Shown here piece by piece: positions 1-64,000 of a stretch of DNA of 64,000 nt. The notes under the pieces were generated by a model. The model did not search any database, was not told where the DNA came from, and was given only the letters and a program-made list of their open reading frames with translations. The DNA lies in IMG/VR virus record IMGVR_UViG_3300045994_000055, positions 62,001 to 126,000 of that record; one strand, given 5' to 3'. Position 1 is the stretch's first letter, and each line of letters opens with the position of its first letter. A program made the translations under genes and the position numbers. Source of the stretch: a virus.

Positions 1-890
1 GCGTGAATAGAACCTAAATCATCACTACCAAAGAAGTCTAGTTCTATTAAGTACGGCTGTGCAAGATAATTCTTACTGCCAATCACTGAACTCTTGCTTG
101 CATTGATTAGTCTATCTAACAATGTCATACCGTATGGCTCAATGATCGTGAAGCTCATCTCAATCGCATTGGTGCCGCGATTTTGATTGTTGAGCCCAAT
201 TACTGTCGTCATCCTAAAGTTTTCAAAGTAGAAGTCGTCGTGGAACTCGTAATGCCTGCCAGTGTTAACGTTATCCGCTGCCTTATTATACCTGCCAGCA
301 GAGCTTATCAATGCAAACTTAGGTGCCCAGGAACTGACTTGATCAGCTGGTGTTTTTTGCAAAGTTTCGTATTCTTCCTTAGCCAACATAAACAAGGTTA
401 ACCCATAGGTGTATGTTGCATACTGGTGCAACGGGTTTGCAAGTGGTTTAACGTTAGCTTGATAATTTGCCACATCTTGTGCAAATAAATTTACACCATT
501 AGACGATGGTGCAGGCTCCGCAGCCAATACCCTTGAATCAGCTTGTGCTTGCAAGCTATTACCAGATGCAAATTGCTCATTGGCTGAAATAGCTTTATCT
601 AGTTTGCCTTGCCCTGCGTCAGTCAATGGTGTAGTCACAACATTGCCTTCACGAACAGGGGACGTCGTCGCAGTGCTAGCCGTTGCGTCTGCTTTATCTA
701 CCAGCGGCAGCGAATATAATTCTTCTGTTTGCGCTTGTATTTCGTCGTATGTTGCTTGCGTTTCCGCCGTGAGTTGCTTACCTTCAACACTAGAAGGTGT
801 AACTTTATTTTTGTCCCATTGGGCTTGTATTGCTGCAAGCTTATTTTTATTCGCTTGAATTGCCGCGGTTAACTCAGCTCTAGTAGCCAT
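1..890 (-). CDS. Baseplate-associated structural protein, C-terminus cut by window edge
   Basis: The gene reads leftward and runs off the window at base 1, so about 296 N-terminal residues are visible. The ATG is at 888-890, 3 bases after the stop of the gp53-like gene. The first 80 residues are rich in Ala, Gln, Lys and Glu and probably helical. After about residue 150 come aromatic blocks such as LHQYATYTYGLTLFML, FRMTTVIGLNNQ and MSFTIIEPYG, a pattern I associate from memory with large baseplate or hub-associated proteins of T4-like aquatic phages. Position directly after gp53-like and gp48/54-like genes under one late promoter supports a baseplate role. The exact family is not certain. 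Confidence 0.6.
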   Translation of the reverse strand, partial: MATRAELTAAIQANKNKLAAIQAQWDKNKVTPSSVEGKQLTAETQATYDEIQAQTEELYSLPLVDKADATASTATTSPVREGNVVTTPLTDAGQGKLDKAISANEQFASGNSLQAQADSRVLAAEPAPSSNGVNLFAQDVANYQANVKPLANPLHQYATYTYGLTLFMLAKEEYETLQKTPADQVSSWAPKFALISSAGRYNKAADNVNTGRHYEFHDDFYFENFRMTTVIGLNNQNRGTNAIEMSFTIIEPYGMTLLDRLINASKSSVIGSKNYLAQPYLIELDFFGSDDLGSIH

Positions 891-893
891 CGC

Positions 894-1196
894 TTATAAC
901 CCCAAGTCAGTGTTGAGATTAGATTTCTTAGGAATATAAATTGTCATACCAGGGTAGAAATCGAAAATAGGATCTTTGAGTGTATTTGGGTTGCGCATAG
1001 CAAATACCCACCATAGTGCAGCGTCACCGTACAAGTCATGTGCTAACAGGTCAGGGCGATATTGATAAACAGTATTGATCGTAAACTGCACATCATCAGC
1101 ATACGCTGTAACCTTGCGTACATTCATCACATCCAAGAATGGGCCAAATGTAGTTGTAGATGCGTACGGGCTTGAATTTTTATAAGTAGTTGCCAT
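894..1196 (-). CDS. gp53: Baseplate wedge protein, gp53-like with LysM-like fold
   Basis: A 100-residue protein. Its second half (about residues 40-92) reads as a LysM-like module: an aromatic start (VYQYRPDLLAHDLYGDAALW), WWVFAMRNPN in the middle and a YPGMTIYIP ending. T4 gp53 links adjacent baseplate wedges around the hub and carries such a module, although T4 gp53 is about twice as long; this is a short version. The ATG overlaps the last base of the upstream gene's TAA, so translation is coupled. It sits between a tube-cap-like gene and another baseplate-type gene. An independent LysM peptidoglycan-binding protein is the alternative, but the context favours gp53. Confidence 0.7.
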   Translation of the reverse strand: MATTYKNSSPYASTTTFGPFLDVMNVRKVTAYADDVQFTINTVYQYRPDLLAHDLYGDAALWWVFAMRNPNTLKDPIFDFYPGMTIYIPKKSNLNTDLGL

Positions 1197-2098
1197 TAGA
1201 TGAATCCCGTAGTTTTTCCGCCGTACCCACCTATCAATGTCCCCTTAGCAAAATCAGACAAGTTGAAGTTATCTGCTATATTTCTGCGAGAGTAGATAGG
1301 CTGTAATGTAACTTGTATCTGACTAGATGTAGGAATCATCGTGTGTAGCTTTGGGGTCACTGATACAGAGTCGTAAGCTGAATCAGGCACTGACAGTTTA
1401 AATGTCACTCCCGTCTCTGCTTGCACATAGTCAACGTCCTGTGGCATAGTATGGGTAAACGACGTCACCACACAAGGTACATTAGGAAAATAGCTATCAC
1501 CGTAACCTGTCAAAAACACCATTGGAGGAGGGCTACCAGTATTTGTGCTGCCACCAAACCACATTTTAGTTGCTGATCTAAAAAAGTGAATGCAAGCCAA
1601 TACATAGGCTGCTTCAGTGCCGTTTTGCGCAGTAAAATCACCAGTGATGCTAATCGCTGCGACCTCTGAACCTTCGTACGCATAGTTGGTGTAGTTGCTA
1701 TGTGTTAATGTTTGTGCACCATAGCGAGCAGTATGAGAAATTGCTATCTGTGGTGTATACGGGAATATGACCCCGTCTGTTTCCTTGAGTGGGGCTAAGA
1801 TGCCAGCATCACTTGGGTCTTTATAAAAATAATCCGCACCAGCAGCAAGCTTAATGCGTACACGCCAATCAATCAAGTCACTTGAGAACCTAGGTGCTTT
1901 TACTGCGGCAGTAGGTTTTTTAGCTGTACCGCCAGACATTAAGTTAGACACTTGTAATCTAATCCCAGATGGGTCTAAAATTTTAGCAGGGTCAATTGAT
2001 TTAAGGTTATTGTACGATTCAGACGCAGCCGCTGATATCTGATTCCCTACGTCTTTAAGGCCTTGCGGTATAGAGGGTTCAAATCCAAATATTGACAT
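1196..2098 (-). CDS. Baseplate tail-tube cap/initiator protein, gp48/gp54-like
   Basis: A 300-residue protein starting at ATG 2096-2098; the TTG one codon upstream is a poorer choice. The N-terminus is low-complexity and helical. The middle has beta-rich blocks typical of tube-fold proteins (FPYTPQIAISHTARYG, VAAISITGDFTAQNG, VVTSFTHTMPQDVDYV), and the end has MIPTSSQIQVTLQPIYSR. T4 gp48 and gp54 sit on the central hub and start tube polymerisation; blocks like these match what I recall of that family. Which of the two it is cannot be decided here. It is the first gene of a leftward unit with gp53-like and a further baseplate gene, behind a GCTAAATA late promoter. Confidence 0.55.
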   Translation of the reverse strand: MSIFGFEPSIPQGLKDVGNQISAAASESYNNLKSIDPAKILDPSGIRLQVSNLMSGGTAKKPTAAVKAPRFSSDLIDWRVRIKLAAGADYFYKDPSDAGILAPLKETDGVIFPYTPQIAISHTARYGAQTLTHSNYTNYAYEGSEVAAISITGDFTAQNGTEAAYVLACIHFFRSATKMWFGGSTNTGSPPPMVFLTGYGDSYFPNVPCVVTSFTHTMPQDVDYVQAETGVTFKLSVPDSAYDSVSVTPKLHTMIPTSSQIQVTLQPIYSRRNIADNFNLSDFAKGTLIGGYGGKTTGFI

Positions 2099-2109
2099 CA
2101 AAATTTCTC

Positions 2110-2138
2110 TTGCTTTTTATATATTTAGCTGCTACAAT
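2110..2138 (+). promoter_or_regulatory. Sigma-70-type promoter of gp55
   Basis: TTGCTT at 2110-2115 and TACAAT at 2133-2138, exactly 17 bases apart, 25 bases before the gp55 ATG. An AGGAG ribosome site lies at 2154-2158. A host-polymerase promoter is expected for a factor needed before late transcription. Confidence 0.7.
2122..2129 (-). promoter_or_regulatory. Late promoter for the baseplate unit
   Basis: GCTAAATA on the minus strand, 23 bases before the ATG at 2098. It lies entirely inside the 17-base spacer of the plus-strand sigma-70-type promoter of gp55 (2110-2138). Confidence 0.7.
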
Positions 2139-2163
2139 ATAGCTATACTTAATAGGAGTTACC

Positions 2164-3105
2164 ATGAAGGTAAATTATCTCAACAATAAAGACATCTTGA
2201 AAGAGATTCATAAATCAAAGACAACGTACTGTACATTCACTAAGCCGGATTACTCCGAATATGATGTAATCGTCAATCACGTTAACGAAATCCCGAAACT
2301 ATTTTTGGAAACTATCGAAACCAAGGAGGAAATCAGCGAAGACGGTGTTAAATCCAAAGTAACTACTAGAGTTCCACCAAAAGCACTTACAGCACGGGCA
2401 ACACGACTTACCAAGCTATCCCAAGAAATTGAACTTGCTGCTGGCAAAAAGCCCAGAAGTGAACTAGCTACTGTGGAATGGGACACTATTCAACCAGACG
2501 ACGTTGTTTTTCGTGTAATGACATGGGAACATGTACCGTTAGACGACACTAAGAAAGGCAAGAAAGTAGCTGATTACGTTGATGACGATATTCCCCATTC
2601 CGAATATGATGTTGAAGACGAACCAGTCGATCCAAAGTTCAAGAAGTACACACGCTGCAACTTCCCGCCCTTTATGCATTACAAAATGGAAAATGGTGAA
2701 CTTACGCTAGTAGGCAAGTCCCATTGGGAAGGTCCATTTGATACTGGTTCGTTTACCAAGGATAAGGGCGCTATGACAAACAAGCTTGCACACATGTTCG
2801 TTAAGCTGTGTGAGCGTTATGCTACTCGTTCTAACTGGCGCGGATACACTTACAATGATGAAATGCGGGCGCAGGCATTGCTACAGCTTTCCCAAATTGG
2901 CTTACGCTTTGACGAAGCCAAATCAGATAATCCATTCGCTTACTACACCGCAGCAATCACAAATTCATTTACTCGTGTTCTAAATATCGAAAAGCGTAAT
3001 CAAAATATACGCGACGACATTTTGGAAATCAATGGACTAAATCCATCGTACACTAGACAAGGCATGTCCTCTGGCGGAGGTGGCGGAGGAGATTATGACG
3101 AATAA
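2164..3105 (+). CDS. gp55: RNA polymerase sigma factor for late transcription
   Basis: A 313-residue homologue of T4 gp55, the small sigma-like factor that directs host RNA polymerase to late promoters together with the sliding clamp. The diagnostic part is residues 210-300: NWRGYTYNDEMRAQALLQL, IGLRFDEAKSDNPFAYYTAA and IEKRNQNIRDDILEIN, corresponding to sigma region 2. It is longer than T4 gp55 (185 residues), with about 130 extra N-terminal residues of unknown role. It ends in a six-glycine run and DYDE. AGGAG is well placed for the ATG. It has its own sigma-70-type promoter, and its last 11 bases overlap the next gene. The recurring NCTAAATA/TATAAATA boxes in this window are its presumed targets. 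Confidence 0.92.
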   Translation: MKVNYLNNKDILKEIHKSKTTYCTFTKPDYSEYDVIVNHVNEIPKLFLETIETKEEISEDGVKSKVTTRVPPKALTARATRLTKLSQEIELAAGKKPRSELATVEWDTIQPDDVVFRVMTWEHVPLDDTKKGKKVADYVDDDIPHSEYDVEDEPVDPKFKKYTRCNFPPFMHYKMENGELTLVGKSHWEGPFDTGSFTKDKGAMTNKLAHMFVKLCERYATRSNWRGYTYNDEMRAQALLQLSQIGLRFDEAKSDNPFAYYTAAITNSFTRVLNIEKRNQNIRDDILEINGLNPSYTRQGMSSGGGGGGDYDE

Positions 3106-3964
3106 GGCGGTCCCGATAATATATAATGGTGGGTATTATGGTACATTTGTACATTGGGCACTGCTATATTTTTCAGGGTTAGTGGTCGAATCAGGGTTCC
3201 CATTTTTTCCAAATGGGAGCAGCCACCAGTATGAAGCTGGCGATGCACTTATTGGTATTTCTGAATGGAGGAATTTTGATTCCCATCAGCATACTGCACC
3301 AATATACCGTGTACACCCCAAAACGTCAAAATTTGACGTGTTGCAAGATGTGATCTCAGAAATTTTGCAAAGCACCGGCAAAGCAATATACTTAACTACC
3401 AGTAAACACACCTTACTTACGATAAACAATAAATTTGACAAAATTTGGGCTGATGGTTGGATGGCTAACCAAGCCAACGAATTAGAAGAAAACGTCAGTG
3501 CCTGGGGAAGTAAGAAATACGATAATTTGCAGGAATGGCAAAAAAGAGAATTTCTATCATACTACATCTTTAAACAACATGCGGCTGAAAACGAACCGTT
3601 ATATAGTGTGCCTGATAAACTGTTTTCTTTTGAAATTGGAGATCTATTTACAGATTTCGAAAAATCTATTAGAGCGATGTTAGACTATGTAAACTTACCG
3701 TGTGTTAGAACTAATTTTTCAGAAATACACTCTACATGGGCCACATTACAGATCCATTATGGTAAAGACGAGCAAGCTTCTGCAATTATTGAGGCAGTGA
3801 CAAGCGATAAATATATGGAGTGGAGCAACTTAACTTTAGTTGATGAGGCGTTTATTCAAATGTCATTGCGAGACTCGCATAACCTCGACATGCTATGCTA
3901 CAACCTAAACGTGTTCCCCACTAACACAACTGATCTACGAAAAATATTGATTAATGGCGGGTAA
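3095..3964 (+). CDS. P-loop/sulfotransferase-like protein, copy A
   Basis: A 289-residue protein. I choose ATG 3095 rather than the in-frame GTG at 3080, because GGAGGAG at 3085-3091, inside the glycine codons of gp55, is a strong ribosome site for it. Near the N-terminus IIYNGGYYGTFVHWALLYF looks like a nucleotide-binding loop followed by a helix, as in the PAPS-binding loop of sulfotransferases. Later blocks EWQKREFLSYYIFKQ and FEIGDLFTDFEKSIRAMLDY also recall that family. This is from pattern memory, so the function is tentative. It overlaps gp55 upstream and its paralogue downstream, so all three are co-translated. Confidence 0.55.
   Translation: MTNKAVPIIYNGGYYGTFVHWALLYFSGLVVESGFPFFPNGSSHQYEAGDALIGISEWRNFDSHQHTAPIYRVHPKTSKFDVLQDVISEILQSTGKAIYLTTSKHTLLTINNKFDKIWADGWMANQANELEENVSAWGSKKYDNLQEWQKREFLSYYIFKQHAAENEPLYSVPDKLFSFEIGDLFTDFEKSIRAMLDYVNLPCVRTNFSEIHSTWATLQIHYGKDEQASAIIEAVTSDKYMEWSNLTLVDEAFIQMSLRDSHNLDMLCYNLNVFPTNTTDLRKILINGG
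3923..3956 (+). repeat. Direct repeat, copy 1 of 34 bases (gene junction)
   Basis: These 34 bases, ending in the ATG of the next gene, are identical to 4791-4824. They encode the C-terminal NTTDLRKILIN of the P-loop protein and the coupled start. Similarity extends upstream to about 3831/4699. Confidence 0.9.
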
Positions 3965-4829
3965 GGAATCTAATAGCATAGTAATTCTTTATGCAGACGG
4001 TGCATACGGTACCTTTGTGCATTGGGCAATACTTTTTTTTGCGGGAATGGTAGATACTGCACTGCCATTCACTGAAAATGGTAGTAGTCATTATATCAGT
4101 TCTGATTTGGCAGTAGCAAAATTTTGTGGCTTAGATAGGTGGCAAGCGTATTTACAATCTAACGTTGAATTTGACATCATCAGGGGTCACCCAGGTGGTG
4201 AAGAGTTTGCCAAAAGCTGCAACGTTATTGCCGCATCTGCAAAAAAGGCAATCTTTTTAGATGTGTCAAATGTACCAATTCTCACATTCAATAACAAAGT
4301 TGACAAAGTTTTAAATGGGTGGATTTCTTTTGATGATACCATATGTGTTGACGGTAACCTGATCACTGAATATTGCTTCAGTACTTCGCAAAGATGGGAA
4401 AAACGGCTATTACTATCAAAAGTAGTATCACAACTGCATATCGAGCACACCGGACACAATACATTGCACTCACTAGACCCACAAATAAAACGAGTACACG
4501 TAGAGTCATTGTTTACAGATTTTAAAGGAACAATATTGATGTTATTGGATTACTGTGGTCTCACGTGCGTTCGTGATAATGATTTTGACCGTATTTTCAC
4601 TAAGTGGAGTGAATTGCAAGCGCACAGGTCCAAAGATGAAATAGTAAGTAGCATAGTAGATGCAGTAGCCACAAACAAAAACACATTGTGGGCACCCTTA
4701 ACTTTAGTTGATGAGGCATTTGTTCAAATGCGCTTACGAGACTTGCATAACCTCGACATGATATGCTATAATGTCAATGTGTTTCCCACAAACACAACTG
4801 ATCTACGAAAAATATTGATTAATGTCTAA
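3954..4829 (+). CDS. P-loop/sulfotransferase-like protein, copy B
   Basis: A 291-residue paralogue of the preceding gene: IVILYADGAYGTFVHWAILF at the N-terminus, RWEKRLLLSKVV and FTDFKGTILMLLDYCGL in the middle, and a nearly identical C-terminus (DLHNLDMICYNVNVFPTNTT). The 3' ends of the two genes are almost the same in DNA as well (about 3831-3956 against 4699-4824), with the last 34 bases identical, while the 5' halves have diverged. Its start overlaps copy A by 11 bases and its stop overlaps gp47 by 8 bases. The sulfotransferase-like reading is inference; the duplication is seen directly. Confidence 0.55.
   Translation: MAGKESNSIVILYADGAYGTFVHWAILFFAGMVDTALPFTENGSSHYISSDLAVAKFCGLDRWQAYLQSNVEFDIIRGHPGGEEFAKSCNVIAASAKKAIFLDVSNVPILTFNNKVDKVLNGWISFDDTICVDGNLITEYCFSTSQRWEKRLLLSKVVSQLHIEHTGHNTLHSLDPQIKRVHVESLFTDFKGTILMLLDYCGLTCVRDNDFDRIFTKWSELQAHRSKDEIVSSIVDAVATNKNTLWAPLTLVDEAFVQMRLRDLHNLDMICYNVNVFPTNTTDLRKILINV
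4791..4824 (+). repeat. Direct repeat, copy 2 of 34 bases (gene junction)
   Basis: Identical to 3923-3956. Here the same overlapping stop/start arrangement couples the second P-loop gene to gp47. Confidence 0.9.
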
Positions 4830-5838
4830 CCTATTTAAAAAAGCTGCGGTCTTTACAGACATCCATTTCGGACTGAAGTCAAACAGTCAAACACACAACG
4901 AAGATTGCTTGCAATTCGTAAAATGGGCAACTGACAAAGCCCTAGCAGAAGGGTGCGACACCTGTTTGTTTTTAGGTGACTGGCACAACAATAGGGCAAG
5001 CCTAAATATCGTGACTTTGAACTACAGTTTGAAGGCACTAGAATACATGAACGAGCATTTTGATCGTGTGTTCTTTATTCCTGGGAATCACGATCTCTAT
5101 TACAGAGACAAGCGTGATATACAAAGCGTGGAGTTTGCGCGACACCTTAAGAATGTGACCATTTGCAACGATTGGCACAGTGAGGGCGATGTAGTAATAG
5201 CGCCTTGGCTCGTAGGTGAAGAGCACAAGAAGATACATAAACTCAAAGGGCAGTACATGTTCGGTCACTTTGAGCTTCCGGGTTACTACATGAACGCAAT
5301 GGTTCAAATGCCGGATCACGGAGAGATAAAGCGTGAGGACTTTAAAGGGTTCAGGCACGTTTTTAGCGGGCATTTCCACAAACGCCAATCAGCGAAGAAC
5401 ATTACCTACGTTGGAAATTGTTTCCCGCACAACTATGCAGATGCCGGCGACGACGATCGCGGCATGATGATTATGGAATGGGGCAAAGAGCCCGTGTACC
5501 ACGCTTGGCCTGATCAGCCTAAGTATCGAGTGTTTAAGCTATCTGATGTGTTGCAACATACAGAGAAGATGCTTTTGCCCAAGATGCATGTTCGTGTGGA
5601 CATTGACATTGAGATCAGTTACGAAGAAGCTAACTTTATCAAAGACACATTCATTTCTACATACGGGCTACGTGAACTTACGTTGCTGCCGCAGAAGAAC
5701 ACAGACTTCGAACAGTTTGCCACCAAGGGTAACATCAAGTTCGAGTCCATTGATACAATCGTAACAAAGCAGATTACGAACATCGAGAGTGACAAATTCA
5801 ACAAAAAGCTATTGCTTGATCTATACAGAAACCTGTAA
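4822..5838 (+). CDS. gp47: Recombination endonuclease subunit, SbcD/Mre11-like
   Basis: A 338-residue calcineurin-type phosphoesterase, the nuclease half of the phage gp46/gp47 complex that processes DNA ends for recombination-dependent replication. Metal-binding motifs are all present in order: FTDIHFG (11-17), FLGDWHNN (50-57), IPGNHD (86-91), FGHFELPG and FSGHFHKRQ. Length matches T4 gp47 (339). It follows the P-loop genes with an 8-base overlap and is followed after 8 bases by gp46, as in T4 relatives. Confidence 0.95.
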   Translation: MSNLFKKAAVFTDIHFGLKSNSQTHNEDCLQFVKWATDKALAEGCDTCLFLGDWHNNRASLNIVTLNYSLKALEYMNEHFDRVFFIPGNHDLYYRDKRDIQSVEFARHLKNVTICNDWHSEGDVVIAPWLVGEEHKKIHKLKGQYMFGHFELPGYYMNAMVQMPDHGEIKREDFKGFRHVFSGHFHKRQSAKNITYVGNCFPHNYADAGDDDRGMMIMEWGKEPVYHAWPDQPKYRVFKLSDVLQHTEKMLLPKMHVRVDIDIEISYEEANFIKDTFISTYGLRELTLLPQKNTDFEQFATKGNIKFESIDTIVTKQITNIESDKFNKKLLLDLYRNL

Positions 5839-5846
5839 AATAACAC

Positions 5847-7619
5847 ATGGCATTCAAAATAAAATCTTTAACGGTTAAAAACTTCATGAGCGTTGGCAAT
5901 GCCACGCAAGCTGTCAATTTCGACCGCAATGACTTAACGTTGGTACTGGGTGAAAATAACGATCTAGGTGGGGATGACGGCGGGTCACGCAACGGCACAG
6001 GTAAGACAACCATTATCAATGCGTTAAGCTTTGGGTTGTTTGGTAGTGCGCTATCCAACATTAAGAAGGATAACCTAATCAATAAGACCAATGCCAAGAA
6101 CATGCTGGTCACAATTGATTTTGAGAAGGACGGCGTTGAGTACAAAATCGAACGTGGGCGCAAGCCTAGCGTTATGCGCTTTTGGGTGGCTGGCGAAAAG
6201 AAGGAAGCTACTGACGAGGCGCAGGGTGATTCGCGTGAGACACAGCAAGAAATCGAACGTATGCTTTGCATGTCGCACGATATGTTTAAGCACATCATTG
6301 CGCTAAACACATACACTACGCCATTCTTAGACATGAAGGCTGGCGAGCAACGTGTTATCATCGAGCAACTGCTTGGTATTACGCTGCTGTCTGAGAAGGC
6401 TGATGCACTCAAAGAGCAGTCTACAGAGACAAAGAAAGCTATCACACAAGAGCAGTATCGCATTGATGCTGTGCTTAATGCCAACAAGCGTATTGAAGAA
6501 CAAATTGATTCGCTGAAGCGTAGGCAAACACTGTGGCTTAACAAGCAAAAAGACGATATTTCGAAGCTGTCCGAATCTTACGACGAGTTGATTCACATTG
6601 ACATCGACAAAGAGCTTGCTGCACACAAAGCATTGGCCACTTGGAATCAGCTTAACTCTGATATCAACGGACTTAATGCTGCAATTAAACGTGTAGAGCT
6701 AGCCAAAGACAAAGAAGAAAAGCTAGTTAACAAACTAAGCAAAGAAGTTGAAAGCTTGGCTGCGCACAAGTGTCATACATGCGGGCAAGACTTTCACGAC
6801 GATGCGCATGCCGAAGTCGTGCAGCGCAAGCGCACAGAACTAGACACTTCAGTTAATGACTACGCCGAATACTTAGACCAACTAACTGATCTTAATGCAG
6901 CACTAGAAGAAGTGGGTGCATTGGGTCCAGTGCCTAAGGTGTATTACGATACAGAGGCAGAAGCAGTAAACCACAAAGCAAAGCTTGCAAACATTTTGCA
7001 GCAACTTGCTACTAAGGAAGAGGACAAAGATCCTTATGCAGAGCAGATAGAAGAGATGAAGACGAAGGGTATCGAAGAGGTCAAGTACGACCATATCAAC
7101 CAGTTGAACAGTGTTAAGGACCACCAAGAGTTCCTGTTCAAGATGCTTACTAACAAGGATAGCTTTATCCGCAAGCTAATCATCGATCAAAACTTAACCC
7201 ACTTGAATGCTCGTCTTGCTTTCTATCTCGACAAAATTGGTCTCCCGCACACAGTTAAGTTCAACAATGACCTTACCGTAGCAATTGAAGAACTGGGCCG
7301 TGAGTTAGACTTCGACAACTTGTCTCGAGGTGAACGTACTCGTTTGATCTTGTCTCTGTCTTGGTCGTTCCGTGACGTATGGGAAAGCTTGTATCAAACA
7401 GTTAACCTACTGTTCATTGACGAACTTGTAGACAACGGTATGGATACCGCTGGTGTTGAAAACACATTAGCTATTCTTAAGAAGATGAGTCGCGAAGGCG
7501 ACAAGAGCATTTGGCTTGTGTCGCACAAAGACGAATTGATTGGACGAGTCAACCAAGTGTTTAACGTTATCAAAGAGAACGGTTACACAACGTATGGAAC
7601 TGACACAGAGGTTGTGTAA
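5847..7619 (+). CDS. gp46: Recombination endonuclease subunit, SbcC/Rad50-like ATPase
   Basis: A 590-residue SMC-type ATPase partner of gp47 (T4 gp46 is 560). Walker A is NGTGKTT at 49-55, preceded by an acidic Gly-rich insertion (GENNDLGGDDGG). Two coiled-coil stretches flank a zinc hook HKCHTCGQDF near residue 310. The ABC signature is LSRGERTR near 490, Walker B is NLLFIDELVDNG near 525, and a switch-type histidine follows in WLVSHKDE. Its stop TAA overlaps the ATG of the radical SAM gene, so that enzyme is co-translated with the recombination genes. Confidence 0.95.
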   Translation: MAFKIKSLTVKNFMSVGNATQAVNFDRNDLTLVLGENNDLGGDDGGSRNGTGKTTIINALSFGLFGSALSNIKKDNLINKTNAKNMLVTIDFEKDGVEYKIERGRKPSVMRFWVAGEKKEATDEAQGDSRETQQEIERMLCMSHDMFKHIIALNTYTTPFLDMKAGEQRVIIEQLLGITLLSEKADALKEQSTETKKAITQEQYRIDAVLNANKRIEEQIDSLKRRQTLWLNKQKDDISKLSESYDELIHIDIDKELAAHKALATWNQLNSDINGLNAAIKRVELAKDKEEKLVNKLSKEVESLAAHKCHTCGQDFHDDAHAEVVQRKRTELDTSVNDYAEYLDQLTDLNAALEEVGALGPVPKVYYDTEAEAVNHKAKLANILQQLATKEEDKDPYAEQIEEMKTKGIEEVKYDHINQLNSVKDHQEFLFKMLTNKDSFIRKLIIDQNLTHLNARLAFYLDKIGLPHTVKFNNDLTVAIEELGRELDFDNLSRGERTRLILSLSWSFRDVWESLYQTVNLLFIDELVDNGMDTAGVENTLAILKKMSREGDKSIWLVSHKDELIGRVNQVFNVIKENGYTTYGTDTEVV

Positions 7620-8626
7620 TGTTAGCAACTTGGCATTGGCATATTGAGATCAGCAGCAAGTGCACATTGAAGTGCCCTCGCTGCGCTCGTCAAGAGGTGC
7701 CAGGTTCATTGATAAATACAGAACTTGATCTTACCTTCTTTATGAAGGCGTTTTCACCGTCGTTTATTGTCTCTGACGTTGAAAAAATTACGTTCTGCGG
7801 TGACGATGGTGACCCTATATACGCACATGATTTGGTGAGGATTATCAAATACATAAAAAGCATAAAAGATGTTGAAATTGTCATCGTTACCAACGGTAGC
7901 TACAAAAAGGCTGAGTGGTGGAAAGACTTGGGACGAACCCTCACTAGCAAGGACTCTGTACACTTTTCTGTCGACGGCTATGATTTTACTTCTAATAACC
8001 TGTATAGGGTTAATAGTGACTACCATAGCATTATTGACGGAATTTCTGCCCTTCGTGCTGCTAGCGATTGCCAAATTGTTTGGGCGGCTATTGCATTTAA
8101 GTTTAACGAAGAGCACATAGAGCACATGAAGGGATCAGCAAGGTTCCTTGGTATGGATCGATTCCAACTTACCAAGAGCACAAAGTTCGGGTCAATATAT
8201 AACTCGTACGGGGTAAATGATCCGTTGGAACCTAGTGTAAAGTTTGTAAGCAGCACACACCGCTTCGAGCGGGAAATAACACAATTTACGCATAGATTAC
8301 CTACACCAGTGCACAGCATTAACACGGTGCTATTCAACAAAAACAAGGGTAAAACCCCGATTATTCCGCTGTGCGGCATAGGAAACAAGGGCTTATACTT
8401 GGATTCTCGCGGCAGGGTGTTCCCATGCTGCTGGGTAGCTAATCGATACGGACACAATTCCGAGTGGCAAGAGATTGCAAATAAGTTTGACTTGCATACT
8501 AGATCAATGCAGAATGTACTTGAAGATGCATTTTGGACTACTGAATTCCAAGAGTTTAAGTGGCAAGAGTGCAAAACAAAATGCAGTAGCAAGGTTATGA
8601 ATGAAAATTACGCTACTGCTTGGTGA
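7619..8626 (+). CDS. Radical SAM/SPASM-type protein
   Basis: A 335-residue protein with the radical SAM cluster motif CTLKCPRC (Cys15, Cys19, Cys22) and, near the C-terminus, a Cys-rich region resembling SPASM/twitch domains (PLCGIGNKGLYLDSRGRVFPC, then CKTKCSSK). Such enzymes bind auxiliary iron-sulfur clusters and often modify peptides or proteins. The substrate cannot be inferred; no precursor-peptide gene stands out next to it. Its start overlaps the gp46 stop (TAATG). This is one of two unrelated radical SAM genes in the window. It ends in TGA, one of the few TGA stops here. Confidence 0.8.
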   Translation: MLATWHWHIEISSKCTLKCPRCARQEVPGSLINTELDLTFFMKAFSPSFIVSDVEKITFCGDDGDPIYAHDLVRIIKYIKSIKDVEIVIVTNGSYKKAEWWKDLGRTLTSKDSVHFSVDGYDFTSNNLYRVNSDYHSIIDGISALRAASDCQIVWAAIAFKFNEEHIEHMKGSARFLGMDRFQLTKSTKFGSIYNSYGVNDPLEPSVKFVSSTHRFEREITQFTHRLPTPVHSINTVLFNKNKGKTPIIPLCGIGNKGLYLDSRGRVFPCCWVANRYGHNSEWQEIANKFDLHTRSMQNVLEDAFWTTEFQEFKWQECKTKCSSKVMNENYATAW

Positions 8627-8647
8627 GGAGGATAACTATATGTACGC

Positions 8648-9076
8648 ATGTGGCATTATCTCAATGAAGAAGTTAAAGAAATCTCTGATGACGTAGTTGG
8701 ATTCGTCTACCTCATTACTAACACCCTCACGGGTCGTAAGTATGTAGGTAAGAAACTAGCTAAGTTTTCAAAGACTTCTTACAAAGTAGTTAAGTTGAAA
8801 AACGGTACGAAAAAGAAGAAAAAGATTCGAAGCAAGATCGATAGTAACTGGAAAGAATACTATGGATCAAGCGTTGAATTGACTGCTGATGTTTTGAAAT
8901 TTGGGGCGGATAACTTTAAACGAGAGATCCTACACTATTGCAAATCAAAAGCAGCCTGCTCTTATATAGAAGCTCGTGAGCAATTCGAACGTAAAGTTTT
9001 GGAAAGCGACGACTACTATAACGGTCAGATATCATGCCGTATACATGGTTCACACATCAAGAACAAACTTTTATAA
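8648..9076 (+). CDS. GIY-YIG-type nuclease domain protein
   Basis: A 142-residue protein with GFVYLITNT (FVY in place of GIY, near residue 20) and KYVGKK (YVG in place of YIG, near 33), then a lysine-rich stretch, YYGSS and a glutamate in SYIEAREQFE, the expected order for a small GIY-YIG nuclease. Similar short proteins are common in T4-like phages, as homing endonucleases or repair-like nucleases. It interrupts no recognisable gene. GAGGAGGA at 8625-8632 is 15 bases from this ATG, but 7 bases from another ATG (8640) that opens an 18-codon ORF in another frame. It is the last gene before the non-coding region. Confidence 0.7.
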   Translation: MWHYLNEEVKEISDDVVGFVYLITNTLTGRKYVGKKLAKFSKTSYKVVKLKNGTKKKKKIRSKIDSNWKEYYGSSVELTADVLKFGADNFKREILHYCKSKAACSYIEAREQFERKVLESDDYYNGQISCRIHGSHIKNKLL

Positions 9077-9899
9077 ACCTCAATAGACACAATGTCAAAA
9101 CCGCATGGCCTTTCTAAAACGTATCATTATGGACACGCCCAGCTTTAAGCAGGGCACTCAGTTTTCTAACTCGGCAATGGGTTACTAAGCGCCAATTATT
9201 CCCAGACCTTCTGTAACACTTTTAATTTTTAAATAAGCAGTTCAATAGCTCGCACAGGCTAATTTCATGTGCCCTACGAAAAGAGGACGACGGCGTCACT
9301 CGGACGGGAATCACCTTGCTGCCAGGTGTGTTTAGTCACTATCCTTTACAGGACGACGATGGGATAAGCCTACTTACAACCCGTTTGACTATCCGAATTG
9401 AATTCTTATTTAAAAATTATCATTATGGCTAAATGTTTGCGGCACTGTGAAAAAGATACAACCGCAGCTTATAGAACGCAGAGTCCAACTGTGTCACTAG
9501 GGTTCCGTTACGGCGCGAGTAAGCAGCACTTACTTTTAAAAAATGCGTGTGAAGATGGAGTAGAGGGTACCGCGTAACCGCCCCCGTTTGTTATTGCCGA
9601 CAAAATCTCTGTAATTTTGGATGACTCACTCACTCAGCGAAAGATAAAGTCATGACTTCACCTGGAAATCAGGTGAAGTCTGACAAATCTATCTAGCGAA
9701 GGATATATCTGTTTAACAGCCGCATACCACATAACATTAAGTTCAATGAGTATTACAGTTTTTAACGCTAATGTTAAGAAATAAGATACGAGCCGATAGG
9801 CGATGTATCGGACTTGTGTAACAAGTCCTTGAAGTAATCCCAAGTGACTCACCTAGGTTACTAGTATATACTTGCTGGTTATAAATGGTATATCACGAG
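9077..9899. ncRNA. Gene-free 823-base region, candidate large structured RNA
   Basis: No ORF on either strand here has a credible start, ribosome site or protein-like composition; a 64-codon minus ORF at 9658-9852 has none of these. Hairpins are dense: 9649-9684 (15 pairs with one bulged base, loop GAAAT), 9810-9828 (8 pairs, loop GTA), 9793-9811, 9518-9534, 9312-9328, 9252-9272 and 9137-9155. An 11-base direct repeat TATCATTATGG occurs at 9122-9132 and 9418-9428. The region looks less A-rich than its neighbours. Size and phage setting recall large ornate RNAs such as GOLLD and ROOL, but I cannot match a consensus. A replication origin or packaging region is the main alternative. Strand is not settled; plus is slightly favoured because it follows a plus operon. 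Confidence 0.45.
9649..9684. other. Long stable hairpin in the non-coding region
   Basis: Arms GACTTCACCTG (9654-9664) and CAGGTGAAGTC (9670-9680) pair fully around GAAAT; outside them GTCA and TGAC extend the stem past a single unpaired T at 9653. No T-run follows on either strand, so it is not a simple terminator. Confidence 0.8.
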
Positions 9900-10133
9900 T
9901 TAAAAATACGGAAGCTTACTTGCCTTAGTAGTTTCAATATTTTCCTTAGCTATCTCTCCGATTAGTTCACGCTCAACCATTCCGAGTTGAAGTATCTCAG
10001 GGTAGCTCATACCTCCACGCATTAACCAACACATGCGCAGTGCTTCTTTTTTCATGCCCTTAACTTGCCTTTCATAGGACTCTAAGAGTCCTATGACTTC
10101 TGCTTCGGTTTTAAGTGTTAAGAGCTTTTTCCG
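9900..10133 (-). CDS. -1 frame extension of the gp26-like gene (hub assembly, gp51-like)
   Basis: A reading frame open in the -1 phase relative to the gp26-like gene. Entered at TTTTTTC (10133-10139), it gives about 78 residues: a helical charged start, then ALRMCWLMRGGMSYPEIL, MVEREL and ENIETTKASKLPYF, a pattern I recall from a small protein next to gp26 in T4-like phages, where gene 51 follows gene 26. The only ATG in this frame with any support is at 10055, with a weak ribosome site directly against it, so independent translation would give just 51 residues. A perfect 11-pair hairpin at 10072-10096 lies between. I favour a frameshift fusion of about 357 residues over a separate gene. Confidence 0.55.
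   Translation of the reverse strand, partial: RKKLLTLKTEAEVIGLLESYERQVKGMKKEALRMCWLMRGGMSYPEILQLGMVERELIGEIAKENIETTKASKLPYF
10072..10096 (-). repeat. Near-perfect palindrome downstream of the slippery site
   Basis: The 25 bases form a palindrome around one central base; as RNA, 11 pairs close a 3-base loop. It starts 36 bases after the TTTTTTC site and 21 after the zero-frame stop, in the transcribed strand of the gp26-like gene. It could stimulate frameshifting or protect the message. There is no T-run. Confidence 0.8.
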
Positions 10134-10969
10134 AAAAAACTTGCATAGTCAAATGTTAAGTCGATGTTATACGGCTTGCTGCATTCGTTACATTGAAGCT
10201 GCAATGGTTTCAATTTTGATACTTCATTGATTTGTGCGAGTCTCTCTTGTATTGTGTGTATCACTGATGCGTCGGACTTTGTGTAAAATTCAGTTAAGAA
10301 GTCCATGTTGCTTACTCTCTCGTCACCGTCAATCTCAATGTACTCAGTGCTATTAGCAATGGATCTAATTCCCAACTCAGTTAAACGTTTCATGCTTTCT
10401 TCAAGCAACTTAGCTTTTTCTTCAGATGGCGTTGCCTCTGGCATATTCAACGCATTAACTAATCGCTCTTCTTCAAATCTCACGTTGTCGCCACGATTTG
10501 TGTTGAAGTACGACTGTGGCTTCAATTTGATTCTAAGTTTGCCGATAGCTACTGCCTCTGTGAAATCAGGCTGTGCCAAGTTTTGCAGTTGAATAGTCAA
10601 ATCAACCTCGTGCGTATTTTCCTCTTGACAATGCGGGCACCTGGAATCAAATTCCATGTTATTACCAAATGATGCAATGCGCAATGCTATTAGCACAGTG
10701 TCCACGTCGATTGATGGCATATCCCATGCTGATGTGATGTTTGGAATGCAGCTTTGTATTACATTAACAATGCCCTGCCCGTTCATCAATGCATCAGGCG
10801 TTTTAAGCATGATTTCGTCGTTTAAACTCATTGGGTACACTGGTAAGTCGCCTGATTCAGTGAGATTTAACGAACCTTCCTTCCACCAGCGCCCATTAGA
10901 CGGTAGCTTCAAGTAAATCACGGGTTGGCGGAAATACCCACTTAGTGGGTTGCGTTGGGTTGAATCCAT
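10118..10969 (-). CDS. gp26: Baseplate hub protein, gp26-like (T4_baseplate family)
   Basis: A 283-residue protein opening with NPLSGYFRQPVIYLKLPSNG and followed by PVYPMSLNDEIMLKTPDALM and QSCIPNITSAWDMPSIDVDT, which I recognise as the T4-like gp26 family. Two zinc-knuckle pairs are visible, SRCPHCQEE near residue 110 and LQCNECSKP near 262, and may bind a metal. The zero frame stops 13 bases after a TTTTTTC slippery heptamer, and the -1 frame continues into a gp51-like segment (see 9900-10133). It is divergent from the tape-measure gene, the usual partner of frameshifted tail chaperones in other phages. A perfect TATAAATA late promoter precedes it. Confidence 0.8.
   Translation of the reverse strand: MDSTQRNPLSGYFRQPVIYLKLPSNGRWWKEGSLNLTESGDLPVYPMSLNDEIMLKTPDALMNGQGIVNVIQSCIPNITSAWDMPSIDVDTVLIALRIASFGNNMEFDSRCPHCQEENTHEVDLTIQLQNLAQPDFTEAVAIGKLRIKLKPQSYFNTNRGDNVRFEEERLVNALNMPEATPSEEKAKLLEESMKRLTELGIRSIANSTEYIEIDGDERVSNMDFLTEFYTKSDASVIHTIQERLAQINEVSKLKPLQLQCNECSKPYNIDLTFDYASFFGKSS
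10133..10139 (-). promoter_or_regulatory. Putative -1 ribosomal frameshift site
   Basis: The heptamer T TTT TTC is in the zero frame of the gp26-like gene and allows both tRNAs to re-pair after a -1 slip. A second A-rich site (GGA AAA AGC) follows at 10124-10132. The -1 frame stays open for 78 more codons. Confidence 0.5.
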
Positions 10970-10980
10970 GGTAGAAATCC

Positions 10981-10988
10981 TATAAATA
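10981..10988 (+). promoter_or_regulatory. Late promoter for the tape-measure gene
   Basis: TATAAATA, the exact T4 late consensus, 30 bases before the ATG at 11019. A minus-strand copy lies 14 bases to its right, so the two promoters point at each other. Confidence 0.8.
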
Positions 10989-11001
10989 ATCGATATACTC
11001 T

Positions 11002-11009
11002 TATTTATA
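11002..11009 (-). promoter_or_regulatory. Late promoter for the gp26-like gene
   Basis: TATAAATA on the minus strand, 32 bases before the ATG at 10969. If T4 spacing applies, its start site falls within a few bases of that of the opposing promoter at 10981. Confidence 0.75.
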
Positions 11010-11018
11010 GGGCCATGA

Positions 11019-13523
11019 ATGTCAGATATCGATTATGATAGATTAAGCGAAGCCGTCGCCAGAGCAATTGTGGCCGGCGGCTCAGGCAATGCTATTGATC
11101 CACGCAACACTGTGGGCTCGCGTAACGCTCATGCTGACGAAAAAGAGTGGGCTAGGATGATGGCAACCATTAAGAAAGCCCACACTGGCTTTGATAAATG
11201 GAACAACGTGCTAAAAAAGGGACAGTTACAATACGTAGATGTCACTGAACGACTTAAAGAGCTAGACGATGAAATAGCAAACATTGACGAAAATCTATCC
11301 ACATTTGAGGCAACAATTGCCAAGGGTGCATTGGAAGAGAAAAAAGCGGCACTTATTAAAGCAGCGGCGGCACAAAATTTTTCGTCTGGGCTGTCCAATG
11401 CAATATCGTTAATACACAAGGGAGCGGATGGCGTTGGTAGACTTGGTATGTCAGCAGCATCGTCGGCTGGAACGTTGACAAAAAGTTTCCTTGACAGTGG
11501 GTCAGGTATAGGGTTAGCGACTGAAGCAATGACTGCTGGGATCGATTTAGCAGGTCAAGCCAGTGGTGCTGCTGGACAAGCAATAGGTGGAGTTGGCAAC
11601 GCAATGACCCGCAGTAGTAATAAGTGGGTTAAAGGGTTGGGTATGGCCACTGAAGCCCTTGGTCCGTTTGTGGGTATGCTCGGCGAAGGTGCTTCCAAGT
11701 TATTAAAATTTGGTGTTGCGATTCTAGGTAAGGAAGTAGAGAAAACAGTTAAGGCATTCAATGATGCATCGTCCGTTGGTGCAATGTTTGGTGGTGGGCT
11801 GTCAGAGCTGCGCGATACTGCACTAAATGCAGGTTTGACTATGGACCAATTTGCAAACGTTTTGCAAAAACACTCAGCGGACTTAGCTGGGTCTGGTATG
11901 GGTGTTGCTGAAGGATCACGCCGTATGGGCGCAGCAATTAAAGCTGGTGGCACTGAGATGAAAACTCAACTGCTAAATCTAGGATATAGCTTTGAGGAGC
12001 AGGCAGGATTAGTTGCGGAGACAATGAAGGACATGCGTGGCTCGGGTGGCCCGCTTCGTGCATCTAATGCACAAGTTGCAATTGAAACACAAAAGTATGC
12101 AGAAAATTTGCGCACAATAGCAGCTATCACTGGTGAAGATGGCAAAAAGCGCATGGAAGAAGCTCGAAACAAAGCTAACCAACTGGCGTTCCAACAAAAA
12201 CTAGCAGGCATGGATGAGAAGCAACGGCGTGGTGTAGTTAATGCCATGGGGAATATGTCCGAGATTCAACAAAAGAATTTCATGGACATGGTTAACTTTG
12301 GGTCAGTCATTAACCAAGAAGGTGCCACCGCGGCCGCACTAAGTCCGGGGTTGAACGATAGCGTACAACAATTTACTGACTCATTTAAAAATGGTACATT
12401 GGATGAAATGGAAGCACGCCGCATTCAAGCAAACAATACTGATCAAATTAAAAAGGACATGTTAGATAACGTTGCCATTGGTCTTGCTGGTGCAGCGGGT
12501 GTTGGCGGGTTAGTGCAAAGTTTGTCTGAGAGTATGGGCACAGAGTTGCAATTTAGAAATAAGTGGACAGAAGAAGCAATTAAGGCAGGAACTGAAGGTG
12601 TGCAAGCGCAAAAAACAACGCAAGACGAATTCACTGGTACTGTTCGTGATGTAGAAATCCAAATGCAAAGCTTTAAGGTACAATTGCAGACTCTAATTAA
12701 TCCATTACTTGGTGAGTATACAAGGGTATTGGACGAGTCAATTCAAGCCATGCAAAAACTAATAGACGAGGCAATACCAGATCACAAAAAGATGGGAAGC
12801 GAGTCTGGTTCATGGTGGTCTAAGAACGGTCGTGCAGCATTAGATTATGGCGGTACTGCACTTGGGACAGCTGGTGGTGCGCTTGCTGGTGGTCTTTCTA
12901 GCTTTGGTGTTGCTGCTATTCCAGGTGCAGTAATGGGTGGCCTAGGGGGTCATGAAATAGGAAATTCTGTTGCTGATGCATTGGGCCTGCCACCTGCAGA
13001 CAAAGGTAAAGCAGACGGTGGTATTGCATCTGGATCTAAACGCGGCTTTTTAGAAAAACTGCACGGTACAGAATTAGTAATTCCTTTGGATTCAGGTGGA
13101 AAGCTTAAAGCTGGTACACAAGGCTACGCTGATCTAATGACTGCATTACCATCAGCAGAGCCACAAATGGCATCTATGCCAAATTTTGAAAACAAGAATT
13201 CTACGTCCATATCAAATAATATACAACCACCATCGGCTGATTTTAGCGGTATAGTTGGTAGTATACAAGAAATGAGTGAGAAGTTTTCAATTGCGACTAC
13301 ATCGTCATTGGATAGCGCAATAGCTGCATTGACTAATAAACTATCTAGCAAAGAGTCTGCTGAATCCATAAACTTCCAAATCAAGTCTAACTCTGATTTA
13401 ACAGAAGCATTGCAGAATTTGATTACTACTGCACGGGACCAACTCGAAAAGCAAGACGAGATGCTACGTGCAATGAATGACACGAAGGACTACACTGAAA
13501 GACTTTATAACGCAATGGCTTAA
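11019..13523 (+). CDS. Tail tape-measure protein
   Basis: An 834-residue protein. The N-terminal 150 residues are charged and coiled-coil-like (TERLKELDDEIANIDENLST), followed by a Gly/Ala-rich region (about 140-240) and long helical stretches to about 590. Near residue 670 is DGGIASGSKRGFLEKLHG, leading to TELVIPL, a segment typical of tape-measure C-terminal parts. Tape measures set tail length and are threaded inside the tube; gp29 is the T4 equivalent (590 residues), but I see no clear gp29 motif. If length scales as in other phages, the tail is longer than T4's. It is divergent from the putative chaperone gene gp26/51 and precedes the portal gene. Confidence 0.75.
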   Translation: MSDIDYDRLSEAVARAIVAGGSGNAIDPRNTVGSRNAHADEKEWARMMATIKKAHTGFDKWNNVLKKGQLQYVDVTERLKELDDEIANIDENLSTFEATIAKGALEEKKAALIKAAAAQNFSSGLSNAISLIHKGADGVGRLGMSAASSAGTLTKSFLDSGSGIGLATEAMTAGIDLAGQASGAAGQAIGGVGNAMTRSSNKWVKGLGMATEALGPFVGMLGEGASKLLKFGVAILGKEVEKTVKAFNDASSVGAMFGGGLSELRDTALNAGLTMDQFANVLQKHSADLAGSGMGVAEGSRRMGAAIKAGGTEMKTQLLNLGYSFEEQAGLVAETMKDMRGSGGPLRASNAQVAIETQKYAENLRTIAAITGEDGKKRMEEARNKANQLAFQQKLAGMDEKQRRGVVNAMGNMSEIQQKNFMDMVNFGSVINQEGATAAALSPGLNDSVQQFTDSFKNGTLDEMEARRIQANNTDQIKKDMLDNVAIGLAGAAGVGGLVQSLSESMGTELQFRNKWTEEAIKAGTEGVQAQKTTQDEFTGTVRDVEIQMQSFKVQLQTLINPLLGEYTRVLDESIQAMQKLIDEAIPDHKKMGSESGSWWSKNGRAALDYGGTALGTAGGALAGGLSSFGVAAIPGAVMGGLGGHEIGNSVADALGLPPADKGKADGGIASGSKRGFLEKLHGTELVIPLDSGGKLKAGTQGYADLMTALPSAEPQMASMPNFENKNSTSISNNIQPPSADFSGIVGSIQEMSEKFSIATTSSLDSAIAALTNKLSSKESAESINFQIKSNSDLTEALQNLITTARDQLEKQDEMLRAMNDTKDYTERLYNAMA

Positions 13524-13525
13524 CC

Positions 13526-13533
13526 GCTAAATA
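13526..13533 (+). promoter_or_regulatory. Late promoter for the portal gene
   Basis: GCTAAATA, 23 bases before the gp20 ATG and just after the tape-measure stop. Confidence 0.75.
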
Positions 13534-13556
13534 CACAATATACTGGATTTTTATAA

Positions 13557-15278
13557 ATGTCTTGGAAAAAGTTTTTCAAAACCGCAAATGTACCGTCTAA
13601 CCTGAGCCCATTGGGCAATGGTCAAGGCCGTATGGCTGATATGGGCTACCGTAATTACCAAAGTAATTTGCCCGAAGTCTACACTGGTCACCCAAACCGC
13701 ACTGAACGTTACTCCCAATACGAACAAATGGATGGCGACTCTGAAGTTAATGCAGCTTTGGATATTTTGGCCGAGTTCTGCACACAAAAGAACATGGAAA
13801 ACAATACAGCGTTTTCCATTCACTTCAAAGACAAGCCAACAGACAATGAAGTAAACATCATCAAAGAGCAGCTACAGCAATGGGTTGCTCTTAACGAATT
13901 CAACAAGCGTATTTTTAAGATATTCCGTAACGTACTAAAGTACGGCGATCAAGTCTTTGTGCGCGATCCAGAAACATTCAAACTGTTCTGGACTGAAATG
14001 GGGAAGGTTACTAAAGTAATCGTTGACGAAGCTGCTGGAAAGAAACCGGAACAATACCTAATTAAGGACATTAACCCGAACTTCCAAAATCTAACTGTAA
14101 CCGCAGTTAGCACCGCGGATACGTACAGTAACAATCCTCAAAACGGTGGTGCAGGTGGCGGTGGCTATGTGCAAACCGGTGCCCCATTCTCTGGCGGTTC
14201 TAGATTTACGCACCAGACAAACGAAGCAGTTATCAACGCCGAACACATCGTGCATATTAGTCTGACAGAAGGTTTAGACGTGTTTTGGCCCTTCGGTACT
14301 AGCGTACTTGAAAACGTATTCAAAGTTTTCAAGCAGAAGGAATTGCTAGAGGATGCTATTATTATCTATCGTGTGCAACGTGCGCCTGAACGTCGTATTT
14401 TCAAGATTGACGTAGGTAACATGCCAACACACATGGCTATGGCATTCGTTGACCGTGTTAAGAACGAAGTTTCTCAACGTAGAATTCCTACACAAACAGG
14501 TGGCAGCTCCAACATGATGGACGCTACATACAACCCATTAAGCACAAACGAAGACTTTTTCTTCCCTGTTACTGCTGATGGCCGTGGCTCTTCTGTTGAA
14601 GCATTAGCTGGCGGACAAAACTTAGGCGAAATTACAGACTTACGCTTCTTTACGAACAAGCTATTCCGTGGTTTGCGTATCCCTTCTAGCTACTTGCCAA
14701 CAGGTGTTGACGAGGGTTCCCAATCGTTTAGTGATGGTAAAGTAGGCACTGCTCTTATTCAAGAGTGGCGCTTTAACCAATACTGCAAGCGTCTACAAGC
14801 GATGATTGCAGACAAGCTAGACCAAGAATTTAAGATGTTTATGCGCTGGAGAGGCATTAACATTGACGGGTCATTATTTGATCTTATATTTGAAGAGCCA
14901 CAAAACTTTGCTGGCTACGCACAAGCAGATGCCGACCAAGCACGTATTGGTACATTCACTGCACTCGAAGCATTCCCATATTTCTCAAAGCGTTGGCTAA
15001 TGAAACGCTACTTAGGCTTAACTGAGGAAGAGATGAATGAAAACGAACAGCAATGGAATGAAGAGCAAGGCGACGTTGAGTCTGCGCCAGCTGACGGTGC
15101 TGATTTACGTAGCGTTGGTGTTACTCCTGGTGGCATTTCCGGTGACTTAGAAAACCTAGCACCAATGCCAGGCGAAGAGGGTGCAGACCCAGCAGCTGGC
15201 GGTGCACCAGGTGCTCCTGCCGCTGGCGGCGGTATTCCGGGCGGTGGTGCTGGTGGACAGCCTGCCGCAGTTGGTTAA
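13557..15278 (+). CDS. gp20: Portal vertex protein
   Basis: A 573-residue T4 gp20 homologue (T4: 524), the dodecameric ring through which DNA is packaged and which starts head assembly. Recognisable parts include ERYSQYEQMDGDSEVNAALD near residue 50, FRNVLKYGDQVFVRDP near 125, IVHISLTEGLDVFWPFG near 230, VQRAPERRIFKIDVGNMP near 280, and LRIPSSYLPTGVDEGSQSFS near 380. The last 70 residues are a Gly/Pro/Ala-rich tail absent from T4. It is the first gene of the ordered head cluster 20-67-21-22-23. Confidence 0.95.
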   Translation: MSWKKFFKTANVPSNLSPLGNGQGRMADMGYRNYQSNLPEVYTGHPNRTERYSQYEQMDGDSEVNAALDILAEFCTQKNMENNTAFSIHFKDKPTDNEVNIIKEQLQQWVALNEFNKRIFKIFRNVLKYGDQVFVRDPETFKLFWTEMGKVTKVIVDEAAGKKPEQYLIKDINPNFQNLTVTAVSTADTYSNNPQNGGAGGGGYVQTGAPFSGGSRFTHQTNEAVINAEHIVHISLTEGLDVFWPFGTSVLENVFKVFKQKELLEDAIIIYRVQRAPERRIFKIDVGNMPTHMAMAFVDRVKNEVSQRRIPTQTGGSSNMMDATYNPLSTNEDFFFPVTADGRGSSVEALAGGQNLGEITDLRFFTNKLFRGLRIPSSYLPTGVDEGSQSFSDGKVGTALIQEWRFNQYCKRLQAMIADKLDQEFKMFMRWRGINIDGSLFDLIFEEPQNFAGYAQADADQARIGTFTALEAFPYFSKRWLMKRYLGLTEEEMNENEQQWNEEQGDVESAPADGADLRSVGVTPGGISGDLENLAPMPGEEGADPAAGGAPGAPAAGGGIPGGGAGGQPAAVG

Positions 15279-15288
15279 TACAGACTAA

Positions 15289-15296
15289 ACTAAATA
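15289..15296 (+). promoter_or_regulatory. Late promoter
   Basis: ACTAAATA, 16 bases before the ATG at 15313. Confidence 0.6.
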
Positions 15297-15312
15297 CAAT
15301 AATAAGAAAAAT

Positions 15313-15555
15313 ATGTTTATAGCTGAACTTTTTGAACCTGCTGCTCCTGGTTATCGTGACGAAAACGATGACGGCTCTGTCATGAAATTACATGATATGC
15401 GCAAGACAAAGCTTACATTTGCACACATCAACAAGCTAAGACAAGCTAACGATGTGCGTAAATTTGAGCACGAAGAGAAGCTAGAGCAAGTTAGTAAGCA
15501 GTATAAACCAGCCGCAGATCCAGGTGCAATGCCTGGTGGCGGCATGGGCATTTAA
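15313..15555 (+). CDS. Small conserved head-cluster protein
   Basis: An 80-residue basic protein: FIAELFEPAAPGY, then MKLHDMRKTKLTFAHINKLR and a short helix with many charged residues, ending in a Gly/Pro-rich tail. I recall similar small proteins directly after the portal gene in cyanophages, but know no function. Position between portal and core genes suggests a prohead core or accessory part, in the place of T4 gp67/gp68. It has its own late promoter upstream and a strong hairpin downstream. Confidence 0.65.
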   Translation: MFIAELFEPAAPGYRDENDDGSVMKLHDMRKTKLTFAHINKLRQANDVRKFEHEEKLEQVSKQYKPAADPGAMPGGGMGI

Positions 15556-15565
15556 CAAAATATTA

Positions 15566-15594
15566 CGATTCCATTGCACACTCCAATGGAATCG
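15566..15594. terminator. Hairpin after the small head gene
   Basis: Arms CGATTCCATTG and CAATGGAATCG (11 pairs, 7-base loop). No clear T-run follows, so it may be an RNA-processing or stability element rather than a terminator. Confidence 0.45.
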
Positions 15595-15635
15595 CTCAAT
15601 ATCTGCCCATTACAAACACAAATACACGCATATAT

Positions 15636-15643
15636 GTAAATAA
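15636..15643 (+). promoter_or_regulatory. Possible late promoter
   Basis: GTAAATAA in the string TGTAAATAAC, about 35 bases before the ATG of the core gene; a weaker match than its neighbours. Confidence 0.4.
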
Positions 15644-15677
15644 CATATAGCCATAATATTGAAAGGTAACCTTTAAC

Positions 15678-16850
15678 ATGAACAAGTATGAACAATTGAT
15701 TGAGTACATCATCAATGACCAAGAAGACAAAGCTCGTGAATTATTTCACAGCATCGTTGTAGCCAAGAGCCGCGACATCTACGAAAGCTTGATGGACGAA
15801 ACTGTTGACCAGTACGACCAACAAGGCGACTTAGTTGATGACGTAACTCGTGACGAAAACGGTGGTTTAGGCGAAGCTGACGACGAGTTCGGCGGCGAGA
15901 TGGACGGCGACATGGGCGATGATGACGGCATGGGCGACGACGAGTTCGGCGGCGATGACATGGGCGGCGACGAGATGGGCGACGAATTTGGTGGTGACGA
16001 TCTAGGCGATGACCTAGGTGGTGACGACATGGGCGGCGAAGGCGATATGTCCGCTAAGTTCCAAGATATCAAGTCTGCTATTGACGACTTAGAAGCTGAG
16101 TTTGCATCCATTATGGGTGGCGACGAAGGCATGGAAGGCGAAATGGGCGACGGCGAAATTGAAGGCGGCGACGAGATGGCTGCTGACGACGCTGGTGAAG
16201 ACTTTGGTGGCGCACCTGAAGAAGTTGGCGCTGAAGAAGAAGAGCCAATGGGCGAAAGCGCAAATCCTTTTGCTAAGTCTGGTAGCGGCAAGTCCGGTTC
16301 CGGTAAGGCATCTGGCTCTGGCAAGAAGGCTTCGGGTTCGGGCAAAGCAGCAAGCGGTTCTGGTAAAGCAGGCAGCGGTAATCCATTCGCTAAGAAGGGT
16401 TCCGGTTCTGGCGCTAAGACAGAAAGCCGTAAGTCCGCAGCAGAATTAATGCGCGAATACGTTGAGAAGATTTCCGACGGCCACGGTCCTGAAAAGCACG
16501 GTGAAGCTGAAGGCAATGAAGTCGGCAGCGATCGTAAGAGCTTCCCAGTAAACAAGACAACTCCTGTTGCAGGTAAGAACGATATGGGCGGCACTGCTTC
16601 CAATATCCTTTCCGGCAAGGGCAATGACACAAGCGACAAAGACGGTCAAACATCCAAGGCTAAAGCAGGCGGCTTCATGAAGGCTCCTGTTGCTATCCCT
16701 GGTTCTGAACGTAACGTTAACAAGGTAGGCGGTAACGCTGGTGCCCAACAATTCTTTAAGACCAAGGAAAAGGCTAAAGAAGCTGAAGGTAGCACTACTA
16801 AGGACTCCGTACCAGTTAGCAAAGATAGCTTAGGCTACGCTAAGAAGTAA
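15678..16850 (+). CDS. gp67: Prohead core protein, gp67-like with extended low-complexity domains
   Basis: A 390-residue protein. The first 45 residues (YIINDQEDKARELFHSIVV, then AKSRDIYESLMDE) match the short helical head of T4 gp67, which is only 80 residues. Then comes a very acidic Gly-Asp-Met repeat region (about 60-130, units like GGDDMGGDE), an acidic helical part, and a lysine-rich SGSGK repeat region (about 200-255). The end (300-390) is hydrophilic with MREYVEKISDGHGPEKHGEA before it. Core proteins are packed in the prohead and cut by the gp21 protease. The acidic-then-basic layout is unusual. It precedes gp21 by 13 bases. Confidence 0.75.
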   Translation: MNKYEQLIEYIINDQEDKARELFHSIVVAKSRDIYESLMDETVDQYDQQGDLVDDVTRDENGGLGEADDEFGGEMDGDMGDDDGMGDDEFGGDDMGGDEMGDEFGGDDLGDDLGGDDMGGEGDMSAKFQDIKSAIDDLEAEFASIMGGDEGMEGEMGDGEIEGGDEMAADDAGEDFGGAPEEVGAEEEEPMGESANPFAKSGSGKSGSGKASGSGKKASGSGKAASGSGKAGSGNPFAKKGSGSGAKTESRKSAAELMREYVEKISDGHGPEKHGEAEGNEVGSDRKSFPVNKTTPVAGKNDMGGTASNILSGKGNDTSDKDGQTSKAKAGGFMKAPVAIPGSERNVNKVGGNAGAQQFFKTKEKAKEAEGSTTKDSVPVSKDSLGYAKK

Positions 16851-16863
16851 TTAGGTCAATATT

Positions 16864-17502
16864 ATGGCTTTGTACCTAAAAGAGAACTTAACTTTTGACC
16901 GAGCAGGTCTTACGATTCTATCGGAAGACGCTGCTGACGGAAAAGGCAAGAATCTCTATATGAAGGGGATATTCATCGAGGGAGGTGTGAAGAACGCTAA
17001 CCAACGTGTTTATCCTGTTCACGAAATAGAACGAGCTGTTGGGACCATCAATGAACAAATCAAGGGCGGCTACTCCGTTTTAGGCGAAGTAGACCATCCG
17101 GACGATTTAAAGATCAACTTGGATCGCGTCTCCCACATGATTGAACAAATGTGGATGGACGGACCTTGCGGCCATGGTAAGTTGAAAATTCTTCCTACAC
17201 CAATGGGCGAACTTGTTAAGTCAATGTTAGCTTCTGGTGTTAAGTTAGGTGTTTCATCCCGTGGATCTGGTAACGTGAATGAAGGCTCCGGGCATGTAAG
17301 CGAGTTTGAGATTGTTACAGTAGACATTGTTGCGCAACCAAGTGCACCACATGCTTACCCAAAAGCAATCTACGAAAGCTTGATGAATATGCAAGGTGGC
17401 GCAAAACTTTTTGGGATTGCAAAAGAAGCGTCCCAGGATCAAAAAGTACAACGGTACTTGAAAGAAGCCATTACCGGCTTTATCAAAGAATTAAAGAAAT
17501 AA
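16864..17502 (+). CDS. gp21: Prohead core protease
   Basis: A 212-residue homologue of T4 gp21 (212), the serine-type maturation protease that degrades the core and trims capsid proteins. Catalytic candidates are His78 in GEVDHPDD and Ser131 or Ser132 in LGVSSRGSG, the pattern of herpesvirus-like assemblins. KNANQRVYP and IVTVDIVAQPSAPHAYP are also family blocks. It lies between the core protein and scaffold, as in T4. Confidence 0.95.
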   Translation: MALYLKENLTFDRAGLTILSEDAADGKGKNLYMKGIFIEGGVKNANQRVYPVHEIERAVGTINEQIKGGYSVLGEVDHPDDLKINLDRVSHMIEQMWMDGPCGHGKLKILPTPMGELVKSMLASGVKLGVSSRGSGNVNEGSGHVSEFEIVTVDIVAQPSAPHAYPKAIYESLMNMQGGAKLFGIAKEASQDQKVQRYLKEAITGFIKELKK

Positions 17503-17517
17503 AACGGAGAAACCCTA

Positions 17518-18639
17518 ATGTTAAACGCACTAAAACCTCTGTTGGACAACGGCATTATTAACGAAGGCACTCGCGATGCTATCACTGAAGCTTGGGACAC
17601 ACAATTGTCTGAAGCTAAGGAAACAGTTCGCGCTGAGTTACGTGAAGAATTTGCACAACGTTATCAACATGACAAGCAAGTAATGGTTGAAGCACTTGAC
17701 AAGATGGTTACAGAAAGTCTTACTGCTGAATTGGCTGAGTTCCAATCTGAAAAGCAAGCTTTAGCTGAAGACCGTGTGAAATTTAAACGTCACATGAACG
17801 AAGGCGCTGAGAAGTTTAACAACTTCATGGTAAGCAAGTTAGCAGAAGAAATCCAAGAACTACGTAAGGACCGCATTGGTTACGAAAACTCTATCGGTAA
17901 GTTAGAGTCGTTTGTTATCAAGGCATTGTCCGAAGAGATCAAGGAATTCGACAAAGACAAGCAAGCTGTAGTTGAAACTAAGGTCCGCTTAATCGCTGGC
18001 GCTAAGGACAAACTAGCTGAATTACAACAAGCATTTATTGCTCGTAGTTCACAACTTGTTAAAGAAGCTGTAACAAAGAGTCTTACAACTGAAATGACAC
18101 AATTGAAAGAAGACATCCAACTTGCTCGTGAGAACATGTTCGGTCGTCGTCTGTTCGAAGCTTTTGCTTCCGAATTCGCAGTTACTCACTTAAATGAGAA
18201 CGTCGAAATCGCTAAGTTATCTAAGCTAGTAAAAGAAACAAATGCTGCACTTGCAGAGTCTAAGAAGACTATTCAAGCTAAAGCTGCCTTGGTTGAATCC
18301 AAGGAACAAGAGATTCGTATTATCCAAGAAACTACATCACGTAAGGCTTTATTGTCTGATTTGATGAAGCCATTGGCTAAAGAGAAGGCCGCTGTAATGA
18401 GCGAGCTTTTAGAGAGTGTTCAAACTTCCAAGTTACAGAGCGCTTACGAAAAGTATCTTCCTGCTGTACTTAACAACAAAGCTACACAGACAACCCAGGC
18501 TCCTGCTCCGCAGAAAGCTATGATGACTGAAAGCCGTGTTGCAGTAACTGGAGATAAGGCTGCTACAAATGCTGCGGTCAACAAAGCACATGACACTAAT
18601 GTGATTGAGTTGAAGCGTTTGGCAGGGCTAAAATATTAA
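17518..18639 (+). CDS. gp22: Prohead scaffolding core protein
   Basis: A 373-residue, almost entirely helical, highly charged protein (many Glu/Lys/Gln, long coiled-coil from 30 to 290), fitting T4 gp22 (269), the main scaffold that is later digested by gp21. The FGRRLFEAFASEFAVTHLNE block near 205 and SELLESVQTSKLQSAYEKYL near 310 resemble family segments. It follows gp21 by 15 bases with AACGGAG as ribosome site and precedes the capsid gene. Confidence 0.9.
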   Translation: MLNALKPLLDNGIINEGTRDAITEAWDTQLSEAKETVRAELREEFAQRYQHDKQVMVEALDKMVTESLTAELAEFQSEKQALAEDRVKFKRHMNEGAEKFNNFMVSKLAEEIQELRKDRIGYENSIGKLESFVIKALSEEIKEFDKDKQAVVETKVRLIAGAKDKLAELQQAFIARSSQLVKEAVTKSLTTEMTQLKEDIQLARENMFGRRLFEAFASEFAVTHLNENVEIAKLSKLVKETNAALAESKKTIQAKAALVESKEQEIRIIQETTSRKALLSDLMKPLAKEKAAVMSELLESVQTSKLQSAYEKYLPAVLNNKATQTTQAPAPQKAMMTESRVAVTGDKAATNAAVNKAHDTNVIELKRLAGLKY

Positions 18640-18664
18640 ACCCTAATTAGGAGAAAATGAAATT

Positions 18665-19840
18665 ATGACAACCGCATTACTAGAAAGCCGTTGGGGCGAA
18701 ACCAAAGAAGCCCTGTTAGAAGGCCTACAAGGTTCCAAGCGTACCTCGATGAGCGTTATTCTTGAAAACACACGCAAGCATTTAGCTGAATCTGCTACAG
18801 CAGGCTCGACATCTACTGGTTCTATCGCGACTTTAAACCGCGTTATTCTTCCAGTTATCCGTCGTGTTATGCCTACAGTTATCGCTAACGAAATCGTTGG
18901 CGTTCAGCCAATGACCGGACCTGTTGCTCAGATCCACACCCTACGTGTACGTTATGCAGATAACATGGCACACGGTTCCGATTCTTCGCAATCTGTTAAC
19001 GCAGGTGACGAAGCATTGAGCCCATTCAAGATCGCTACACAGTATTCTGGCGCTGCTTCTGGCAAGCCACAAACTACAGCGACAATGGAAGGTGTTCCAG
19101 GTAACCGTATCAACGTTCAAATCTTGAAACAAGTTGTTGAAGCGAAGACTCGCAAGTTAAGCGCACGTTGGACCTTTGAAGCTGCTCAAGACGCACAAGC
19201 TATGCACGGTTTAGACGTGGAAGCTGAAGTTATGGCAGCTCTTGCTCAAGAAATTACAGTTGAAATCGACCAGGAAATCTTAGGTTCCCTACGTTCTTTA
19301 GCTGCAACTGAGTACACATACAACCAAGCTACTGTATCCGGTACTGCTACTTTCGTTGGTGACGAACACGCTGCTTTAGCTGTTCTTATCAATCGTGCAG
19401 CTAACTTGATCGCTCAACGCACACGCCGTGGCGCTGGTAACTGGGCAGTTGTTTCGTCCGCAGCATTGACAGTATTGCAATCTGCAACTACTTCTGCATT
19501 CGCACGTACAACAGAAGGTACATTCGAAGCACCTACAAATACCAAGTTCGTTGGTACATTGAACGGCGCGATGAAGATTTATGTAGACGGCTACGCACAA
19601 GACGGTCAAAACGTTCTTGTTGGCTACAAGGGTTCTTCGGAAGCCGACGCAGCAGCGTTCTATTGCCCATACATTCCTTTGATGAGCTCTGGTGTTGTTC
19701 TTGATCCAGCAACATTCGAACCAGTCGTAGGCTTTATGACACGTTACGGCTATGTTGAGTTAACAAACACAGCATCGTCCCTAGGTAACGCTGGCGACTA
19801 CTTAGCTGAAATCGCAATCAGCAACTTAAGCTTCCAATAA
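18665..19840 (+). CDS. gp23: Major capsid protein
   Basis: A 391-residue gp23 homologue. Diagnostic parts are NRVILPVIRRVMPTVIANEI near 60, GVQPMTGPVAQIHTLRVRY near 80, and FMTRYGYVELTN near the C-terminus. It is about 130 residues shorter than T4 gp23 (521) and nearer in size to short far-T4 capsids, so the T4 insertion domain is probably missing. An N-terminal propeptide cut by gp21 is expected; Glu65 is the T4 site, and here the candidate lies around residues 20-40. Codon use looks highly biased, as for an abundant protein. A strong terminator follows directly. Confidence 0.93.
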   Translation: MTTALLESRWGETKEALLEGLQGSKRTSMSVILENTRKHLAESATAGSTSTGSIATLNRVILPVIRRVMPTVIANEIVGVQPMTGPVAQIHTLRVRYADNMAHGSDSSQSVNAGDEALSPFKIATQYSGAASGKPQTTATMEGVPGNRINVQILKQVVEAKTRKLSARWTFEAAQDAQAMHGLDVEAEVMAALAQEITVEIDQEILGSLRSLAATEYTYNQATVSGTATFVGDEHAALAVLINRAANLIAQRTRRGAGNWAVVSSAALTVLQSATTSAFARTTEGTFEAPTNTKFVGTLNGAMKIYVDGYAQDGQNVLVGYKGSSEADAAAFYCPYIPLMSSGVVLDPATFEPVVGFMTRYGYVELTNTASSLGNAGDYLAEIAISNLSFQ

Positions 19841-19865
19841 TATTGGGACTTTTGTTACGCAACAT

Positions 19866-19891
19866 GAAAAAGGGACTTCGGTCCCTTTTTC
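19866..19891. terminator. Terminator after the capsid gene
   Basis: Arms GAAAAAGGGAC and GTCCCTTTTTC with a C(UUCG)G tetraloop, which is exceptionally stable; T5 on one side and A5 on the other allow it to work in both directions. Confidence 0.92.
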
Positions 19892-19894
19892 ATG

Positions 19895-19902
19895 ACTAAG
19901 TA
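19895..19902 (+). promoter_or_regulatory. CTAAGTAT motif directly before an ATG
   Basis: TGACTAAGTATT immediately after the capsid terminator and 4 bases before ATG 19907. The same string precedes ATG 20682 at the same spacing. If it acts as a late -10 box, the transcript would begin at the start codon. Confidence 0.4.
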
Positions 19903-19906
19903 TTAT

Positions 19907-20590
19907 ATGACAGATAAACCTAACTTACTAACATTACCGGGTGCGGGGAGCGCCTGGTTGCGCCATGTGGTGTGGGCACTTGAAAATAATGAAATTTTAC
20001 AAAGCCCCGGGCCTAATTTTCATAATACAAAAAAAACGCAATCTATGTTGCACTCGCATTTTGCAACTAACAACGATATCGTACTCCACGGACCAAAATC
20101 AATTTTTAATATTTCACTGAACTATTACACCAAGTATGCAATGGTGTACAATGTTAATGGCTGCAATGTCACGTGTGCCCAAGAAAGATTAAATGCAATA
20201 GTTGACCATTTAAATTATTACTTAATGACACGTCAGCAAGAAATGGCAAATCGAAAAATAGATATCAACTACGATTATATATTCAGTGATAAACAACTTT
20301 TTACGAGTCAATTATTTGATGTGTTATCTTCGCACAACATAGCGTTCACTCCTAGATACGATTTTGTTTCTTATGCAATTGACAAATATAAGCAAACGTG
20401 TATTAACATGGATGAAATAGTTGAAAACTGGGAAAATGATTTTTGGTTAGCTTGGTGCATTGCTTGCAGTGATATTAACGGTATTACGATACCTGGTGAT
20501 TCATCAGACTTAACAAAACTAGTGCCTGCACTTAAGCGGCATGGTGACTTTTATTTGAATGAGCTTACAAAAGTAGCATCGTTTGGGTGA
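19907..20590 (+). CDS. P-loop/sulfotransferase-like protein, third copy
   Basis: A 227-residue protein. I prefer ATG 19907 to ATG 19892, because the latter overlaps the terminator stem. NLLTLPGAGSAWLRHVVWAL near the N-terminus has the look of the sulfotransferase nucleotide loop (PxxGSxWLR). DYIFSDKQLFTSQLFDVLSS and DEIVENWENDFWLAWCIA follow the layout of the two proteins at 3095-4829, so it may be a distant member of the same group. No Shine-Dalgarno sequence is visible. It stands alone between two terminators and ends in TGA. Confidence 0.5.
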   Translation: MTDKPNLLTLPGAGSAWLRHVVWALENNEILQSPGPNFHNTKKTQSMLHSHFATNNDIVLHGPKSIFNISLNYYTKYAMVYNVNGCNVTCAQERLNAIVDHLNYYLMTRQQEMANRKIDINYDYIFSDKQLFTSQLFDVLSSHNIAFTPRYDFVSYAIDKYKQTCINMDEIVENWENDFWLAWCIACSDINGITIPGDSSDLTKLVPALKRHGDFYLNELTKVASFG

Positions 20591-20593
20591 TAT

Positions 20594-20601
20594 ACTAAAT
20601 A
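20594..20601 (+). promoter_or_regulatory. Possible late promoter
   Basis: ACTAAATA just after the P-loop gene, 80 bases before the next gene; a terminator-like hairpin lies between, so its role is unclear. Confidence 0.35.
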
Positions 20602-20622
20602 CTGTATACCACTCGGGATGGG

Positions 20623-20663
20623 AAGGGCAAATCGGGCTTTAGTTAATGACTACTGCCCTTTTT
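20623..20663 (+). terminator. Terminator before the B12-type radical SAM gene
   Basis: Arms AAGGGCA (20623-20629) and TGCCCTT (20654-20660), followed by a run of T. The 24-base loop is long for an intrinsic terminator. Confidence 0.6.
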
Positions 20664-20669
20664 GTTTGA

Positions 20670-20677
20670 CTAAGTAT
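20670..20677 (+). promoter_or_regulatory. CTAAGTAT motif directly before an ATG
   Basis: TGACTAAGTATT, 4 bases before ATG 20682, the same arrangement as at 19895-19902. No ribosome site is visible between motif and start. Confidence 0.4.
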
Positions 20678-20681
20678 TCGT

Positions 20682-22589
20682 ATGGAACAAGACAAACACG
20701 TATGGTCAGCTGAGACCATGGTAGCAAACACTGCTAAACCACGACGTAAAAACGTAAATCCCGTAATATACGAACACAACGTTACTAGGAAAACTAGGCT
20801 TACTCTAGTTATGATGGGTTGTTGGGGCGTATACTTTGCACCTTATAACATCGCTAGGTTATCTGCCTTAACTAAAGAAGCAGGCTATGCTACTAGATCC
20901 TTTGATTTCAACGTAGACTTGTATACCACATTCAAATCTAATGGCTTAGACAAAGCGTGGGACTCTATCAATTACTATTGGTGGAACGATGGCAACTACC
21001 AAGACAAATTGCACGATGCGGCATTGCCTCATTATGCTGCTTACTTAGACAAGATTGTGGCATCAAATCCTACCGTTGTTGGATTTAGCATTTACGACAC
21101 AAACAAAGTACCTACGTATTGGATGATACGTGAACTTAAGAAACGCTTGCCATTTGTGCTAGTTATTGCAGGTGGACCATCCTGCCACAATCCAGAGTAT
21201 GAGGCAATAGACGAAATTGATTACTACGTTGTTGGTGAGGGAGAGCAAATCCTGTTAGACATGCTTGAGAACTTTGAAAACAACGTACTGCCAGAGACTA
21301 AGAAACTAGGTACCTCGTACAGTGATTCCCGCGTTGATATTGATAGCTTGCCTTTCCCTGACTACAGCGAATTTGATTTGTCTTTGTATACAAACGGTAC
21401 GGGCGTTAGCGCAGAGATCAGCCGCGGCTGTGTGGCTAAGTGTAGCTTCTGCACAGAGACTTGGTTCTGGAAGTTTAGAGACCGCCAAGCTAACCGCATA
21501 TTGGACGAAGTAGAAGACCAAATTAAGAACTACGGTATCACCTATGTATGGTTTATTGATAGCTTAGTTAACGGCAATCTCAAAGAGTTGCGCACGTTTG
21601 CAAAAGGCGCCATTGAGAAGCAGTTCAATATTAGTTGGATGGGGTATGTACGCTGTGACGGGCGTATGGATGCAGATTACTTCAAAGACTTAAAGGACAG
21701 CGGCGCCCACTATCTAAGCTTTGGCGTTGAAAGCGGCTCACAAAAAGTACTGGACTTAATGAAGAAGAAGGTTATGGTCTCTGAGATAGATGCCAACATG
21801 CGCGATTGTAAAAACGCAGGCATTACTGTGCATGTTAACTGGATAGTAGGCTTTCCTAATGAGAACATCAAAGCACACAATGACAGCTTGATACTACTGT
21901 GGAACAACCGTAACTACATGGATCTAATAAGCACGGGCATGACATTGGGCGATAGCAGAGGAACAGACTTTGAGTTCAACCGAGAGCAATACAGCATGAG
22001 CAATTGGGACGACAAGTTTTGGGGATGGTGGTATTCTAAAGATCTGAGTAATACAAAAGTGCACAGGCTTGTGAGAATGAAACTGCTTAATATCTGGCTA
22101 GACATTTGCTATAATAACGGCGTGTTATTCAATACTCAGCGCCGCGACATTGACTCGCACTATACACTATCTAAGCTAAAGTTAGTTAACCCGCCAGACA
22201 ATATTACGCTAGATGATTTTGACTTCAACATTATCAAAACTGATCTTGGTAATTTTGCTGACACGCTAATGAATGAGATATGGGCATTTTTACGGCTAAT
22301 GTATAGAGTAGCTGGTGGCTTTGAGATTACACTGCGTTTCAACCGCGAGGAAGACTTAGTCGCATTTGGTGACGTTATGATGGTTGACCGTTACGATGCA
22401 ACATACAACTTTAGTATAACTGATGACGGTGAGTGGAATGCAGACTTTGTATTTGCGTTGCAAGACAACGACGAATGGCGCTTACCTATACACCCAGACA
22501 AAAGCTTTACACATCACTATGTAGGAACGGGGCAGTGGACCAATGCCCAAACTGCCCTGAACAAAAAGATAATATGGATTCAATCTTAA
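20682..22589 (+). CDS. B12-binding-type radical SAM protein
   Basis: A 635-residue enzyme-like protein. Residues 40-200 fit a Rossmann-type B12-binding domain (NPTVVGFSIYDTNK, FVLVIAGGPSCHNPE, YYVVGEGEQILLD). The radical SAM cluster motif CVAKCSFC follows (Cys250, 254, 257), then DSLVNG, SFGVESGSQKVLDLMKK and VNWIVGFPNEN, all usual for this superfamily. The last 200 residues are not recognised. Members do methylations or ring changes on diverse substrates; the substrate here is unknown. Similar genes occur in large aquatic phages (from memory). It stands as a single-gene unit with no obvious ribosome site. Confidence 0.85.
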   Translation: MEQDKHVWSAETMVANTAKPRRKNVNPVIYEHNVTRKTRLTLVMMGCWGVYFAPYNIARLSALTKEAGYATRSFDFNVDLYTTFKSNGLDKAWDSINYYWWNDGNYQDKLHDAALPHYAAYLDKIVASNPTVVGFSIYDTNKVPTYWMIRELKKRLPFVLVIAGGPSCHNPEYEAIDEIDYYVVGEGEQILLDMLENFENNVLPETKKLGTSYSDSRVDIDSLPFPDYSEFDLSLYTNGTGVSAEISRGCVAKCSFCTETWFWKFRDRQANRILDEVEDQIKNYGITYVWFIDSLVNGNLKELRTFAKGAIEKQFNISWMGYVRCDGRMDADYFKDLKDSGAHYLSFGVESGSQKVLDLMKKKVMVSEIDANMRDCKNAGITVHVNWIVGFPNENIKAHNDSLILLWNNRNYMDLISTGMTLGDSRGTDFEFNREQYSMSNWDDKFWGWWYSKDLSNTKVHRLVRMKLLNIWLDICYNNGVLFNTQRRDIDSHYTLSKLKLVNPPDNITLDDFDFNIIKTDLGNFADTLMNEIWAFLRLMYRVAGGFEITLRFNREEDLVAFGDVMMVDRYDATYNFSITDDGEWNADFVFALQDNDEWRLPIHPDKSFTHHYVGTGQWTNAQTALNKKIIWIQS

Positions 22590-22747
22590 GTATACTTCAA
22601 AAGTAAGAAGCTAACAAGCTCATCCTTCTCTACTGTGATCTCGTACCCGTTAACTAATTTGGTAAACGGGTAGTGCTTAATCTTATTCTCTTGCAAATAT
22701 TTAAGCACTGCGGTTACGTCACTCTTCGGAATCGTCAGACTCATCAT
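22586..22747 (-). CDS. Small hypothetical protein
   Basis: I start it at the ATG pair 22742-22747 (53 residues, MMSLTIPKSDVTAVLKYLQ), not at the longer upstream frame that runs through the neighbour's acidic tail. GAGG lies about 9 bases upstream. It overlaps the end of the 190-residue gene and its stop overlaps the stop of the radical SAM gene on the other strand. The sequence suggests a small alpha/beta domain (NGYEITVEKDELVSFLLL). No family recognised. Confidence 0.6.
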   Translation of the reverse strand: MMSLTIPKSDVTAVLKYLQENKIKHYPFTKLVNGYEITVEKDELVSFLLLKYT

Positions 22748-23291
22748 AATACTCATCCTCGTCAAAGTAGTCAACGTTCTTAGTAACCGCCTCATCATAC
22801 ATTTTATAGTACGGCTCGTTCGGCATCAACTCACGCAAGTCCTTTACAGTGAGCAACAGTGCAGTCAACTCATCCTTCTTGTGTACATCAGTTACATAGA
22901 AAGTAGTAGTGCAAACACCACCAATAGTTTTTATGGGCCCATGCTTAACCTCTAAGCTTTGTAACGAGTCCTGCAACTGCTTGCCCCACTTAGTAATAAC
23001 ACGGGTAATGCCCTTAGCGGTATTGCGCAAAACACTCTTATCGTGATTCGTCGCAGAACGTATTGTCGCCTCGTTATTGTCGTCTATCGTCAAGTGACAG
23101 TCCTTGAACTTAAAGCTACCTTTGGTGTGCGGGTTATCCTTAGTCTCTTTAGTGCTCCAAGGCATGTTACATTCAACGTGCTCGACGTAGTATGTTTTGC
23201 CTTTAGTTTTGATAACCCACATTGGGATAGTGGGGTCTTCTAAGTGCTTCTTGTTGAAGTGAAACACAACTTCTTTACAAACCATTTCCAT
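22719..23291 (-). CDS. Hypothetical phage protein with acidic C-terminus
   Basis: A 190-residue protein of mixed alpha/beta composition (VVFHFNKKHLEDPTIPMWVI, KTKGKTYYVEHVECNMPW) with a strongly acidic tail after residue 170 (YFDEDEYYDESDDSEE). AAGGAG lies 7 bases before the ATG and overlaps the end of the upstream PTH2-like gene, whose stop is 2 bases away, so the two are coupled. Not recognised; its neighbours suggest an early or middle gene. Confidence 0.75.
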   Translation of the reverse strand: MEMVCKEVVFHFNKKHLEDPTIPMWVIKTKGKTYYVEHVECNMPWSTKETKDNPHTKGSFKFKDCHLTIDDNNEATIRSATNHDKSVLRNTAKGITRVITKWGKQLQDSLQSLEVKHGPIKTIGGVCTTTFYVTDVHKKDELTALLLTVKDLRELMPNEPYYKMYDEAVTKNVDYFDEDEYYDESDDSEE

Positions 23292-23292
23292 T

Positions 23293-23667
23293 TTATTCTC
23301 CTTTATCCATTATGCTGTATGCTTTGCTTGCACGGAATTTGTACAAACTAAACTTCTTGAAAATTTCCTTTTGCTCTTCGTAGTAGATAGGTTCAGTCGT
23401 AAGACTTGTAAACCCTGTCTCATAGTCAGGCTCGTGGAACATGTGAAATTTAATGCCGTTGTTGATCAAGTGATCACCGGCCTTCATCAACGCTGCTTCG
23501 TTCTTAGCCTCTAGTAATACTAGGAACGTGTTTGTTGTTGGATTTCGATTCTTGAAATCCCGCCCGGATTCCTGTGCGGAATGGGCAGCTTGCACAATTT
23601 GAGTCTCGATTGGTAAGTCCGAGCGAATAAAGGTGTAGCAGTAGTGTTTGCCGTCTATCTATTTCAT
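23293..23667 (-). CDS. Peptidyl-tRNA hydrolase (PTH2)-like protein with in-frame UAG at codon 3
   Basis: The only start with a proper ribosome site (AAGGAG at 23676-23681, 8 bases away) is ATG 23665-23667, but codon 3 is TAG (23659-23661). Past it the frame stays open for 122 codons and continues the family: IDGKHYCYTFIRSDLPIETQ, IVQAAHSAQESGRDF, TFLVLLEAKNEAALMKAG, FHEPDYETGFTSLTTEPI. This resembles short PTH2-fold proteins of phages and proteobacteria (pattern memory). No ATG, GTG or TTG between the TAG and codon 20 has a good ribosome site; starting at GTG or ATG further in would delete the first strand of the fold. A tRNA with anticodon CUA lies 1.5 kb upstream on the same strand. Readthrough is one explanation, a nonsense mutation or sequencing error the other. 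Confidence 0.65.
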
Positions 23668-23696
23668 TTTGATTTCTCCTTGGTTAAAATGATCGT

Positions 23697-23748
23697 AAAA
23701 AAGCCCGTACGAGAACTCTTCCTCTAATTGGAAGCTCTGGTCCGGGCT
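23697..23748 (-). terminator. Terminator after the zinc-ribbon gene
   Basis: On the minus strand AGCCCG pairs with CGGGCT across an inner GAAGC/GCTTCC-type stem, followed by T6. It separates the zinc-ribbon gene from the PTH2-like unit. Confidence 0.8.
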
Positions 23749-23796
23749 AAAAGGGTAATAGTTAATCTATTGCATTATGTATTTAGTCTAGCACAA

Positions 23797-24681
23797 TTAC
23801 GCGAAGATTTCAAGTGCTGTGCCGCATTCTGTACAAAATTTTGCATTCGCTTTGTTCATTTTGCCGCAAGTAGTGCACTTTGGCTTTGCTTTTACTGTAA
23901 CTGGTAGCAGCACGGGCTTATTGTCAGGGGTTTCACCCAACAGTTTAAGCACAATGGAATGCTTTTCTGGCAGCACTGGGAACCAGCTTGCAGTAGCAAA
24001 CTTTTGATCGCTCTTGGAACCAGCAACGGTGATGCCAGCATCGTTATAGCTTACGTTCTGTGCTTGCGCAGTCACATTGTTCAACGATGCATTGGTAACG
24101 GATGCGGAAGCACCAGACGCAAGTACACTGCGAGCAATGCTCGACTTGAATGGTACTGGCTCATTGCTGCTGAAGGTGGCGTCACCGCTGCTCCATTGTG
24201 CATTGTTAACTTGGGAGATGGTGTTACCTAGTCCCTTGAAAATCATTCCATCTTGGCGCAAGCCAGTATGTTGCTGCTTCCACACGTTTTGTTGGTAGTC
24301 CCAAATCGTAGTTCCAGCGAATGTAATTGGTAGGTGTTCGAACTGATACGAGATGTTGATGATACCGTCTTCGATACCAATGCCCTTATGTGCTTCGATT
24401 TGTGCAGTGCGCTCAATGAATTTGAACTTATTGCCTGCTGAGAGGTTGCCGTTCTTGATCCAGCGTTCCAAATCAATGGTTTGTCCTGCGAGCAGCACTA
24501 AGCCGCCAGGACAGACATCAGTACCGTCAAGCGTAATGTTTACGATGGCGCGGACCGTGTTGAGATTTTTAAGAACTATGGAGTATTCTGAGCCGAATGG
24601 GATATAAACTGTATCCTTGAACTCACGTAAGATTTTGCCGTTAGCTTTTAGGCTCGCAACGAGCTTTTGATTGTACATCAT
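23797..24681 (-). CDS. Protein with C-terminal zinc ribbon, phage-conserved N-terminal domain
   Basis: A 294-residue protein. The N-terminal half is beta-rich: ASLKANGKILREFKDTVYIP, FGSEYSIVLKNLNTVRAIVN, LDGTDV, then ERWIKNGNLSAGNKFKFIE and GIINISYQFEHLP. The last 25 residues form a double-Cys zinc ribbon (CTTCGKMNKANAKFCTECG). The layout resembles proteins I have seen in several phage families without known function. AAGGA is 9 bases before the start; a second ATG follows at once. The order in the unit is SLOG gene, then this, then terminator. Confidence 0.7.
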   Translation of the reverse strand: MMYNQKLVASLKANGKILREFKDTVYIPFGSEYSIVLKNLNTVRAIVNITLDGTDVCPGGLVLLAGQTIDLERWIKNGNLSAGNKFKFIERTAQIEAHKGIGIEDGIINISYQFEHLPITFAGTTIWDYQQNVWKQQHTGLRQDGMIFKGLGNTISQVNNAQWSSGDATFSSNEPVPFKSSIARSVLASGASASVTNASLNNVTAQAQNVSYNDAGITVAGSKSDQKFATASWFPVLPEKHSIVLKLLGETPDNKPVLLPVTVKAKPKCTTCGKMNKANAKFCTECGTALEIFA

Positions 24682-24761
24682 TATGTTTCCTTTTTACTGC
24701 TTTGGACTACAAGCACAATTTATTAAAGTCCAGATTTGCTACAACCGAGTAACAAAAATAT

Positions 24762-25154
24762 TTATCTCGGCAGCACGACGTGCAGACGAAACTTTTTCCT
24801 AGCATAGCGCACAGTAGCCCAAGTACCAGATCGTACTTCTTCTACGCTGCGCATTGGGGCAGCAAACAAAAACTCGCATTCATCTACGATGTTCTTGTCC
24901 CGCGTCAAGTAATCAAATTGGGGTCTTAACTCATCACCCACACAATATGCACGAGCTATCTGTGCTTTTGGTGGGTGAACTACGATTCTGGCATCTGGGA
25001 ACGAGTTTTGGACTATCATGTGTGCCTCAGCGTCTGCGCCCATGCAATCACCATGATGAAACTCAGTCATACCCATTTTACCGAGAAGCATGTAAAAGCT
25101 TTCGACTTGGGAATCACTCATTCCTTCTCTCGAACCAGTAAATCCAATTTTCAT
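24762..25154 (-). CDS. SLOG-family nucleotide-binding protein (YspA/cpYpsA-like)
   Basis: A 130-residue Rossmann-like protein with the SLOG pattern: KIGFTGSREGM at the start, FHHGDCMGADAEAH near 33, IVVHPPKA near 57, RDKNIVDECEFLFAAP near 85, and RSGTWATVRYARK near 107. SLOG domains bind nucleotide derivatives, including NAD or ADP-ribose-type ligands, and occur in DprA and in cytokinin-producing enzymes; the ligand here is unknown. It lies directly after the tRNA gene, 9 bases away, behind the same promoter. Confidence 0.75.
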   Translation of the reverse strand: MKIGFTGSREGMSDSQVESFYMLLGKMGMTEFHHGDCMGADAEAHMIVQNSFPDARIVVHPPKAQIARAYCVGDELRPQFDYLTRDKNIVDECEFLFAAPMRSVEEVRSGTWATVRYARKKFRLHVVLPR

Positions 25155-25163
25155 AGTGTCCTT

Positions 25164-25240
25164 TGGTGCGTTATCCCGGATTCGAACCGAGCACCGTCGA
25201 GTTTAGAAGTCGCCGCTCTAACCAAATGAGCTAATAACGC
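25164..25240 (-). tRNA. tRNA with anticodon CUA (putative amber suppressor)
   Basis: A 77-base cloverleaf with encoded CCA. Acceptor GCGTTAT/ATAACGC, T-arm CTCGG-TTCGAAT-CCGGG, D-arm GCTC/GAGC and a 5-base variable loop are all canonical. The anticodon loop is TTCTAAA, so positions 34-36 are CTA (25204-25206), which reads UAG. The anticodon stem is weak: three central pairs hold, but 27-43 is G-A and 31-39 is C-C. Shifting the loop to read UCU (Arg) leaves even fewer pairs. It is therefore a real tRNA-like gene; function as a suppressor is likely but unproven. Confidence 0.8.
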
Positions 25241-25248
25241 ATAGATCC

Positions 25249-25277
25249 AGTGTACATTAAATGCATTATTCTGTAAA
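25249..25277 (-). promoter_or_regulatory. Sigma-70-type promoter for the tRNA/SLOG unit
   Basis: On the minus strand TTTACA (25272-25277) and TACACT (25249-25254) are 17 bases apart, and the tRNA 5' end is 9 bases after the -10 box, so transcription would begin at or just before the tRNA. Confidence 0.7.
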
Positions 25278-25285
25278 CATAAATG

Positions 25286-25293
25286 GCTAAATA
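25286..25293 (+). promoter_or_regulatory. Late promoter
   Basis: GCTAAATA, 80 bases before ATG 25373. The leader between contains a small hairpin (GCTCT/AGAGC at about 25303-25318). Confidence 0.65.
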
Positions 25294-25372
25294 TCTGGTT
25301 CGCTCTTAAATGAGAGCTCGTGCGAGTAGCCACTCCGCGGGGCTTAGAACGCTCACAACAAAGGAAAATAAA

Positions 25373-25843
25373 ATGGCAAAAGGTATTAAAGTAGCAAATC
25401 AAGCACCAGCAGCACCATTGGGCAGCACAGTAGACGGCTTAGTCAGCGCAGACCAAGGTCAAGCGTCTGGTTTTGGTGGTACGGGTGGCGTTAGTAACAC
25501 AGTTAACGGCAAGGGCGTTAAGACAATAGACGTACAATACAAGACATTGGCTGGTGTAGCAGTTGCACACGGCTTCGTTATCAATCAAAAGGGTTCTGCA
25601 AAGTTCTTAGTTGATGATTCCGCAGCAGCAGGTACTCATATCACTGTAGTTCAACTTGTAAACAAAGCCGCTGGCGCATTAGCAGCAGGCGAAGCAAGCA
25701 TTGCTTGTTACGACACAGCAAGCGCACCTTTCTACGCTCGTCGTATCAGCACAAAGCACGTTTATGACTTCGCAGGCAACAAGTTTATGTACAAGGTTAA
25801 CACCCCAGCTACATCAGCTTACGCTAACGTAGCATCTTACTAA
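25373..25843 (+). CDS. Small structural protein, unrecognised
   Basis: A 156-residue protein. I choose ATG 25373, with AAAGGA 7 bases upstream, over the longer frame to 25310, which runs through the leader. Composition is Ala/Gly/Val/Thr-rich with beta-strand patterns (VKTIDVQYKTLAGVAVAHGF, GTHITVVQLVNKAAGALAAG) and the end is NKFMYKVNTPATSAYANVAS. Biased codon use, a late promoter and a terminator of its own suggest an abundant virion protein, perhaps a head decoration or fibre partner. No family identified. Confidence 0.7.
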   Translation: MAKGIKVANQAPAAPLGSTVDGLVSADQGQASGFGGTGGVSNTVNGKGVKTIDVQYKTLAGVAVAHGFVINQKGSAKFLVDDSAAAGTHITVVQLVNKAAGALAAGEASIACYDTASAPFYARRISTKHVYDFAGNKFMYKVNTPATSAYANVASY

Positions 25844-25844
25844 G

Positions 25845-25871
25845 AAAAGGGCGACTTTAGGGTCGCTTTTT
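25845..25871 (+). terminator. Terminator after the small structural gene
   Basis: GCGAC pairs with GTCGC around TTTAGG, flanked by A4 and T5. Confidence 0.75.
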
Positions 25872-25888
25872 CACGACTTTTTTATCAG

Positions 25889-25896
25889 CATAAATA
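25889..25896 (+). promoter_or_regulatory. Late promoter for the fibre block
   Basis: CATAAATA, 22 bases before ATG 25919. Confidence 0.7.
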
Positions 25897-25918
25897 TCTA
25901 ATAACGGAAGAATTACCC

Positions 25919-26602
25919 ATGAGTAAAGGCATTAGATATAACGGCGATTATAGTATTACCGCGGCAGACGCTACTGGTAATCTCATTGTGACTGTGGATA
26001 CAATGACGATTCACGGCAACCTGAATGTCATTGGTAATGTAAGTGAAATTACATCTAATAATAGTGCTGTGTCTGATAATTTTATCACCCTGAATGCAGG
26101 TGAGACCGCAGCAGGCGTTACATTGGGCACAGCTGGTATCGACGTAGATCGTGGGTCACTAGCCAGAACTGCAATTCGTTGGAATGAAAACAGACCCACA
26201 GGCCCTGCACGTTGGGAACTAACTAACGACGGTACAACTTGGGGTGGCATTTCTACCATAACCAGCTCAGGTGCATCGTTTGCGTTGATTGATGACTTAA
26301 ACCCGCAACTAGGTGCAAATCTAGATGTATTGGGCCGCACTATTTTTAGTTCAAACAATGAAGTAGTTATATTTGGTATGAGTGCAGGAAATTTAATCCC
26401 TGCTGGCACTTACGGTTCGGGCATTGCAATTCAAAATACTCCTGTCGTTCCGTCGGCTATTACAGATCATACTGTAATCTACTCACAAGAACCGCAAAAT
26501 GGTGGCGCCGGCTTATATGTAACAACTAACCCAGCCAACCCAGTGCAAGAAGAATTAATAACCAAAGCTAAGGCAATTGCTTATGCTTTGATTTTCAGAT
26601 AA
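25919..26602 (+). CDS. Fibre-block protein with collar module
   Basis: A 227-residue beta-rich protein. Residues 20-95 (VDTMTIHGNLNVIGNVSEIT, NFITLNAGETAAG, GIDVDRGSLARTAIRWNE) are the same module that recurs in the large fibres downstream: a GNL strand, a Ser/Asn stretch, a DxxIxL strand, then a Gly-rich loop and an aromatic strand. This suggests a small tail-fibre or baseplate-attached adhesin component. First gene of the plus-strand fibre block, with its own late promoter. Confidence 0.7.
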   Translation: MSKGIRYNGDYSITAADATGNLIVTVDTMTIHGNLNVIGNVSEITSNNSAVSDNFITLNAGETAAGVTLGTAGIDVDRGSLARTAIRWNENRPTGPARWELTNDGTTWGGISTITSSGASFALIDDLNPQLGANLDVLGRTIFSSNNEVVIFGMSAGNLIPAGTYGSGIAIQNTPVVPSAITDHTVIYSQEPQNGGAGLYVTTNPANPVQEELITKAKAIAYALIFR

Positions 26603-26611
26603 GGAACAACA

Positions 26612-26938
26612 ATGTTAACAAGCGTATTATTACCAATCACTCCGACAAGCATTATTGCGGGCACTCCTACTGAAGGTGTGGCATTAACTTGCATTCAAGC
26701 TTGCAATAACACAAATATTGCAGGTACGCCCCAAACGTTAACACTAAGCGTGTATGCAGTGCCGGCAGGTCGTTCAGCAGACGCGACAACATTAATTTAT
26801 AGTGAAATTGAAATTACGGCAGGCGATTCATACATAGTCGATCAAGAGCGTATGGTATTAGGTAACGGTGACTCTATATGGGCCAAAGCTTCAATAGCGG
26901 GAGCGTTAGTTTTCACAGTTAGCTCAGTGGGTATCTAA
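26612..26938 (+). CDS. Small fibre-block protein
   Basis: A 108-residue all-beta protein (TLTLSVYAVPAGRSADATT, LIYSEIEITAGDSYIVDQER, GALVFTVSSVGI), a fold pattern like small virion domains that bind along fibres. It has AAGGAAC upstream, and its stop is one base before the ATG of the next gene, so the two are coupled. No specific family. Confidence 0.65.
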   Translation: MLTSVLLPITPTSIIAGTPTEGVALTCIQACNNTNIAGTPQTLTLSVYAVPAGRSADATTLIYSEIEITAGDSYIVDQERMVLGNGDSIWAKASIAGALVFTVSSVGI

Positions 26939-26939
26939 A

Positions 26940-27395
26940 ATGGGTCGTTATTTAAAAAACGTTAAGCTACAAACAGGAGCAAATAAAGCTATTCAAGTTC
27001 CGTTGTCTACGTCTGCTGGTGGTCCACAGGTACCACAAGACGGTATGATCCGCTTCAATACCACTCTAAATCAACTTGAGTGGTTCTATAATGGGCAATG
27101 GTGGGATGTAGCTAACCGCGGTACAGTAGACATCATCATTGAGACTCACACTGGCAACGAATTTGTTGGTACTGATGTAGGCTACGATCTTCAACTCAAT
27201 AATCAAGCTAATTATATAACAGACTTTATGGTGTTTATTGGTGGGGTTTATCAGATCCCCGGCGTGCATTACACCTTCGCTGTCCCATCGACATTGACTT
27301 TAGTAAGCGCACCGCCAACAGTTGACTCTGCAGGTAACGCTAACTACATAACTATAGTGTTTAACTTGAATTCTACCAATGCAGTATACGGCTAA
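26940..27395 (+). CDS. Small fibre protein with RFNT and SINGVYQ modules
   Basis: A 151-residue protein. Residues 30-58 are DGMIRFNTTLNQLEWFYNGQ W-type module, also seen near the C-termini of the other fibres here; residues 85-125 (MVFIGGVYQIPGVHYTF) match the SINGV-QIP module found at the end of the 485- and 2694-residue proteins. It is thus a stand-alone version of the fibre C-terminal part and may be a trimeric tip or adapter. ATG follows the previous stop by one base. Confidence 0.7.
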   Translation: MGRYLKNVKLQTGANKAIQVPLSTSAGGPQVPQDGMIRFNTTLNQLEWFYNGQWWDVANRGTVDIIIETHTGNEFVGTDVGYDLQLNNQANYITDFMVFIGGVYQIPGVHYTFAVPSTLTLVSAPPTVDSAGNANYITIVFNLNSTNAVYG

Positions 27396-27401
27396 GAAGC
27401 A

Positions 27402-27409
27402 AATAAATA
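27402..27409 (+). promoter_or_regulatory. Late promoter
   Basis: AATAAATA, 18 bases before ATG 27428; ACGGAG ribosome site follows. Confidence 0.5.
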
Positions 27410-27427
27410 TAAAAACGGAGCGTTAAC

Positions 27428-28885
27428 ATGGCAATTGGAAGAATATCGGGACAAATGTTGTCGTCTAGCTTGGACAGACAAAGCAATCTGACCTTTATCA
27501 ACAACACAACCACGTTAATGCATTTGGATTTTTCGGGGTCTAAGGTAGGTATTAACACAGATAATGTCACCGAAACTCTTACTGTCAAAGGTAAAATAGG
27601 AACAGATGATAGCGAAGGCGGTGGGGTATTAATTAACGGTACTACTATTTCAGCCAAAGCCAATCGTATCTTATACGTAGGCAGCGAGGTCGCCCTAGGC
27701 GATTTGAGTACGGTGTACATCAATGGCGGCAGCAATTTAGACATTATTACTACGGATGGTAGTGGAACGTTGACTTGGACAAGCGCAAATGTATGGTTGG
27801 CTAACAGCAACTTCTTGCAAGACTTAACCATCAATGGTGCCACTTTATCAACAAGTGTAACTAACGGTAATGTAACTATCCAAGGCAACGGGACTGGCCT
27901 AGTTACATCGCCAAACATGTACGTAGGCAATTTAAATGCTGGATACTTTCTGTCTAACGATATAAATGGCGTAATGTACGGAGTAGTGAACGGCGTTTTG
28001 AACGGTGATGTGCTAACACCAGCACAGCCATTCATAACAAGCGTTGGTACATTGACTGGTTTAACAACGTCGGGTAACATTTATGCCCCGTTTGTAAATG
28101 CACAGCTACGCGGCGCTCTTTATACGAATAACATATACGATGTTAATGGAAATTTAACAATACACACGCAACCAGGTGCTGTGCTAACTATTGACAGTAC
28201 AGCAGCACAAGTTATACCAGTGGGTAGTACAGCCCAACGCCCTACGGGCCCATTGGGATCATTTAGGTATAACACAGAATCCAATGCTCCGGAGTATTTT
28301 AACGGTACATCTTGGGTCAGTATGAAATCTGAAGTGTCTACACAGTCACTTTACGGAAACAACTCGCAAGATACATTCTTGCTAAACTATCACACCACAC
28401 AAGATAGTATCATTGTAAGTATTAACGGTACAGTTCAACAACCAGGAATTGCTTATGCCGTTGATCCTAACTCTGCCAACTACATTCTCTTTACCGAAGT
28501 ACCAAAATCAGGTGATACTATAGAAGTTCGGTTCTTGTCTACGGCGCCAATGGTAGAGATGGCGCAACAAAACTCGATTACGGTAGTTTCCCCAACTATT
28601 AGTTATGGCACCTCCCCAGTAATCATTGACGAGTTCAAAATGGTTGATTATAGATCCGCAAAATATACAGTTACGGCACAAGCAGCTAACGGCGACTTAA
28701 ATATGTCTGAAGTTATGGTTATGCATGACGGAATTACGTCTACAGCTACACAGACTGCAACAGCAGGTACGGCAAATGTGGTTGCCTATACTACCACTGT
28801 AGCTGCTGGTAATGTACGACTATTAGCGCAATCGGCGCTTTCTGGTGCCTCATTGAAATTGTATAAACTTTACTTCCCACTTTAA
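27428..28885 (+). CDS. Tail fibre/adhesin protein, 485 residues
   Basis: N-terminus MAIGRISGQMLSSSL, a short helical attachment segment, then beta-rich modules. PFITSVGTLTGLTTSGNI near 200 is the 'TSVGTLT' unit of repetitive phage fibres. Near 260 is VIPVGSTAQRPTGPLGSFRY followed by NT and FNGTSWVSM, and near 330 SIIVSINGTVQQPGIAYAVD. The last 100 residues carry a second strand-rich domain shared with the end of the 2694-residue protein (MSEVMVMHDG, and LQEALVIHDG-like there). The same order in both suggests related C-terminal binding tips on stalks of different length. Confidence 0.75.
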   Translation: MAIGRISGQMLSSSLDRQSNLTFINNTTTLMHLDFSGSKVGINTDNVTETLTVKGKIGTDDSEGGGVLINGTTISAKANRILYVGSEVALGDLSTVYINGGSNLDIITTDGSGTLTWTSANVWLANSNFLQDLTINGATLSTSVTNGNVTIQGNGTGLVTSPNMYVGNLNAGYFLSNDINGVMYGVVNGVLNGDVLTPAQPFITSVGTLTGLTTSGNIYAPFVNAQLRGALYTNNIYDVNGNLTIHTQPGAVLTIDSTAAQVIPVGSTAQRPTGPLGSFRYNTESNAPEYFNGTSWVSMKSEVSTQSLYGNNSQDTFLLNYHTTQDSIIVSINGTVQQPGIAYAVDPNSANYILFTEVPKSGDTIEVRFLSTAPMVEMAQQNSITVVSPTISYGTSPVIIDEFKMVDYRSAKYTVTAQAANGDLNMSEVMVMHDGITSTATQTATAGTANVVAYTTTVAAGNVRLLAQSALSGASLKLYKLYFPL

Positions 28886-28935
28886 AGTACGCACATTTTA
28901 AAAACCGCTGGTAATAGCCATATTAGCGACACGCA

Positions 28936-28943
28936 GCTAAATA
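28936..28943 (+). promoter_or_regulatory. Late promoter
   Basis: GCTAAATA, 22 bases before ATG 28966. Confidence 0.75.
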
Positions 28944-28965
28944 TGGATATAACTGGAGATAAAAG

Positions 28966-31836
28966 ATGGCCGTAACTAGAATTAAAAATAATCAGATCAC
29001 TGATTCGACAATTACATACCAAAAGATTGCCAACCAAACACTTGTTGGTGCAAACTTTAACCCGAACTTAACCCTTAACTCAAACGTTAGTATTATTGGT
29101 AACTTAACAGTGTCTGGTGGCTCCAGCGTTGTTAATTCCACTAATACCTACGTTAACGATCCGGTGGTTGTGTTCAACAATGGATACATTGGTAGCTTAA
29201 CAGGCTATGACATTGGTATTTTAGTCAATCGTAACTTAGCAACCTTAACTGGCTACGGCGCAGTTAACACAGCTTGGTTATGGAGCGAAGCTGATAGCGC
29301 ATTCGTAGCAATTGCTACAACAGACACAGGCGAAGGTGTCACAGGAGTTAACAACTCTGGCTTTGTCAACATCAAAGCACACGATGTAACAGCAACAGGC
29401 AACGTAGACATTACAGGTTCGATTTCTGCTTCTAGCTTCAGCGTTGGCGCTGGTGGTACATTTAGCGGTAACATTTCGTCTGCATACGCAACAATCACAA
29501 ACTTAACATCTGGCAATGCACAGATCAGTGGCGGCGCTATTACAAGCACACCAGTTTCTGGCTCTACTGTACAAGCAACAGTATTAACTACTGCAAATGC
29601 ACAAATTTCCGGCGGCGCAATTAGCAATACACCTATTAACGGTTCCGTTATTGGTGCAAACGTTGCAGCAGCAGGTACGTTCACAACATTAACATCCACT
29701 GGTGGCATTACTGGTACGTTGCAAACAGCAGCACAACCAAATGTAACATCCGTTGGCACATTGACAAGCTTAAGCGTAACAGGCACCGCAACTGCTGGTA
29801 ATATCAGCACTGCTGGTACAGCTACAGTCGGTACATCTACAGTAACAGGTAATGCTACAGTTGGTGGTACTTTAGGCGTAACTGGTGACGTTACAGTCTC
29901 ATCTAACGTAAACAGCACAAGCACAACTACTGGTTCTATCGTAACTGCGGGTGGTGTTGGTATTGCTAAGGATGTAAACATCGGTGGTTTAGCTAACATT
30001 GCAAATGTACAAGTAGCTAACAACACAATTTCTTCCCTAAGCGGCAACTTAAACTTAAGCAGCTCTGGCTCCGTTAAAATCGGCGCATTGACAATGCCTC
30101 AAGTTGACGGTGTTGCAGCTTCGGTTATGACATCTGACGGTGCAGGTAATTTAAGTTTACAAAGCTTGGCAGGCGCCGGCGTTCGTGGTAATGTTATCCA
30201 ATTAGGTACCCCAACTACTGGAACAATAGTTGACAACAGCCCAGCTATTACTACATGGACAACAGGTACATACATTACTGATGCAGTTGACCGTTTGAAT
30301 GAAGTATTAGGCAAGTTGGTTCCAACTCAACCATCTACATTCCCTGGTTCTCCGTTCACATTGACAGTAAGCAGCTTAAGCAGCGGTTTACGTATGACTA
30401 ACTTCACACAGACAGACAACAGTGGTACTGGTGGCCGTTCTGTAGCTGGTGGTACAACTATTTCGGCATACAAGCGTGTAAACACATACGCAACAAACGC
30501 AGCTAACGACGTTGGCCCTGGTGATTCCGGTACAGTTTCCGTTATGAAGAACGGCGCTTCCTCTGGTTCCCACACAATCGTTTCTGGCACTGGTAACAAC
30601 GGTACATACAGCGATTTAGTTATCAGTGACAACGCTGACTACGGTAGCAAGTCTGCTCAAGCTTTAGGCTTCTGGTACTCCTTTGACGCGGCAGCTTCTG
30701 GTACAGTTGCTGGCGGTTGGAACGATGTATACTTGACAGACACAGCTGGTACACCAACAAATACAGTTGGGTGGTACTATGACTCTGCGGCTCCTGGTAC
30801 TCCAGTTATTACACAAAGCAGCTTTGCAGTGACTTCTAACGTAGTTGCATACAGCTCAAGCGTTCCTCACTACACTTCCAGTGCAGTTTGGACATACAGC
30901 GGTACAGCAAATCGTTTAACTGGTGACTTATACCCAGCTACAGACAGCTTCTTTACTGGCACTGCAGGTGGTTCGTTCCAAGCACCAGCTACGGTAACAT
31001 ACACCGCAGCAGGCGTAACAGTTCCTCCTGCACGTAACTTGTATGTTGCTTCTGGTTCCGCTACAGTTTCTACAACAGCTTCCATTGCTAACAGCACTGG
31101 CGTAAGCAGCGTAGGTCCTACAGTAAGCGCAGCAAACAGCTATGCAACAGGCAGCTTGGCATTAACACCAGGCGGCAACGTATTACGTATTGATGCAGCA
31201 AGCACAGCAACACCAAATGAAAACAACATCGTTGTTGGTACATTCGGTTCCGGCGGTGCAGCAAGTGCAGTACGTGTTGGTGGTTTAGCTACAGGTGCTA
31301 CTCCAACTACAGGCAGCATCACAAGCTGGACAAGCAGCTCAGCATTACCAACATATGAAGCTACAGTTGTAGGCGGTACTATCAAGAACGATACTACAAA
31401 CTACAGCACAGGCTATTTCCCAGTTGGTCCAGACTTAAGCACTGGCCGTACTGGTACACAATACATTACATTCCGTATCACTCGTGATGCAACATCTAAG
31501 TTCGACATTGCTGTAACAGGCAAGATCTCTGGCGTGCAAGTTGCATTGCCAGGCAGCAGTTTAGACACAACAGCTTCCCCAACTAATGGTTGGATCGACG
31601 CTACTGTGGCTTACGGCGGCGCAGGTGTTCCAGGTACTGGTACAGGCGGTAACGGCAGCACAGGTTGCGCATTGGGCGGTGCTATTACTACAGGTTCCGT
31701 GGTAACACAAAGCAAGACAGTAACATTTGGTACAGTATCTAGTAACAGCAGCACTAATAACTATATCTTTGTACGTTTTGCATTAGTAGCTGGTGATAGC
31801 ATTACAGCATTGAGCTTCCCGAACGCGACACACTAA
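28966..31836 (+). CDS. Repetitive tail fibre protein, 956 residues
   Basis: N-terminus MAVTRIKNNQITDSTITYQK resembles the first residues of the 228-residue fibre at 49419-50105, likely the attachment end. The collar module follows (GNLTVSGGSSVVNSTNTYVN, DPVVVFNNGY). Residues 170-390 are stalk repeats (ANAQISGGAISNTPINGS, TAAQPNVTSVGTLTSLSVTG, IVTAGGVGIAKDVNIGG). From about 450 to the end the sequence is non-repetitive, Ser/Thr/Gly/aromatic-rich, with strands such as GTQYITFRITRDATSKFDIA, probably the receptor-binding head. No enzymatic motif is visible. Confidence 0.8.
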   Translation: MAVTRIKNNQITDSTITYQKIANQTLVGANFNPNLTLNSNVSIIGNLTVSGGSSVVNSTNTYVNDPVVVFNNGYIGSLTGYDIGILVNRNLATLTGYGAVNTAWLWSEADSAFVAIATTDTGEGVTGVNNSGFVNIKAHDVTATGNVDITGSISASSFSVGAGGTFSGNISSAYATITNLTSGNAQISGGAITSTPVSGSTVQATVLTTANAQISGGAISNTPINGSVIGANVAAAGTFTTLTSTGGITGTLQTAAQPNVTSVGTLTSLSVTGTATAGNISTAGTATVGTSTVTGNATVGGTLGVTGDVTVSSNVNSTSTTTGSIVTAGGVGIAKDVNIGGLANIANVQVANNTISSLSGNLNLSSSGSVKIGALTMPQVDGVAASVMTSDGAGNLSLQSLAGAGVRGNVIQLGTPTTGTIVDNSPAITTWTTGTYITDAVDRLNEVLGKLVPTQPSTFPGSPFTLTVSSLSSGLRMTNFTQTDNSGTGGRSVAGGTTISAYKRVNTYATNAANDVGPGDSGTVSVMKNGASSGSHTIVSGTGNNGTYSDLVISDNADYGSKSAQALGFWYSFDAAASGTVAGGWNDVYLTDTAGTPTNTVGWYYDSAAPGTPVITQSSFAVTSNVVAYSSSVPHYTSSAVWTYSGTANRLTGDLYPATDSFFTGTAGGSFQAPATVTYTAAGVTVPPARNLYVASGSATVSTTASIANSTGVSSVGPTVSAANSYATGSLALTPGGNVLRIDAASTATPNENNIVVGTFGSGGAASAVRVGGLATGATPTTGSITSWTSSSALPTYEATVVGGTIKNDTTNYSTGYFPVGPDLSTGRTGTQYITFRITRDATSKFDIAVTGKISGVQVALPGSSLDTTASPTNGWIDATVAYGGAGVPGTGTGGNGSTGCALGGAITTGSVVTQSKTVTFGTVSSNSSTNNYIFVRFALVAGDSITALSFPNATH

Positions 31837-31859
31837 TATAATCTAGGAGAATAATTAAA

Positions 31860-34800
31860 ATGGCAATTAGCGATACACAAAAAATTGACGACCTGTACAA
31901 GAAGTTAGTATACGGCGTCACTAAAACAGACGTTGCAGGAAATAAATCTCCTAGTAACGAAGCAATAGCGAGCCCGCTATTGGTTCGTGGCGACACACTA
32001 TGGAACCAATCTGGTGACATCCCAAGTACAGCACCAGGTTCTACATCTGGTGTAGTACATGTTCGCACTGGTACCGCATCTATTATGGCTGCGGCTGATC
32101 CTACAGTAGTTCCATCTACACGTACTTGGTTGACAAGTATCGCAAAATGGATTCCTCCAGAGTTTGGTTCGAGCTACACTGTTAAGGCATACGCTGACAC
32201 AGCTGGCGCAGCAAATCCACAAAGCACTGGTACATTGTTAGCACCGGACGGTTCCGGTAACAATGACGCTTGGATATTTGACTACCAAGCAGGTGTTTTA
32301 AACTTTGCTGACACTAACGTCCCTACAGCTTTAAGCGGTAAGGTTGTTTACATTGTTGGTTATACATACACTGGTACAATGGGTGTTGCAAACAACGCTT
32401 CGTTCGGTAACTTAACAGTTTCTGACACAACTATTTCCGCAGCTACTACAAACAGTAGCTTGAACTTAAGCGGCAATGGTACAGGTAACGTTGTTTTAAC
32501 TGGCACCACAGTAGTGGTTGCTGGTAACGAAACAGTTTCTGGTACATTAGCTGTAACTGGTGCTGTAACTGCTCCTACATTCAACGGTAACGTAAGTGCT
32601 ACTACAGCAACTATCGCTACAGCTACTATCTCCGGTGGCACTGTAAACGGTACAGTTATTGGTGGTACAACTCCTGCAGCAGCAACATTCACAACAGTAA
32701 CTGGCGGTCCTGCTACATTCAGCAGCATCAACAATACTCCAGTTGGTAATGCAACTCCTTCCACTGGTGCGTTCACATCGTTAGCAGCTAACGGCGCAAC
32801 AACATTCACAGACGCTACACAAAGCACATTGACAAACAATGGCGCTGTAGTTATTGCTGGCGGTGTTGGTATTGCTAAGAACTTAAACGTTGGTGGCGAT
32901 ACTGTTATTGGTGGTAACTTAACAGTTGCAGGTACAACTACAACAGTTAACTCTACAACAGTAGCGGTTGCTGACTTAAACATCACTGTAGCCAAAGACG
33001 CTACAACCGCAGCACAAGCTGACGGCGGTGGTTTAACTGTAGCTGGTGCAAACGCAACATTAACTTATGTTCAAGCAACAGATACATGGAATTTAAATAA
33101 AGATGTTACTGCTCCTGCATTAGCATTAAGTGGTGTAACAAACAGCACAAGCCCAACAACTGGTGACTTGACAACTGCTGGTGGTGCAGGTGTTGCTATT
33201 GACTTATGGGTAGGCGGCACAATCCACGGTAACATTGCTACAAGTAACTTACAAGCTACAGGTGGTTCTGCTACTGGCATGACAGCATTGAGCTCGACAA
33301 CAGTAACAACTGGCAACGCTCAAATCTCTGGCGGCGCTATCACTAGCACACCAGTAAGCGGCAGCACTGGTTCGTTCACAACAGCAACAACTGGTAACTT
33401 ACAAGCAACTGGCGGCGCATTAAGCGGTGTTACCGTTTCTGCAACTTCCGTTACAACAGCTAACGCTCAAGTAACTGGCGGTGCAATCAGCGGTACCCCA
33501 GTTAGCGGTTCTACTGTACAAGGTACAAGCGTAACAACAGCTAACGCAGTAGTTACTGGTGGTACAATGTCTGGTGTTACAATCACAAGCAGCCCAATCT
33601 CTGGTAGCACTGGTTCGTTCTCGACATTGACATCTGGTTCAGCTACATTAACTGGCGGTGCAATCAGCGGTATGACAGTTGACGCTACAAGCGTAACAAC
33701 TAGCAACGCACAGATCACTGGCGGTTCCGTAACTGGCGTAGCATTAGGTGCTACAAGCTTCACAACAGCTAACGCACAGATTACTGGTGGTAATATCAGC
33801 GGTACTCCAGTAAGCGGCAGCACTGGTTCGTTCACAGTATTGACAACAGCTAACGCACAAGTTACTGGTGGTGATATCCAGAACACACCAATCAGCGGTT
33901 CTACTGGTTCGTTTACTAACGTTACAACTGGTGGCTTAACAGCTACAAGCGGTTCTGTAACTGGCTTGACAACATTGAGTGCAACTACAGCTTCTGCTAC
34001 TAACTTCAGCACAGGCAATGCAGTTATCACCGGTGGCAACATTTATGGTACACCAGTAAGCGGTTCTACTGTTTCTGCCACAAGCGTAAGCACAGGTAAC
34101 TTACAAGCTACTGGCGGTTCCGTAACTGGAATGACAGATGTTAGCTCTACAAATGTTACAACTAACAATGCAGTTATCGGTGGCGGTGCTATCAACGCAA
34201 CTCCAATCGGCGCTACAACAGCGGCAGCAGGTACATTCACAAGCGTAAGCACTGGTGGATTAACAGCTACAAGCGGTAATATCACTGGTATGACCAATGT
34301 AAGCTCTACAACAGTAACAACTGGTAGCGCACAAATTACAGGTGGTAACATTACTGGTACACCAATCAGCGGCTCCACTGTACAAGGTACTTCGGTAACT
34401 ACAAGCAACTTGCAAGCAACTGGTGGTTCTGCTACTGGCATGACATCCGTAGCTTCTGCTTTGGTGACTACTGCTAACGCACAGATTTCTGGTGGTGCAA
34501 TTACTAACACACCAATCTCTGGTGATACAGGTAGCTTCACAACAGCAACAACTGGTAACTTACAAGCAACTGGCGGCGCATTAAGCGGTGTTACAGTTAA
34601 TGCCACAAGCGTAACTACAGCTAACGCTCAAGTAACTGGCGGCGCAATTACTGGTACTCCAGTTAGCGGTTCGACAGTTGGTGCAACAGTATTGACAACA
34701 AGCAATGCACAAGTAACTGGTGGTGCAATTACTAACACACCAATCTCTGGCAGCACTGGTTCTTTTACAACATTAAGCGCAAGCAGCTTCACATCTGACA

Positions 34801-37800
34801 GTATCAATAATACTCCAGTTGGTAATGCAGTTCCTTCCACTGGTGCTTTCACAACATTGACTTCCAATGGTGCGACAACATTCACATCTAATGTACAAAG
34901 CACAAGTACAACTACTGGCGCTATTGTTACAGCAGGTGGTGTTGGTATTGCTAAGAACTTAAACGTTGGTGGCGACACTATCATTGGTGGCAACTTAACA
35001 GTTAACGGTACAACTACAACAGTTAATTCCACAAGCTTATCTACAGTAGACAACAACATCACTCTTGCAGTTGGTGCGATTGACAATGCTACTGCTGACG
35101 GCTCTGGTTTAACAGTAGCTGGTTCTGGTGCAACATTCACATATGATGGCACAGCAGACACATGGAACGTAAACAAGAACTTTGTTGCTCCTGATGTAAC
35201 CATCACAAGCGCAGTTGATGCAACAAGCACAACCACTGGTAGCTTAAACACTGCTGGCGGCGCTGGCATTGTTAAGGATCTATGGGTTGGTGGCGTAATT
35301 CACGGTGCTATTGCTACAGCTAACTTGCAAGCAACTGGTGGTAACATCTCTGGTATCACAAACTTTGCGGCAACTACTGGTTCAGTAACTAACTTGTCTT
35401 CTGGTAACGTAACAGTAACTGGTGGTACAATTGACGGTACAGTCATTGGTGCGACAACAGCGGCAGACGGTACATTTACAACATTGTTTACTGCTAATGC
35501 GCAAGTAACTGGCGGCAAAGCAACTGGGTTAACAACAATGAGCGCAGTAACAGGTACTGTAACTAACTTGTCTTCTGGCAACGTAGCAGTAACTGGTGGT
35601 ACAATTGTTGACACTCCAATCAGCGGCTCCACAGGTAGTTTCACAACAATGACAACTGCTGGCGCAGCAATTACTGGTGGTTCTGCTACTGGTTTAAGCG
35701 CAGTAAGTTCGACATTAGTTACAACTGGCAATGCACAGATTTCCGGTGGTGCTATTACAAGCACACCAATCTCTGGCAGCACTGGTTCGTTCACTGTAAT
35801 GACTACAGGCAACGCACAAATCACTGGCGGTTCGTTAAGTGGTGTTACCGTTGCAGTTACATCGTTGTCCACAGCTAACGCAATTATCACTGGTGGTAAC
35901 ATCAGCAATACGCCAATTAGCGGTTCTACTGGTGCGTTCACAAGCGTAACAACTGGTCCAATTACAGCTACAAGCGGTTCCGTAACTGGTTTAACAGATT
36001 TAACTTCTACAAACTTTGCATCCGGCAACGTTACAATTACTGGCGGCACAATCACTGGTACACCAATCTCTGGTGCAACAGTTGGTGCAACAGTATTGAC
36101 AACAAGCAATGCACAAGTAACTGGTGGTTCTGTAATTGGCTTGACAACATTGACTGCTACAAACGGTACAGTAACTAACTTTGCTTCTGGTAATGCACAA
36201 ATTACTGGCGGTAACGTAACAGCAACTTCTGTAACAACAGGTGGTGCAGTTATTACTGGCGGTACAATTGATGCTACTACAATTGGTGCAACAACACCAA
36301 GCACTGGTGCGTTTACAACATTGAGTACAACTGGTGCAGCTTCTGTAAACAGCTTAGTGACAGCTAACGTACAAGCAACTGGCGGCGCACTAAGCGGTGT
36401 TACAGTTTCTGCAACTAGCTTGACAACAAGCAATGCACAAGTAACTGGCGGTGCTATTACAAGCACACCAATCTCTGGTAGCACTGGTTCGTTCTCGACA
36501 TTGACATCTGGCGCAGTTACATTGACAGGCGGTTCGATTACTGGTACAACAGTAAGCGGCAGCACAGTTGGTGCAACAGTATTGACAACAGCTAATGCAC
36601 AAATTAGCGGTGGCGCAATTGACGGTACAGTTATTGGTGGCACAACAGCGGCAGCAGGTACATTCACAACAATGAATGCAACTAACGTTGGTGGTACATT
36701 AACTACAGCAGCACAGCCAAATGTAACATCCGTTGGTACATTGACAAGCGTTGCAGTTTCTGGTGCAGCTACATTAGGTGCAACTACAGCTAACAGCTTA
36801 AGCACAAGCGCAGCTACAATCACTGGCGGTACTGTAAACGGTACAGTTATCGGTGGTGTAACTCCAGCAGCTGGTACGTTCACAACAGTAACAGCAGCAA
36901 GCTTCAGTGCTACTGGTGGTATTGATAACACACCAATCGGCGCAAACGTTGCAAGCACAGGTGCTTTCACAACATTAAGCGCAAGCAATGTAGTAACAAT
37001 CACAGACACAACACAATCTACAAGCACTGTAACAGGCGCATTGAAGGTTGCTGGCGGTGTTGGTATTGTTAAGAACTTGAACGTTGGCGGTGACGCAATT
37101 GTTGAAGGTAACTTGACAGTTGGTGGTAGCGTTACAACAGTTAACAGCACAACAGTTTCCGTAGCTGATAAGAACATCACAATTGCACAAGGTGCATTGA
37201 CTGGTGCGGCAGCAGACGGCGCTGGTATTACAGTTGACGGCCCAGCAGCAGCGACAATCTTGTACACATTTGCAACAGACACATGGAACTTTAATAAGGA
37301 CCTAGTAGCTAGCGCATTCACTGGTAACGTAGTAGCTACGACAGTTGGTGGTACATTGACTACAGCAGCACAGCCAAATGTAACATCCGTTGGTACATTG
37401 ACATCGTTGGCAGTAAGCGGTGCAGCAAGTGCTGGTTCCGTAACAACAGCTAATGCACAAGTAACTGGCGGCGCAATTACTGGTACTCCAGTAAGCGGCA
37501 GCACAGGTAGCTTCACAACAGCTACAGCAGCTAACTTACAAGCTACAAGCGGTTCTGTAACAGGCTTAACAACATTAGGCGCTACAACAGGTACTATTAC
37601 TAACTTGTCCAGCAGCAACGTAACAGTTACTGGTGGTACAATTGACGGTACAGTAATTGGTGGTACAACTAGGGCAGCTGGTTCGTTCACAAGCGTAACA
37701 GCAGACAGCTTCACAGCAGCAAGCATTAACGGTACAGTAATTGGTAACGTAACTCCAAGTACAGCTACATTCACAACAGCCACAGCTACAGACGTAGTTG

Positions 37801-39944
37801 CTTCGACAGTGACAACAGTTGGTGTAACATCCACTGGTGCAGCTACATTGAACACAGTTACAGCTAACAGTGCTACAATCAGCGGTGCAGTTGCAACAGG
37901 TGCATTGACAGCTAACAGCGCAACAGTGAGCGGTGCTACAGTAACAAACGGCAGCTTAACAGCTAACGGTGCAGTTACAATCAGCCCTAACGCTGCGGTA
38001 ACAATCAGCCCAGTAGTAACTGGTTCGATTGCTAACATGACAGTTAATGCAGTAAGCTTGACAACAAGTGCAGCTACGGTAACTGGTGGTACAATTAACG
38101 GTACAACAATTGGTGCAACAACAGCGGCAGCAGGTAGCTTTACAGCGTTGAACGCAACTACATTGACTGGTACTGCAATTGATAGCAGCCCAATTGGTGC
38201 AGTTACACCATCCACTGGTGTGTTTACAACATTGACAGCAGCTAATGCTAACTTGGCTAACGTAGCGATCACATCGATCTCGACAGCTAACGCAGTTATT
38301 ACTGGTGGTTCGATTACTGGTACTCCAGTAAGTGGTTCTACTGTGAGTGCTACTGTGTTGACAACAAGTAATGCGCAAGTAACTGGCGGTGCTATCTCTA
38401 GTACACCGATCACTGGCAGCACTGGTTCGTTCACAGTAATGACAACAAGCAATGCACAAGTAACTGGCGGCGCTATTACAAGCACACCAATCTCTGGCAG
38501 CACTGGTTCGTTCACTACTGCTGATGCAACATTGTTTACAACAGCTAACGCACAAATTAGCGGTGGTGCAATTACTGGTACTCCAGTAAGTGGTTCTACT
38601 GTAAGTGCTACTGTGTTGACAACAGCTAATGCACAGATTAGCGGTGGTGCAATTACTAACACACCAATCTCTGGCAGCACTGGTTCGTTCTCGACAGCAG
38701 TTGTTGGTAACTTGCAAGCTACAAGCGGTTCAATCTCTGGTACAAGCATTACTGGTTCTTCCGGTAGCTTTACAACATTGGCAGCAAGTGGTGCAGTAAG
38801 CTTCACTGATACAACAGAATCCACAGCAGTTGGTAACGGCGCTGTAGTGATTGCTGGTGGTACAAGCGTTGCTAAGAACTTGAACGTTGGTGGTAACGTA
38901 ACAGTTGCAGCAGCTACTACATTGTCTGGCACAACTAACTTAGTTGGTTATGCAACAGCGCAAAGCGGTATCACTGTAAACAACGCACAGGCTACTGGTG
39001 GTGATTCGTACTTCAAGGGTGTAACAGATGGCACATTGATCTGGTCCGTAGCTGATGCAGTATACGACCAAGTATTGGTTGGTGGCACTGCAACTGCTGG
39101 TAATTTAGTACAAGGTGCTAAGTTACAAGTTAACTCCACAGACTCCATGTTAGTTCCAGTTGGTACTAGCGCACAACGTCCAAGCAGCGTAGGCTACACA
39201 GACGTAGACGGTATGATTCGTTTCAATACCACACTAGGTGCTCTAGAGTACTACACAACTACAGTGGGTTGGAGACAGTTGATTTCCGAGTTCACAGTTA
39301 TTGCTGACGAACAGTTCAGCGGTGACGGTGTAACAACGGTTTACACAATTGCTACACCACAGACTACAAGTAGCTGTATCGTAAGTATCAACGGTGTTAT
39401 CCAGATCCCAACATTGGCATACGCAGTGTCTGGTACAACATTGACATTTACTGAAGCACCGTTAAGCGGCGATATTATTGACGTTCGTAAGTTAACAACA
39501 ACACAAACAGTTGAGTTGTTATCTAGCGATAATGGTCATAACATCATCCGTGCAACAAATGCAGGTATTGAGTTAGTTGCTGGTACAGTGGGCGAAACAT
39601 TACAGTTACGCTTTGACACAACTGGTACAATGGTTAATGTTGGTCCTACAACAGCAATTGCAGCAGCAAATGTGGCAACAGTGGTTGCAACATTCGACGC
39701 AACAGCAATCCGTAGCGCACATATTATGGCACAAGCTTCTGCAACTGGTAAGTTCCAGGTACAAGAAGCACTTGTAATCCATGATGGTACTACAGCAACT
39801 ATCATTGAATACGGTGTTATCAACACCGCAGGCAATGCTGGTGTGCTATCTGCTACATTGACTGGTAGTGTGTTGACAGTAGAGTACACCGCAGCGCAAG
39901 CTTCGACAACAGTACGTGTTAACAAAACAGGTATGGCAATCTAA
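31860..39944 (+). CDS. Giant repetitive tail fibre protein, 2694 residues
   Basis: By far the longest gene in the window. Residues 1-150 are non-repetitive (attachment end: SDTQKIDDLYKKLVYGVTK). From about 170 to 2330 the chain is built from two nested repeats: short units of the type ANAQVTGGAISGTPVSGSTG, and longer blocks of about 130 residues (STGAF, VVIAGGVGIAKNLNVGGD, then GNLTV-GTTTTVNSTT, ATDTWNLNKD) that recur at nucleotides near 32726, 34800 and 36918, with a partial one near 38790, about 2.1 kb apart. The last 300 residues have the RFNT, SINGVIQIP and LVIHDG modules, likely the tip. A beta-structured trimeric stalk is expected. No catalytic motif. Confidence 0.85.
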   Translation: MAISDTQKIDDLYKKLVYGVTKTDVAGNKSPSNEAIASPLLVRGDTLWNQSGDIPSTAPGSTSGVVHVRTGTASIMAAADPTVVPSTRTWLTSIAKWIPPEFGSSYTVKAYADTAGAANPQSTGTLLAPDGSGNNDAWIFDYQAGVLNFADTNVPTALSGKVVYIVGYTYTGTMGVANNASFGNLTVSDTTISAATTNSSLNLSGNGTGNVVLTGTTVVVAGNETVSGTLAVTGAVTAPTFNGNVSATTATIATATISGGTVNGTVIGGTTPAAATFTTVTGGPATFSSINNTPVGNATPSTGAFTSLAANGATTFTDATQSTLTNNGAVVIAGGVGIAKNLNVGGDTVIGGNLTVAGTTTTVNSTTVAVADLNITVAKDATTAAQADGGGLTVAGANATLTYVQATDTWNLNKDVTAPALALSGVTNSTSPTTGDLTTAGGAGVAIDLWVGGTIHGNIATSNLQATGGSATGMTALSSTTVTTGNAQISGGAITSTPVSGSTGSFTTATTGNLQATGGALSGVTVSATSVTTANAQVTGGAISGTPVSGSTVQGTSVTTANAVVTGGTMSGVTITSSPISGSTGSFSTLTSGSATLTGGAISGMTVDATSVTTSNAQITGGSVTGVALGATSFTTANAQITGGNISGTPVSGSTGSFTVLTTANAQVTGGDIQNTPISGSTGSFTNVTTGGLTATSGSVTGLTTLSATTASATNFSTGNAVITGGNIYGTPVSGSTVSATSVSTGNLQATGGSVTGMTDVSSTNVTTNNAVIGGGAINATPIGATTAAAGTFTSVSTGGLTATSGNITGMTNVSSTTVTTGSAQITGGNITGTPISGSTVQGTSVTTSNLQATGGSATGMTSVASALVTTANAQISGGAITNTPISGDTGSFTTATTGNLQATGGALSGVTVNATSVTTANAQVTGGAITGTPVSGSTVGATVLTTSNAQVTGGAITNTPISGSTGSFTTLSASSFTSDSINNTPVGNAVPSTGAFTTLTSNGATTFTSNVQSTSTTTGAIVTAGGVGIAKNLNVGGDTIIGGNLTVNGTTTTVNSTSLSTVDNNITLAVGAIDNATADGSGLTVAGSGATFTYDGTADTWNVNKNFVAPDVTITSAVDATSTTTGSLNTAGGAGIVKDLWVGGVIHGAIATANLQATGGNISGITNFAATTGSVTNLSSGNVTVTGGTIDGTVIGATTAADGTFTTLFTANAQVTGGKATGLTTMSAVTGTVTNLSSGNVAVTGGTIVDTPISGSTGSFTTMTTAGAAITGGSATGLSAVSSTLVTTGNAQISGGAITSTPISGSTGSFTVMTTGNAQITGGSLSGVTVAVTSLSTANAIITGGNISNTPISGSTGAFTSVTTGPITATSGSVTGLTDLTSTNFASGNVTITGGTITGTPISGATVGATVLTTSNAQVTGGSVIGLTTLTATNGTVTNFASGNAQITGGNVTATSVTTGGAVITGGTIDATTIGATTPSTGAFTTLSTTGAASVNSLVTANVQATGGALSGVTVSATSLTTSNAQVTGGAITSTPISGSTGSFSTLTSGAVTLTGGSITGTTVSGSTVGATVLTTANAQISGGAIDGTVIGGTTAAAGTFTTMNATNVGGTLTTAAQPNVTSVGTLTSVAVSGAATLGATTANSLSTSAATITGGTVNGTVIGGVTPAAGTFTTVTAASFSATGGIDNTPIGANVASTGAFTTLSASNVVTITDTTQSTSTVTGALKVAGGVGIVKNLNVGGDAIVEGNLTVGGSVTTVNSTTVSVADKNITIAQGALTGAAADGAGITVDGPAAATILYTFATDTWNFNKDLVASAFTGNVVATTVGGTLTTAAQPNVTSVGTLTSLAVSGAASAGSVTTANAQVTGGAITGTPVSGSTGSFTTATAANLQATSGSVTGLTTLGATTGTITNLSSSNVTVTGGTIDGTVIGGTTRAAGSFTSVTADSFTAASINGTVIGNVTPSTATFTTATATDVVASTVTTVGVTSTGAATLNTVTANSATISGAVATGALTANSATVSGATVTNGSLTANGAVTISPNAAVTISPVVTGSIANMTVNAVSLTTSAATVTGGTINGTTIGATTAAAGSFTALNATTLTGTAIDSSPIGAVTPSTGVFTTLTAANANLANVAITSISTANAVITGGSITGTPVSGSTVSATVLTTSNAQVTGGAISSTPITGSTGSFTVMTTSNAQVTGGAITSTPISGSTGSFTTADATLFTTANAQISGGAITGTPVSGSTVSATVLTTANAQISGGAITNTPISGSTGSFSTAVVGNLQATSGSISGTSITGSSGSFTTLAASGAVSFTDTTESTAVGNGAVVIAGGTSVAKNLNVGGNVTVAAATTLSGTTNLVGYATAQSGITVNNAQATGGDSYFKGVTDGTLIWSVADAVYDQVLVGGTATAGNLVQGAKLQVNSTDSMLVPVGTSAQRPSSVGYTDVDGMIRFNTTLGALEYYTTTVGWRQLISEFTVIADEQFSGDGVTTVYTIATPQTTSSCIVSINGVIQIPTLAYAVSGTTLTFTEAPLSGDIIDVRKLTTTQTVELLSSDNGHNIIRATNAGIELVAGTVGETLQLRFDTTGTMVNVGPTTAIAAANVATVVATFDATAIRSAHIMAQASATGKFQVQEALVIHDGTTATIIEYGVINTAGNAGVLSATLTGSVLTVEYTAAQASTTVRVNKTGMAI
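32726..38930 (+). repeat. Higher-order coding repeat, about 2.1 kb period
   Basis: Blocks encoding the VVIAGGVGIAKNLN-type module start near 32850, 34925 and 37045, with a shorter variant near 38845. Between them, copies of the NAQ-(I/V)-(S/T)GGAI-TPISGSTGSF unit share long identical DNA stretches, a good substrate for unequal recombination. Confidence 0.85.
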
Positions 39945-39967
39945 GAAATTAGAAAGCTAAGTTGAAT

Positions 39968-39998
39968 AAGATAAGGGGCAATTTGCCCCTTATCTTTT
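39968..39998. terminator. Terminator after the giant fibre gene
   Basis: Thirteen perfect pairs (AAGATAAGGGGCA with TGCCCCTTATCTT) around a 3-base loop ATT, followed by TT. Confidence 0.9.
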
Positions 39999-40028
39999 AG
40001 TAGTACGAATGGGGAAAACTCAAACTGT

Positions 40029-40036
40029 ACTAAATA
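40029..40036 (+). promoter_or_regulatory. Late promoter
   Basis: ACTAAATA, 74 bases before ATG 40111; the long leader contains AGATTACTATTTCTTACT and no obvious hairpin. Confidence 0.65.
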
Positions 40037-40110
40037 TGTAGTAAGCGGTAATCTGCACTCTCCAGATTACTATTTCTTACTACGGGGAATATGGAACCGA
40101 AGGAATAAAA

Positions 40111-43100
40111 ATGGCAAATGGTAATTTTATAGTACAAAATGGCTTGCAAGTTGGTAACTTAGTTATCAGCGCATCCACTGGCGATATCACCACAACAGGT
40201 AACGTTACAGTTACTGGCGGTGGATCAATTAACGTAGACGCGATCGGCGTCAGCAGCATTGCTAAAAACGATTCAAGTTTAACAATTAACGATACGGGCA
40301 CTGGCTCGACAATCGTCGTAGCACTTGACGGTGTTACACGCTCAACAACAGATGCGGCAGGTATTAATTTACCATCCGGCGAACGTTACGCAATCAATGG
40401 CGCAAGCGTACTAAGCGCAACAGCATTGGGTACATCAGTTACAGATTCTAGCTTAACATCTGTTGGTACATTAGGTAGCTTAGGCGTAACCGGTACTGTT
40501 ACTGCTGGCGGTTTTGCTGGTCCAGTAACTGGTAACGCAAGCACAGCAACAGCTTTGGCAACACCACGTGCAATTAACGGTGTAAATTTCGACGGTACAG
40601 CACCTATCACAGTAACAGCAGCCGCTGGCACATTAACTGGTGCAACATTGGCTGCTGGCGTTACAGCTTCTAGCTTAACATCTGTTGGTACATTAGGTAG
40701 CTTAGGAGTAACTGGTACTGTTACCGCTGGCGGTTTTGCTGGTCCGGTAACTGGTAACGCAAGCACAGCGACAACGCTACAAACAGCACGTAACATCAAT
40801 GGCGTAAGCTTTAACGGTTCTGCAGATGTAACAGTAACAGCTAATGCAGCAACCTTATCTGGTACTTCATTAAACAGTACAGTTACAGCTTCTAGTTTGA
40901 CATCCGTTGGTACACTAGGTTCTCTTGGTGTTACTGGTACGGTTACTGCTGGTAGCTTTGCTGGTCCTTTAACTGGCGCAGTAACAGGAAATGCTTCTAC
41001 TGCAACAGCCTTGGCAACACCACGTGCAATTAATGGCATAAACTTTGACGGCACTGCTCCTATCACAGTAACAGCGGCAGCAGGTACATTAACTGGTGCA
41101 ACTCTTGCAGCAGGTGTTACATCATCTAGCTTAACATCCGTTGGTACTTTGGGTAGTTTAGGCGTAACTGGTACTGTAACCGCTGGTGCGTTCTCTGGCC
41201 CATTAACTGGCAATGCTTCTACAGCAACTACATTAGCTACCGCACGTAACATCAATGGTGTTTCGTTCAATGGCTCTGCAGATATTACTGTGACTGCTAA
41301 TGCACAGACATTGTCTAGCACAATATTAAATCCAACTGTAGTAACATCCAGCTTGACAACTGTTGGTACTTTGGGTTCGTTAGGTGTTACAGGTACTGTA
41401 ACTGCTGGTGCGTTCTCTGGACCATTAACTGGTGCAGTAACTGGTAACGCAAGTACAGCAACTACATTGCAAACAGCACGTAACATCAATGGCGTTTCGT
41501 TTAACGGTTCCGCAGATGTAACAGTAACAGCGGCAGCAGGAACATTATCTGGTGCTACTTTAGCAGCAGGTGTAACAGCTTCTAGCTTAACTTCCGTTGG
41601 TACATTGGGCTCGTTAGCAGTAACTGGTGCAGCTACAGCAGGTAGTCATGTATCTGGTAATTTAACAATGTCTGGTGACAGCATTACTAGCACTAACTCA
41701 ACAATTACTATTGACCCAGCTACTGCTGGTGCAGGTGGTTTAGTTGTTATTGCTGGTAACTTGCAAGTTAACGGTACAACTACTACGATCAATTCAACAG
41801 CAGTTACAACAGCTGACTTGGCGATTGAAGTAGCGACTAACGCAGTTAATGCGGCAGCAGCAAACGGTGGTGGTTTAATTGTTAATGCAGCTTTTGCTAA
41901 TGCAACAATGCTTTATGCAAACGCCACAGATTCTTGGGACTTCAACAAGAACGTTACAGCGACATTGCGTACAGCGGCTCAGCCAAACATCACAAGCGTT
42001 GGTACATTAACATCTCTAGCGGTAACAGGTGCTATTACTGGTGCTTCGTTTACTGGTGCGACAAGTGGTACACATACAGGTGCGGTAGTTGGTAATGCTT
42101 CTACAGCTACAGCATTGCAAACACCACGTGCTATTAACGGCGTAAACTTTGACGGCTCTGCGGCTATCACTGTAACAGCGGCAGCAGGAACATTATCTGG
42201 TGCTACTTTAGCAGCAGGCGTTACGGCTTCTAGCTTAACATCGGTTGGTACAATTACTTCCGGTACTTGGTCTGGTGCTTTTGGTGCAGTAAGCGGTGCT
42301 AACTTAACATCCTTAACAGGTGCTAACGTTACTGGTACAGTAGCTTCCGCAACATCGGCAACAAATGCAACCAACACTGGTATCACTGATGATGCAGCAA
42401 CAGCAACAGCAGTTAACTTGACATGGGTTACATCTAACACTGGTAACTTACCACAGAAGACAACTTCTACTAAGTTAACATTCGTTCCATCCACTGGTGT
42501 GCTAAGTGCTACTCAGTTCACTGGTTCTGGCGCAGGCTTAACAAGCATTCCTGGTGCTAACGTTACTGGTACAGTAGCTTCTGCTACTACTGCTGGTTCT
42601 GCAACAACAGCAGGTTCTGCAACTACTGCAACAACAGCGACTTTTGTAACTGGCTTAACAGCAGCCAACGTATCCGCAGTTATTGGTACTGTAACTGGCT
42701 TCCCAACATTGAACCAAAATACTACAGGCTCTGCAGGTTCTGCACCAGCTGGTACATTAACTGGTACAACATTGGCAGCAGGTGTAACAGCTTCTAGCTT
42801 AACATCCGTTGGTACAATTACAGCTGGTACATGGTCTGGTTCGTTCGGTGCAGTAAGCGGTGCTAACTTGACAAGCATTACTGGTGCTAACGTTACTGGT
42901 ACTGTTGCTTCTGCAACAAACGCAACAACAGCTGGCGGCTTGGCGGTAACGTCTGCAGCAACTGCTTCGACAGTAATGGCTCGTGATGCAACTGGTTATG
43001 CTTATGCAGTTTACTACAATGCGACTGGTTCGTTCCCATTAACAGCCGGAGCGGCTGCTTCTGGTATGGCAACATTTACTGGTACTAACGGTACTGATAA

Positions 43101-43749
43101 CTTTGCACGTGGTTATACAGCAGCTGGTGCAGCAACATTGTTATCTGGTCAGACAATGAACATTAACGGTTCGGCTACAAGCTGCTCCGGCAATGCTGCA
43201 ACAGCAACATTGGCTACGACAGCTACAACAGCTAATGCGTTGAACACTGGCAATAGCTACACAGTTGCTGGCTTAACAACACCAAGCATTACACACAGCG
43301 GTACAAGCGGTACAGGTGATATCGGTGCTACTGGTGCACGTTTTGGTACAGTATGGGCAGTTGCTAGTTCAGCAGTATACGCTGACTTGGCAGAAAACTA
43401 CCAAGGTGATGCTACATACGGTCCTGGTACAGTAGTTATGTTTGGTGGTACAGACGAAGTTACATTGGCTATTGCTGATACAAAGGCAGTTGCAGGTGTT
43501 GTTTCTACTAACCCAGCTCACTTGATGAACGGTGGCTTAACAGGTGCTAACGTTGCGGCAGTAGCATTACAAGGTCGTGTGCCATGTATGGTTGTTGGCC
43601 CAGTTGCCAAGGGTGACTTGATGGTATCCGCAGGCAATGGTTACGCTAAGGCTGACAACAATGCGGCTGCTGGTACAATCATTGGTAAAGCATTAAACAG
43701 CATGGGTGCTGGTGAAGGCGTTATCGAAGTTGTAGTAGGTCGCGTATAA
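40111..43749 (+). CDS. Repetitive tail fibre protein with C-terminal YADLAE domain, 1212 residues
   Basis: N-terminus GNFIVQNGLQVGNLVISAST. Residues 100-500 are near-identical repeats of about 75-85 residues (SSLTSVGTLGSLGVTGTVTA, FAGPVTGNASTATAL, RNINGVSFNGSADVTVTA). A collar module sits near 530-610 (VVIAGNLQVNGTTTTINST). The last 130 residues contain SSAVYADLAENYQGD, YGPGTVVMFGG, AGVVSTNPAHLMN, VALQGRVPCMVVG, VSAGNGYAKADN and GVIEVVVGRV, a domain common at the ends of phage fibres, which I remember without an agreed function; a trimerisation or self-processing role is possible. Sixteen of the TAA's following bases give a second stop, TAG. Confidence 0.85.
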   Translation: MANGNFIVQNGLQVGNLVISASTGDITTTGNVTVTGGGSINVDAIGVSSIAKNDSSLTINDTGTGSTIVVALDGVTRSTTDAAGINLPSGERYAINGASVLSATALGTSVTDSSLTSVGTLGSLGVTGTVTAGGFAGPVTGNASTATALATPRAINGVNFDGTAPITVTAAAGTLTGATLAAGVTASSLTSVGTLGSLGVTGTVTAGGFAGPVTGNASTATTLQTARNINGVSFNGSADVTVTANAATLSGTSLNSTVTASSLTSVGTLGSLGVTGTVTAGSFAGPLTGAVTGNASTATALATPRAINGINFDGTAPITVTAAAGTLTGATLAAGVTSSSLTSVGTLGSLGVTGTVTAGAFSGPLTGNASTATTLATARNINGVSFNGSADITVTANAQTLSSTILNPTVVTSSLTTVGTLGSLGVTGTVTAGAFSGPLTGAVTGNASTATTLQTARNINGVSFNGSADVTVTAAAGTLSGATLAAGVTASSLTSVGTLGSLAVTGAATAGSHVSGNLTMSGDSITSTNSTITIDPATAGAGGLVVIAGNLQVNGTTTTINSTAVTTADLAIEVATNAVNAAAANGGGLIVNAAFANATMLYANATDSWDFNKNVTATLRTAAQPNITSVGTLTSLAVTGAITGASFTGATSGTHTGAVVGNASTATALQTPRAINGVNFDGSAAITVTAAAGTLSGATLAAGVTASSLTSVGTITSGTWSGAFGAVSGANLTSLTGANVTGTVASATSATNATNTGITDDAATATAVNLTWVTSNTGNLPQKTTSTKLTFVPSTGVLSATQFTGSGAGLTSIPGANVTGTVASATTAGSATTAGSATTATTATFVTGLTAANVSAVIGTVTGFPTLNQNTTGSAGSAPAGTLTGTTLAAGVTASSLTSVGTITAGTWSGSFGAVSGANLTSITGANVTGTVASATNATTAGGLAVTSAATASTVMARDATGYAYAVYYNATGSFPLTAGAAASGMATFTGTNGTDNFARGYTAAGAATLLSGQTMNINGSATSCSGNAATATLATTATTANALNTGNSYTVAGLTTPSITHSGTSGTGDIGATGARFGTVWAVASSAVYADLAENYQGDATYGPGTVVMFGGTDEVTLAIADTKAVAGVVSTNPAHLMNGGLTGANVAAVALQGRVPCMVVGPVAKGDLMVSAGNGYAKADNNAAAGTIIGKALNSMGAGEGVIEVVVGRV

Positions 43750-43774
43750 TAGTTAGGGGCTAAATGCCCCTACT
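43750..43774. terminator. First of two hairpins between converging blocks
   Basis: AGGGGC pairs with GCCCCT around TAAAT, extended by TAG/CTA outside. Confidence 0.75.
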
Positions 43775-43782
43775 ATAGCAAT

Positions 43783-43815
43783 CAAAGAAGAAGGGCTAAA
43801 TGCCCTTCTTCTTTG
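43783..43815. terminator. Second hairpin between converging blocks
   Basis: Fourteen perfect pairs (CAAAGAAGAAGGGC with GCCCTTCTTCTTTG) around the same loop TAAAT. Together with the first it can end transcripts arriving from both sides. Confidence 0.85.
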
Positions 43816-43838
43816 CCTTCTATTTGTTACTTAGCTAC

Positions 43839-44477
43839 TTAGTGACGTACTTCGTAAACGACCTCGAAATCAACGCATTCATACGCCATTTGTGGGTCTA
43901 AATTCTCATATTTTTGTACCATTCGCTCTAAATCTGCAAAATCTGTGGCATAATTAGGCTCACCCTGCAATGCATTGCGAACTAACTCGATACAGTTTAA
44001 TTTAGCCTCTTGGTGTACATCTAGTTCCATGTCGTACGGTTTGCCTAAATTAGACTTAGACTTCTCTACGATTTTTAACCATTCGTCCAATGATACTGCC
44101 CTAGGTTTAAGCAAGCAAATGGAGCCGCATTGGTTGTCAAATATGTCAGTGAACTTAGAGTAATGTACGCCCGCGGTCGTCGCTTCCATAAAGTGGAAGT
44201 CGTCATCTACGTTGACATCATTTTCTACGTTAAGTAGGGCATGTCCGTAATGACCCCATTTGCCAGTTAAACAAAAGTGAGCCAATTGGATAGCAAATGT
44301 AGACAAATGCCCCGGGTGGCGGGTCAAGATAATTAAGTAATTGTCCCTCAGGAGACCGCGAATTATGTCTAATTCAGCTGGGGAAATAGTTCTACTGGGC
44401 GGAACGGTCCAGTTTACTTTGCCTACTGCTATGCTTACTGTAGATTTTATTTTGTTGAAGATGGTAGCAAAAGACAT
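43839..44477 (-). CDS. Permuted papain-like (YiiX/NlpC-P60-type) amidase
   Basis: A 212-residue protein. Order of candidate active residues is His79 in GHYGHALLNVE, Glu98 in FHFMEATTAG and Cys162 in KLNCIELVRNAL, the circularly permuted NlpC/P60 arrangement of YiiX/YebB-like enzymes. KPYDMELDV lies just before the cysteine, as usual. Such enzymes cut amide bonds in peptidoglycan or lipid-type substrates. It sits last in the minus fibre block, so it could be a virion-associated or lysis enzyme, or host-directed; nothing decides between these. No signal peptide or membrane segment is seen. Confidence 0.65.
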   Translation of the reverse strand: MSFATIFNKIKSTVSIAVGKVNWTVPPSRTISPAELDIIRGLLRDNYLIILTRHPGHLSTFAIQLAHFCLTGKWGHYGHALLNVENDVNVDDDFHFMEATTAGVHYSKFTDIFDNQCGSICLLKPRAVSLDEWLKIVEKSKSNLGKPYDMELDVHQEAKLNCIELVRNALQGEPNYATDFADLERMVQKYENLDPQMAYECVDFEVVYEVRH

Positions 44478-44495
44478 TTTAGTCTCCTTTTAAAG

Positions 44496-44921
44496 TTATA
44501 GTGGTGGTTGATTTGATAGGATTCTTGCGGCCCTACCAGCGCCTATTAATCCTAACGTTTCTAAGAAGTGAACACCTTGCGATACCGCAGGGTTGTTCAG
44601 TATTACAGTTTGGGACAACTCTAAGTCCTTCATGATAGTTACTAACATGGCGCGATAGTTTGCGGGGATAGCAGTGTTTGCTCCTGCATTGTCAATTGCT
44701 ATACGCTCATTGACAGTGAATAGTTGTCTAAACTGATACTTGGTAACAGAGTTAGACAAAACAATGTTTTCAGCAGCAATCCATGCATCCAAATCGTCTT
44801 GTGATGGAAGAGCGTCGCCGCCCGACCAAATGATATTGTCGTATACGAACGGACTACTTTCACAATGCGCTTGTACCGCTGGGAAACCTTGTGTAACTGC
44901 ATCTAAATAAGATAGTGCCAT
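44496..44921 (-). CDS. Fibre-block accessory protein, paralogue 1
   Basis: A 141-residue protein paralogous to the one at 45150-45575: SYLDAVTQGFPAVQAHCESS, WSGGDALPSQDDLDAWIAAE, VTKYQFRQLFTVNERIAID, NTAIPANYRAMLVTIMKDLE and GVHFLETLGLIGAGRAARIL align along the whole length. The second half recalls small proteins next to phage tail fibre genes, with a helical FR-LF-ER-A pattern. A fibre-assembly or structural adaptor role is possible. Not identified further. Confidence 0.65.
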   Translation of the reverse strand: MALSYLDAVTQGFPAVQAHCESSPFVYDNIIWSGGDALPSQDDLDAWIAAENIVLSNSVTKYQFRQLFTVNERIAIDNAGANTAIPANYRAMLVTIMKDLELSQTVILNNPAVSQGVHFLETLGLIGAGRAARILSNQPPL

Positions 44922-44930
44922 GATAAATCC

Positions 44931-45140
44931 TTAAATCCAAATTGCGTGTATAGCGGAAGGGGAGTAATCTCCGTGTGTTCCGTCTGCTAGGGTTAATGTA
45001 ACGCGACCATGTCCGTGTTTTTTGCGTGGTGCATGTACGTTGGTAACTGTGACTTGCCCTAGTGTTTCTGATTGGACTACGTCGTTTAGTTTAACGGCTG
45101 CCTTCGTAGTCTCATATATTAAATGCATTGTTTTTACCAT
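44931..45140 (-). CDS. Small hypothetical protein between the paralogues
   Basis: A 69-residue basic protein (YETTKAAVKLNDVVQSETLG, APRKKHGHGRVTLTLADGTH) with the look of a small SH3-like beta barrel. AAGGA is 7 bases before ATG 45140, whereas an internal ATG 12 bases on has none. Lies between two paralogous genes with 9-base gaps. No family assigned. Confidence 0.6.
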   Translation of the reverse strand: MVKTMHLIYETTKAAVKLNDVVQSETLGQVTVTNVHAPRKKHGHGRVTLTLADGTHGDYSPSAIHAIWI

Positions 45141-45149
45141 GTCAAATCC

Positions 45150-45575
45150 TTAAGCATGTGGTGTATTGGACAGTATCGTCGCGGCTCGTCCTGGAGCAAG
45201 TAATCCTAGTTGTTCCAAAAATCCAACACCTTGAATCACGTCTGTGTTAGTTAATTGTACTTCTTGACTTAGCTCTAAATCTTTCATGAACGTATAAAGC
45301 ATAGCTCTATAGTTTGCTGGTATAGCAGTGTTAGTGGGAGCAGAGTCGACTGCCATACGCTCTGGCAACGTGAATAACTTTCTAAATTCGTACTTAGTAA
45401 CAGACACGACCGTTGCCACAGGGTTAGCAGCAATCCATTGCTCTAACGTAGTTTGACTAGGTAACGCTGCGCCTGAGTCCCAAATGATATCAGAGTATAT
45501 TGATCCGTCTCCGTGTGCGTGACAATGTACGCCTGGGAATCCTATGCCTATTGCTTGTATATATGTATATGCCAT
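45150..45575 (-). CDS. Fibre-block accessory protein, paralogue 2
   Basis: A 141-residue protein, same length and order of motifs as the gene at 44496-44921 (YIQAIGIGFPGVHCHAHGDG, WDSGAALPSQTTLEQWIAAN, VTKYEFRKLFTLPERMAVD, GLLAPGRAATILSN). The histidine-rich GVHCHAHG near residue 18 is not in the other copy. Its ATG follows the fibre gene at 45577 by 1 base, so it is co-translated with that protein and may assemble with it. Confidence 0.65.
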   Translation of the reverse strand: MAYTYIQAIGIGFPGVHCHAHGDGSIYSDIIWDSGAALPSQTTLEQWIAANPVATVVSVTKYEFRKLFTLPERMAVDSAPTNTAIPANYRAMLYTFMKDLELSQEVQLTNTDVIQGVGFLEQLGLLAPGRAATILSNTPHA

Positions 45576-45576
45576 G

Positions 45577-46275
45577 TTAATTGATTTCCGTTATAGTCCA
45601 ATCGGACTTGTTGACTGTGCCACCGTATGTGACTGGAACTGATACACTTTGATTTATGTACCACGTTGTAGAAGAATTTATCCCTACTCGTAATGAGTAA
45701 GTTGTATTTGCGGTAGTGTTAGGTTTGTCGACACAATGAATAGCAGCATTCAGTAATTTTCCAGAAGTTGCAATATATGTACTTGTTGCATAGATACAAG
45801 TAGTACCTCTAAATAATGCAAAAGTTATATTTTTGCTACTCGTTGCAGAATCGACCATGAATGATTGAGTTATCACAAATTTTGAATTAGCGGAAGCAGG
45901 AGTCACAGTTTTAGTCCAAATTTGAGTACCTTCGGTTGACTGCGGTGTAGTATTGTCATACGGAATAGTTCCTGTACCAGACATTCCACTTGTTTCCCCA
46001 GTATAAAATGCAATTACGCTGCCAGTGGTACTTCCACTTCCGGTAGCACCACTAGCAGTCCACACAGTGCCATCCCAGAACTCAGTATCGTTAGTATCTG
46101 TGTTAAGCCGCATTGATCCAATAGCTGGAGTAGTTGGCCTTTGAGCAGTGGTACCAGAAGGCAGGACCATCGCGCCGTCACCGGTCGCTCCGCTAGTAGT
46201 TATCGTAAACGCATTTGCGGGTGTGATAACTTCTGCTAGTCCTGATATAGTACCTGTATCGAAATTGAATTCCAT
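45577..46275 (-). CDS. Short fibre protein, MEFNFD family
   Basis: A 232-residue protein whose start MEFNFDTGTISGLAEVITP is like that of the next gene (MDFNFDANSISSVSTIDP). Near residue 35 is VLPSGTTAQRPTTPAIGSMR, then LNTDTNDTEFWDGTVWTAS, the fibre module seen through this window. The C-terminal half (FVITQSFMVDSATSSKNITF) is a different beta-rich domain, likely a receptor or glycan-binding tip with its own specificity. It shares a stalk-less design with the paralogue, which has long repeats inserted. Confidence 0.75.
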   Translation of the reverse strand: MEFNFDTGTISGLAEVITPANAFTITTSGATGDGAMVLPSGTTAQRPTTPAIGSMRLNTDTNDTEFWDGTVWTASGATGSGSTTGSVIAFYTGETSGMSGTGTIPYDNTTPQSTEGTQIWTKTVTPASANSKFVITQSFMVDSATSSKNITFALFRGTTCIYATSTYIATSGKLLNAAIHCVDKPNTTANTTYSLRVGINSSTTWYINQSVSVPVTYGGTVNKSDWTITEIN

Positions 46276-46290
46276 GTATAACCTACATTA

Positions 46291-49200
46291 TTAGTTAGTA
46301 ACTTCCGAAGTTGTCACTGTGCACACCCAACGAACTGTAGCACCAGCAGCACCAGTAACCTTAAATGTTAAAGCACCATTGGTAGCATCAGCAAAAACTT
46401 CAGCATCCCAACCACCTGGCTTAGTCAACGTTGTCTTAGAACGTGTACCAACTTGAGAGGTAGCAGCCGCGTTTGCATCACGCTTAATAACACCACGTAT
46501 TTCAAATCCAGCGATGCTGCCAGTTGTGTCAGTTCTACGGCCAACGATTTGAGCGGTGTAAGCCCATGCACTGTTATTTGGCATGACAAGTCTTCCGCTT
46601 GTACCGTCTGTAAATACTTCTGTCACTGTAGCGTTTGTTGTGATTGCACGTAATACATATTTACCTGTCTGTGCATCACCCGCAGCAGAAAAGCTACCAT
46701 TCGCTCTAACTTCACCGCCGGAATTTGGAGTAGAAGCTTCCAAACCAGTTGCCAAAGATTGCGCACCGCCAGCAGTATTGCCAGATCCGATTGCAACAGC
46801 GTTGACACCAGTTACAGTGTTAGCAGCAGGAGCACTAACGTTTTCTGTGTATAGAATCGGTGCCTTGCCAACAGCAACCCAAGCAGCGCCGGAATCACGA
46901 TAAACAACGTTTGTGTCGTTTGTAACGTATAAGCGACCAGCAGTACCAGCAGCCGGTAAAGCAGCAAATGTACCAACAGCCAAGCTTGGTGCACCGCCAG
47001 CATTAGCAACAGCGCCTGTACCAGAAGCAGTAATAGCAACGTTGGCACCTAAAGTAACACGACCTTTACTGTCTACAGTTACTTGGGCAACGTGAGTTGC
47101 GTCACCATAAACACCAGCAGTAACGCCGCTTGCTGCCAATGTAGCAGCAACGGAGCCCGATGTAGTACCAGTAGCAGTAATGTCGCCAGTCAATGCAACA
47201 GTGTTAGGGATAGCTACGTTAGCGGCAGCAGTTAAACGACCTTTGCCATCAACAGTAAATGTAGCTACAGAACCAGCAGCACCGTAAGAACCAGCAGTTA
47301 CCGCAGTAGCCGCCAATGTAGCGTTAGTGATAGCTGTACCAACTGTACCAGACAATGTTAAGTCACCGCCAGTTACAGAGATAGACGAAGCGATAGCAAC
47401 GTTAGCTGCGGCAGTTAAGCGGCCTTTGGAATCAACTGTGAAAGTTGGAACGCTCGTAGCAGAACCGTAAACACCAGCTGTAACCGCGGTGTTGGATAAA
47501 GTAGCAGCAACTGAACCAGCAGTTGTGCCAGTGGCAGTGACATCACCTGTCAATGCAACAGTGTTAGGGATAGCTACGTTAGCAGCTAATGTAGCACGAC
47601 CTTTAGCATCAAAAGTTACTTGCGCAACTTGCGTAGCGGAACCATATATGCCAGCAGTAACACCAGATGCAGCCAATGTAGCCGCAGCGGAAGCGGATGG
47701 TTTAGTGACGTCGCCAGTCATTGCACCGGTTGCAGTCAAAGGCAATACGCCAGAAACATCAGTTGCTAAGTTGATAGCGCCCCACGATGGGTTGCCAGCA
47801 GCATTACCGTGTAATACTGTAACTGTAGTACCTTGGTTAGCAAAGTCTGCAGAAGCTAATGTAGCCGTAACAGCACCAACACGCCCGAATACGGAGTTAA
47901 CTTCAGTAGTTAAGCCGTCAATGGCGTCCCAGGTTGTGCCATTGTAAATGATCAAGTCACCAACAGTCCACTTATTGTAGCCGTCGATTGTCGTTGTACC
48001 AGCTACGCTTACTTTGTAGTATTGGCCCTTTGTGCCTGTACCGGAAACTAGAGTAGGAGTATTTGTAGTAGCATTCCATGTACCTTGGTAAACTAAAGCG
48101 CCAACCAATGCTGTAGGAATTTGTGTGGTTGTTAACTTACCAGTACCGTCCAATGTAGCAACACCGTTGTTTGCGCCTAGTGCGGATGTAGCAACCGCGC
48201 CAATTGCAGCAGGAGTAATAGCTACGTTAGCAGCAGATGTAGCACGACCTTTGGAGTCAAATGTTACTTGCGCAACAGAACCAGCAGAACCGTAAACACC
48301 AGCTGAAACAGCAGTGTTAGCCAAGGTTAACGCTACGGAACCACCAACAATACCAGAACCAGTTACGTCACCAGTGTATGTTAAACTATTAGCGATTGTT
48401 ACGTTAGCGGCAGTAGTAATACGGCCTTTAGTGTCAACTGTAAATTGTGGTACACTTAAAGTATCACCGTAAACGCCAGCTGTAACAGCAGTCGTTGCCA
48501 ATGTAGCATTAGTAATTGCTGTGCCTGTGGAACCAGACATAGTTAAATCACCGCCTGTTACGCTGATAGAAGCGGAAGGAACAGCAACGTTAGCGGCAGT
48601 AGTAATACGGCCTTTAGCGTCTACGGTGAATGTAGCATATTGGGAAGCAGAACCATAAACACCAGCAGTAACACCGCTTGATGCTAATGTAGTTGCACTG
48701 CTACCGGCAGTAGTCGTAACGTCGCCAGTTAACGCAGGGGATTCCAATAACCAAGATGCACCATTGTCATAGTACATTGCATTTGTGTCTGTAGAGTAAT
48801 AGAAACGACCAGCAGTACCAGCAACAGGGCGTGTAGCAAATGTACCAGCAGCAATAGACACAGCAGAACCCGCATTGGTAACAGCATTAGTAATACCGTA
48901 GCCAGCAACTGTAGTTGGTGTGCTAGTGATAGAGGACCAAGCTTGCGTAGTCAACCCAGAAGTAATACGACCGTAAGCATCAGTAGTAACGGAAACGTAT
49001 GTACCAGCAGTGCCAGCAGTCGCTAAACCAACAATAGGAGAACCTGCAACACCGTCACCGTTTACGACGACAACTTGACCTGCTACACCAGCAATAGTAC
49101 GTACAGCATAGTTACCAGTAGAAGTCTGCGAGATCATTCCCGCGCCAGTTAAGGAAGAGATGTTAGTTAACGGCGTAGACTGGATCTGAACAGCTTTCCA

Positions 49201-49395
49201 GCTTGCGCCGTTGTAGAAATCAACGAACGATGTGTCAGTGTTAAAACGTAATGCACCAGCCGTAACTGTTGGCGCTTGCGCTGTCGTACCAACGGGAACG
49301 ATTAACGCACCTGTACCAGAGATTGTTACTGTCGAACCAGCTGGGTCAATGGTAGAGACCGAGCTAATACTGTTTGCATCAAAATTGAAATCCAT
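46291..49395 (-). CDS. Repetitive fibre protein, 1034 residues
   Basis: I start at ATG 49393-49395 (MDFNFDANSISS), matching the neighbour's start, with AAGGA 11 bases upstream, rather than the in-frame upstream start at 49458, which runs into the previous gene. After the TTAQAPTVTAGALRFNTD module, residues 80-850 are repeats of about 75 residues (TAGVYGSATQVAQVTFDAKG, RITTAANVAIPN, SVTGGDLTLSGTVGTAITNA). The last 160 residues (NSAWAYTAQIVGRRTDTTG, FEIRGVIKRDA, VRWVCTVTTSEV) are homologous to the end of the gene at 49419, so these share a tip domain. Confidence 0.8.
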   Translation of the reverse strand: MDFNFDANSISSVSTIDPAGSTVTISGTGALIVPVGTTAQAPTVTAGALRFNTDTSFVDFYNGASWKAVQIQSTPLTNISSLTGAGMISQTSTGNYAVRTIAGVAGQVVVVNGDGVAGSPIVGLATAGTAGTYVSVTTDAYGRITSGLTTQAWSSITSTPTTVAGYGITNAVTNAGSAVSIAAGTFATRPVAGTAGRFYYSTDTNAMYYDNGASWLLESPALTGDVTTTAGSSATTLASSGVTAGVYGSASQYATFTVDAKGRITTAANVAVPSASISVTGGDLTMSGSTGTAITNATLATTAVTAGVYGDTLSVPQFTVDTKGRITTAANVTIANSLTYTGDVTGSGIVGGSVALTLANTAVSAGVYGSAGSVAQVTFDSKGRATSAANVAITPAAIGAVATSALGANNGVATLDGTGKLTTTQIPTALVGALVYQGTWNATTNTPTLVSGTGTKGQYYKVSVAGTTTIDGYNKWTVGDLIIYNGTTWDAIDGLTTEVNSVFGRVGAVTATLASADFANQGTTVTVLHGNAAGNPSWGAINLATDVSGVLPLTATGAMTGDVTKPSASAAATLAASGVTAGIYGSATQVAQVTFDAKGRATLAANVAIPNTVALTGDVTATGTTAGSVAATLSNTAVTAGVYGSATSVPTFTVDSKGRLTAAANVAIASSISVTGGDLTLSGTVGTAITNATLAATAVTAGSYGAAGSVATFTVDGKGRLTAAANVAIPNTVALTGDITATGTTSGSVAATLAASGVTAGVYGDATHVAQVTVDSKGRVTLGANVAITASGTGAVANAGGAPSLAVGTFAALPAAGTAGRLYVTNDTNVVYRDSGAAWVAVGKAPILYTENVSAPAANTVTGVNAVAIGSGNTAGGAQSLATGLEASTPNSGGEVRANGSFSAAGDAQTGKYVLRAITTNATVTEVFTDGTSGRLVMPNNSAWAYTAQIVGRRTDTTGSIAGFEIRGVIKRDANAAATSQVGTRSKTTLTKPGGWDAEVFADATNGALTFKVTGAAGATVRWVCTVTTSEVTN

Positions 49396-49418
49396 TTTAT
49401 TTTTTTCCTTTTGTGGGG

Positions 49419-50105
49419 TTAATAAACTACTTCTGTAGTTACTATTTTTGCGACCCAAGCGACGGTATTACCCAACGACCCAGATACATTTACGGTTAGC
49501 GCACCAGTCGAGGCATCTACCCCTGTCGACGCGGTCCAAATTTCATTTGTCCTACCAATCGTAGTGATTGACGGAGTTCCTATCATAAAAATACTGGCTG
49601 ATGTAGCATCTTTTCCTACTGCACCAACGATTTTAAACGCAGCACCATGACCACCTTCGTCGGTGCGTTTAGCAGTTACCAGTACCTCATAAGACCAGAC
49701 TGAGTTGTTGCCTACAACTAGTTGCGTCATTGCGCCATCCATATATAGCTGCGTACTTGCTATACCAGTGGTAGTATTGCGCATTATATAGACACCCGCC
49801 TTAGCGTCATTGTGTACTTGGAAGTTACCAGTGCTAATAGTTTGATTACCAGTAAGAACCGGAGCATTACCGAGCACGTTTACTGTGTTGGCGGAATCTG
49901 CGTTAGTGTTAGTAAACGCAACCCTAAATACTTTGTTGGTCTCGTCCCAGTAAATACCTATGTTAGCGGCATCGCCACGGTTTAAGATAAGACCAATGTC
50001 AGAGGTATTCGTACCAGTCTGTACGTCATTCATAGGAATCAATGGATCAGCGAATCCAAACTTGACAGTGTTGATCTGATTCTCTCTGACTCGTGTTAAT
50101 GCCAT
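49419..50105 (-). CDS. Fibre protein with shared tip domain, 228 residues
   Basis: N-terminus ALTRVRENQINTVKFGFADP is like that of the 956-residue fibre. Then a collar module (NTSDIGLILNRGDAANIGIY). The second half (NNSVWSYEVLVTAKRTDEGG, FKIVGAVGKDATSA, VAWVAKIVTTEVV) matches the C-terminus of the 1034-residue fibre next to it: a minimal fibre with attachment, collar and tip but no repeat stalk. It leads the minus fibre block behind a late promoter. Confidence 0.75.
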   Translation of the reverse strand: MALTRVRENQINTVKFGFADPLIPMNDVQTGTNTSDIGLILNRGDAANIGIYWDETNKVFRVAFTNTNADSANTVNVLGNAPVLTGNQTISTGNFQVHNDAKAGVYIMRNTTTGIASTQLYMDGAMTQLVVGNNSVWSYEVLVTAKRTDEGGHGAAFKIVGAVGKDATSASIFMIGTPSITTIGRTNEIWTASTGVDASTGALTVNVSGSLGNTVAWVAKIVTTEVVY

Positions 50106-50126
50106 ATTTTACCTACTGTATTGCAA

Positions 50127-50134
50127 TATTTAGC
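50127..50134 (-). promoter_or_regulatory. Late promoter for the minus fibre block
   Basis: GCTAAATA on the minus strand, 21 bases before ATG 50105. Confidence 0.75.
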
Positions 50135-50205
50135 TATTTTCGTTAAATACAGATAGGGCAAGCAAACTTTGAATAAAGTGCCAGTGTTTGGGCCCACGAG
50201 AATCC

Positions 50206-50213
50206 TATAAATA
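50206..50213 (+). promoter_or_regulatory. Late promoter
   Basis: TATAAATA, 23 bases before ATG 50237; exact T4 consensus. Confidence 0.8.
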
Positions 50214-50236
50214 ACTAATATAAAGGTTGAAAACTT

Positions 50237-50974
50237 ATGCGCGAAATTAAAAAACTGTATCGTTCTACTTACACTGGTGAAGATGTTACTTCCGAGTTAA
50301 CGTACTTAGATGGCAGATGGCAAGCTATTAGAGAAAATATCCCCAATGTTATTACAAATAATCACATCAGTGATAAGGCTATCGTAATCGGTAACGGTTG
50401 GTCTCGCAAAGGTTTCGATCTTAGCTTGATTAAAAATCACAAGGGTGGCCTATTAGCTGCTGGTGCTTTACAATCCTACGGTTGCAACGCATTGTATCGC
50501 GATTTTGCTCCCCACTTCTTAGTGGCCAATGGCCCTGAGTTTGTTAAGGAAATCGCAGCTACTCATTATCCAAGTCAGCACATTACTTACGCAAGCGCAA
50601 GCGAGTTGCAGGACCATCCAGGTAAGTTCTACTTGATCCCACAAGACCCATCATGGAATGCAGGTACTACTGCGACGTACTTGGCTTGCTTTGACGGACA
50701 CAAACAAGTTTACATGCTAGGTTTTGACGGAGTTGACTCTGCAAATTCTGGATATTGCTTGTATCAAGGCACACATGGCTATATTGACCCAACACACGGA
50801 TATAACGAAGAGTTTATGACTAAGGCCATGGTCAAAGTATTTCAGACATATGATGATGTGGAATTTATCCGCGTTATGCCTACTGATACATTCCGTATGC
50901 CTGAAGCTTGGAAGTACATGCCTAACGTTCGTCAGATCACATTCCACGAAATGTCGTTAGAAGTAGACCTATAA
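50237..50974 (+). CDS. MptE/DUF115-like Rossmann protein
   Basis: A 245-residue protein. The block KAIVIGNGWSRKGFDLSLI near residue 47 has the GNGxSR...D pattern of MptE-like/DUF115 proteins and some sialyltransferase-type glycosyltransferases. NALYRDFAPHFLVANGPEFV near 85 and FDGHKQVYMLGFDGVDSANS near 155 support a Rossmann-like sugar- or nucleotide-binding fold. It could modify glycans on fibre or host surface, but this is inference. It has a consensus late promoter, so a late function is expected. Its last bases overlap the convergent Nudix gene. Confidence 0.55.
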   Translation: MREIKKLYRSTYTGEDVTSELTYLDGRWQAIRENIPNVITNNHISDKAIVIGNGWSRKGFDLSLIKNHKGGLLAAGALQSYGCNALYRDFAPHFLVANGPEFVKEIAATHYPSQHITYASASELQDHPGKFYLIPQDPSWNAGTTATYLACFDGHKQVYMLGFDGVDSANSGYCLYQGTHGYIDPTHGYNEEFMTKAMVKVFQTYDDVEFIRVMPTDTFRMPEAWKYMPNVRQITFHEMSLEVDL

Positions 50975-51403
50975 AATATGCTCTACAGTGCGTATTTTCT
51001 TTAATACGCTATCAAAATTGAAACTTCTCCACACCCCAGGATGTAACGGCCTGGGGTGATCTTCTATGTGCGTCCAGGCATATCCTCTGTGTTCATGGTT
51101 AAGTGTAGGGATGAATTCTTCATCAACTGGTATGATATATGTGTGATACTCAAACCGTGCATTGTCGGAAGTGAACAGCTCTAGCGGGATAATTTTCTCG
51201 TAAGTAACAGTACCAATCTCCTCACTGATCTCACGCTTAAGGGCTTGTATAGGAATTTCACCAGCGTCAATCTTACCGCCCACAAGTCCCCACTCACCAC
51301 CATGCTTTGCCCCATTGCGGAGCAAAAATAGATAACGCTTAGTTGATTGCGAGTAGATTAGTGCACCTACTCCGACAGTAATTTTTACAGTATTATTGAC
51401 CAT
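50969..51403 (-). CDS. Nudix hydrolase
   Basis: A 144-residue protein with a full Nudix box at about residues 43-65: GKIDAGE...REISEEIG, matching Gx5Ex7REUxEExGU. Nudix enzymes cut nucleoside diphosphate-linked compounds; substrate is unknown, with candidates such as oxidised nucleotides, NADH-type cofactors or sugar nucleotides. It overlaps gp15 by 19 bases. It ends in TAG, rare here, with an in-frame TAA four codons later, so amber readthrough would add four residues. It overlaps the convergent MptE-like gene by 6 bases. Confidence 0.88.
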   Translation of the reverse strand: MVNNTVKITVGVGALIYSQSTKRYLFLLRNGAKHGGEWGLVGGKIDAGEIPIQALKREISEEIGTVTYEKIIPLELFTSDNARFEYHTYIIPVDEEFIPTLNHEHRGYAWTHIEDHPRPLHPGVWRSFNFDSVLKKIRTVEHIL

Positions 51404-52776
51404 TCACCTTCGCGGTACAAGCCTTCTACGGCCTTGGACCACTGCCCATTGAGCCACTTATACTGCACGGAAGTCTTAAGGTTAGTTACGTACTCTACAG
51501 TATTGTGTGTACTACTATTTAACGCAATCGTCCACCCCGTCATAGAATATTGAATAATGTCATTTGCTTTGGCAACCAACGGTCCCCAAATTTGTGAGCT
51601 GCTTCCTTCTGCACCTATGTCCCCAAGAATAAGGTAGCGGGTACCTACAGTAGGGCTCAGCATTGCTGCATCAACAGCCACTTTGGTTGGGTCAATGATA
51701 GCAGCTATGGGGCCTAACGTATTAGCTGGTAAAGTATCAATATCAGGATTAAAAATAAGTTGTGTACTATCAGCTGGATTCAATGCTATTGTACCAATAA
51801 CTTCAACGTAAGTCGTCTCTGCGCTAACCTCGTCAAAGCCAGCATACAGTTGCATTCTTGCTTGTGATACGCCGTCAACCATTTTACCGTATACATCAAT
51901 TAACGGTTGCCAATGATCAGGGGAGCCTATCTTATTGCCATCAGCAGTAACAATGTCGCCTTGCTTGTACAAGGTAAGGGTATTACCAGAGTACACGACA
52001 CCATAGCCTAACGGAGTAAGCATACGGCGCATCATTAAGTTACCTTCCATCATCGCATCTTGCGACAATGCACCAGTCTCGTCAAACACAGATGTGATAA
52101 TCTTTTGTACCACGCCCAACTGTTTAACCTTAGCAGGGCCTGTTATCCATATAGGGATTTCAAAAGTCCATGTCATAATGTCAATTTGCGAGTCATCATT
52201 CCCTGCCGGCACACTTCGTCCAGTCCACTGAATGTCAGTACGATTAACAACAGTAAGGGAAGTCCAGTCAATGTAGTTGTCTGTGTTTTGAATTTCCATA
52301 CTTGGGTTAAACAATACGCCCAACTGCTCAAATAGCTGTAGCTTCTGTTCCATGTTAGACGTCCACATGTCAAGCTTAAACGTAACAGTATATGGAACAG
52401 GCATCAAACGCTCTACCGTGTAAGCAGCGTCTTGCGTTGAGCCATATTCACCAGTCACAGGATCATAGCTCTTTTGGCGAATGTTCATCTTAGATACATG
52501 GTACGGCTCTTGCATACGATTTTGATCGTACCGCATACCTGTAATGTAGATTGCCATTGCAGGCACGGTGCTTAACATGCTTTCTGAATTGTTCTTCAAA
52601 ATAGTTGCAGCTTGTCTGCTTGGGTCACCGTAAAATACAGGCACAGTTTGGTAACCAATCACACCGTTGCGGTCCTTGCCAAACTCTACCTGGAACCCAG
52701 ACATCATACGGATAAGTTGGCCCAAGAAGCGGCGAATCTGCCCGCTGTAAAAAAATGCTTGTGTTTGAATTGCCAT
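51385..52776 (-). CDS. gp15: Tail sheath stabilisation and completion protein, gp15-like
   Basis: A 463-residue protein. The N-terminal part fits gp15: AFFYSGQIRRFLGQLIRMMS, FQVEFGKDRNG, YQTVPVFYGDPSRQAAT, MLSTVPAMAIYITG, RLMPVPYTVTFKLDMWTS, ILFNPSMEIQ-like and MTWTFEIPIWITGPAKV. T4 gp15 (272 residues) forms a hexamer at the top of the tail and stabilises the sheath. The present protein has about 190 extra C-terminal residues of mixed beta type with no known motif (VIGTIALNPADSTQLIFNPD). It is directly coupled to the gp14-like gene (shared base at 52776). Confidence 0.8.
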   Translation of the reverse strand: MAIQTQAFFYSGQIRRFLGQLIRMMSGFQVEFGKDRNGVIGYQTVPVFYGDPSRQAATILKNNSESMLSTVPAMAIYITGMRYDQNRMQEPYHVSKMNIRQKSYDPVTGEYGSTQDAAYTVERLMPVPYTVTFKLDMWTSNMEQKLQLFEQLGVLFNPSMEIQNTDNYIDWTSLTVVNRTDIQWTGRSVPAGNDDSQIDIMTWTFEIPIWITGPAKVKQLGVVQKIITSVFDETGALSQDAMMEGNLMMRRMLTPLGYGVVYSGNTLTLYKQGDIVTADGNKIGSPDHWQPLIDVYGKMVDGVSQARMQLYAGFDEVSAETTYVEVIGTIALNPADSTQLIFNPDIDTLPANTLGPIAAIIDPTKVAVDAAMLSPTVGTRYLILGDIGAEGSSSQIWGPLVAKANDIIQYSMTGWTIALNSSTHNTVEYVTNLKTSVQYKWLNGQWSKAVEGLYREGEWSIIL

Positions 52777-53888
52777 TATTGATTATCCGCTTTTGGTCGT
52801 AAGATAGAGTTGAGACTTTGTAGTGTAGGTTTAGGGCCTTGCGACGTTGGAACAGTGCTTGTGTCCTTGACGAAACTGTTGCGCAACGTCAAGTTATCAG
52901 TTGCACCATTGTTCAAGTTAGTACGTACGGCATCCTCAATCTTAACCCAACGCTTGCCGTCATATCGGAATAAACGATTAGGAACGTAGTCTAAACGCAA
53001 GTAGTACGCACCAGTAACTGGTGCGCCAGGGAATGTAATGCCAGCGTCAACTGTAGTAGCATTTGGCGGAAGTGCATCACCTGTCAAGTAACCGTGCACT
53101 TTGTCTGCAGGAGTCTCTTGTACTTCGTTTGGCTTAGAGTGCGTCTTGATATACAAGCCAGACGTATCGTATCCAGAGCGACCAACATCGTGTTCTGCTT
53201 GGGTAATGATAGCTTCGTTGATGCCTTGGTACAAGTCTAATGTAGACAAAATCTGCCCTATAGGTGTAGTATCGCCAGGATCTCCTGGATCGCCTGCCAT
53301 TGTGTTTTGCAAAATATCCTTGAACTCTTGCGAGTCAGTCATTGGGTTGATCTTCACACGCCAGCTATGCGGGAACCAAGTTGGGCTAAAGCCCTCGCTC
53401 GCAAACTGTGCGTCAGAGCAAACAAAGAAACGCTTTATCGCAACAGGTGTATTCGTATCTAAGCTATTAAAGTCTTTTAAGTGGGGCAATTCCATTACGT
53501 CGCCGTTCATGATCTTACGACCAAGCAGTGCAACCATGTCGTTAATGTGGAATGTCATAAACAGTGTACCAGTCTGCAGGAACAATCCAAACTGCGAAAG
53601 GTCAAAGCTTGTGTCAGCCACCGTGTAATGCCCACGCATCACATACACGGATGTATCGTACTTGCGGTCACGATTTTCCAGGAACAAAATGTCCTGGATG
53701 TTTTTCTCTGATTGGTTAATGTAGTCAGGAATTGTTGCGTTGGTGGAGCCTGTTTGCTGCACTGGTCCAAGGTACTTGTGGAGTAAGACGCCCGTGCCAC
53801 CAACTGTGTATTGCTCGCTTACAATACGATCCAAAAATTTGTAATCTTTACTGTGGGTGCCTTCACGCCACATTGACAATTTCGCCAT
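52776..53888 (-). CDS. gp14: Neck protein, gp14-like
   Basis: A 370-residue protein from ATG 53886-53888, with GGAGA 7 bases upstream; the longer frame to 53936 runs into the promoter. LSMWREGTHSKDYKFLDRIV, then the block TLFMTFHINDMVALLGRKIM, NGDVMELPHL and FVCSDAQFASEGFSPTWFPH fit gp14-like neck proteins, which with gp13 join head and tail. There is a short collagen-like GDPGDPGDT stretch near 220. Longer than T4 gp14 (256). It heads the gp14-gp15-Nudix minus unit; gp13 lies apart, at 57719. Confidence 0.75.
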   Translation of the reverse strand: MAKLSMWREGTHSKDYKFLDRIVSEQYTVGGTGVLLHKYLGPVQQTGSTNATIPDYINQSEKNIQDILFLENRDRKYDTSVYVMRGHYTVADTSFDLSQFGLFLQTGTLFMTFHINDMVALLGRKIMNGDVMELPHLKDFNSLDTNTPVAIKRFFVCSDAQFASEGFSPTWFPHSWRVKINPMTDSQEFKDILQNTMAGDPGDPGDTTPIGQILSTLDLYQGINEAIITQAEHDVGRSGYDTSGLYIKTHSKPNEVQETPADKVHGYLTGDALPPNATTVDAGITFPGAPVTGAYYLRLDYVPNRLFRYDGKRWVKIEDAVRTNLNNGATDNLTLRNSFVKDTSTVPTSQGPKPTLQSLNSILRPKADNQ

Positions 53889-53905
53889 CAGAGTCTCCGT
53901 TTGTG

Positions 53906-53913
53906 TATTTAGC
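53906..53913 (-). promoter_or_regulatory. Late promoter for the gp14-gp15 unit
   Basis: GCTAAATA on the minus strand, 17 bases before ATG 53888. Confidence 0.75.
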
Positions 53914-53920
53914 GTAAATA

Positions 53921-53949
53921 TTGACGAGTAAATCACCTTAATGTAGACT
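53921..53949 (+). promoter_or_regulatory. Sigma-70-type promoter abutting the next ATG
   Basis: TTGACG (53921-53926) and TAGACT (53944-53949), 17 bases apart. The -10 box ends 6 bases before ATG 53956, so the transcript would start at about the start codon. Confidence 0.6.
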
Positions 53950-53955
53950 GGCTAA

Positions 53956-54201
53956 ATGGATTACACTGCTCGCCTAGACTCAATAGCCCCGCTAATTCTC
54001 AACGTAAAAAATTGGTCCACACGCAACGATATGCTGAAACTGCATAGGAACATGCGGGCTTTGGCCGCTAATCTAAGCGTGGCAGCAGTAGAATGCCGCA
54101 GAATTCACAGGCCAACCGCTGCTTTTGTAGCATTAGATACACGGTTCAATGAGCAATATAGTGAGTTGGAGCAGTGGTTAACGTTTGCCTTGCTACTTTG
54201 A
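53956..54201 (+). CDS. Small helical protein, possibly from a leaderless mRNA
   Basis: An 81-residue mainly helical protein (NDMLKLHRNMRALAANLSVA, DTRFNEQYSELEQWLTFALL). No Shine-Dalgarno sequence precedes the ATG, and the sigma-70-type promoter ends only 6 bases before it. Either the mRNA is leaderless, or translation starts later, for instance at the Met near codon 26, which also lacks a ribosome site. First of the plus-strand small-gene cluster; ends in TGA. No family found. Confidence 0.5.
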   Translation: MDYTARLDSIAPLILNVKNWSTRNDMLKLHRNMRALAANLSVAAVECRRIHRPTAAFVALDTRFNEQYSELEQWLTFALLL

Positions 54202-54202
54202 T

Positions 54203-54231
54203 TTGACTGAATATTCGGTTTAATGTAGAAT
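54203..54231 (+). promoter_or_regulatory. Sigma-70-type promoter
   Basis: TTGACT (54203-54208) and TAGAAT (54226-54231), 17 bases apart; ATG 54257 follows after 25 bases. Confidence 0.8.
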
Positions 54232-54256
54232 TATGACTTAGCAATTAGGAGCGGTT

Positions 54257-54496
54257 ATGGACATAGAAGTTAAAGTTTTGGATCAATACACTCGTGTAAT
54301 GTTCACAGCTAAACTCAGCGACAGTTGGGTCCATATCCTCACTATGCGGGATCAAGTTAAGCCCCACATTAAGAAAGTTACCCCAGTAAAGCCTGGCACT
54401 GGCAACGGTGGCGACAATAACGAGTACGACGTGGTGTACGACGGCTACTTTGTTGCTTGGGAACACTTTGCAGCAATTGGCAACGAAGCAAATTGA
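54257..54496 (+). CDS. Small early protein, unrecognised
   Basis: A 79-residue protein (MDIEVKVLDQYTRVMFTAKL, WVHILTMRDQVKPHIKKVTP) with AGGAG 6 bases upstream and its own promoter. Its central Gly/Asn-rich loop (GTGNGGDNNEYDVVYDG) separates two probable beta/alpha parts. Single-gene unit, followed at once by another sigma-70-type promoter; ends in TGA. Such stand-alone early genes often act on the host, but no function is visible. Confidence 0.6.
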   Translation: MDIEVKVLDQYTRVMFTAKLSDSWVHILTMRDQVKPHIKKVTPVKPGTGNGGDNNEYDVVYDGYFVAWEHFAAIGNEAN

Positions 54497-54497
54497 T

Positions 54498-54526
54498 TTG
54501 ACCATTAAATGGTTTTATTGTACAAT
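54498..54526 (+). promoter_or_regulatory. Sigma-70-type promoter of the small-gene operon
   Basis: TTGACC (54498-54503) and TACAAT (54521-54526), 17 bases apart; ATG 54559 follows. Likely drives the tightly packed genes up to 57661. Confidence 0.8.
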
Positions 54527-54558
54527 AGTGGCTTAGTAAGTAGTTAACGGAGTTGAAA

Positions 54559-54849
54559 ATGTTTGTACTGTTCCATGTAGAGTCCACCAAGATTGTCCGT
54601 ATCCTGCGCAGCGGTTACTGGCAAGATGCCAAGTTTGCAACTGAAGGCGCTGCTAAGGCTTGTGCTACTCGCCTCTCCAAAGCTGGCAAGCTGGAACTGA
54701 ACAACCACGCAGTTATGGAAGAATGCGAATTTGCTCGCATTGAAAAGAAAGAAACTGTTATCAACTTGATGAGCGGCAAGCCTGTAGTGCAAAGCGTGAA
54801 CACTCCGCTGTGCTGCGATGTGTCCTCTGAAACTTACTGGAGCATGTAA
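54559..54849 (+). CDS. Small conserved phage protein
   Basis: A 96-residue protein from ATG 54559 (CGGAG upstream), preferred to the TTG two codons before. FVLFHVESTKIVRIL, then FATEGAAKACATRLSKAGKL and a Cys-Cys near the end (VNTPLCCDVSSETYWSM). I recall similar proteins in T4-like aquatic phages, with no known function. Codons here use CTG and CGC more than the structural genes do. Its stop overlaps the next ATG (TAATG). Confidence 0.65.
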   Translation: MFVLFHVESTKIVRILRSGYWQDAKFATEGAAKACATRLSKAGKLELNNHAVMEECEFARIEKKETVINLMSGKPVVQSVNTPLCCDVSSETYWSM

Positions 54850-55016
54850 TGCGATCCCCAAAATATAGCGGCCACAAACAAAACGGTGGCTCTGGCGTTT
54901 CCAAACATGGCAAGTCCTGGCTGACCCGGGACGAGCTGAACCACATCAAGTGGTACGCAGAAGTGATGAACAGCAAAAAGAACCGCGGCGATCGCAGCCC
55001 GGTTAACATGGACTAA
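54849..55016 (+). CDS. Very small basic protein
   Basis: A 55-residue Lys/Arg/Gly-rich protein (PKYSGHKQNGGSGVSKHGKS, then WLTRDELNHIKWYAEVMNSK). Start overlaps the preceding stop as TAATG. The basic first half and helical second half could bind nucleic acid. Support comes from coupling, codon use like its neighbours and exact fit between the genes. Confidence 0.6.
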   Translation: MRSPKYSGHKQNGGSGVSKHGKSWLTRDELNHIKWYAEVMNSKKNRGDRSPVNMD

Positions 55017-55018
55017 AA

Positions 55019-55195
55019 ATGATTTTACATTGGCCTCAAATTACACTGATCGTCATCAACGCCATTGGGCTCGGCATTCACTTGGCACGTAACGGACAAT
55101 CGCGCGATGAGAGTTACAGTTTCGGATGGCAGCTTAGTGCAGCCGTATTAGATTTTTGGCTGCTTTATGAAGGCGGCTTTTTTGGAGCAGTGTAA
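55019..55195 (+). CDS. Very small membrane protein
   Basis: A 58-residue protein with a hydrophobic N-terminal segment (HWPQITLIVINAIGLGIHLA, residues 4-23), a polar middle and a second hydrophobic stretch (LSAAVLDFWLLYEGGFFGAV). Likely one or two membrane segments. Its TAA shares a base with the ATG of the next gene. No family recognised. Confidence 0.6.
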   Translation: MILHWPQITLIVINAIGLGIHLARNGQSRDESYSFGWQLSAAVLDFWLLYEGGFFGAV

Positions 55196-55407
55196 TGGCA
55201 AAGTATTGGTTGGGCTCGCTTGGTGAGAAAGACGATTTTGACATGCCTTACAAGGATGTGATGATCGACGGCGCAACCCGCATGGGCCCGTGGGCTAACA
55301 TGACGGAAGAATCCTTTAAGGTGTACGGCACCGGCAAGCTGGGCCTTGGCTTCGGACAGAAGTACGTCAAGCAAGAAAACGGTAAGTGGCTGAAAGTGGA
55401 AGGCTAA
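55195..55407 (+). CDS. Small hypothetical protein
   Basis: A 70-residue protein (AKYWLGSLGEKDDFDMPYKD, GPWANMTEESFKVYGTGKLG) with several aromatic residues and a Gly-rich centre; small phage proteins of this type occur widely. Coupled to the preceding gene by a one-base overlap and to the next by a 1-base gap. Unrecognised. Confidence 0.65.
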   Translation: MAKYWLGSLGEKDDFDMPYKDVMIDGATRMGPWANMTEESFKVYGTGKLGLGFGQKYVKQENGKWLKVEG

Positions 55408-55408
55408 C

Positions 55409-55627
55409 ATGGCACGAATTGAAAATTACGGCTCCAATGTCCGTGTGCGCTATGAAGGCAATCCTATGGACAATGCTTACGACGTCTTTGTTGACCAACT
55501 TGGCGACGACGGTGTGTGGGTTTTTGCAGTGCTCCGTTATAACAGCATGTCTGACGACTATGCTTACACTAACGCAAAGCAGGCAGCTAAAGGGCTGCAA
55601 AGCCGTTTGATGGGAGTGACCAAATAA
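55409..55627 (+). CDS. Small hypothetical protein
   Basis: A 72-residue alpha/beta protein (ENYGSNVRVRYEGNPMDNAY, FVDQLGDDGVWVFAVLRY) ending in a helix (AYTNAKQAAKGLQSRLMG). Its TAA overlaps the next ATG (TAATG). The fold could be a small beta sheet with one helix; no family recognised. Confidence 0.65.
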   Translation: MARIENYGSNVRVRYEGNPMDNAYDVFVDQLGDDGVWVFAVLRYNSMSDDYAYTNAKQAAKGLQSRLMGVTK

Positions 55628-55812
55628 TGCAAGTTTATGAAATGCTGTCTGAACAGCAAGCCCGCAAAGTGGGCGAACAGATTATCGAAATGCTGTGCTT
55701 GACAAAGAACAAAGATGGGCGTTATAATACGTCTTGGGGCAGTAAGACTGTCGTAGGCTTGGGCCGTTGCGCTCAACGCATTGTGGTAGAGACCACTAAA
55801 CTCAAGGAATAA
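55627..55812 (+). CDS. Small hypothetical protein
   Basis: A 61-residue protein: MQVYEMLSEQQARKVGEQII, then EMLCLTKNKDGRYNTSWGSK and a basic end. Helix followed by a beta hairpin is likely. Overlaps the preceding stop and lies 1 base before the 390-residue gene. I recall proteins with 'TKDGRYNTSWGSK TxxGL' in other T4-like phages, but no function. Confidence 0.65.
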   Translation: MQVYEMLSEQQARKVGEQIIEMLCLTKNKDGRYNTSWGSKTVVGLGRCAQRIVVETTKLKE

Positions 55813-55813
55813 T

Positions 55814-56986
55814 ATGGCAACCCGTACATCAGCTGGTATCAAAATCAAAGTCAAAGCGTTTAAAGTACGCAATCCCATCTTCGCGGATGAAAAGTATACT
55901 GGCGGCGAGCCAGACTGGTCTGCGGACGCAGCAACCTGGGACGACGATGTTTTTGATCACCAGTTGCGTCAAAGTTTTTACTACTACAATTACTACTACA
56001 ACCAAAAGGACTGCAAAAAGTTCGTTGGTGAGTGGATGGTAGCATCTGGCAACTTTACCAAAGTTGACCTCAAAGCATTTTTGCGCACCCCTGACCGTTC
56101 CATTCCCATGACAGTGTGCGGATTGGTAATGGCTCACAAAGCGGGTATGCCATTCCGTGGCCGCCACGTTGAGTTTATGACTGACTGCATCCAGAAAGCT
56201 ATTGATGAGCTGGAACCAGAAGTCGTTGCAGTTGTTACTGGTAAGGTAGAAGCAGCAAAACCCACTATCCAAGACCGTCTCAACGAAAAAACAGCAGAGG
56301 TGATTGGTGAGCTGGAAGGTTTGTTTGACGAAGTGTGCTTGAAAAACAAAGTGAGCACCAAAATCTACGAATTCCTGACAAAGAACAATGTGCCACAGTC
56401 CCAACTTGGCAAGTACGAGGCTCTGTACACTGCTCGCAAGGCAGAACTGGTGGAAGCGCAAGCTAAAACGGACAAGCAATTGACTGAAGGCTATTCGCAT
56501 TTGAAGCCAGCAGACTTTAAGCGCATTTTAGGCTTCATTGAAGAAATCCTGGAAGCGGTTGAGCAATACCGTGGTGTGAAGAAGGCCACTAAGGCAGCAC
56601 GTAAGCCCAAGGTTGTTTCCAAAGAGAAGCAAGTGGCTAAAGTGAAGTACATGAAGGAAGATAAAGCATTGAAGCTTGTCAGTATTCCTCCTTCGCTGGT
56701 TGTGGGTGCAAAGGAACTGTGGGTGTTCAACACGAAAACCCGCAAGTTGGGATGCTACCTTGCAGACAGCCTACAAGGGCCGCTTGGTATCAAAGGTACA
56801 AGCATTACAGGCTACGACGAAGCAAAGAGCGTGGCAAAGACACTGCGCAAGCCAGCTGATCAACTCAAGGAGTTTGGTAAAGCGGGTAAGGTTGCGTTGC
56901 GCACGTTCCTGAAAGACATCCGAGCAACGGAGATCCTGCTTAACGGACGGTTAAGCGCAGACATTTTGCTGCTTAAGGTGCAGTAA
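55814..56986 (+). CDS. Early-cluster protein of unknown function, 390 residues
   Basis: The largest gene of the cluster. N-terminal 100 residues are aromatic-rich (QSFYYYNYYYNQKDCKKFVG), the centre (130-260) is helical and charged (DRLNEKTAEVIGELEGLFDE, DFKRILGFIEEILEAVEQYR), then a basic linker (KKATKAARKPKVVSKEKQVA) and a C-terminal beta part (KELWVFNTKTRKLGCYLADS). Similar proteins exist in T4-like cyanophages as conserved hypotheticals (memory). The basic linker and position suggest nucleic acid contact, but nothing more can be said. Confidence 0.65.
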   Translation: MATRTSAGIKIKVKAFKVRNPIFADEKYTGGEPDWSADAATWDDDVFDHQLRQSFYYYNYYYNQKDCKKFVGEWMVASGNFTKVDLKAFLRTPDRSIPMTVCGLVMAHKAGMPFRGRHVEFMTDCIQKAIDELEPEVVAVVTGKVEAAKPTIQDRLNEKTAEVIGELEGLFDEVCLKNKVSTKIYEFLTKNNVPQSQLGKYEALYTARKAELVEAQAKTDKQLTEGYSHLKPADFKRILGFIEEILEAVEQYRGVKKATKAARKPKVVSKEKQVAKVKYMKEDKALKLVSIPPSLVVGAKELWVFNTKTRKLGCYLADSLQGPLGIKGTSITGYDEAKSVAKTLRKPADQLKEFGKAGKVALRTFLKDIRATEILLNGRLSADILLLKVQ

Positions 56987-57267
56987 TGAGTTGGATGATA
57001 CGGGATTCTCGTACTAATTTGTTTAGTAACGGGATCATCCAGACAAGTTATCAAGGTGGATGCTACGTAGGATGGCATAGGCGGGGGAAAGTGTGGACTG
57101 TTGAGCAATTACTTAAAGATCACATTTTGAAATACGCCCAAAAATCCGTTGATGGGCAATGCCCTGATACTTGGGAAGTCCTTGAGGTGGTGGAAACTGC
57201 AAAACCAATTAACGAATGGATTGATGCAGATATGGTGTTTAAACTTTTACTGAAAGCGAAGAAATAA
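56986..57267 (+). CDS. Small hypothetical protein
   Basis: A 93-residue protein (SWMIRDSRTNLFSNGIIQTS, YVGWHRRGKVWTVEQLLKDH, PDTWEVLEVVETAKPINEWI). Stop and start overlap with both neighbours (TAATG each time), so it is part of one translational chain. It looks like a small alpha/beta protein; unrecognised. Confidence 0.65.
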   Translation: MSWMIRDSRTNLFSNGIIQTSYQGGCYVGWHRRGKVWTVEQLLKDHILKYAQKSVDGQCPDTWEVLEVVETAKPINEWIDADMVFKLLLKAKK

Positions 57268-57467
57268 TGTTACGAGATCGACGAGTGTTGATGGAAAAAG
57301 AGATGCAAGAGCAGAAGCGAGCTTGCGGTGAGCTCTACAAAAAGATTGTGTTTGGCACTGCTGACATGATTGAAACTAAGATGTATGACAGCATGAAGCT
57401 CAAGCTAACTGACATGACAATGGAACTTGCAATTGTGGATCAAATGATTTTGGACGGACACGAATGA
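57267..57467 (+). CDS. Small helical protein
   Basis: A 66-residue, charged, fully helical protein (LMEKEMQEQKRACGELYKKI, MYDSMKLKLTDMTMELAIVD), likely a coiled-coil hairpin. Overlaps the preceding TAA and its TGA overlaps the next ATG (ATGA). Function unknown. Confidence 0.6.
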   Translation: MLRDRRVLMEKEMQEQKRACGELYKKIVFGTADMIETKMYDSMKLKLTDMTMELAIVDQMILDGHE

Positions 57468-57661
57468 AAATCAAACTCACCTTCAAAAGCCCTGATGCCG
57501 TCGACGATGCAATGACTGATGCAGGCATTAGTCGGCGTGAGAATCCAGACGAGTACGATGCATTGTACGGGGAACTGGCTGAGTGGATACGCTATGGTGA
57601 GTACCTCGGTGTAGAATACGATACCGAAACAAAGCAGATGGTTGTACTGAAAAACGACTAA
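57464..57661 (+). CDS. Small conserved phage protein
   Basis: A 65-residue acidic protein: MKIKLTFKSPDAVDDAMTDA, then YGELAEWIRYGEYLGVEYDT. I recall this type (KSPDAV...L..+I.YGEYV..E.D..T) as a frequent small protein of phages, without known function. Last gene of the cluster; ATGA overlap with the previous gene. Confidence 0.7.
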   Translation: MKIKLTFKSPDAVDDAMTDAGISRRENPDEYDALYGELAEWIRYGEYLGVEYDTETKQMVVLKND

Positions 57662-57691
57662 CTCAGTATAACGCAAACAGTCCTAGAAAGT

Positions 57692-57699
57692 GCTAAATA
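57692..57699 (+). promoter_or_regulatory. Late promoter for the gp13 gene
   Basis: GCTAAATA, 19 bases before ATG 57719. Confidence 0.75.
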
Positions 57700-57718
57700 C
57701 ACTAACTAGGACTTTTTC

Positions 57719-58618
57719 ATGGCTACCAAAGACCCCTTATTTGACTCAAATAACAACATAACCACAGACAGTCTGTATGACATGAATACAGGCACGGGTG
57801 CGGGACATATTGCTAACGATGAGTTTGATCCAAAATACGAATCGCACGATGCTAAACGTGCTGAGATAGCAGATTACATCCGTATGCGTTTAGCAGACGG
57901 CATTGTTGACGTTGAACTTGAGAACGAGCACTACGAGCTGGCTATTAAGCAGGCACTCATGAAGTACCGCCAGCGTTCAAGCAATGCTGTAGAGGAAAGC
58001 TATGTGTCCATGAAGCTTCTCCCTGAAACACAAGAATACATCCTGCCTAAAGAGATTATGGAAGTGCGCACCATTTACCGCCGCGGTATTGGAAGTGTGA
58101 CAGGTACAACATCGTCACAGTTTGAACCGTTTGCATCGGGTTACTTGAATACATACATGCTAGTTGCCGGTCGTGTTGGTGGTCTTGTAAATTACGAGTT
58201 ATTTGCACAGTATCAGAAGCTTGCGATGAAAATGTTTGGTGGCTTTATGAACTTCTCATGGAACAAGAGCTCCAAGAAGCTTATCATTGAACGAAAGATG
58301 CCATTCCAAGGCACAGGACAGAGCACAGTGGATCACGCAGAGACCGTTCTGTTATGGTGCTACAATTACAAACCAGATTGGATGCTACTAAATGACTACC
58401 AAGTTTATCCGTGGCTGCAAGAGTATGCTTATGCGTTTGCTAAACGATTGCTAGGTGAAGCAAGATCTAAATATTCCACTATTGCAGGACCAAATGGCGG
58501 TGTTCAACTTAATGGTGTGGCATTGATTGCAGAAGCCAAAGAAGAAATCGAAACCTTGGAAGAAGAAATCAAACGCTTTATGGATGGCGGTACGCCAATG
58601 ACTTGGATCACAGGCTAA
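57719..58618 (+). CDS. gp13: Neck protein (head completion), gp13
   Basis: A 299-residue T4 gp13 homologue (T4: 309). Typical parts: EIADYIRMRLADGIVDVELE, HYELAIKQALMKYRQRSSNA, LLPETQEYILPKEIMEVRTI, FGGFMNFSWNKSSKKLIIER, YPWLQEYAYAFAKRLLGEAR and a C-terminal helix EEIETLEEEIKRF. With gp14 it closes the filled head before tail joining. The last A of TAA is the first base of the next ATG. Confidence 0.9.
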   Translation: MATKDPLFDSNNNITTDSLYDMNTGTGAGHIANDEFDPKYESHDAKRAEIADYIRMRLADGIVDVELENEHYELAIKQALMKYRQRSSNAVEESYVSMKLLPETQEYILPKEIMEVRTIYRRGIGSVTGTTSSQFEPFASGYLNTYMLVAGRVGGLVNYELFAQYQKLAMKMFGGFMNFSWNKSSKKLIIERKMPFQGTGQSTVDHAETVLLWCYNYKPDWMLLNDYQVYPWLQEYAYAFAKRLLGEARSKYSTIAGPNGGVQLNGVALIAEAKEEIETLEEEIKRFMDGGTPMTWITG

Positions 58619-58827
58619 TGCGCCAACGAACCTTTTGGTTTGGGTTATCCATGTTTATAGGTTACGGTTATTTTGTGCTGGCTTTAACGTACTGCCTAAT
58701 GATAGCGATTGTAAAACCCACTAAATGGTGGGAAAAATTAGTAGGCCTTGTCATTCTTTGTATAATTGTGTTATCAATTGGTCAATGGGAAGATGCAGAT
58801 TATTCTAATTACTTGAATTTTATGTAA
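58618..58827 (+). CDS. Small two-helix membrane protein
   Basis: A 69-residue protein from ATG 58618 (TAATG with gp13), preferred to the longer overlapping frame. Two hydrophobic segments, about residues 7-30 (FWFGLSMFIGYGYFVLALTY) and 39-55 (LVGLVILCIIVLSIG). Small membrane proteins in phages may be lysis- or superinfection-related, but nothing identifies this one. Confidence 0.6.
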   Translation: MRQRTFWFGLSMFIGYGYFVLALTYCLMIAIVKPTKWWEKLVGLVILCIIVLSIGQWEDADYSNYLNFM

Positions 58828-58841
58828 CTTCTTGCTATACT
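58813..58841 (+). promoter_or_regulatory. Sigma-70-type promoter of the kinase gene
   Basis: TTGAAT (58813-58818) and TATACT (58836-58841), 17 bases apart, overlapping the end of the membrane-protein gene; AAGGAG precedes ATG 58863. Confidence 0.7.
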
Positions 58842-58862
58842 TGCACAAGACAAGGAGAATAT

Positions 58863-59480
58863 ATGAGCGTAATAGCAATTTGTGGCCTGATTGGTTCAGG
58901 TAAAGATACAGTGGCGGATTTTTTGGTTAACGATTTCGGATATAAGCGCATGAGCTTTGCTGGCACGCTGAAGGATGCAGTGGCAGCAGTCTTTAGTTGG
59001 GATCGTGAGTTGCTCGAGGGCAAAACTAAAGAGGGCAGGGAATGGCGTGAAGCTATTGACCCGTGGTGGGCTAAACGATTGGACATTCCCAACCTGACCC
59101 CGCGCCTTATGTTGCAGCTATGGGGAACTGAAGTGTGCAGACGAGGCTTTCATACTGACATCTGGGTAGCAAGCGTAGAGAATCAACTGCGCAATACGAA
59201 AGACAACATTGTAATTTCTGACTGCCGCTTCCCTAACGAAGTTTCTGCTATGCGCAATGCAGGTGCGAGAATTGGTTGGGTTAAACGCGGGGAGTTGCCA
59301 GATTGGTACCCTAACGCCATTGCAGCAAACAGAGGCGATGACGAGTCTAAAAATGTGTTAACTATGTTAGGCATTCACGCATCCGAGACAAGCTGGATTG
59401 GCACTGAGTTTGATTTTGAGGTCGAAAACAACGGGACACTAGACGATTTGAAAGCTAAGACTAAGCTTCTGGTGTACTAG
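58863..59480 (+). CDS. gp1: Deoxynucleoside monophosphate kinase
   Basis: A 205-residue homologue of T4 gp1. P-loop GLIGSGKDT at 8-16, then FGYKRMSFAGTLKDAVAAVF, WREAIDPWWAKRL, MLQLWGTEVCRRGFHTDIWV and VISDCRFPNEVSAMRNAGAR, all typical. It phosphorylates dNMPs for phage DNA synthesis. It has a sigma-70-type promoter, so early expression among late genes is likely. It ends in TAG, one of only three genes here that do, and its 3' end overlaps the convergent HNH gene by 20 bases. Confidence 0.93.
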   Translation: MSVIAICGLIGSGKDTVADFLVNDFGYKRMSFAGTLKDAVAAVFSWDRELLEGKTKEGREWREAIDPWWAKRLDIPNLTPRLMLQLWGTEVCRRGFHTDIWVASVENQLRNTKDNIVISDCRFPNEVSAMRNAGARIGWVKRGELPDWYPNAIAANRGDDESKNVLTMLGIHASETSWIGTEFDFEVENNGTLDDLKAKTKLLVY

Positions 59481-59805
59481 GCTTCCAGGGTAGCTTACTT
59501 TTGTAAACCTCTATTGCGCAGTTAGCGCAAATGGTCTTCAGATTGGACCAATCAGTATTTTTTAAGTTTCCATCTAAATGGAACACCTGAAGTTGATCCA
59601 GCAACTTCGCTACAAAGCCGCACTTTTCACAGTGCGGTTTCTTTTTGTAGCCCGCTTTAACCCACGCCGCTGGCTTAGGCTTTAACTTTACCTCCTTACG
59701 CCCGCACGGATCACATTTTTTACGGTAATATGTAATGTCTTGTTTAACATAGTTGATTGCGACTGGTCTTTGCTTGCAATCTGAGCATAAAGGACGGAGT
59801 TTCAT
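59461..59805 (-). CDS. HNH-type nuclease domain protein
   Basis: A 114-residue protein with four CxxC pairs: CSDCKQ (8-11), KCDPCG, CEKCGF and ICANC. Between the last two lies LQVFHLDGNLKNTDWSNLKT, the His-x-Asp-Gly-Asn layout of small HNH proteins of T4-like phages. It may be a homing-type or repair-type nuclease. It is antisense to the kinase end and ends in TAG; two codons later comes another TAG. AGTAAATA on the minus strand near 59808-59815 may be a promoter. Confidence 0.75.
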   Translation of the reverse strand: MKLRPLCSDCKQRPVAINYVKQDITYYRKKCDPCGRKEVKLKPKPAAWVKAGYKKKPHCEKCGFVAKLLDQLQVFHLDGNLKNTDWSNLKTICANCAIEVYKSKLPWKPSTPEA

Positions 59806-59877
59806 ATCGTATTTACTGAAATTTAATTCTGCAAACCTTTAAAGGTGCTCGTAACAGCATACTTTTAACCAGTTTTC

Positions 59878-59885
59878 ACTAAATA
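59878..59885 (+). promoter_or_regulatory. Late promoter for the sheath gene
   Basis: ACTAAATA, 29 bases before ATG 59915. Confidence 0.75.
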
Positions 59886-59914
59886 TTGATAATGTACTTT
59901 AAAGGATAAACACC

Positions 59915-62900
59915 ATGGCATTAGTTTCCCCAGGTCAACAAATTACTGTATCTGACGAAAGTCAATACGTACCAGGCGCAGTTGGATCAGTCCCACTTAT
60001 CATTCTTGCTACTGCACAAGACAAAACAAACCCATCCGGCACAACGGCAAGTGGCACTATTAAAGCCAACGCTGGCAAGCTTCAAATGTTTACTGGTCAA
60101 CGTGACTTAGTAAGCAACTTAGGTTACCCAATCTTCAAGCAAAGCTCGTCAGGCACACCGCTGCACGGTGACGAGCGCAACGAATACGGCTTAATGGCTG
60201 CTTATAGCACATTAGGTCTAGCTAACAAGGCATATGTTTTACGTGCTGATGTTGATATTGCACAATTAGATGCAACAGCAGTTCGCCCAACCGGCACAGT
60301 TGCAAATGGCACTAACTGGTTTGATTTATCTACAACAGATTTTGGTGTTTATGAGTGGAACGCAACTACTGCGGTTTACACCAAGGTTAAACCAACAGTG
60401 TATACTTCGGCTGCTGATATAGATGCTGGTACTGGCTACCCACTAGAGAGCGTTGGTTCCATTGGTAGTTACGGTGTATCATTGGCATCAGTCAGCGGTA
60501 CTGCTTGGACAGTGCTTTACAAAAATTCTGCAAATGCATGGGTTGTAGTTGGAAGCTCTGCATGGACTGCATCGCACCCTACCATTAAAGGAACAACTCC
60601 ATCCGTTGCCGTTGCAATCGGTGATGTAGTTACTGTAAATGCAACTTTAGTAACGATGACTAGTGCAACATTGGCTGGCGCAGTTACTGATATCAATAAT
60701 GCTGGCATTGCTAATGTCACCGCAGCATTAGTGTCTGGTCACATTGAGTTATATACTTCGGCTACTGGTACTATAGTTGTTTCTGGTGCTGCATCTATTC
60801 TTGGTATCGCTGACGGACAATATTATAGTCCAATTACCAGCTTTGGTTCTTACGTGCAGATTCCAAATTGGAGAAGTACAGATACACAGCCACACCCAAG
60901 TGGTAGCGTTTATATTAAAACTACGACAACTGGTTCTGGTGCAAATATTAGCATTAGTAAATATAGTACCGCATCTTCAAGTTGGATAGCAGTATCAACA
61001 CCGTTGTATGCTACTATCCCAACAGCAACTTATGGCTTAGACCCAGCGGGTGGTGGCTATGGTATCGCAGCTGGTACAGTGTTTGTCCGTTACGATGTGG
61101 ACTCCAATGGTATCGCTAATTACAAACCGTTCGTTAAGTACTCTACTGGTGCAACAAAGATAGTTGCAAACGTAGTGGGAAATACTCCGTTTACATCAGG
61201 TGACACGTTTACATTGCGCACTACATCAATTGGTACCAATGCATTAACAACTTACACGATTACTTTGAATGGTACAAACCGTGCAGCATTCGCATCTGCT
61301 ATTTCAGCAGCTAATATCCCAGAAATTACATCTGCGGTAGAATCTACTGGTGCTATCAGCATCACACACAAATATGGTGGTGTGATTGTATTGCAAGGTG
61401 CCGTGGCTGGTCAAGCTGGATTTACTACTAGTATCCAAGGTGTCTCACCTACTGCTACTGGTTTAAGCTTGTCGTCTTGGACTCCATTGCAGTACACATA
61501 CAGCACGACAGAACCAACACAAAATCCTGTAGACGGTACATTATGGTACTACGGATCGGCGACTGAAATCGATGTGATGATTAATACATTGACTGGTTGG
61601 AAGGGTTATCATCAAGAAGCGTCTGATGCTCGTGGCTTTGTGTTAACTGATACAGACCCAACAGGCGTTATTGTTTCTGCAAGCAAGCCTACTTCCCAAA
61701 CAGACAGCACGGCTTTGGTAGCTGGGGACTTATGGTTAGATACAAGTGATCTTGAAAACTGGCCAGCACTTTCCCGTTACACTGGTAGCATCTGGACAAA
61801 GATTGACAACACTGACCAAGTATCGCAAAACGGTGTCATCTTCGCTGATGCACGTTGGGGAATTGATGGCGCAACAAATATCATTAACGGTGAAATGCCA
61901 GCTATTACTGCTTTGGCTAACAGTGCATACTTGGATGCTGATGCTCCTGACGCACGCCTGTACCCACGTGGTATGATTATGGTTAACACTCGCCGTTCTG
62001 GTTACAATGTCAAACGTTTCGTAAGCAACTACTTCAATGACACGAGCTTCCCTAACTCAGTTATTCCAGCAGTTAAAGATGCTTGGGTTTCTGCAAGCGG
62101 ATTAAAGAACAATGGTTCTATGTACGCTGGTCACCAAGCACAACGTCATATGATTGTTGCCGCTATGCGTGGTGCAGTTGATGGTTCTACTGAGATCCGT
62201 GAAGAACAATTCCAGTTCAACTTAATCGTTTGCCCTGGCTACCCTGAAGTTATTGCTAACATGGTTGCATTGAACAATGACCGCGTTAATACAGCGTTCA
62301 TCATTGGTGATACACCAATGCGTCTTGCTCCTAATGGTGTTGATTTGGTTAACTGGTCCAACAATGCAGACAATGCAACTGGCTTAAGCACTAACGACCC
62401 ATACCTAGGTGTTTACTACCCAGGTTGCGCTGAGACAAATGACGTTCAAGGTAATACAATCATTCAGCCAGCATCGCACATCATCCTACGCACATTTATC
62501 CACAGCGATAACATGAGCTACATGTGGTTTGCTCCAGCTGGTACACGTCGTGGTATGGTTGACAATGCTACAAGCGTTGGTTACATTGACTCTGCTACTG
62601 GTGAGTACAACCCAATTGGTGTTTCCCAAGGCTTGCGTGATACATTGTATGAAACACGTATCAACCCAATCACTAACTTGCCAGGTCTTGGTTTAGTTGT
62701 ATGGGGTCAGAAGACACGTAACCCAGTTGCAAGCAGCATGGACCGTGTTAACGTTGCACGTTTGGTTAACTACATCCGTACTATCCTTGCGCACGTTGGT
62801 AACGGCTTCTTGTTTGAACCAAACGACAAAATTACACGCGATCAAATCAAGACTATCATCTCTGGTGCAGTTAACGATTTAGTTGCAAAACGCGGCGTAT

Positions 62901-63058
62901 ACGACTACCTAGTTGTTTGCGACGAGTTCAATAACACACCTACACGTATTGCTCGTAATGAGTTGTATGTTGACGTTGCTATTGAGCCAATGAAGGACGT
63001 AGAGTTTATCTACATCCCAATTCGCTTGTACAATCCAGGAGACATTGCTAAGTTATAA
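59915..63058 (+). CDS. gp18: Tail sheath protein with large insertion
   Basis: A 1047-residue gp18 homologue (T4: 659). N-terminal part: VGSVPLIILATAQDKTNPSG and LMAAYSTLGLANKAYVLRAD. The conserved C-terminal sheath core starts near 690 (DARLYPRGMIMVNTRRSGYN) and includes NMSYMWFAPAGTRRGMVDNA, NPITNLPGLGLVVWGQKTR and MDRVNVARLVNYIRTIL, ending in the tube-facing YIPIRLYNPGD. Residues 130-620 are Ser/Thr/Gly-rich beta modules with no counterpart in T4, probably surface domains on the contracted sheath. TAA is followed at once by TAG. A hairpin terminator lies after it. Confidence 0.93.
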   Translation: MALVSPGQQITVSDESQYVPGAVGSVPLIILATAQDKTNPSGTTASGTIKANAGKLQMFTGQRDLVSNLGYPIFKQSSSGTPLHGDERNEYGLMAAYSTLGLANKAYVLRADVDIAQLDATAVRPTGTVANGTNWFDLSTTDFGVYEWNATTAVYTKVKPTVYTSAADIDAGTGYPLESVGSIGSYGVSLASVSGTAWTVLYKNSANAWVVVGSSAWTASHPTIKGTTPSVAVAIGDVVTVNATLVTMTSATLAGAVTDINNAGIANVTAALVSGHIELYTSATGTIVVSGAASILGIADGQYYSPITSFGSYVQIPNWRSTDTQPHPSGSVYIKTTTTGSGANISISKYSTASSSWIAVSTPLYATIPTATYGLDPAGGGYGIAAGTVFVRYDVDSNGIANYKPFVKYSTGATKIVANVVGNTPFTSGDTFTLRTTSIGTNALTTYTITLNGTNRAAFASAISAANIPEITSAVESTGAISITHKYGGVIVLQGAVAGQAGFTTSIQGVSPTATGLSLSSWTPLQYTYSTTEPTQNPVDGTLWYYGSATEIDVMINTLTGWKGYHQEASDARGFVLTDTDPTGVIVSASKPTSQTDSTALVAGDLWLDTSDLENWPALSRYTGSIWTKIDNTDQVSQNGVIFADARWGIDGATNIINGEMPAITALANSAYLDADAPDARLYPRGMIMVNTRRSGYNVKRFVSNYFNDTSFPNSVIPAVKDAWVSASGLKNNGSMYAGHQAQRHMIVAAMRGAVDGSTEIREEQFQFNLIVCPGYPEVIANMVALNNDRVNTAFIIGDTPMRLAPNGVDLVNWSNNADNATGLSTNDPYLGVYYPGCAETNDVQGNTIIQPASHIILRTFIHSDNMSYMWFAPAGTRRGMVDNATSVGYIDSATGEYNPIGVSQGLRDTLYETRINPITNLPGLGLVVWGQKTRNPVASSMDRVNVARLVNYIRTILAHVGNGFLFEPNDKITRDQIKTIISGAVNDLVAKRGVYDYLVVCDEFNNTPTRIARNELYVDVAIEPMKDVEFIYIPIRLYNPGDIAKL

Positions 63059-63066
63059 TAGCATAT

Positions 63067-63090
63067 AATGGGACCTTAGCGGGTCCCATT
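63067..63090 (+). terminator. Hairpin after the sheath gene
   Basis: Nine pairs (AATGGGACC with GGTCCCATT) around TTAGCG, followed by TTAG, so termination may be partial, letting some transcripts reach gp19. Confidence 0.65.
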
Positions 63091-63105
63091 TAGCAGCATA
63101 ATTTA

Positions 63106-63113
63106 AGTAAATA
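63106..63113 (+). promoter_or_regulatory. Late promoter for the tube gene
   Basis: AGTAAATA, 18 bases before ATG 63132. Confidence 0.6.
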
Positions 63114-63131
63114 CATATATAGGAGATAAAG

Positions 63132-63749
63132 ATGGCAGTTTCGTCACTAACAAAGATTACAGTACCATTGGCTACTAGCCAAAGTGCATCTACCCAAGGC
63201 TTGTTAATGCCAAAGTTAAAGTATCGCTTCCGTGCTACTTTTGAAAACTTTGGTGTCAGTTCAGACAAGGCAGAATTAACAAAGCAAGTTGCGGATATTA
63301 AACGTCCCAACGTTACTTTTACACCATTTGCTATTGATGTTTACAACAGCAAAGTATGGTTACAAGGCAAGCCAGAATGGCAAGAAACAACTATCAACCT
63401 ACGCGACGACGCGGGTGGTAATATTTCTCGTCTAGTAGGCGAACAGATCCAGAAGCAATTCGACTTTGCTGAGCAAAGCAGTGCAGCATCTGGTATTGAC
63501 TACAAGTTTGTATTGCGTTACGAAGTATTAGACGGCGGCAACGGCGCTAACACTCCTACGGTATTAGAAACATGGGAACTATACGGTTGCCAATTATCTA
63601 GCGTTGACTACGGTGACATGAACTATGCTACCGCAGAAGCAGCGATGATTGCGTTAACTGTGCGCTTTGACAATGCAGTGCAAACACCTACAGGTACTGG
63701 TGTTGGTACAGCAGTTGGTCGTACATTAGGTTCGTTAACAACAGGTTAA
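63132..63749 (+). CDS. gp19: Tail tube protein
   Basis: A 205-residue gp19 homologue (T4: 163). LLMPKLKYRFRATFENFGVS, TKQVADIKRPNVTFTPFAID, YNSKVWLQGKPEWQETTINL and WELYGCQLSSVDYGDMNY are typical of tube proteins; the Ala/Thr-rich last 30 residues are extra. Its hexamers stack on the baseplate cap inside the sheath. AGGAG precedes the ATG. It follows gp18 as in T4 and is closed by a strong terminator. Confidence 0.92.
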   Translation: MAVSSLTKITVPLATSQSASTQGLLMPKLKYRFRATFENFGVSSDKAELTKQVADIKRPNVTFTPFAIDVYNSKVWLQGKPEWQETTINLRDDAGGNISRLVGEQIQKQFDFAEQSSAASGIDYKFVLRYEVLDGGNGANTPTVLETWELYGCQLSSVDYGDMNYATAEAAMIALTVRFDNAVQTPTGTGVGTAVGRTLGSLTTG

Positions 63750-63779
63750 TTACTGGCTAACCCCAGACGAAACACTCAT

Positions 63780-63806
63780 AAGCCCGGGTACATTCCGGGC
63801 TTTTTT
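63780..63806 (+). terminator. Terminator after the tube gene
   Basis: AAGCCCGG pairs with CCGGGCTT around GTACATT, followed by T6. Confidence 0.9.
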
Positions 63807-63812
63807 ACGAGC

Positions 63813-63820
63813 CATAAATA
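63813..63820 (+). promoter_or_regulatory. Late promoter
   Basis: CATAAATA, 18 bases before TTG 63839. Confidence 0.65.
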
Positions 63821-63838
63821 ATAGAGCAGGAGAATATT

Positions 63839-64000
63839 TTGGGTTTACTAGACGGGTTTTTAACACAGTTAAGCACTGGCGATCAGGTCAAAGACTTTTC
63901 TCACGCCTCTAAATTATTCCACGACGGTGATCAGAAGACCACAGGTAATGCGCTGTACCCTAAAATGGGATACATGTACCATGTGTACTTTGACATTGAT
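63839..64000 (+). CDS. Tail protein (tube-like), 5' part only
   Basis: The frame opens at TTG 63839-63841, with AGGAGA 5 bases upstream; no ATG lies before codon 40 in frame. Visible part: GLLDGFLTQLSTGDQVKDFS, HASKLFHDGDQKT, then LYPKMGYMYHVYFDID. The end resembles the first strands of tube-fold proteins of T4-like phages (gp19/gp54 type), and its place after gp18-gp19 agrees. It continues past the window. TTG start is unusual in this genome. Confidence 0.6.
   Translation, partial: MGLLDGFLTQLSTGDQVKDFSHASKLFHDGDQKTTGNALYPKMGYMYHVYFDID

What the first reader, a model, noticed from the sequence alone, without database searches (positions are those of the whole stretch)
23293..25240. CUA-anticodon tRNA and a PTH2-like gene with UAG as codon 3 in one locus
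Seen: a tRNA with loop TTCTAAA (anticodon CTA at 25204-25206) and, 1.5 kb downstream on the same strand, a gene with a perfect ribosome site, ATG, AAA, then TAG, then 122 open codons of conserved type. UAG ends only three genes in the window, none structural. Inference: the phage makes a suppressor tRNA and uses it to gate a peptidyl-tRNA-hydrolase-like protein, itself a tRNA-related activity, so that the protein appears only once enough suppressor tRNA is made.
Basis: partly seen in the sequence, partly recalled or inferred. Interest (0 to 1): 0.75.

Follow-up and report, generated by a model that had tools for sequence, protein, structure and literature searches.

The report
Phage gene gated by matching suppressor tRNA
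Many large bacterial viruses put a stop signal at the very start of one gene, a peptidyl-tRNA-hydrolase-like gene, and carry a tRNA that reads exactly that stop signal; when the stop signal differs between viruses the tRNA differs with it, so the pair looks like a natural on-switch built from the genetic code.

Summary
The window phage (134 kb record) has one credible tRNA, anticodon CUA, and one early-UAG gene, a PTH2-fold gene with UAG at codon 3. In 174 related loci (102 clusters), 64 clusters have a stop at codons 2-10 directly before the PTH2 domain. These phages otherwise use the standard code. The decisive evidence is covariation: UAG genes come with CUA tRNAs (46 of 46 clusters that have a local suppressor tRNA), UGA genes with UCA (4/4), and the UAA gene with UUA (1/1). 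On the tree this is six independent codon switches, counting Atu_ph07. Two predictions made before looking came true. Atu_ph07, published with an unexplained UCA tRNA, has a UGA-gated PTH2. Its 72%-identical relative in phage Phosso has UAG there, and two CUA tRNAs. The base after the stop is a purine in 63/63 clusters, and dN/dS after the stop is about 0.1. It also names a target for XacN1's suppressor tRNAs, which its authors could not find. Charging, the inserted amino acid, timing and the protein's activity are not shown. Why this gene is gated is inferred.

The parts
25164..25240 (-). suppressor tRNA gene, anticodon CUA (anticodon at 25206-25204); the only credible tRNA in the 134 kb record
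   Evidence: ARAGORN; Rfam RF00005 51.5 bits, E 2e-9; no other tRNA in the rest of the record; anticodon-stem mismatches 27-43 and 31-39
23293..23667 (-). UAG-gated PTH2-like gene: ATG AAA TAG, then 121 codons, TAA
   Evidence: sequence; Pfam PTH2 19.7 bits, E 1e-3; profile of relatives matches PTH2 structures in PDB, best E 8e-10; AF2 model pLDDT 91, best Foldseek matches are PTH2s Bit1/MJ0051
23659..23661 (-). gating stop codon UAG (codon 3), followed by A
   Evidence: conserved as a stop directly before the PTH2 domain in 64 of 102 clusters; next base a purine in 63/63
23676..23681 (-). Shine-Dalgarno-like AAGGAG 8 nt before the ATG of the gated gene
   Evidence: sequence
23702..23748 (-). 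hairpin followed by T run just upstream of the gated gene; intrinsic-terminator-like, so the gene may be in its own or an attenuated transcription unit
   Evidence: RNA fold -21.4 kcal/mol, z -3.1, followed by TTTTTT

Best explanation
This is a codon-specific translational gate. The phage PTH2-like gene carries a stop codon within its first codons. In a normal cell release factor ends translation there and no protein is made. The phage also makes a tRNA whose anticodon pairs with that stop codon. Once it is transcribed, processed and charged by a host synthetase, it competes with the release factor, so some ribosomes read through and make the full protein. Because tRNA and message are both phage products, the circuit is an AND gate (coherent feed-forward): tight when the tRNA is absent, delayed, and proportional to suppressor tRNA over release factor. 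Shown here by comparative evidence: the stop is conserved, the reading frame after it is under protein-level selection, the stop codon and the anticodon change together, and the rest of the genome uses the standard code. Inferred: charging, actual readthrough, timing, and the reason for gating this gene. I think the most likely reason is that the PTH2-like protein deals with peptidyl- or aminoacyl-tRNA products of suppression, so production is tied to the amount of suppressor tRNA (safety valve or feedback).
For: (1) Covariation: of 51 gated clusters with a local suppressor tRNA, UAG-CUA 46/46 (one also has UUA), UGA-UCA 4/4, UAA-UUA 1/1; naive probability of a perfect match given the counts 8.5e-8. 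Nearest tree neighbours of each UGA/UAA gene are UAG-gated, and parsimony gives six switches when Atu_ph07 is included. (2) Two predictions made before looking: Atu_ph07, published with one UCA tRNA, has ATG ATT GGC GAA CAC TTT TGA before a canonical PTH2; Phosso, 72% identical protein, has ATG AAG TAT TAG and two CUA tRNAs, no UCA found. (3) Complete genomes: 8/8 gated carry the matching suppressor, 4/4 ungated carry none. (4) Base after the stop is a purine in 63/63 gated clusters versus 49% after terminal TAGs and 58% at codon 4 of ordinary genes. (5) Median dN/dS after the stop about 0.09-0.14 in the larger clusters while the codons before it and their number vary. (6) Suppressor tRNAs are on the same strand in 52/52 and closer to the gene than other tRNAs (median 782 vs 2665 nt, p 1e-14). 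(7) No global recoding. (8) 12 ungated clusters have a CUA tRNA 4-24 nt after the PTH2 gene, so the two belong together even without a gate.
Against: No experiment: charging, readthrough and protein are not shown. The window tRNA has two anticodon-stem mismatches (although 41 of 90 suppressors have at least one, mostly at 27-43 or 31-39). Seven TAG-gated clusters with adequate flanks have no CUA tRNA within the fetched flanks, not checked genome-wide; RAS14 and XacN1 show the tRNA can be far away. Clusters are not phylogenetically independent, so p-values are naive. The amino acid inserted is unknown. Ungated PTH2-like genes next to suppressor tRNAs mean the gate is not the tRNA's only use.
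Confidence: 0.9

Rival explanations
1. The stop codon is a pseudogene mutation or sequencing error.
For: A stop at codon 3 looks like a nonsense mutation in one genome.
Against: Stop present in 64 clusters of independently sequenced phages; dN/dS about 0.1 after the stop; stop identity matches the anticodon.
Confidence: 0.01
2. Reinitiation: the mini-ORF (fMet-X-stop) is a leader, and ribosomes restart just after the stop at a non-AUG codon such as AUU/AUA/GUA; the suppressor tRNA is unrelated.
For: AUU/AUA/AUC or GUN follow the stop in most clusters; two-codon minigenes are known to matter for peptidyl-tRNA drop-off (own knowledge: lambda bar minigenes and Pth).
Against: Does not explain why UAG, UGA and UAA genes carry CUA, UCA and UUA tRNAs, nor the two passed predictions. 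AAC, AGA, ACA, GGT after the stop in other clusters are not start codons. Ribosome sites are placed for the ATG.
Confidence: 0.05
3. These phages use a globally altered code (such as code 15, TAG=Gln) and the early TAG is just one of many reassigned codons.
For: Some relatives (LR756501 type) have a further in-frame TAG in the gene; code-15 phages carry CUA tRNAs.
Against: Reading TAG through does not raise coding coverage more than the other stops; the strict scan finds one early-TAG gene in G000; TAG still ends genes; UGA- and UAA-gated members exist. G000 has no RF-1 family gene or class II PheRS/PylRS-like synthetase.
Confidence: 0.03
4. The gate is real but serves mainly as a timer or leak-stopper for a protein harmful early in infection, with no feedback between PTH2-like protein and the tRNA.
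For: The engineered version, a suppressor-tRNA coherent feed-forward loop, does exactly this in E. coli (PMC7969014); the stop lies at the very start, where no partial product is made.
Against: Suppressor tRNAs are also linked to ungated PTH2-like genes (12 clusters, 4-24 nt; Lak phages 0.6-0.7 kb), which suggests a functional partnership beyond timing; several phages leave a second, canonical PTH2 ungated.
Confidence: 0.35

Closest known systems
Suppressor-tRNA use in alternatively coded phages (code 15, crAss-like and Lak phages; PMC9523058, PMC8346664, PMC11210395)
   Same: Phage-encoded CUA/UCA tRNA reads an in-frame stop in a standard-code host; proposed to control gene expression.
   Different: There the stop is reassigned throughout many genes; here one gene, one stop at codons 2-10, the rest of the genome standard, and any of the three stops can serve as long as the tRNA matches.
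Engineered suppressor-tRNA coherent feed-forward loop ('leak dampener', PMC7969014)
   Same: A gene with stop codons and its suppressor tRNA are both required, giving an AND gate with low leak.
   Different: Synthetic, in E. coli; here natural and conserved, with a tRNA-related protein family as target and a possible feedback.
Peptidyl-tRNA hydrolase 2 (PTH2/Bit1, PF01981)
   Same: Fold and core (R, D, Q, H invariant). Atu_ph07 and Phosso have the canonical GK motif.
   Different: Window protein and most gated relatives lack the GK lysine, the window protein scores below the Pfam cut-off, and some are fused to an HD domain before (XacN1, RAS14) or after (pT24) the PTH2 part.
XacN1 and Atu_ph07 suppressor tRNAs (PMC5852040, PMC6102473)
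   Same: Same phages, same tRNAs; the XacN1 authors looked for targets.
   Different: XacN1 authors could not identify a target; Atu_ph07 authors named only genes ending in UGA as possible targets. The early-stop PTH2 genes found here were not reported in the passages read.
RF2 autoregulation by in-frame UGA (own knowledge)
   Same: An early in-frame stop makes a translation factor's synthesis depend on decoding state.
   Different: RF2 uses frameshifting, no tRNA partner gene.

Membership tests
PTH2 (PF01981) | PTH2 fold | tested here: met
   AF2 model pLDDT 91; Foldseek top hits 1q7s, 2zv3, 1wn2, TM about 0.7
PTH2 (PF01981) | Pfam gathering score (23 bits) | tested here: not met
   window protein 19.7 bits; family profile vs PDB PTH2s best E 8e-10
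PTH2 (PF01981) | lysine of the GK motif in helix 1 (catalytic in canonical PTH2, own knowledge) | tested here: not met
   alignment A1: LPIETQIVQAAH in the window, QQxVQ in most relatives; present in Atu_ph07 and Phosso (GKLASQ)
PTH2 (PF01981) | peptidyl-tRNA hydrolase activity | not testable with these tools
   needs biochemistry
suppressor tRNA (CUA) | tRNA covariance model above gathering score | tested here: met
   RF00005 51.5 bits vs 29
suppressor tRNA (CUA) | anticodon complementary to UAG | tested here: met
suppressor tRNA (CUA) | fully paired anticodon stem | tested here: not met
   27-43 and 31-39 mismatched in the window; 41 of 90 family suppressors have at least one mismatch
suppressor tRNA (CUA) | aminoacylation and decoding of UAG | not testable with these tools
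   inferred from codon-anticodon covariation
alternative-code (code 15) phage | TAG used as sense codon in many genes | tested here: not met
pyrrolysine system (ARAGORN label tRNA-Pyl) | PylRS-type (class II PheRS-superfamily) synthetase | tested here: not met
   no PF01409 match in the 134 kb record, which may be incomplete

The most novel reading that the evidence does not exclude
A natural class of regulatory pair: a dedicated suppressor tRNA plus an initiation-proximal stop codon acting as a one-gene AND gate and feedback loop, in which the gated PTH2-family protein controls the suppressor tRNA or its products. It would be spread over diverse phages, independent of which stop codon is used, and possibly a stepping stone to whole-genome stop-codon reassignment.
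Probability: 0.45. Interest if true: 0.97.

Novelty: new variant of a known kind. Interest (0 to 1): 0.92.

Why it matters
Suppressor tRNAs in standard-code jumbo phages have been an open puzzle: XacN1's authors could not find a target, Atu_ph07's pointed only to genes ending in UGA, and Lak phages universally carry a UUA suppressor without UAA recoding (PMC8346664). This gives a specific target gene that can be tested by genetics and mass spectrometry in cultured phages. It also shows a natural gene switch built from a codon-tRNA match, explains missed or wrongly started genes in GenBank (BF gene not annotated; GAP32, CBB, Phosso started inside), and offers a route by which stop-codon reassignment could begin.

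Tried and rejected
Sequencing error or pseudogene: rejected by conservation and dN/dS. Global TAG recoding: rejected by the coverage test. Pyrrolysine system: no synthetase of the class found. Phage-encoded RF-1 family factor: none found in G000. Reinitiation: does not explain covariation. First viral scan with the window protein found nothing and alignment A1 was too divergent; scans with sub-alignments A2-A4 worked. Scans of bacterial genome contigs with A3 and A2 found no relatives, so at that sensitivity I saw the family only in phage and virus records. The second ARAGORN tRNA (Val, 42520) is probably false. The strict early-stop scan missed the ME3 and pT24 genes, probably through its ribosome-site and start-codon filters, so its count of gated genes per genome is a lower bound. 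In Lak-A1 and Lak-B1 the gene looked ungated although a UUA tRNA lies 0.6-0.7 kb upstream. The main paper on phage stop-codon recoding (Borges 2022) is not in the library, so prior mention cannot be fully excluded.

Full report
OBSERVATION. The window lies in a 134,351-base virus record. On the minus strand a CUA-anticodon tRNA (25164-25240) is followed about 1.5 kb downstream by AAGGAGAAATCAAA-ATG-AAA-TAG and 121 open codons. The tRNA is real by covariance model (51.5 bits) and is the only credible tRNA of the record. The open frame is a PTH2-like protein: Pfam PTH2 E 1e-3 but under the cut-off; the profile of its relatives matches solved PTH2s with best E 8e-10; its AlphaFold2 model (pLDDT 91) matches Bit1 and archaeal PTH2s best. 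The PTH2 lysine (GK) is absent in the window protein and in most relatives.

THE STOP IS CONSERVED. tblastn against phage records gave 37 relatives. Fetched loci showed a TAG at codon 3-4 in CBB, GAP32, XbC2, Kaldavass, BF, SNUABM_19, ME3, Arash, pT24, LR756500/501/511, and at the start of HD-PTH2 fusions in XacN1 and RAS14. GenBank annotation starts these genes inside or misses them. Scans of IMG/VR with sub-alignments brought the set to 174 loci, 102 clusters at 80% protein identity. Of these, 59 have TAG, 4 TGA and 1 TAA at codons 2-10 directly before the PTH2 domain. The loci were found by PTH2 similarity after the stop, so neither the stop nor the tRNA entered the selection.

THE tRNA MATCHES THE STOP. 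Gated clusters with a suppressor tRNA within the fetched flanks: UAG 46 of 46 with CUA (one also UUA), UGA 4 of 4 with UCA, UAA 1 of 1 with UUA (naive chance of a perfect match 8.5e-8). On a protein tree that also includes Atu_ph07 and Phosso, each UGA or UAA member has UAG-gated nearest neighbours, and parsimony counts six switches. For complete genomes, gated G000, ME3, GAP32, pT24, XacN1, RAS14 and Arash carry CUA, and UGA-gated G002 carries UCA only. Ungated RaK2, S-CBWM1, Mx1 and Hallingskeid, with 8, 36, 37 and 7 tRNAs, carry no suppressor. G000 is counted here although its record may be a fragment.

PREDICTIONS. The Atu_ph07 paper reports one UCA suppressor tRNA and two putative peptidyl-tRNA hydrolases. 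I predicted a UGA-gated PTH2 (noted); the sequence is ATG ATT GGC GAA CAC TTT TGA ATT AAT... before a canonical PTH2. For a relative with CUA I noted the opposite prediction (made for phage AP-J-162, which did not turn up in the collection). The relative that is there, Phosso (72% identical protein), has ATG AAG TAT TAG GTT and two CUA tRNAs, no UCA found. Because these two are canonical PTH2s far from the rest on the tree, the gate arose, or moved, on two quite different PTH2 branches.

SIGNS OF READTHROUGH. The base after the stop is A or G in 63 of 63 gated clusters tallied, against 49% after terminal TAGs and 58% at codon 4 of ordinary genes. A 3' purine is known to favour amber suppression (own knowledge, Bossi 1983 and others). 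Median dN/dS after the stop is about 0.09-0.14 in the larger clusters, while the codons between ATG and stop, and even their number, vary. The rest of these genomes follows the standard code: reading TAG through adds no more coding coverage than the other stops, and TAG still ends 4-12% of genes.

THE PAIR WITHOUT THE GATE. Twelve ungated clusters have a CUA tRNA 4-24 nt after the PTH2-like gene. Lak-A1 and Lak-B1 have a UUA tRNA 0.6-0.7 kb before an ungated PTH2-like gene. GAP32, RaK2, XacN1 and RAS14 carry a second, canonical PTH2 that is ungated. So suppressor tRNA and PTH2-like protein seem to be functional partners, and the gate is one way of tying them together. Suppressor tRNAs lie closer to the gene than other tRNAs (median 782 vs 2665 nt) and always on its strand in gated loci.

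MECHANISM. Shown by comparison: stop codon and tRNA evolve as a matched pair, and the protein after the stop is selected. Inferred: the phage tRNA is charged by a host enzyme and competes with the release factor, making the gene an AND gate with delay and low leak, as in the engineered circuit of PMC7969014. Likely but unproved: the protein acts on peptidyl- or aminoacyl-tRNAs made by suppression, closing a feedback loop. Alternatives (pure timer, reinitiation, recoded genome) are listed with their weaknesses.

NOVELTY. Suppressor tRNAs in recoded phages are known. I found no report, in the open-access library only, of a one-gene stop gate with a matched tRNA, nor of PTH2 as its target; XacN1's authors searched and found no target. 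I class it as a new variant of a known kind, with a categorically new regulatory class as the most novel reading.

LIMITS. All evidence is sequence-based. Clusters are related, so p-values are naive. Seven TAG-gated clusters lack a tRNA within the fetched flanks. IMG/VR contigs may be fragments. The window tRNA's mismatched anticodon stem could lower its efficiency. The inserted amino acid is unknown.

Noticed in passing
L013:4428-5303 (XacN1 ORF364), L014:4440-5303 (RAS14), L018:4935-5882 (pT24): The gated PTH2-like domain is fused to an HD domain, in front of it in XacN1/RAS14 and behind it in pT24: a hint at a shared pathway (tRNA end repair or nucleotide hydrolysis).
   Followed up: partly
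L101, L104, L107, L108, L111, L114: A second fusion type: an unknown domain (ILRAM...AFTPV...KLANG) in front of the PTH2-like part, no gate seen, CUA tRNA 0.7-2.9 kb upstream.
   Followed up: partly
L347:4236-4308, L348:4341-4413: Lak megaphages have a UUA suppressor tRNA 0.6-0.7 kb upstream of an ungated PTH2-like gene; their paper reports UUA suppressors in 51/51 genomes without UAA recoding.
   Followed up: partly
90 suppressor tRNAs of the family: Anticodon-stem mismatches, mostly at 27-43 and 31-39, are commoner in the suppressors (41 of 90) than in other tRNAs of the same loci (91 of 393); possible tuning of suppression strength.
   Followed up: partly
window 24762-25154 (-): The gene directly after the tRNA starts MKIGFTGSREGM and looks like a SLOG-type nucleotide-binding protein (PHROG match only to a 'GTP-binding domain'); phage Mx1 also has a SLOG gene near its PTH2.
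   Followed up: no
PHROG 34073; GenBank CBB_406, GAP32_397, Phosso gp267: Database entries of this family are truncated at the N-terminus or missing because gene callers stop at the gating codon.
   Followed up: partly
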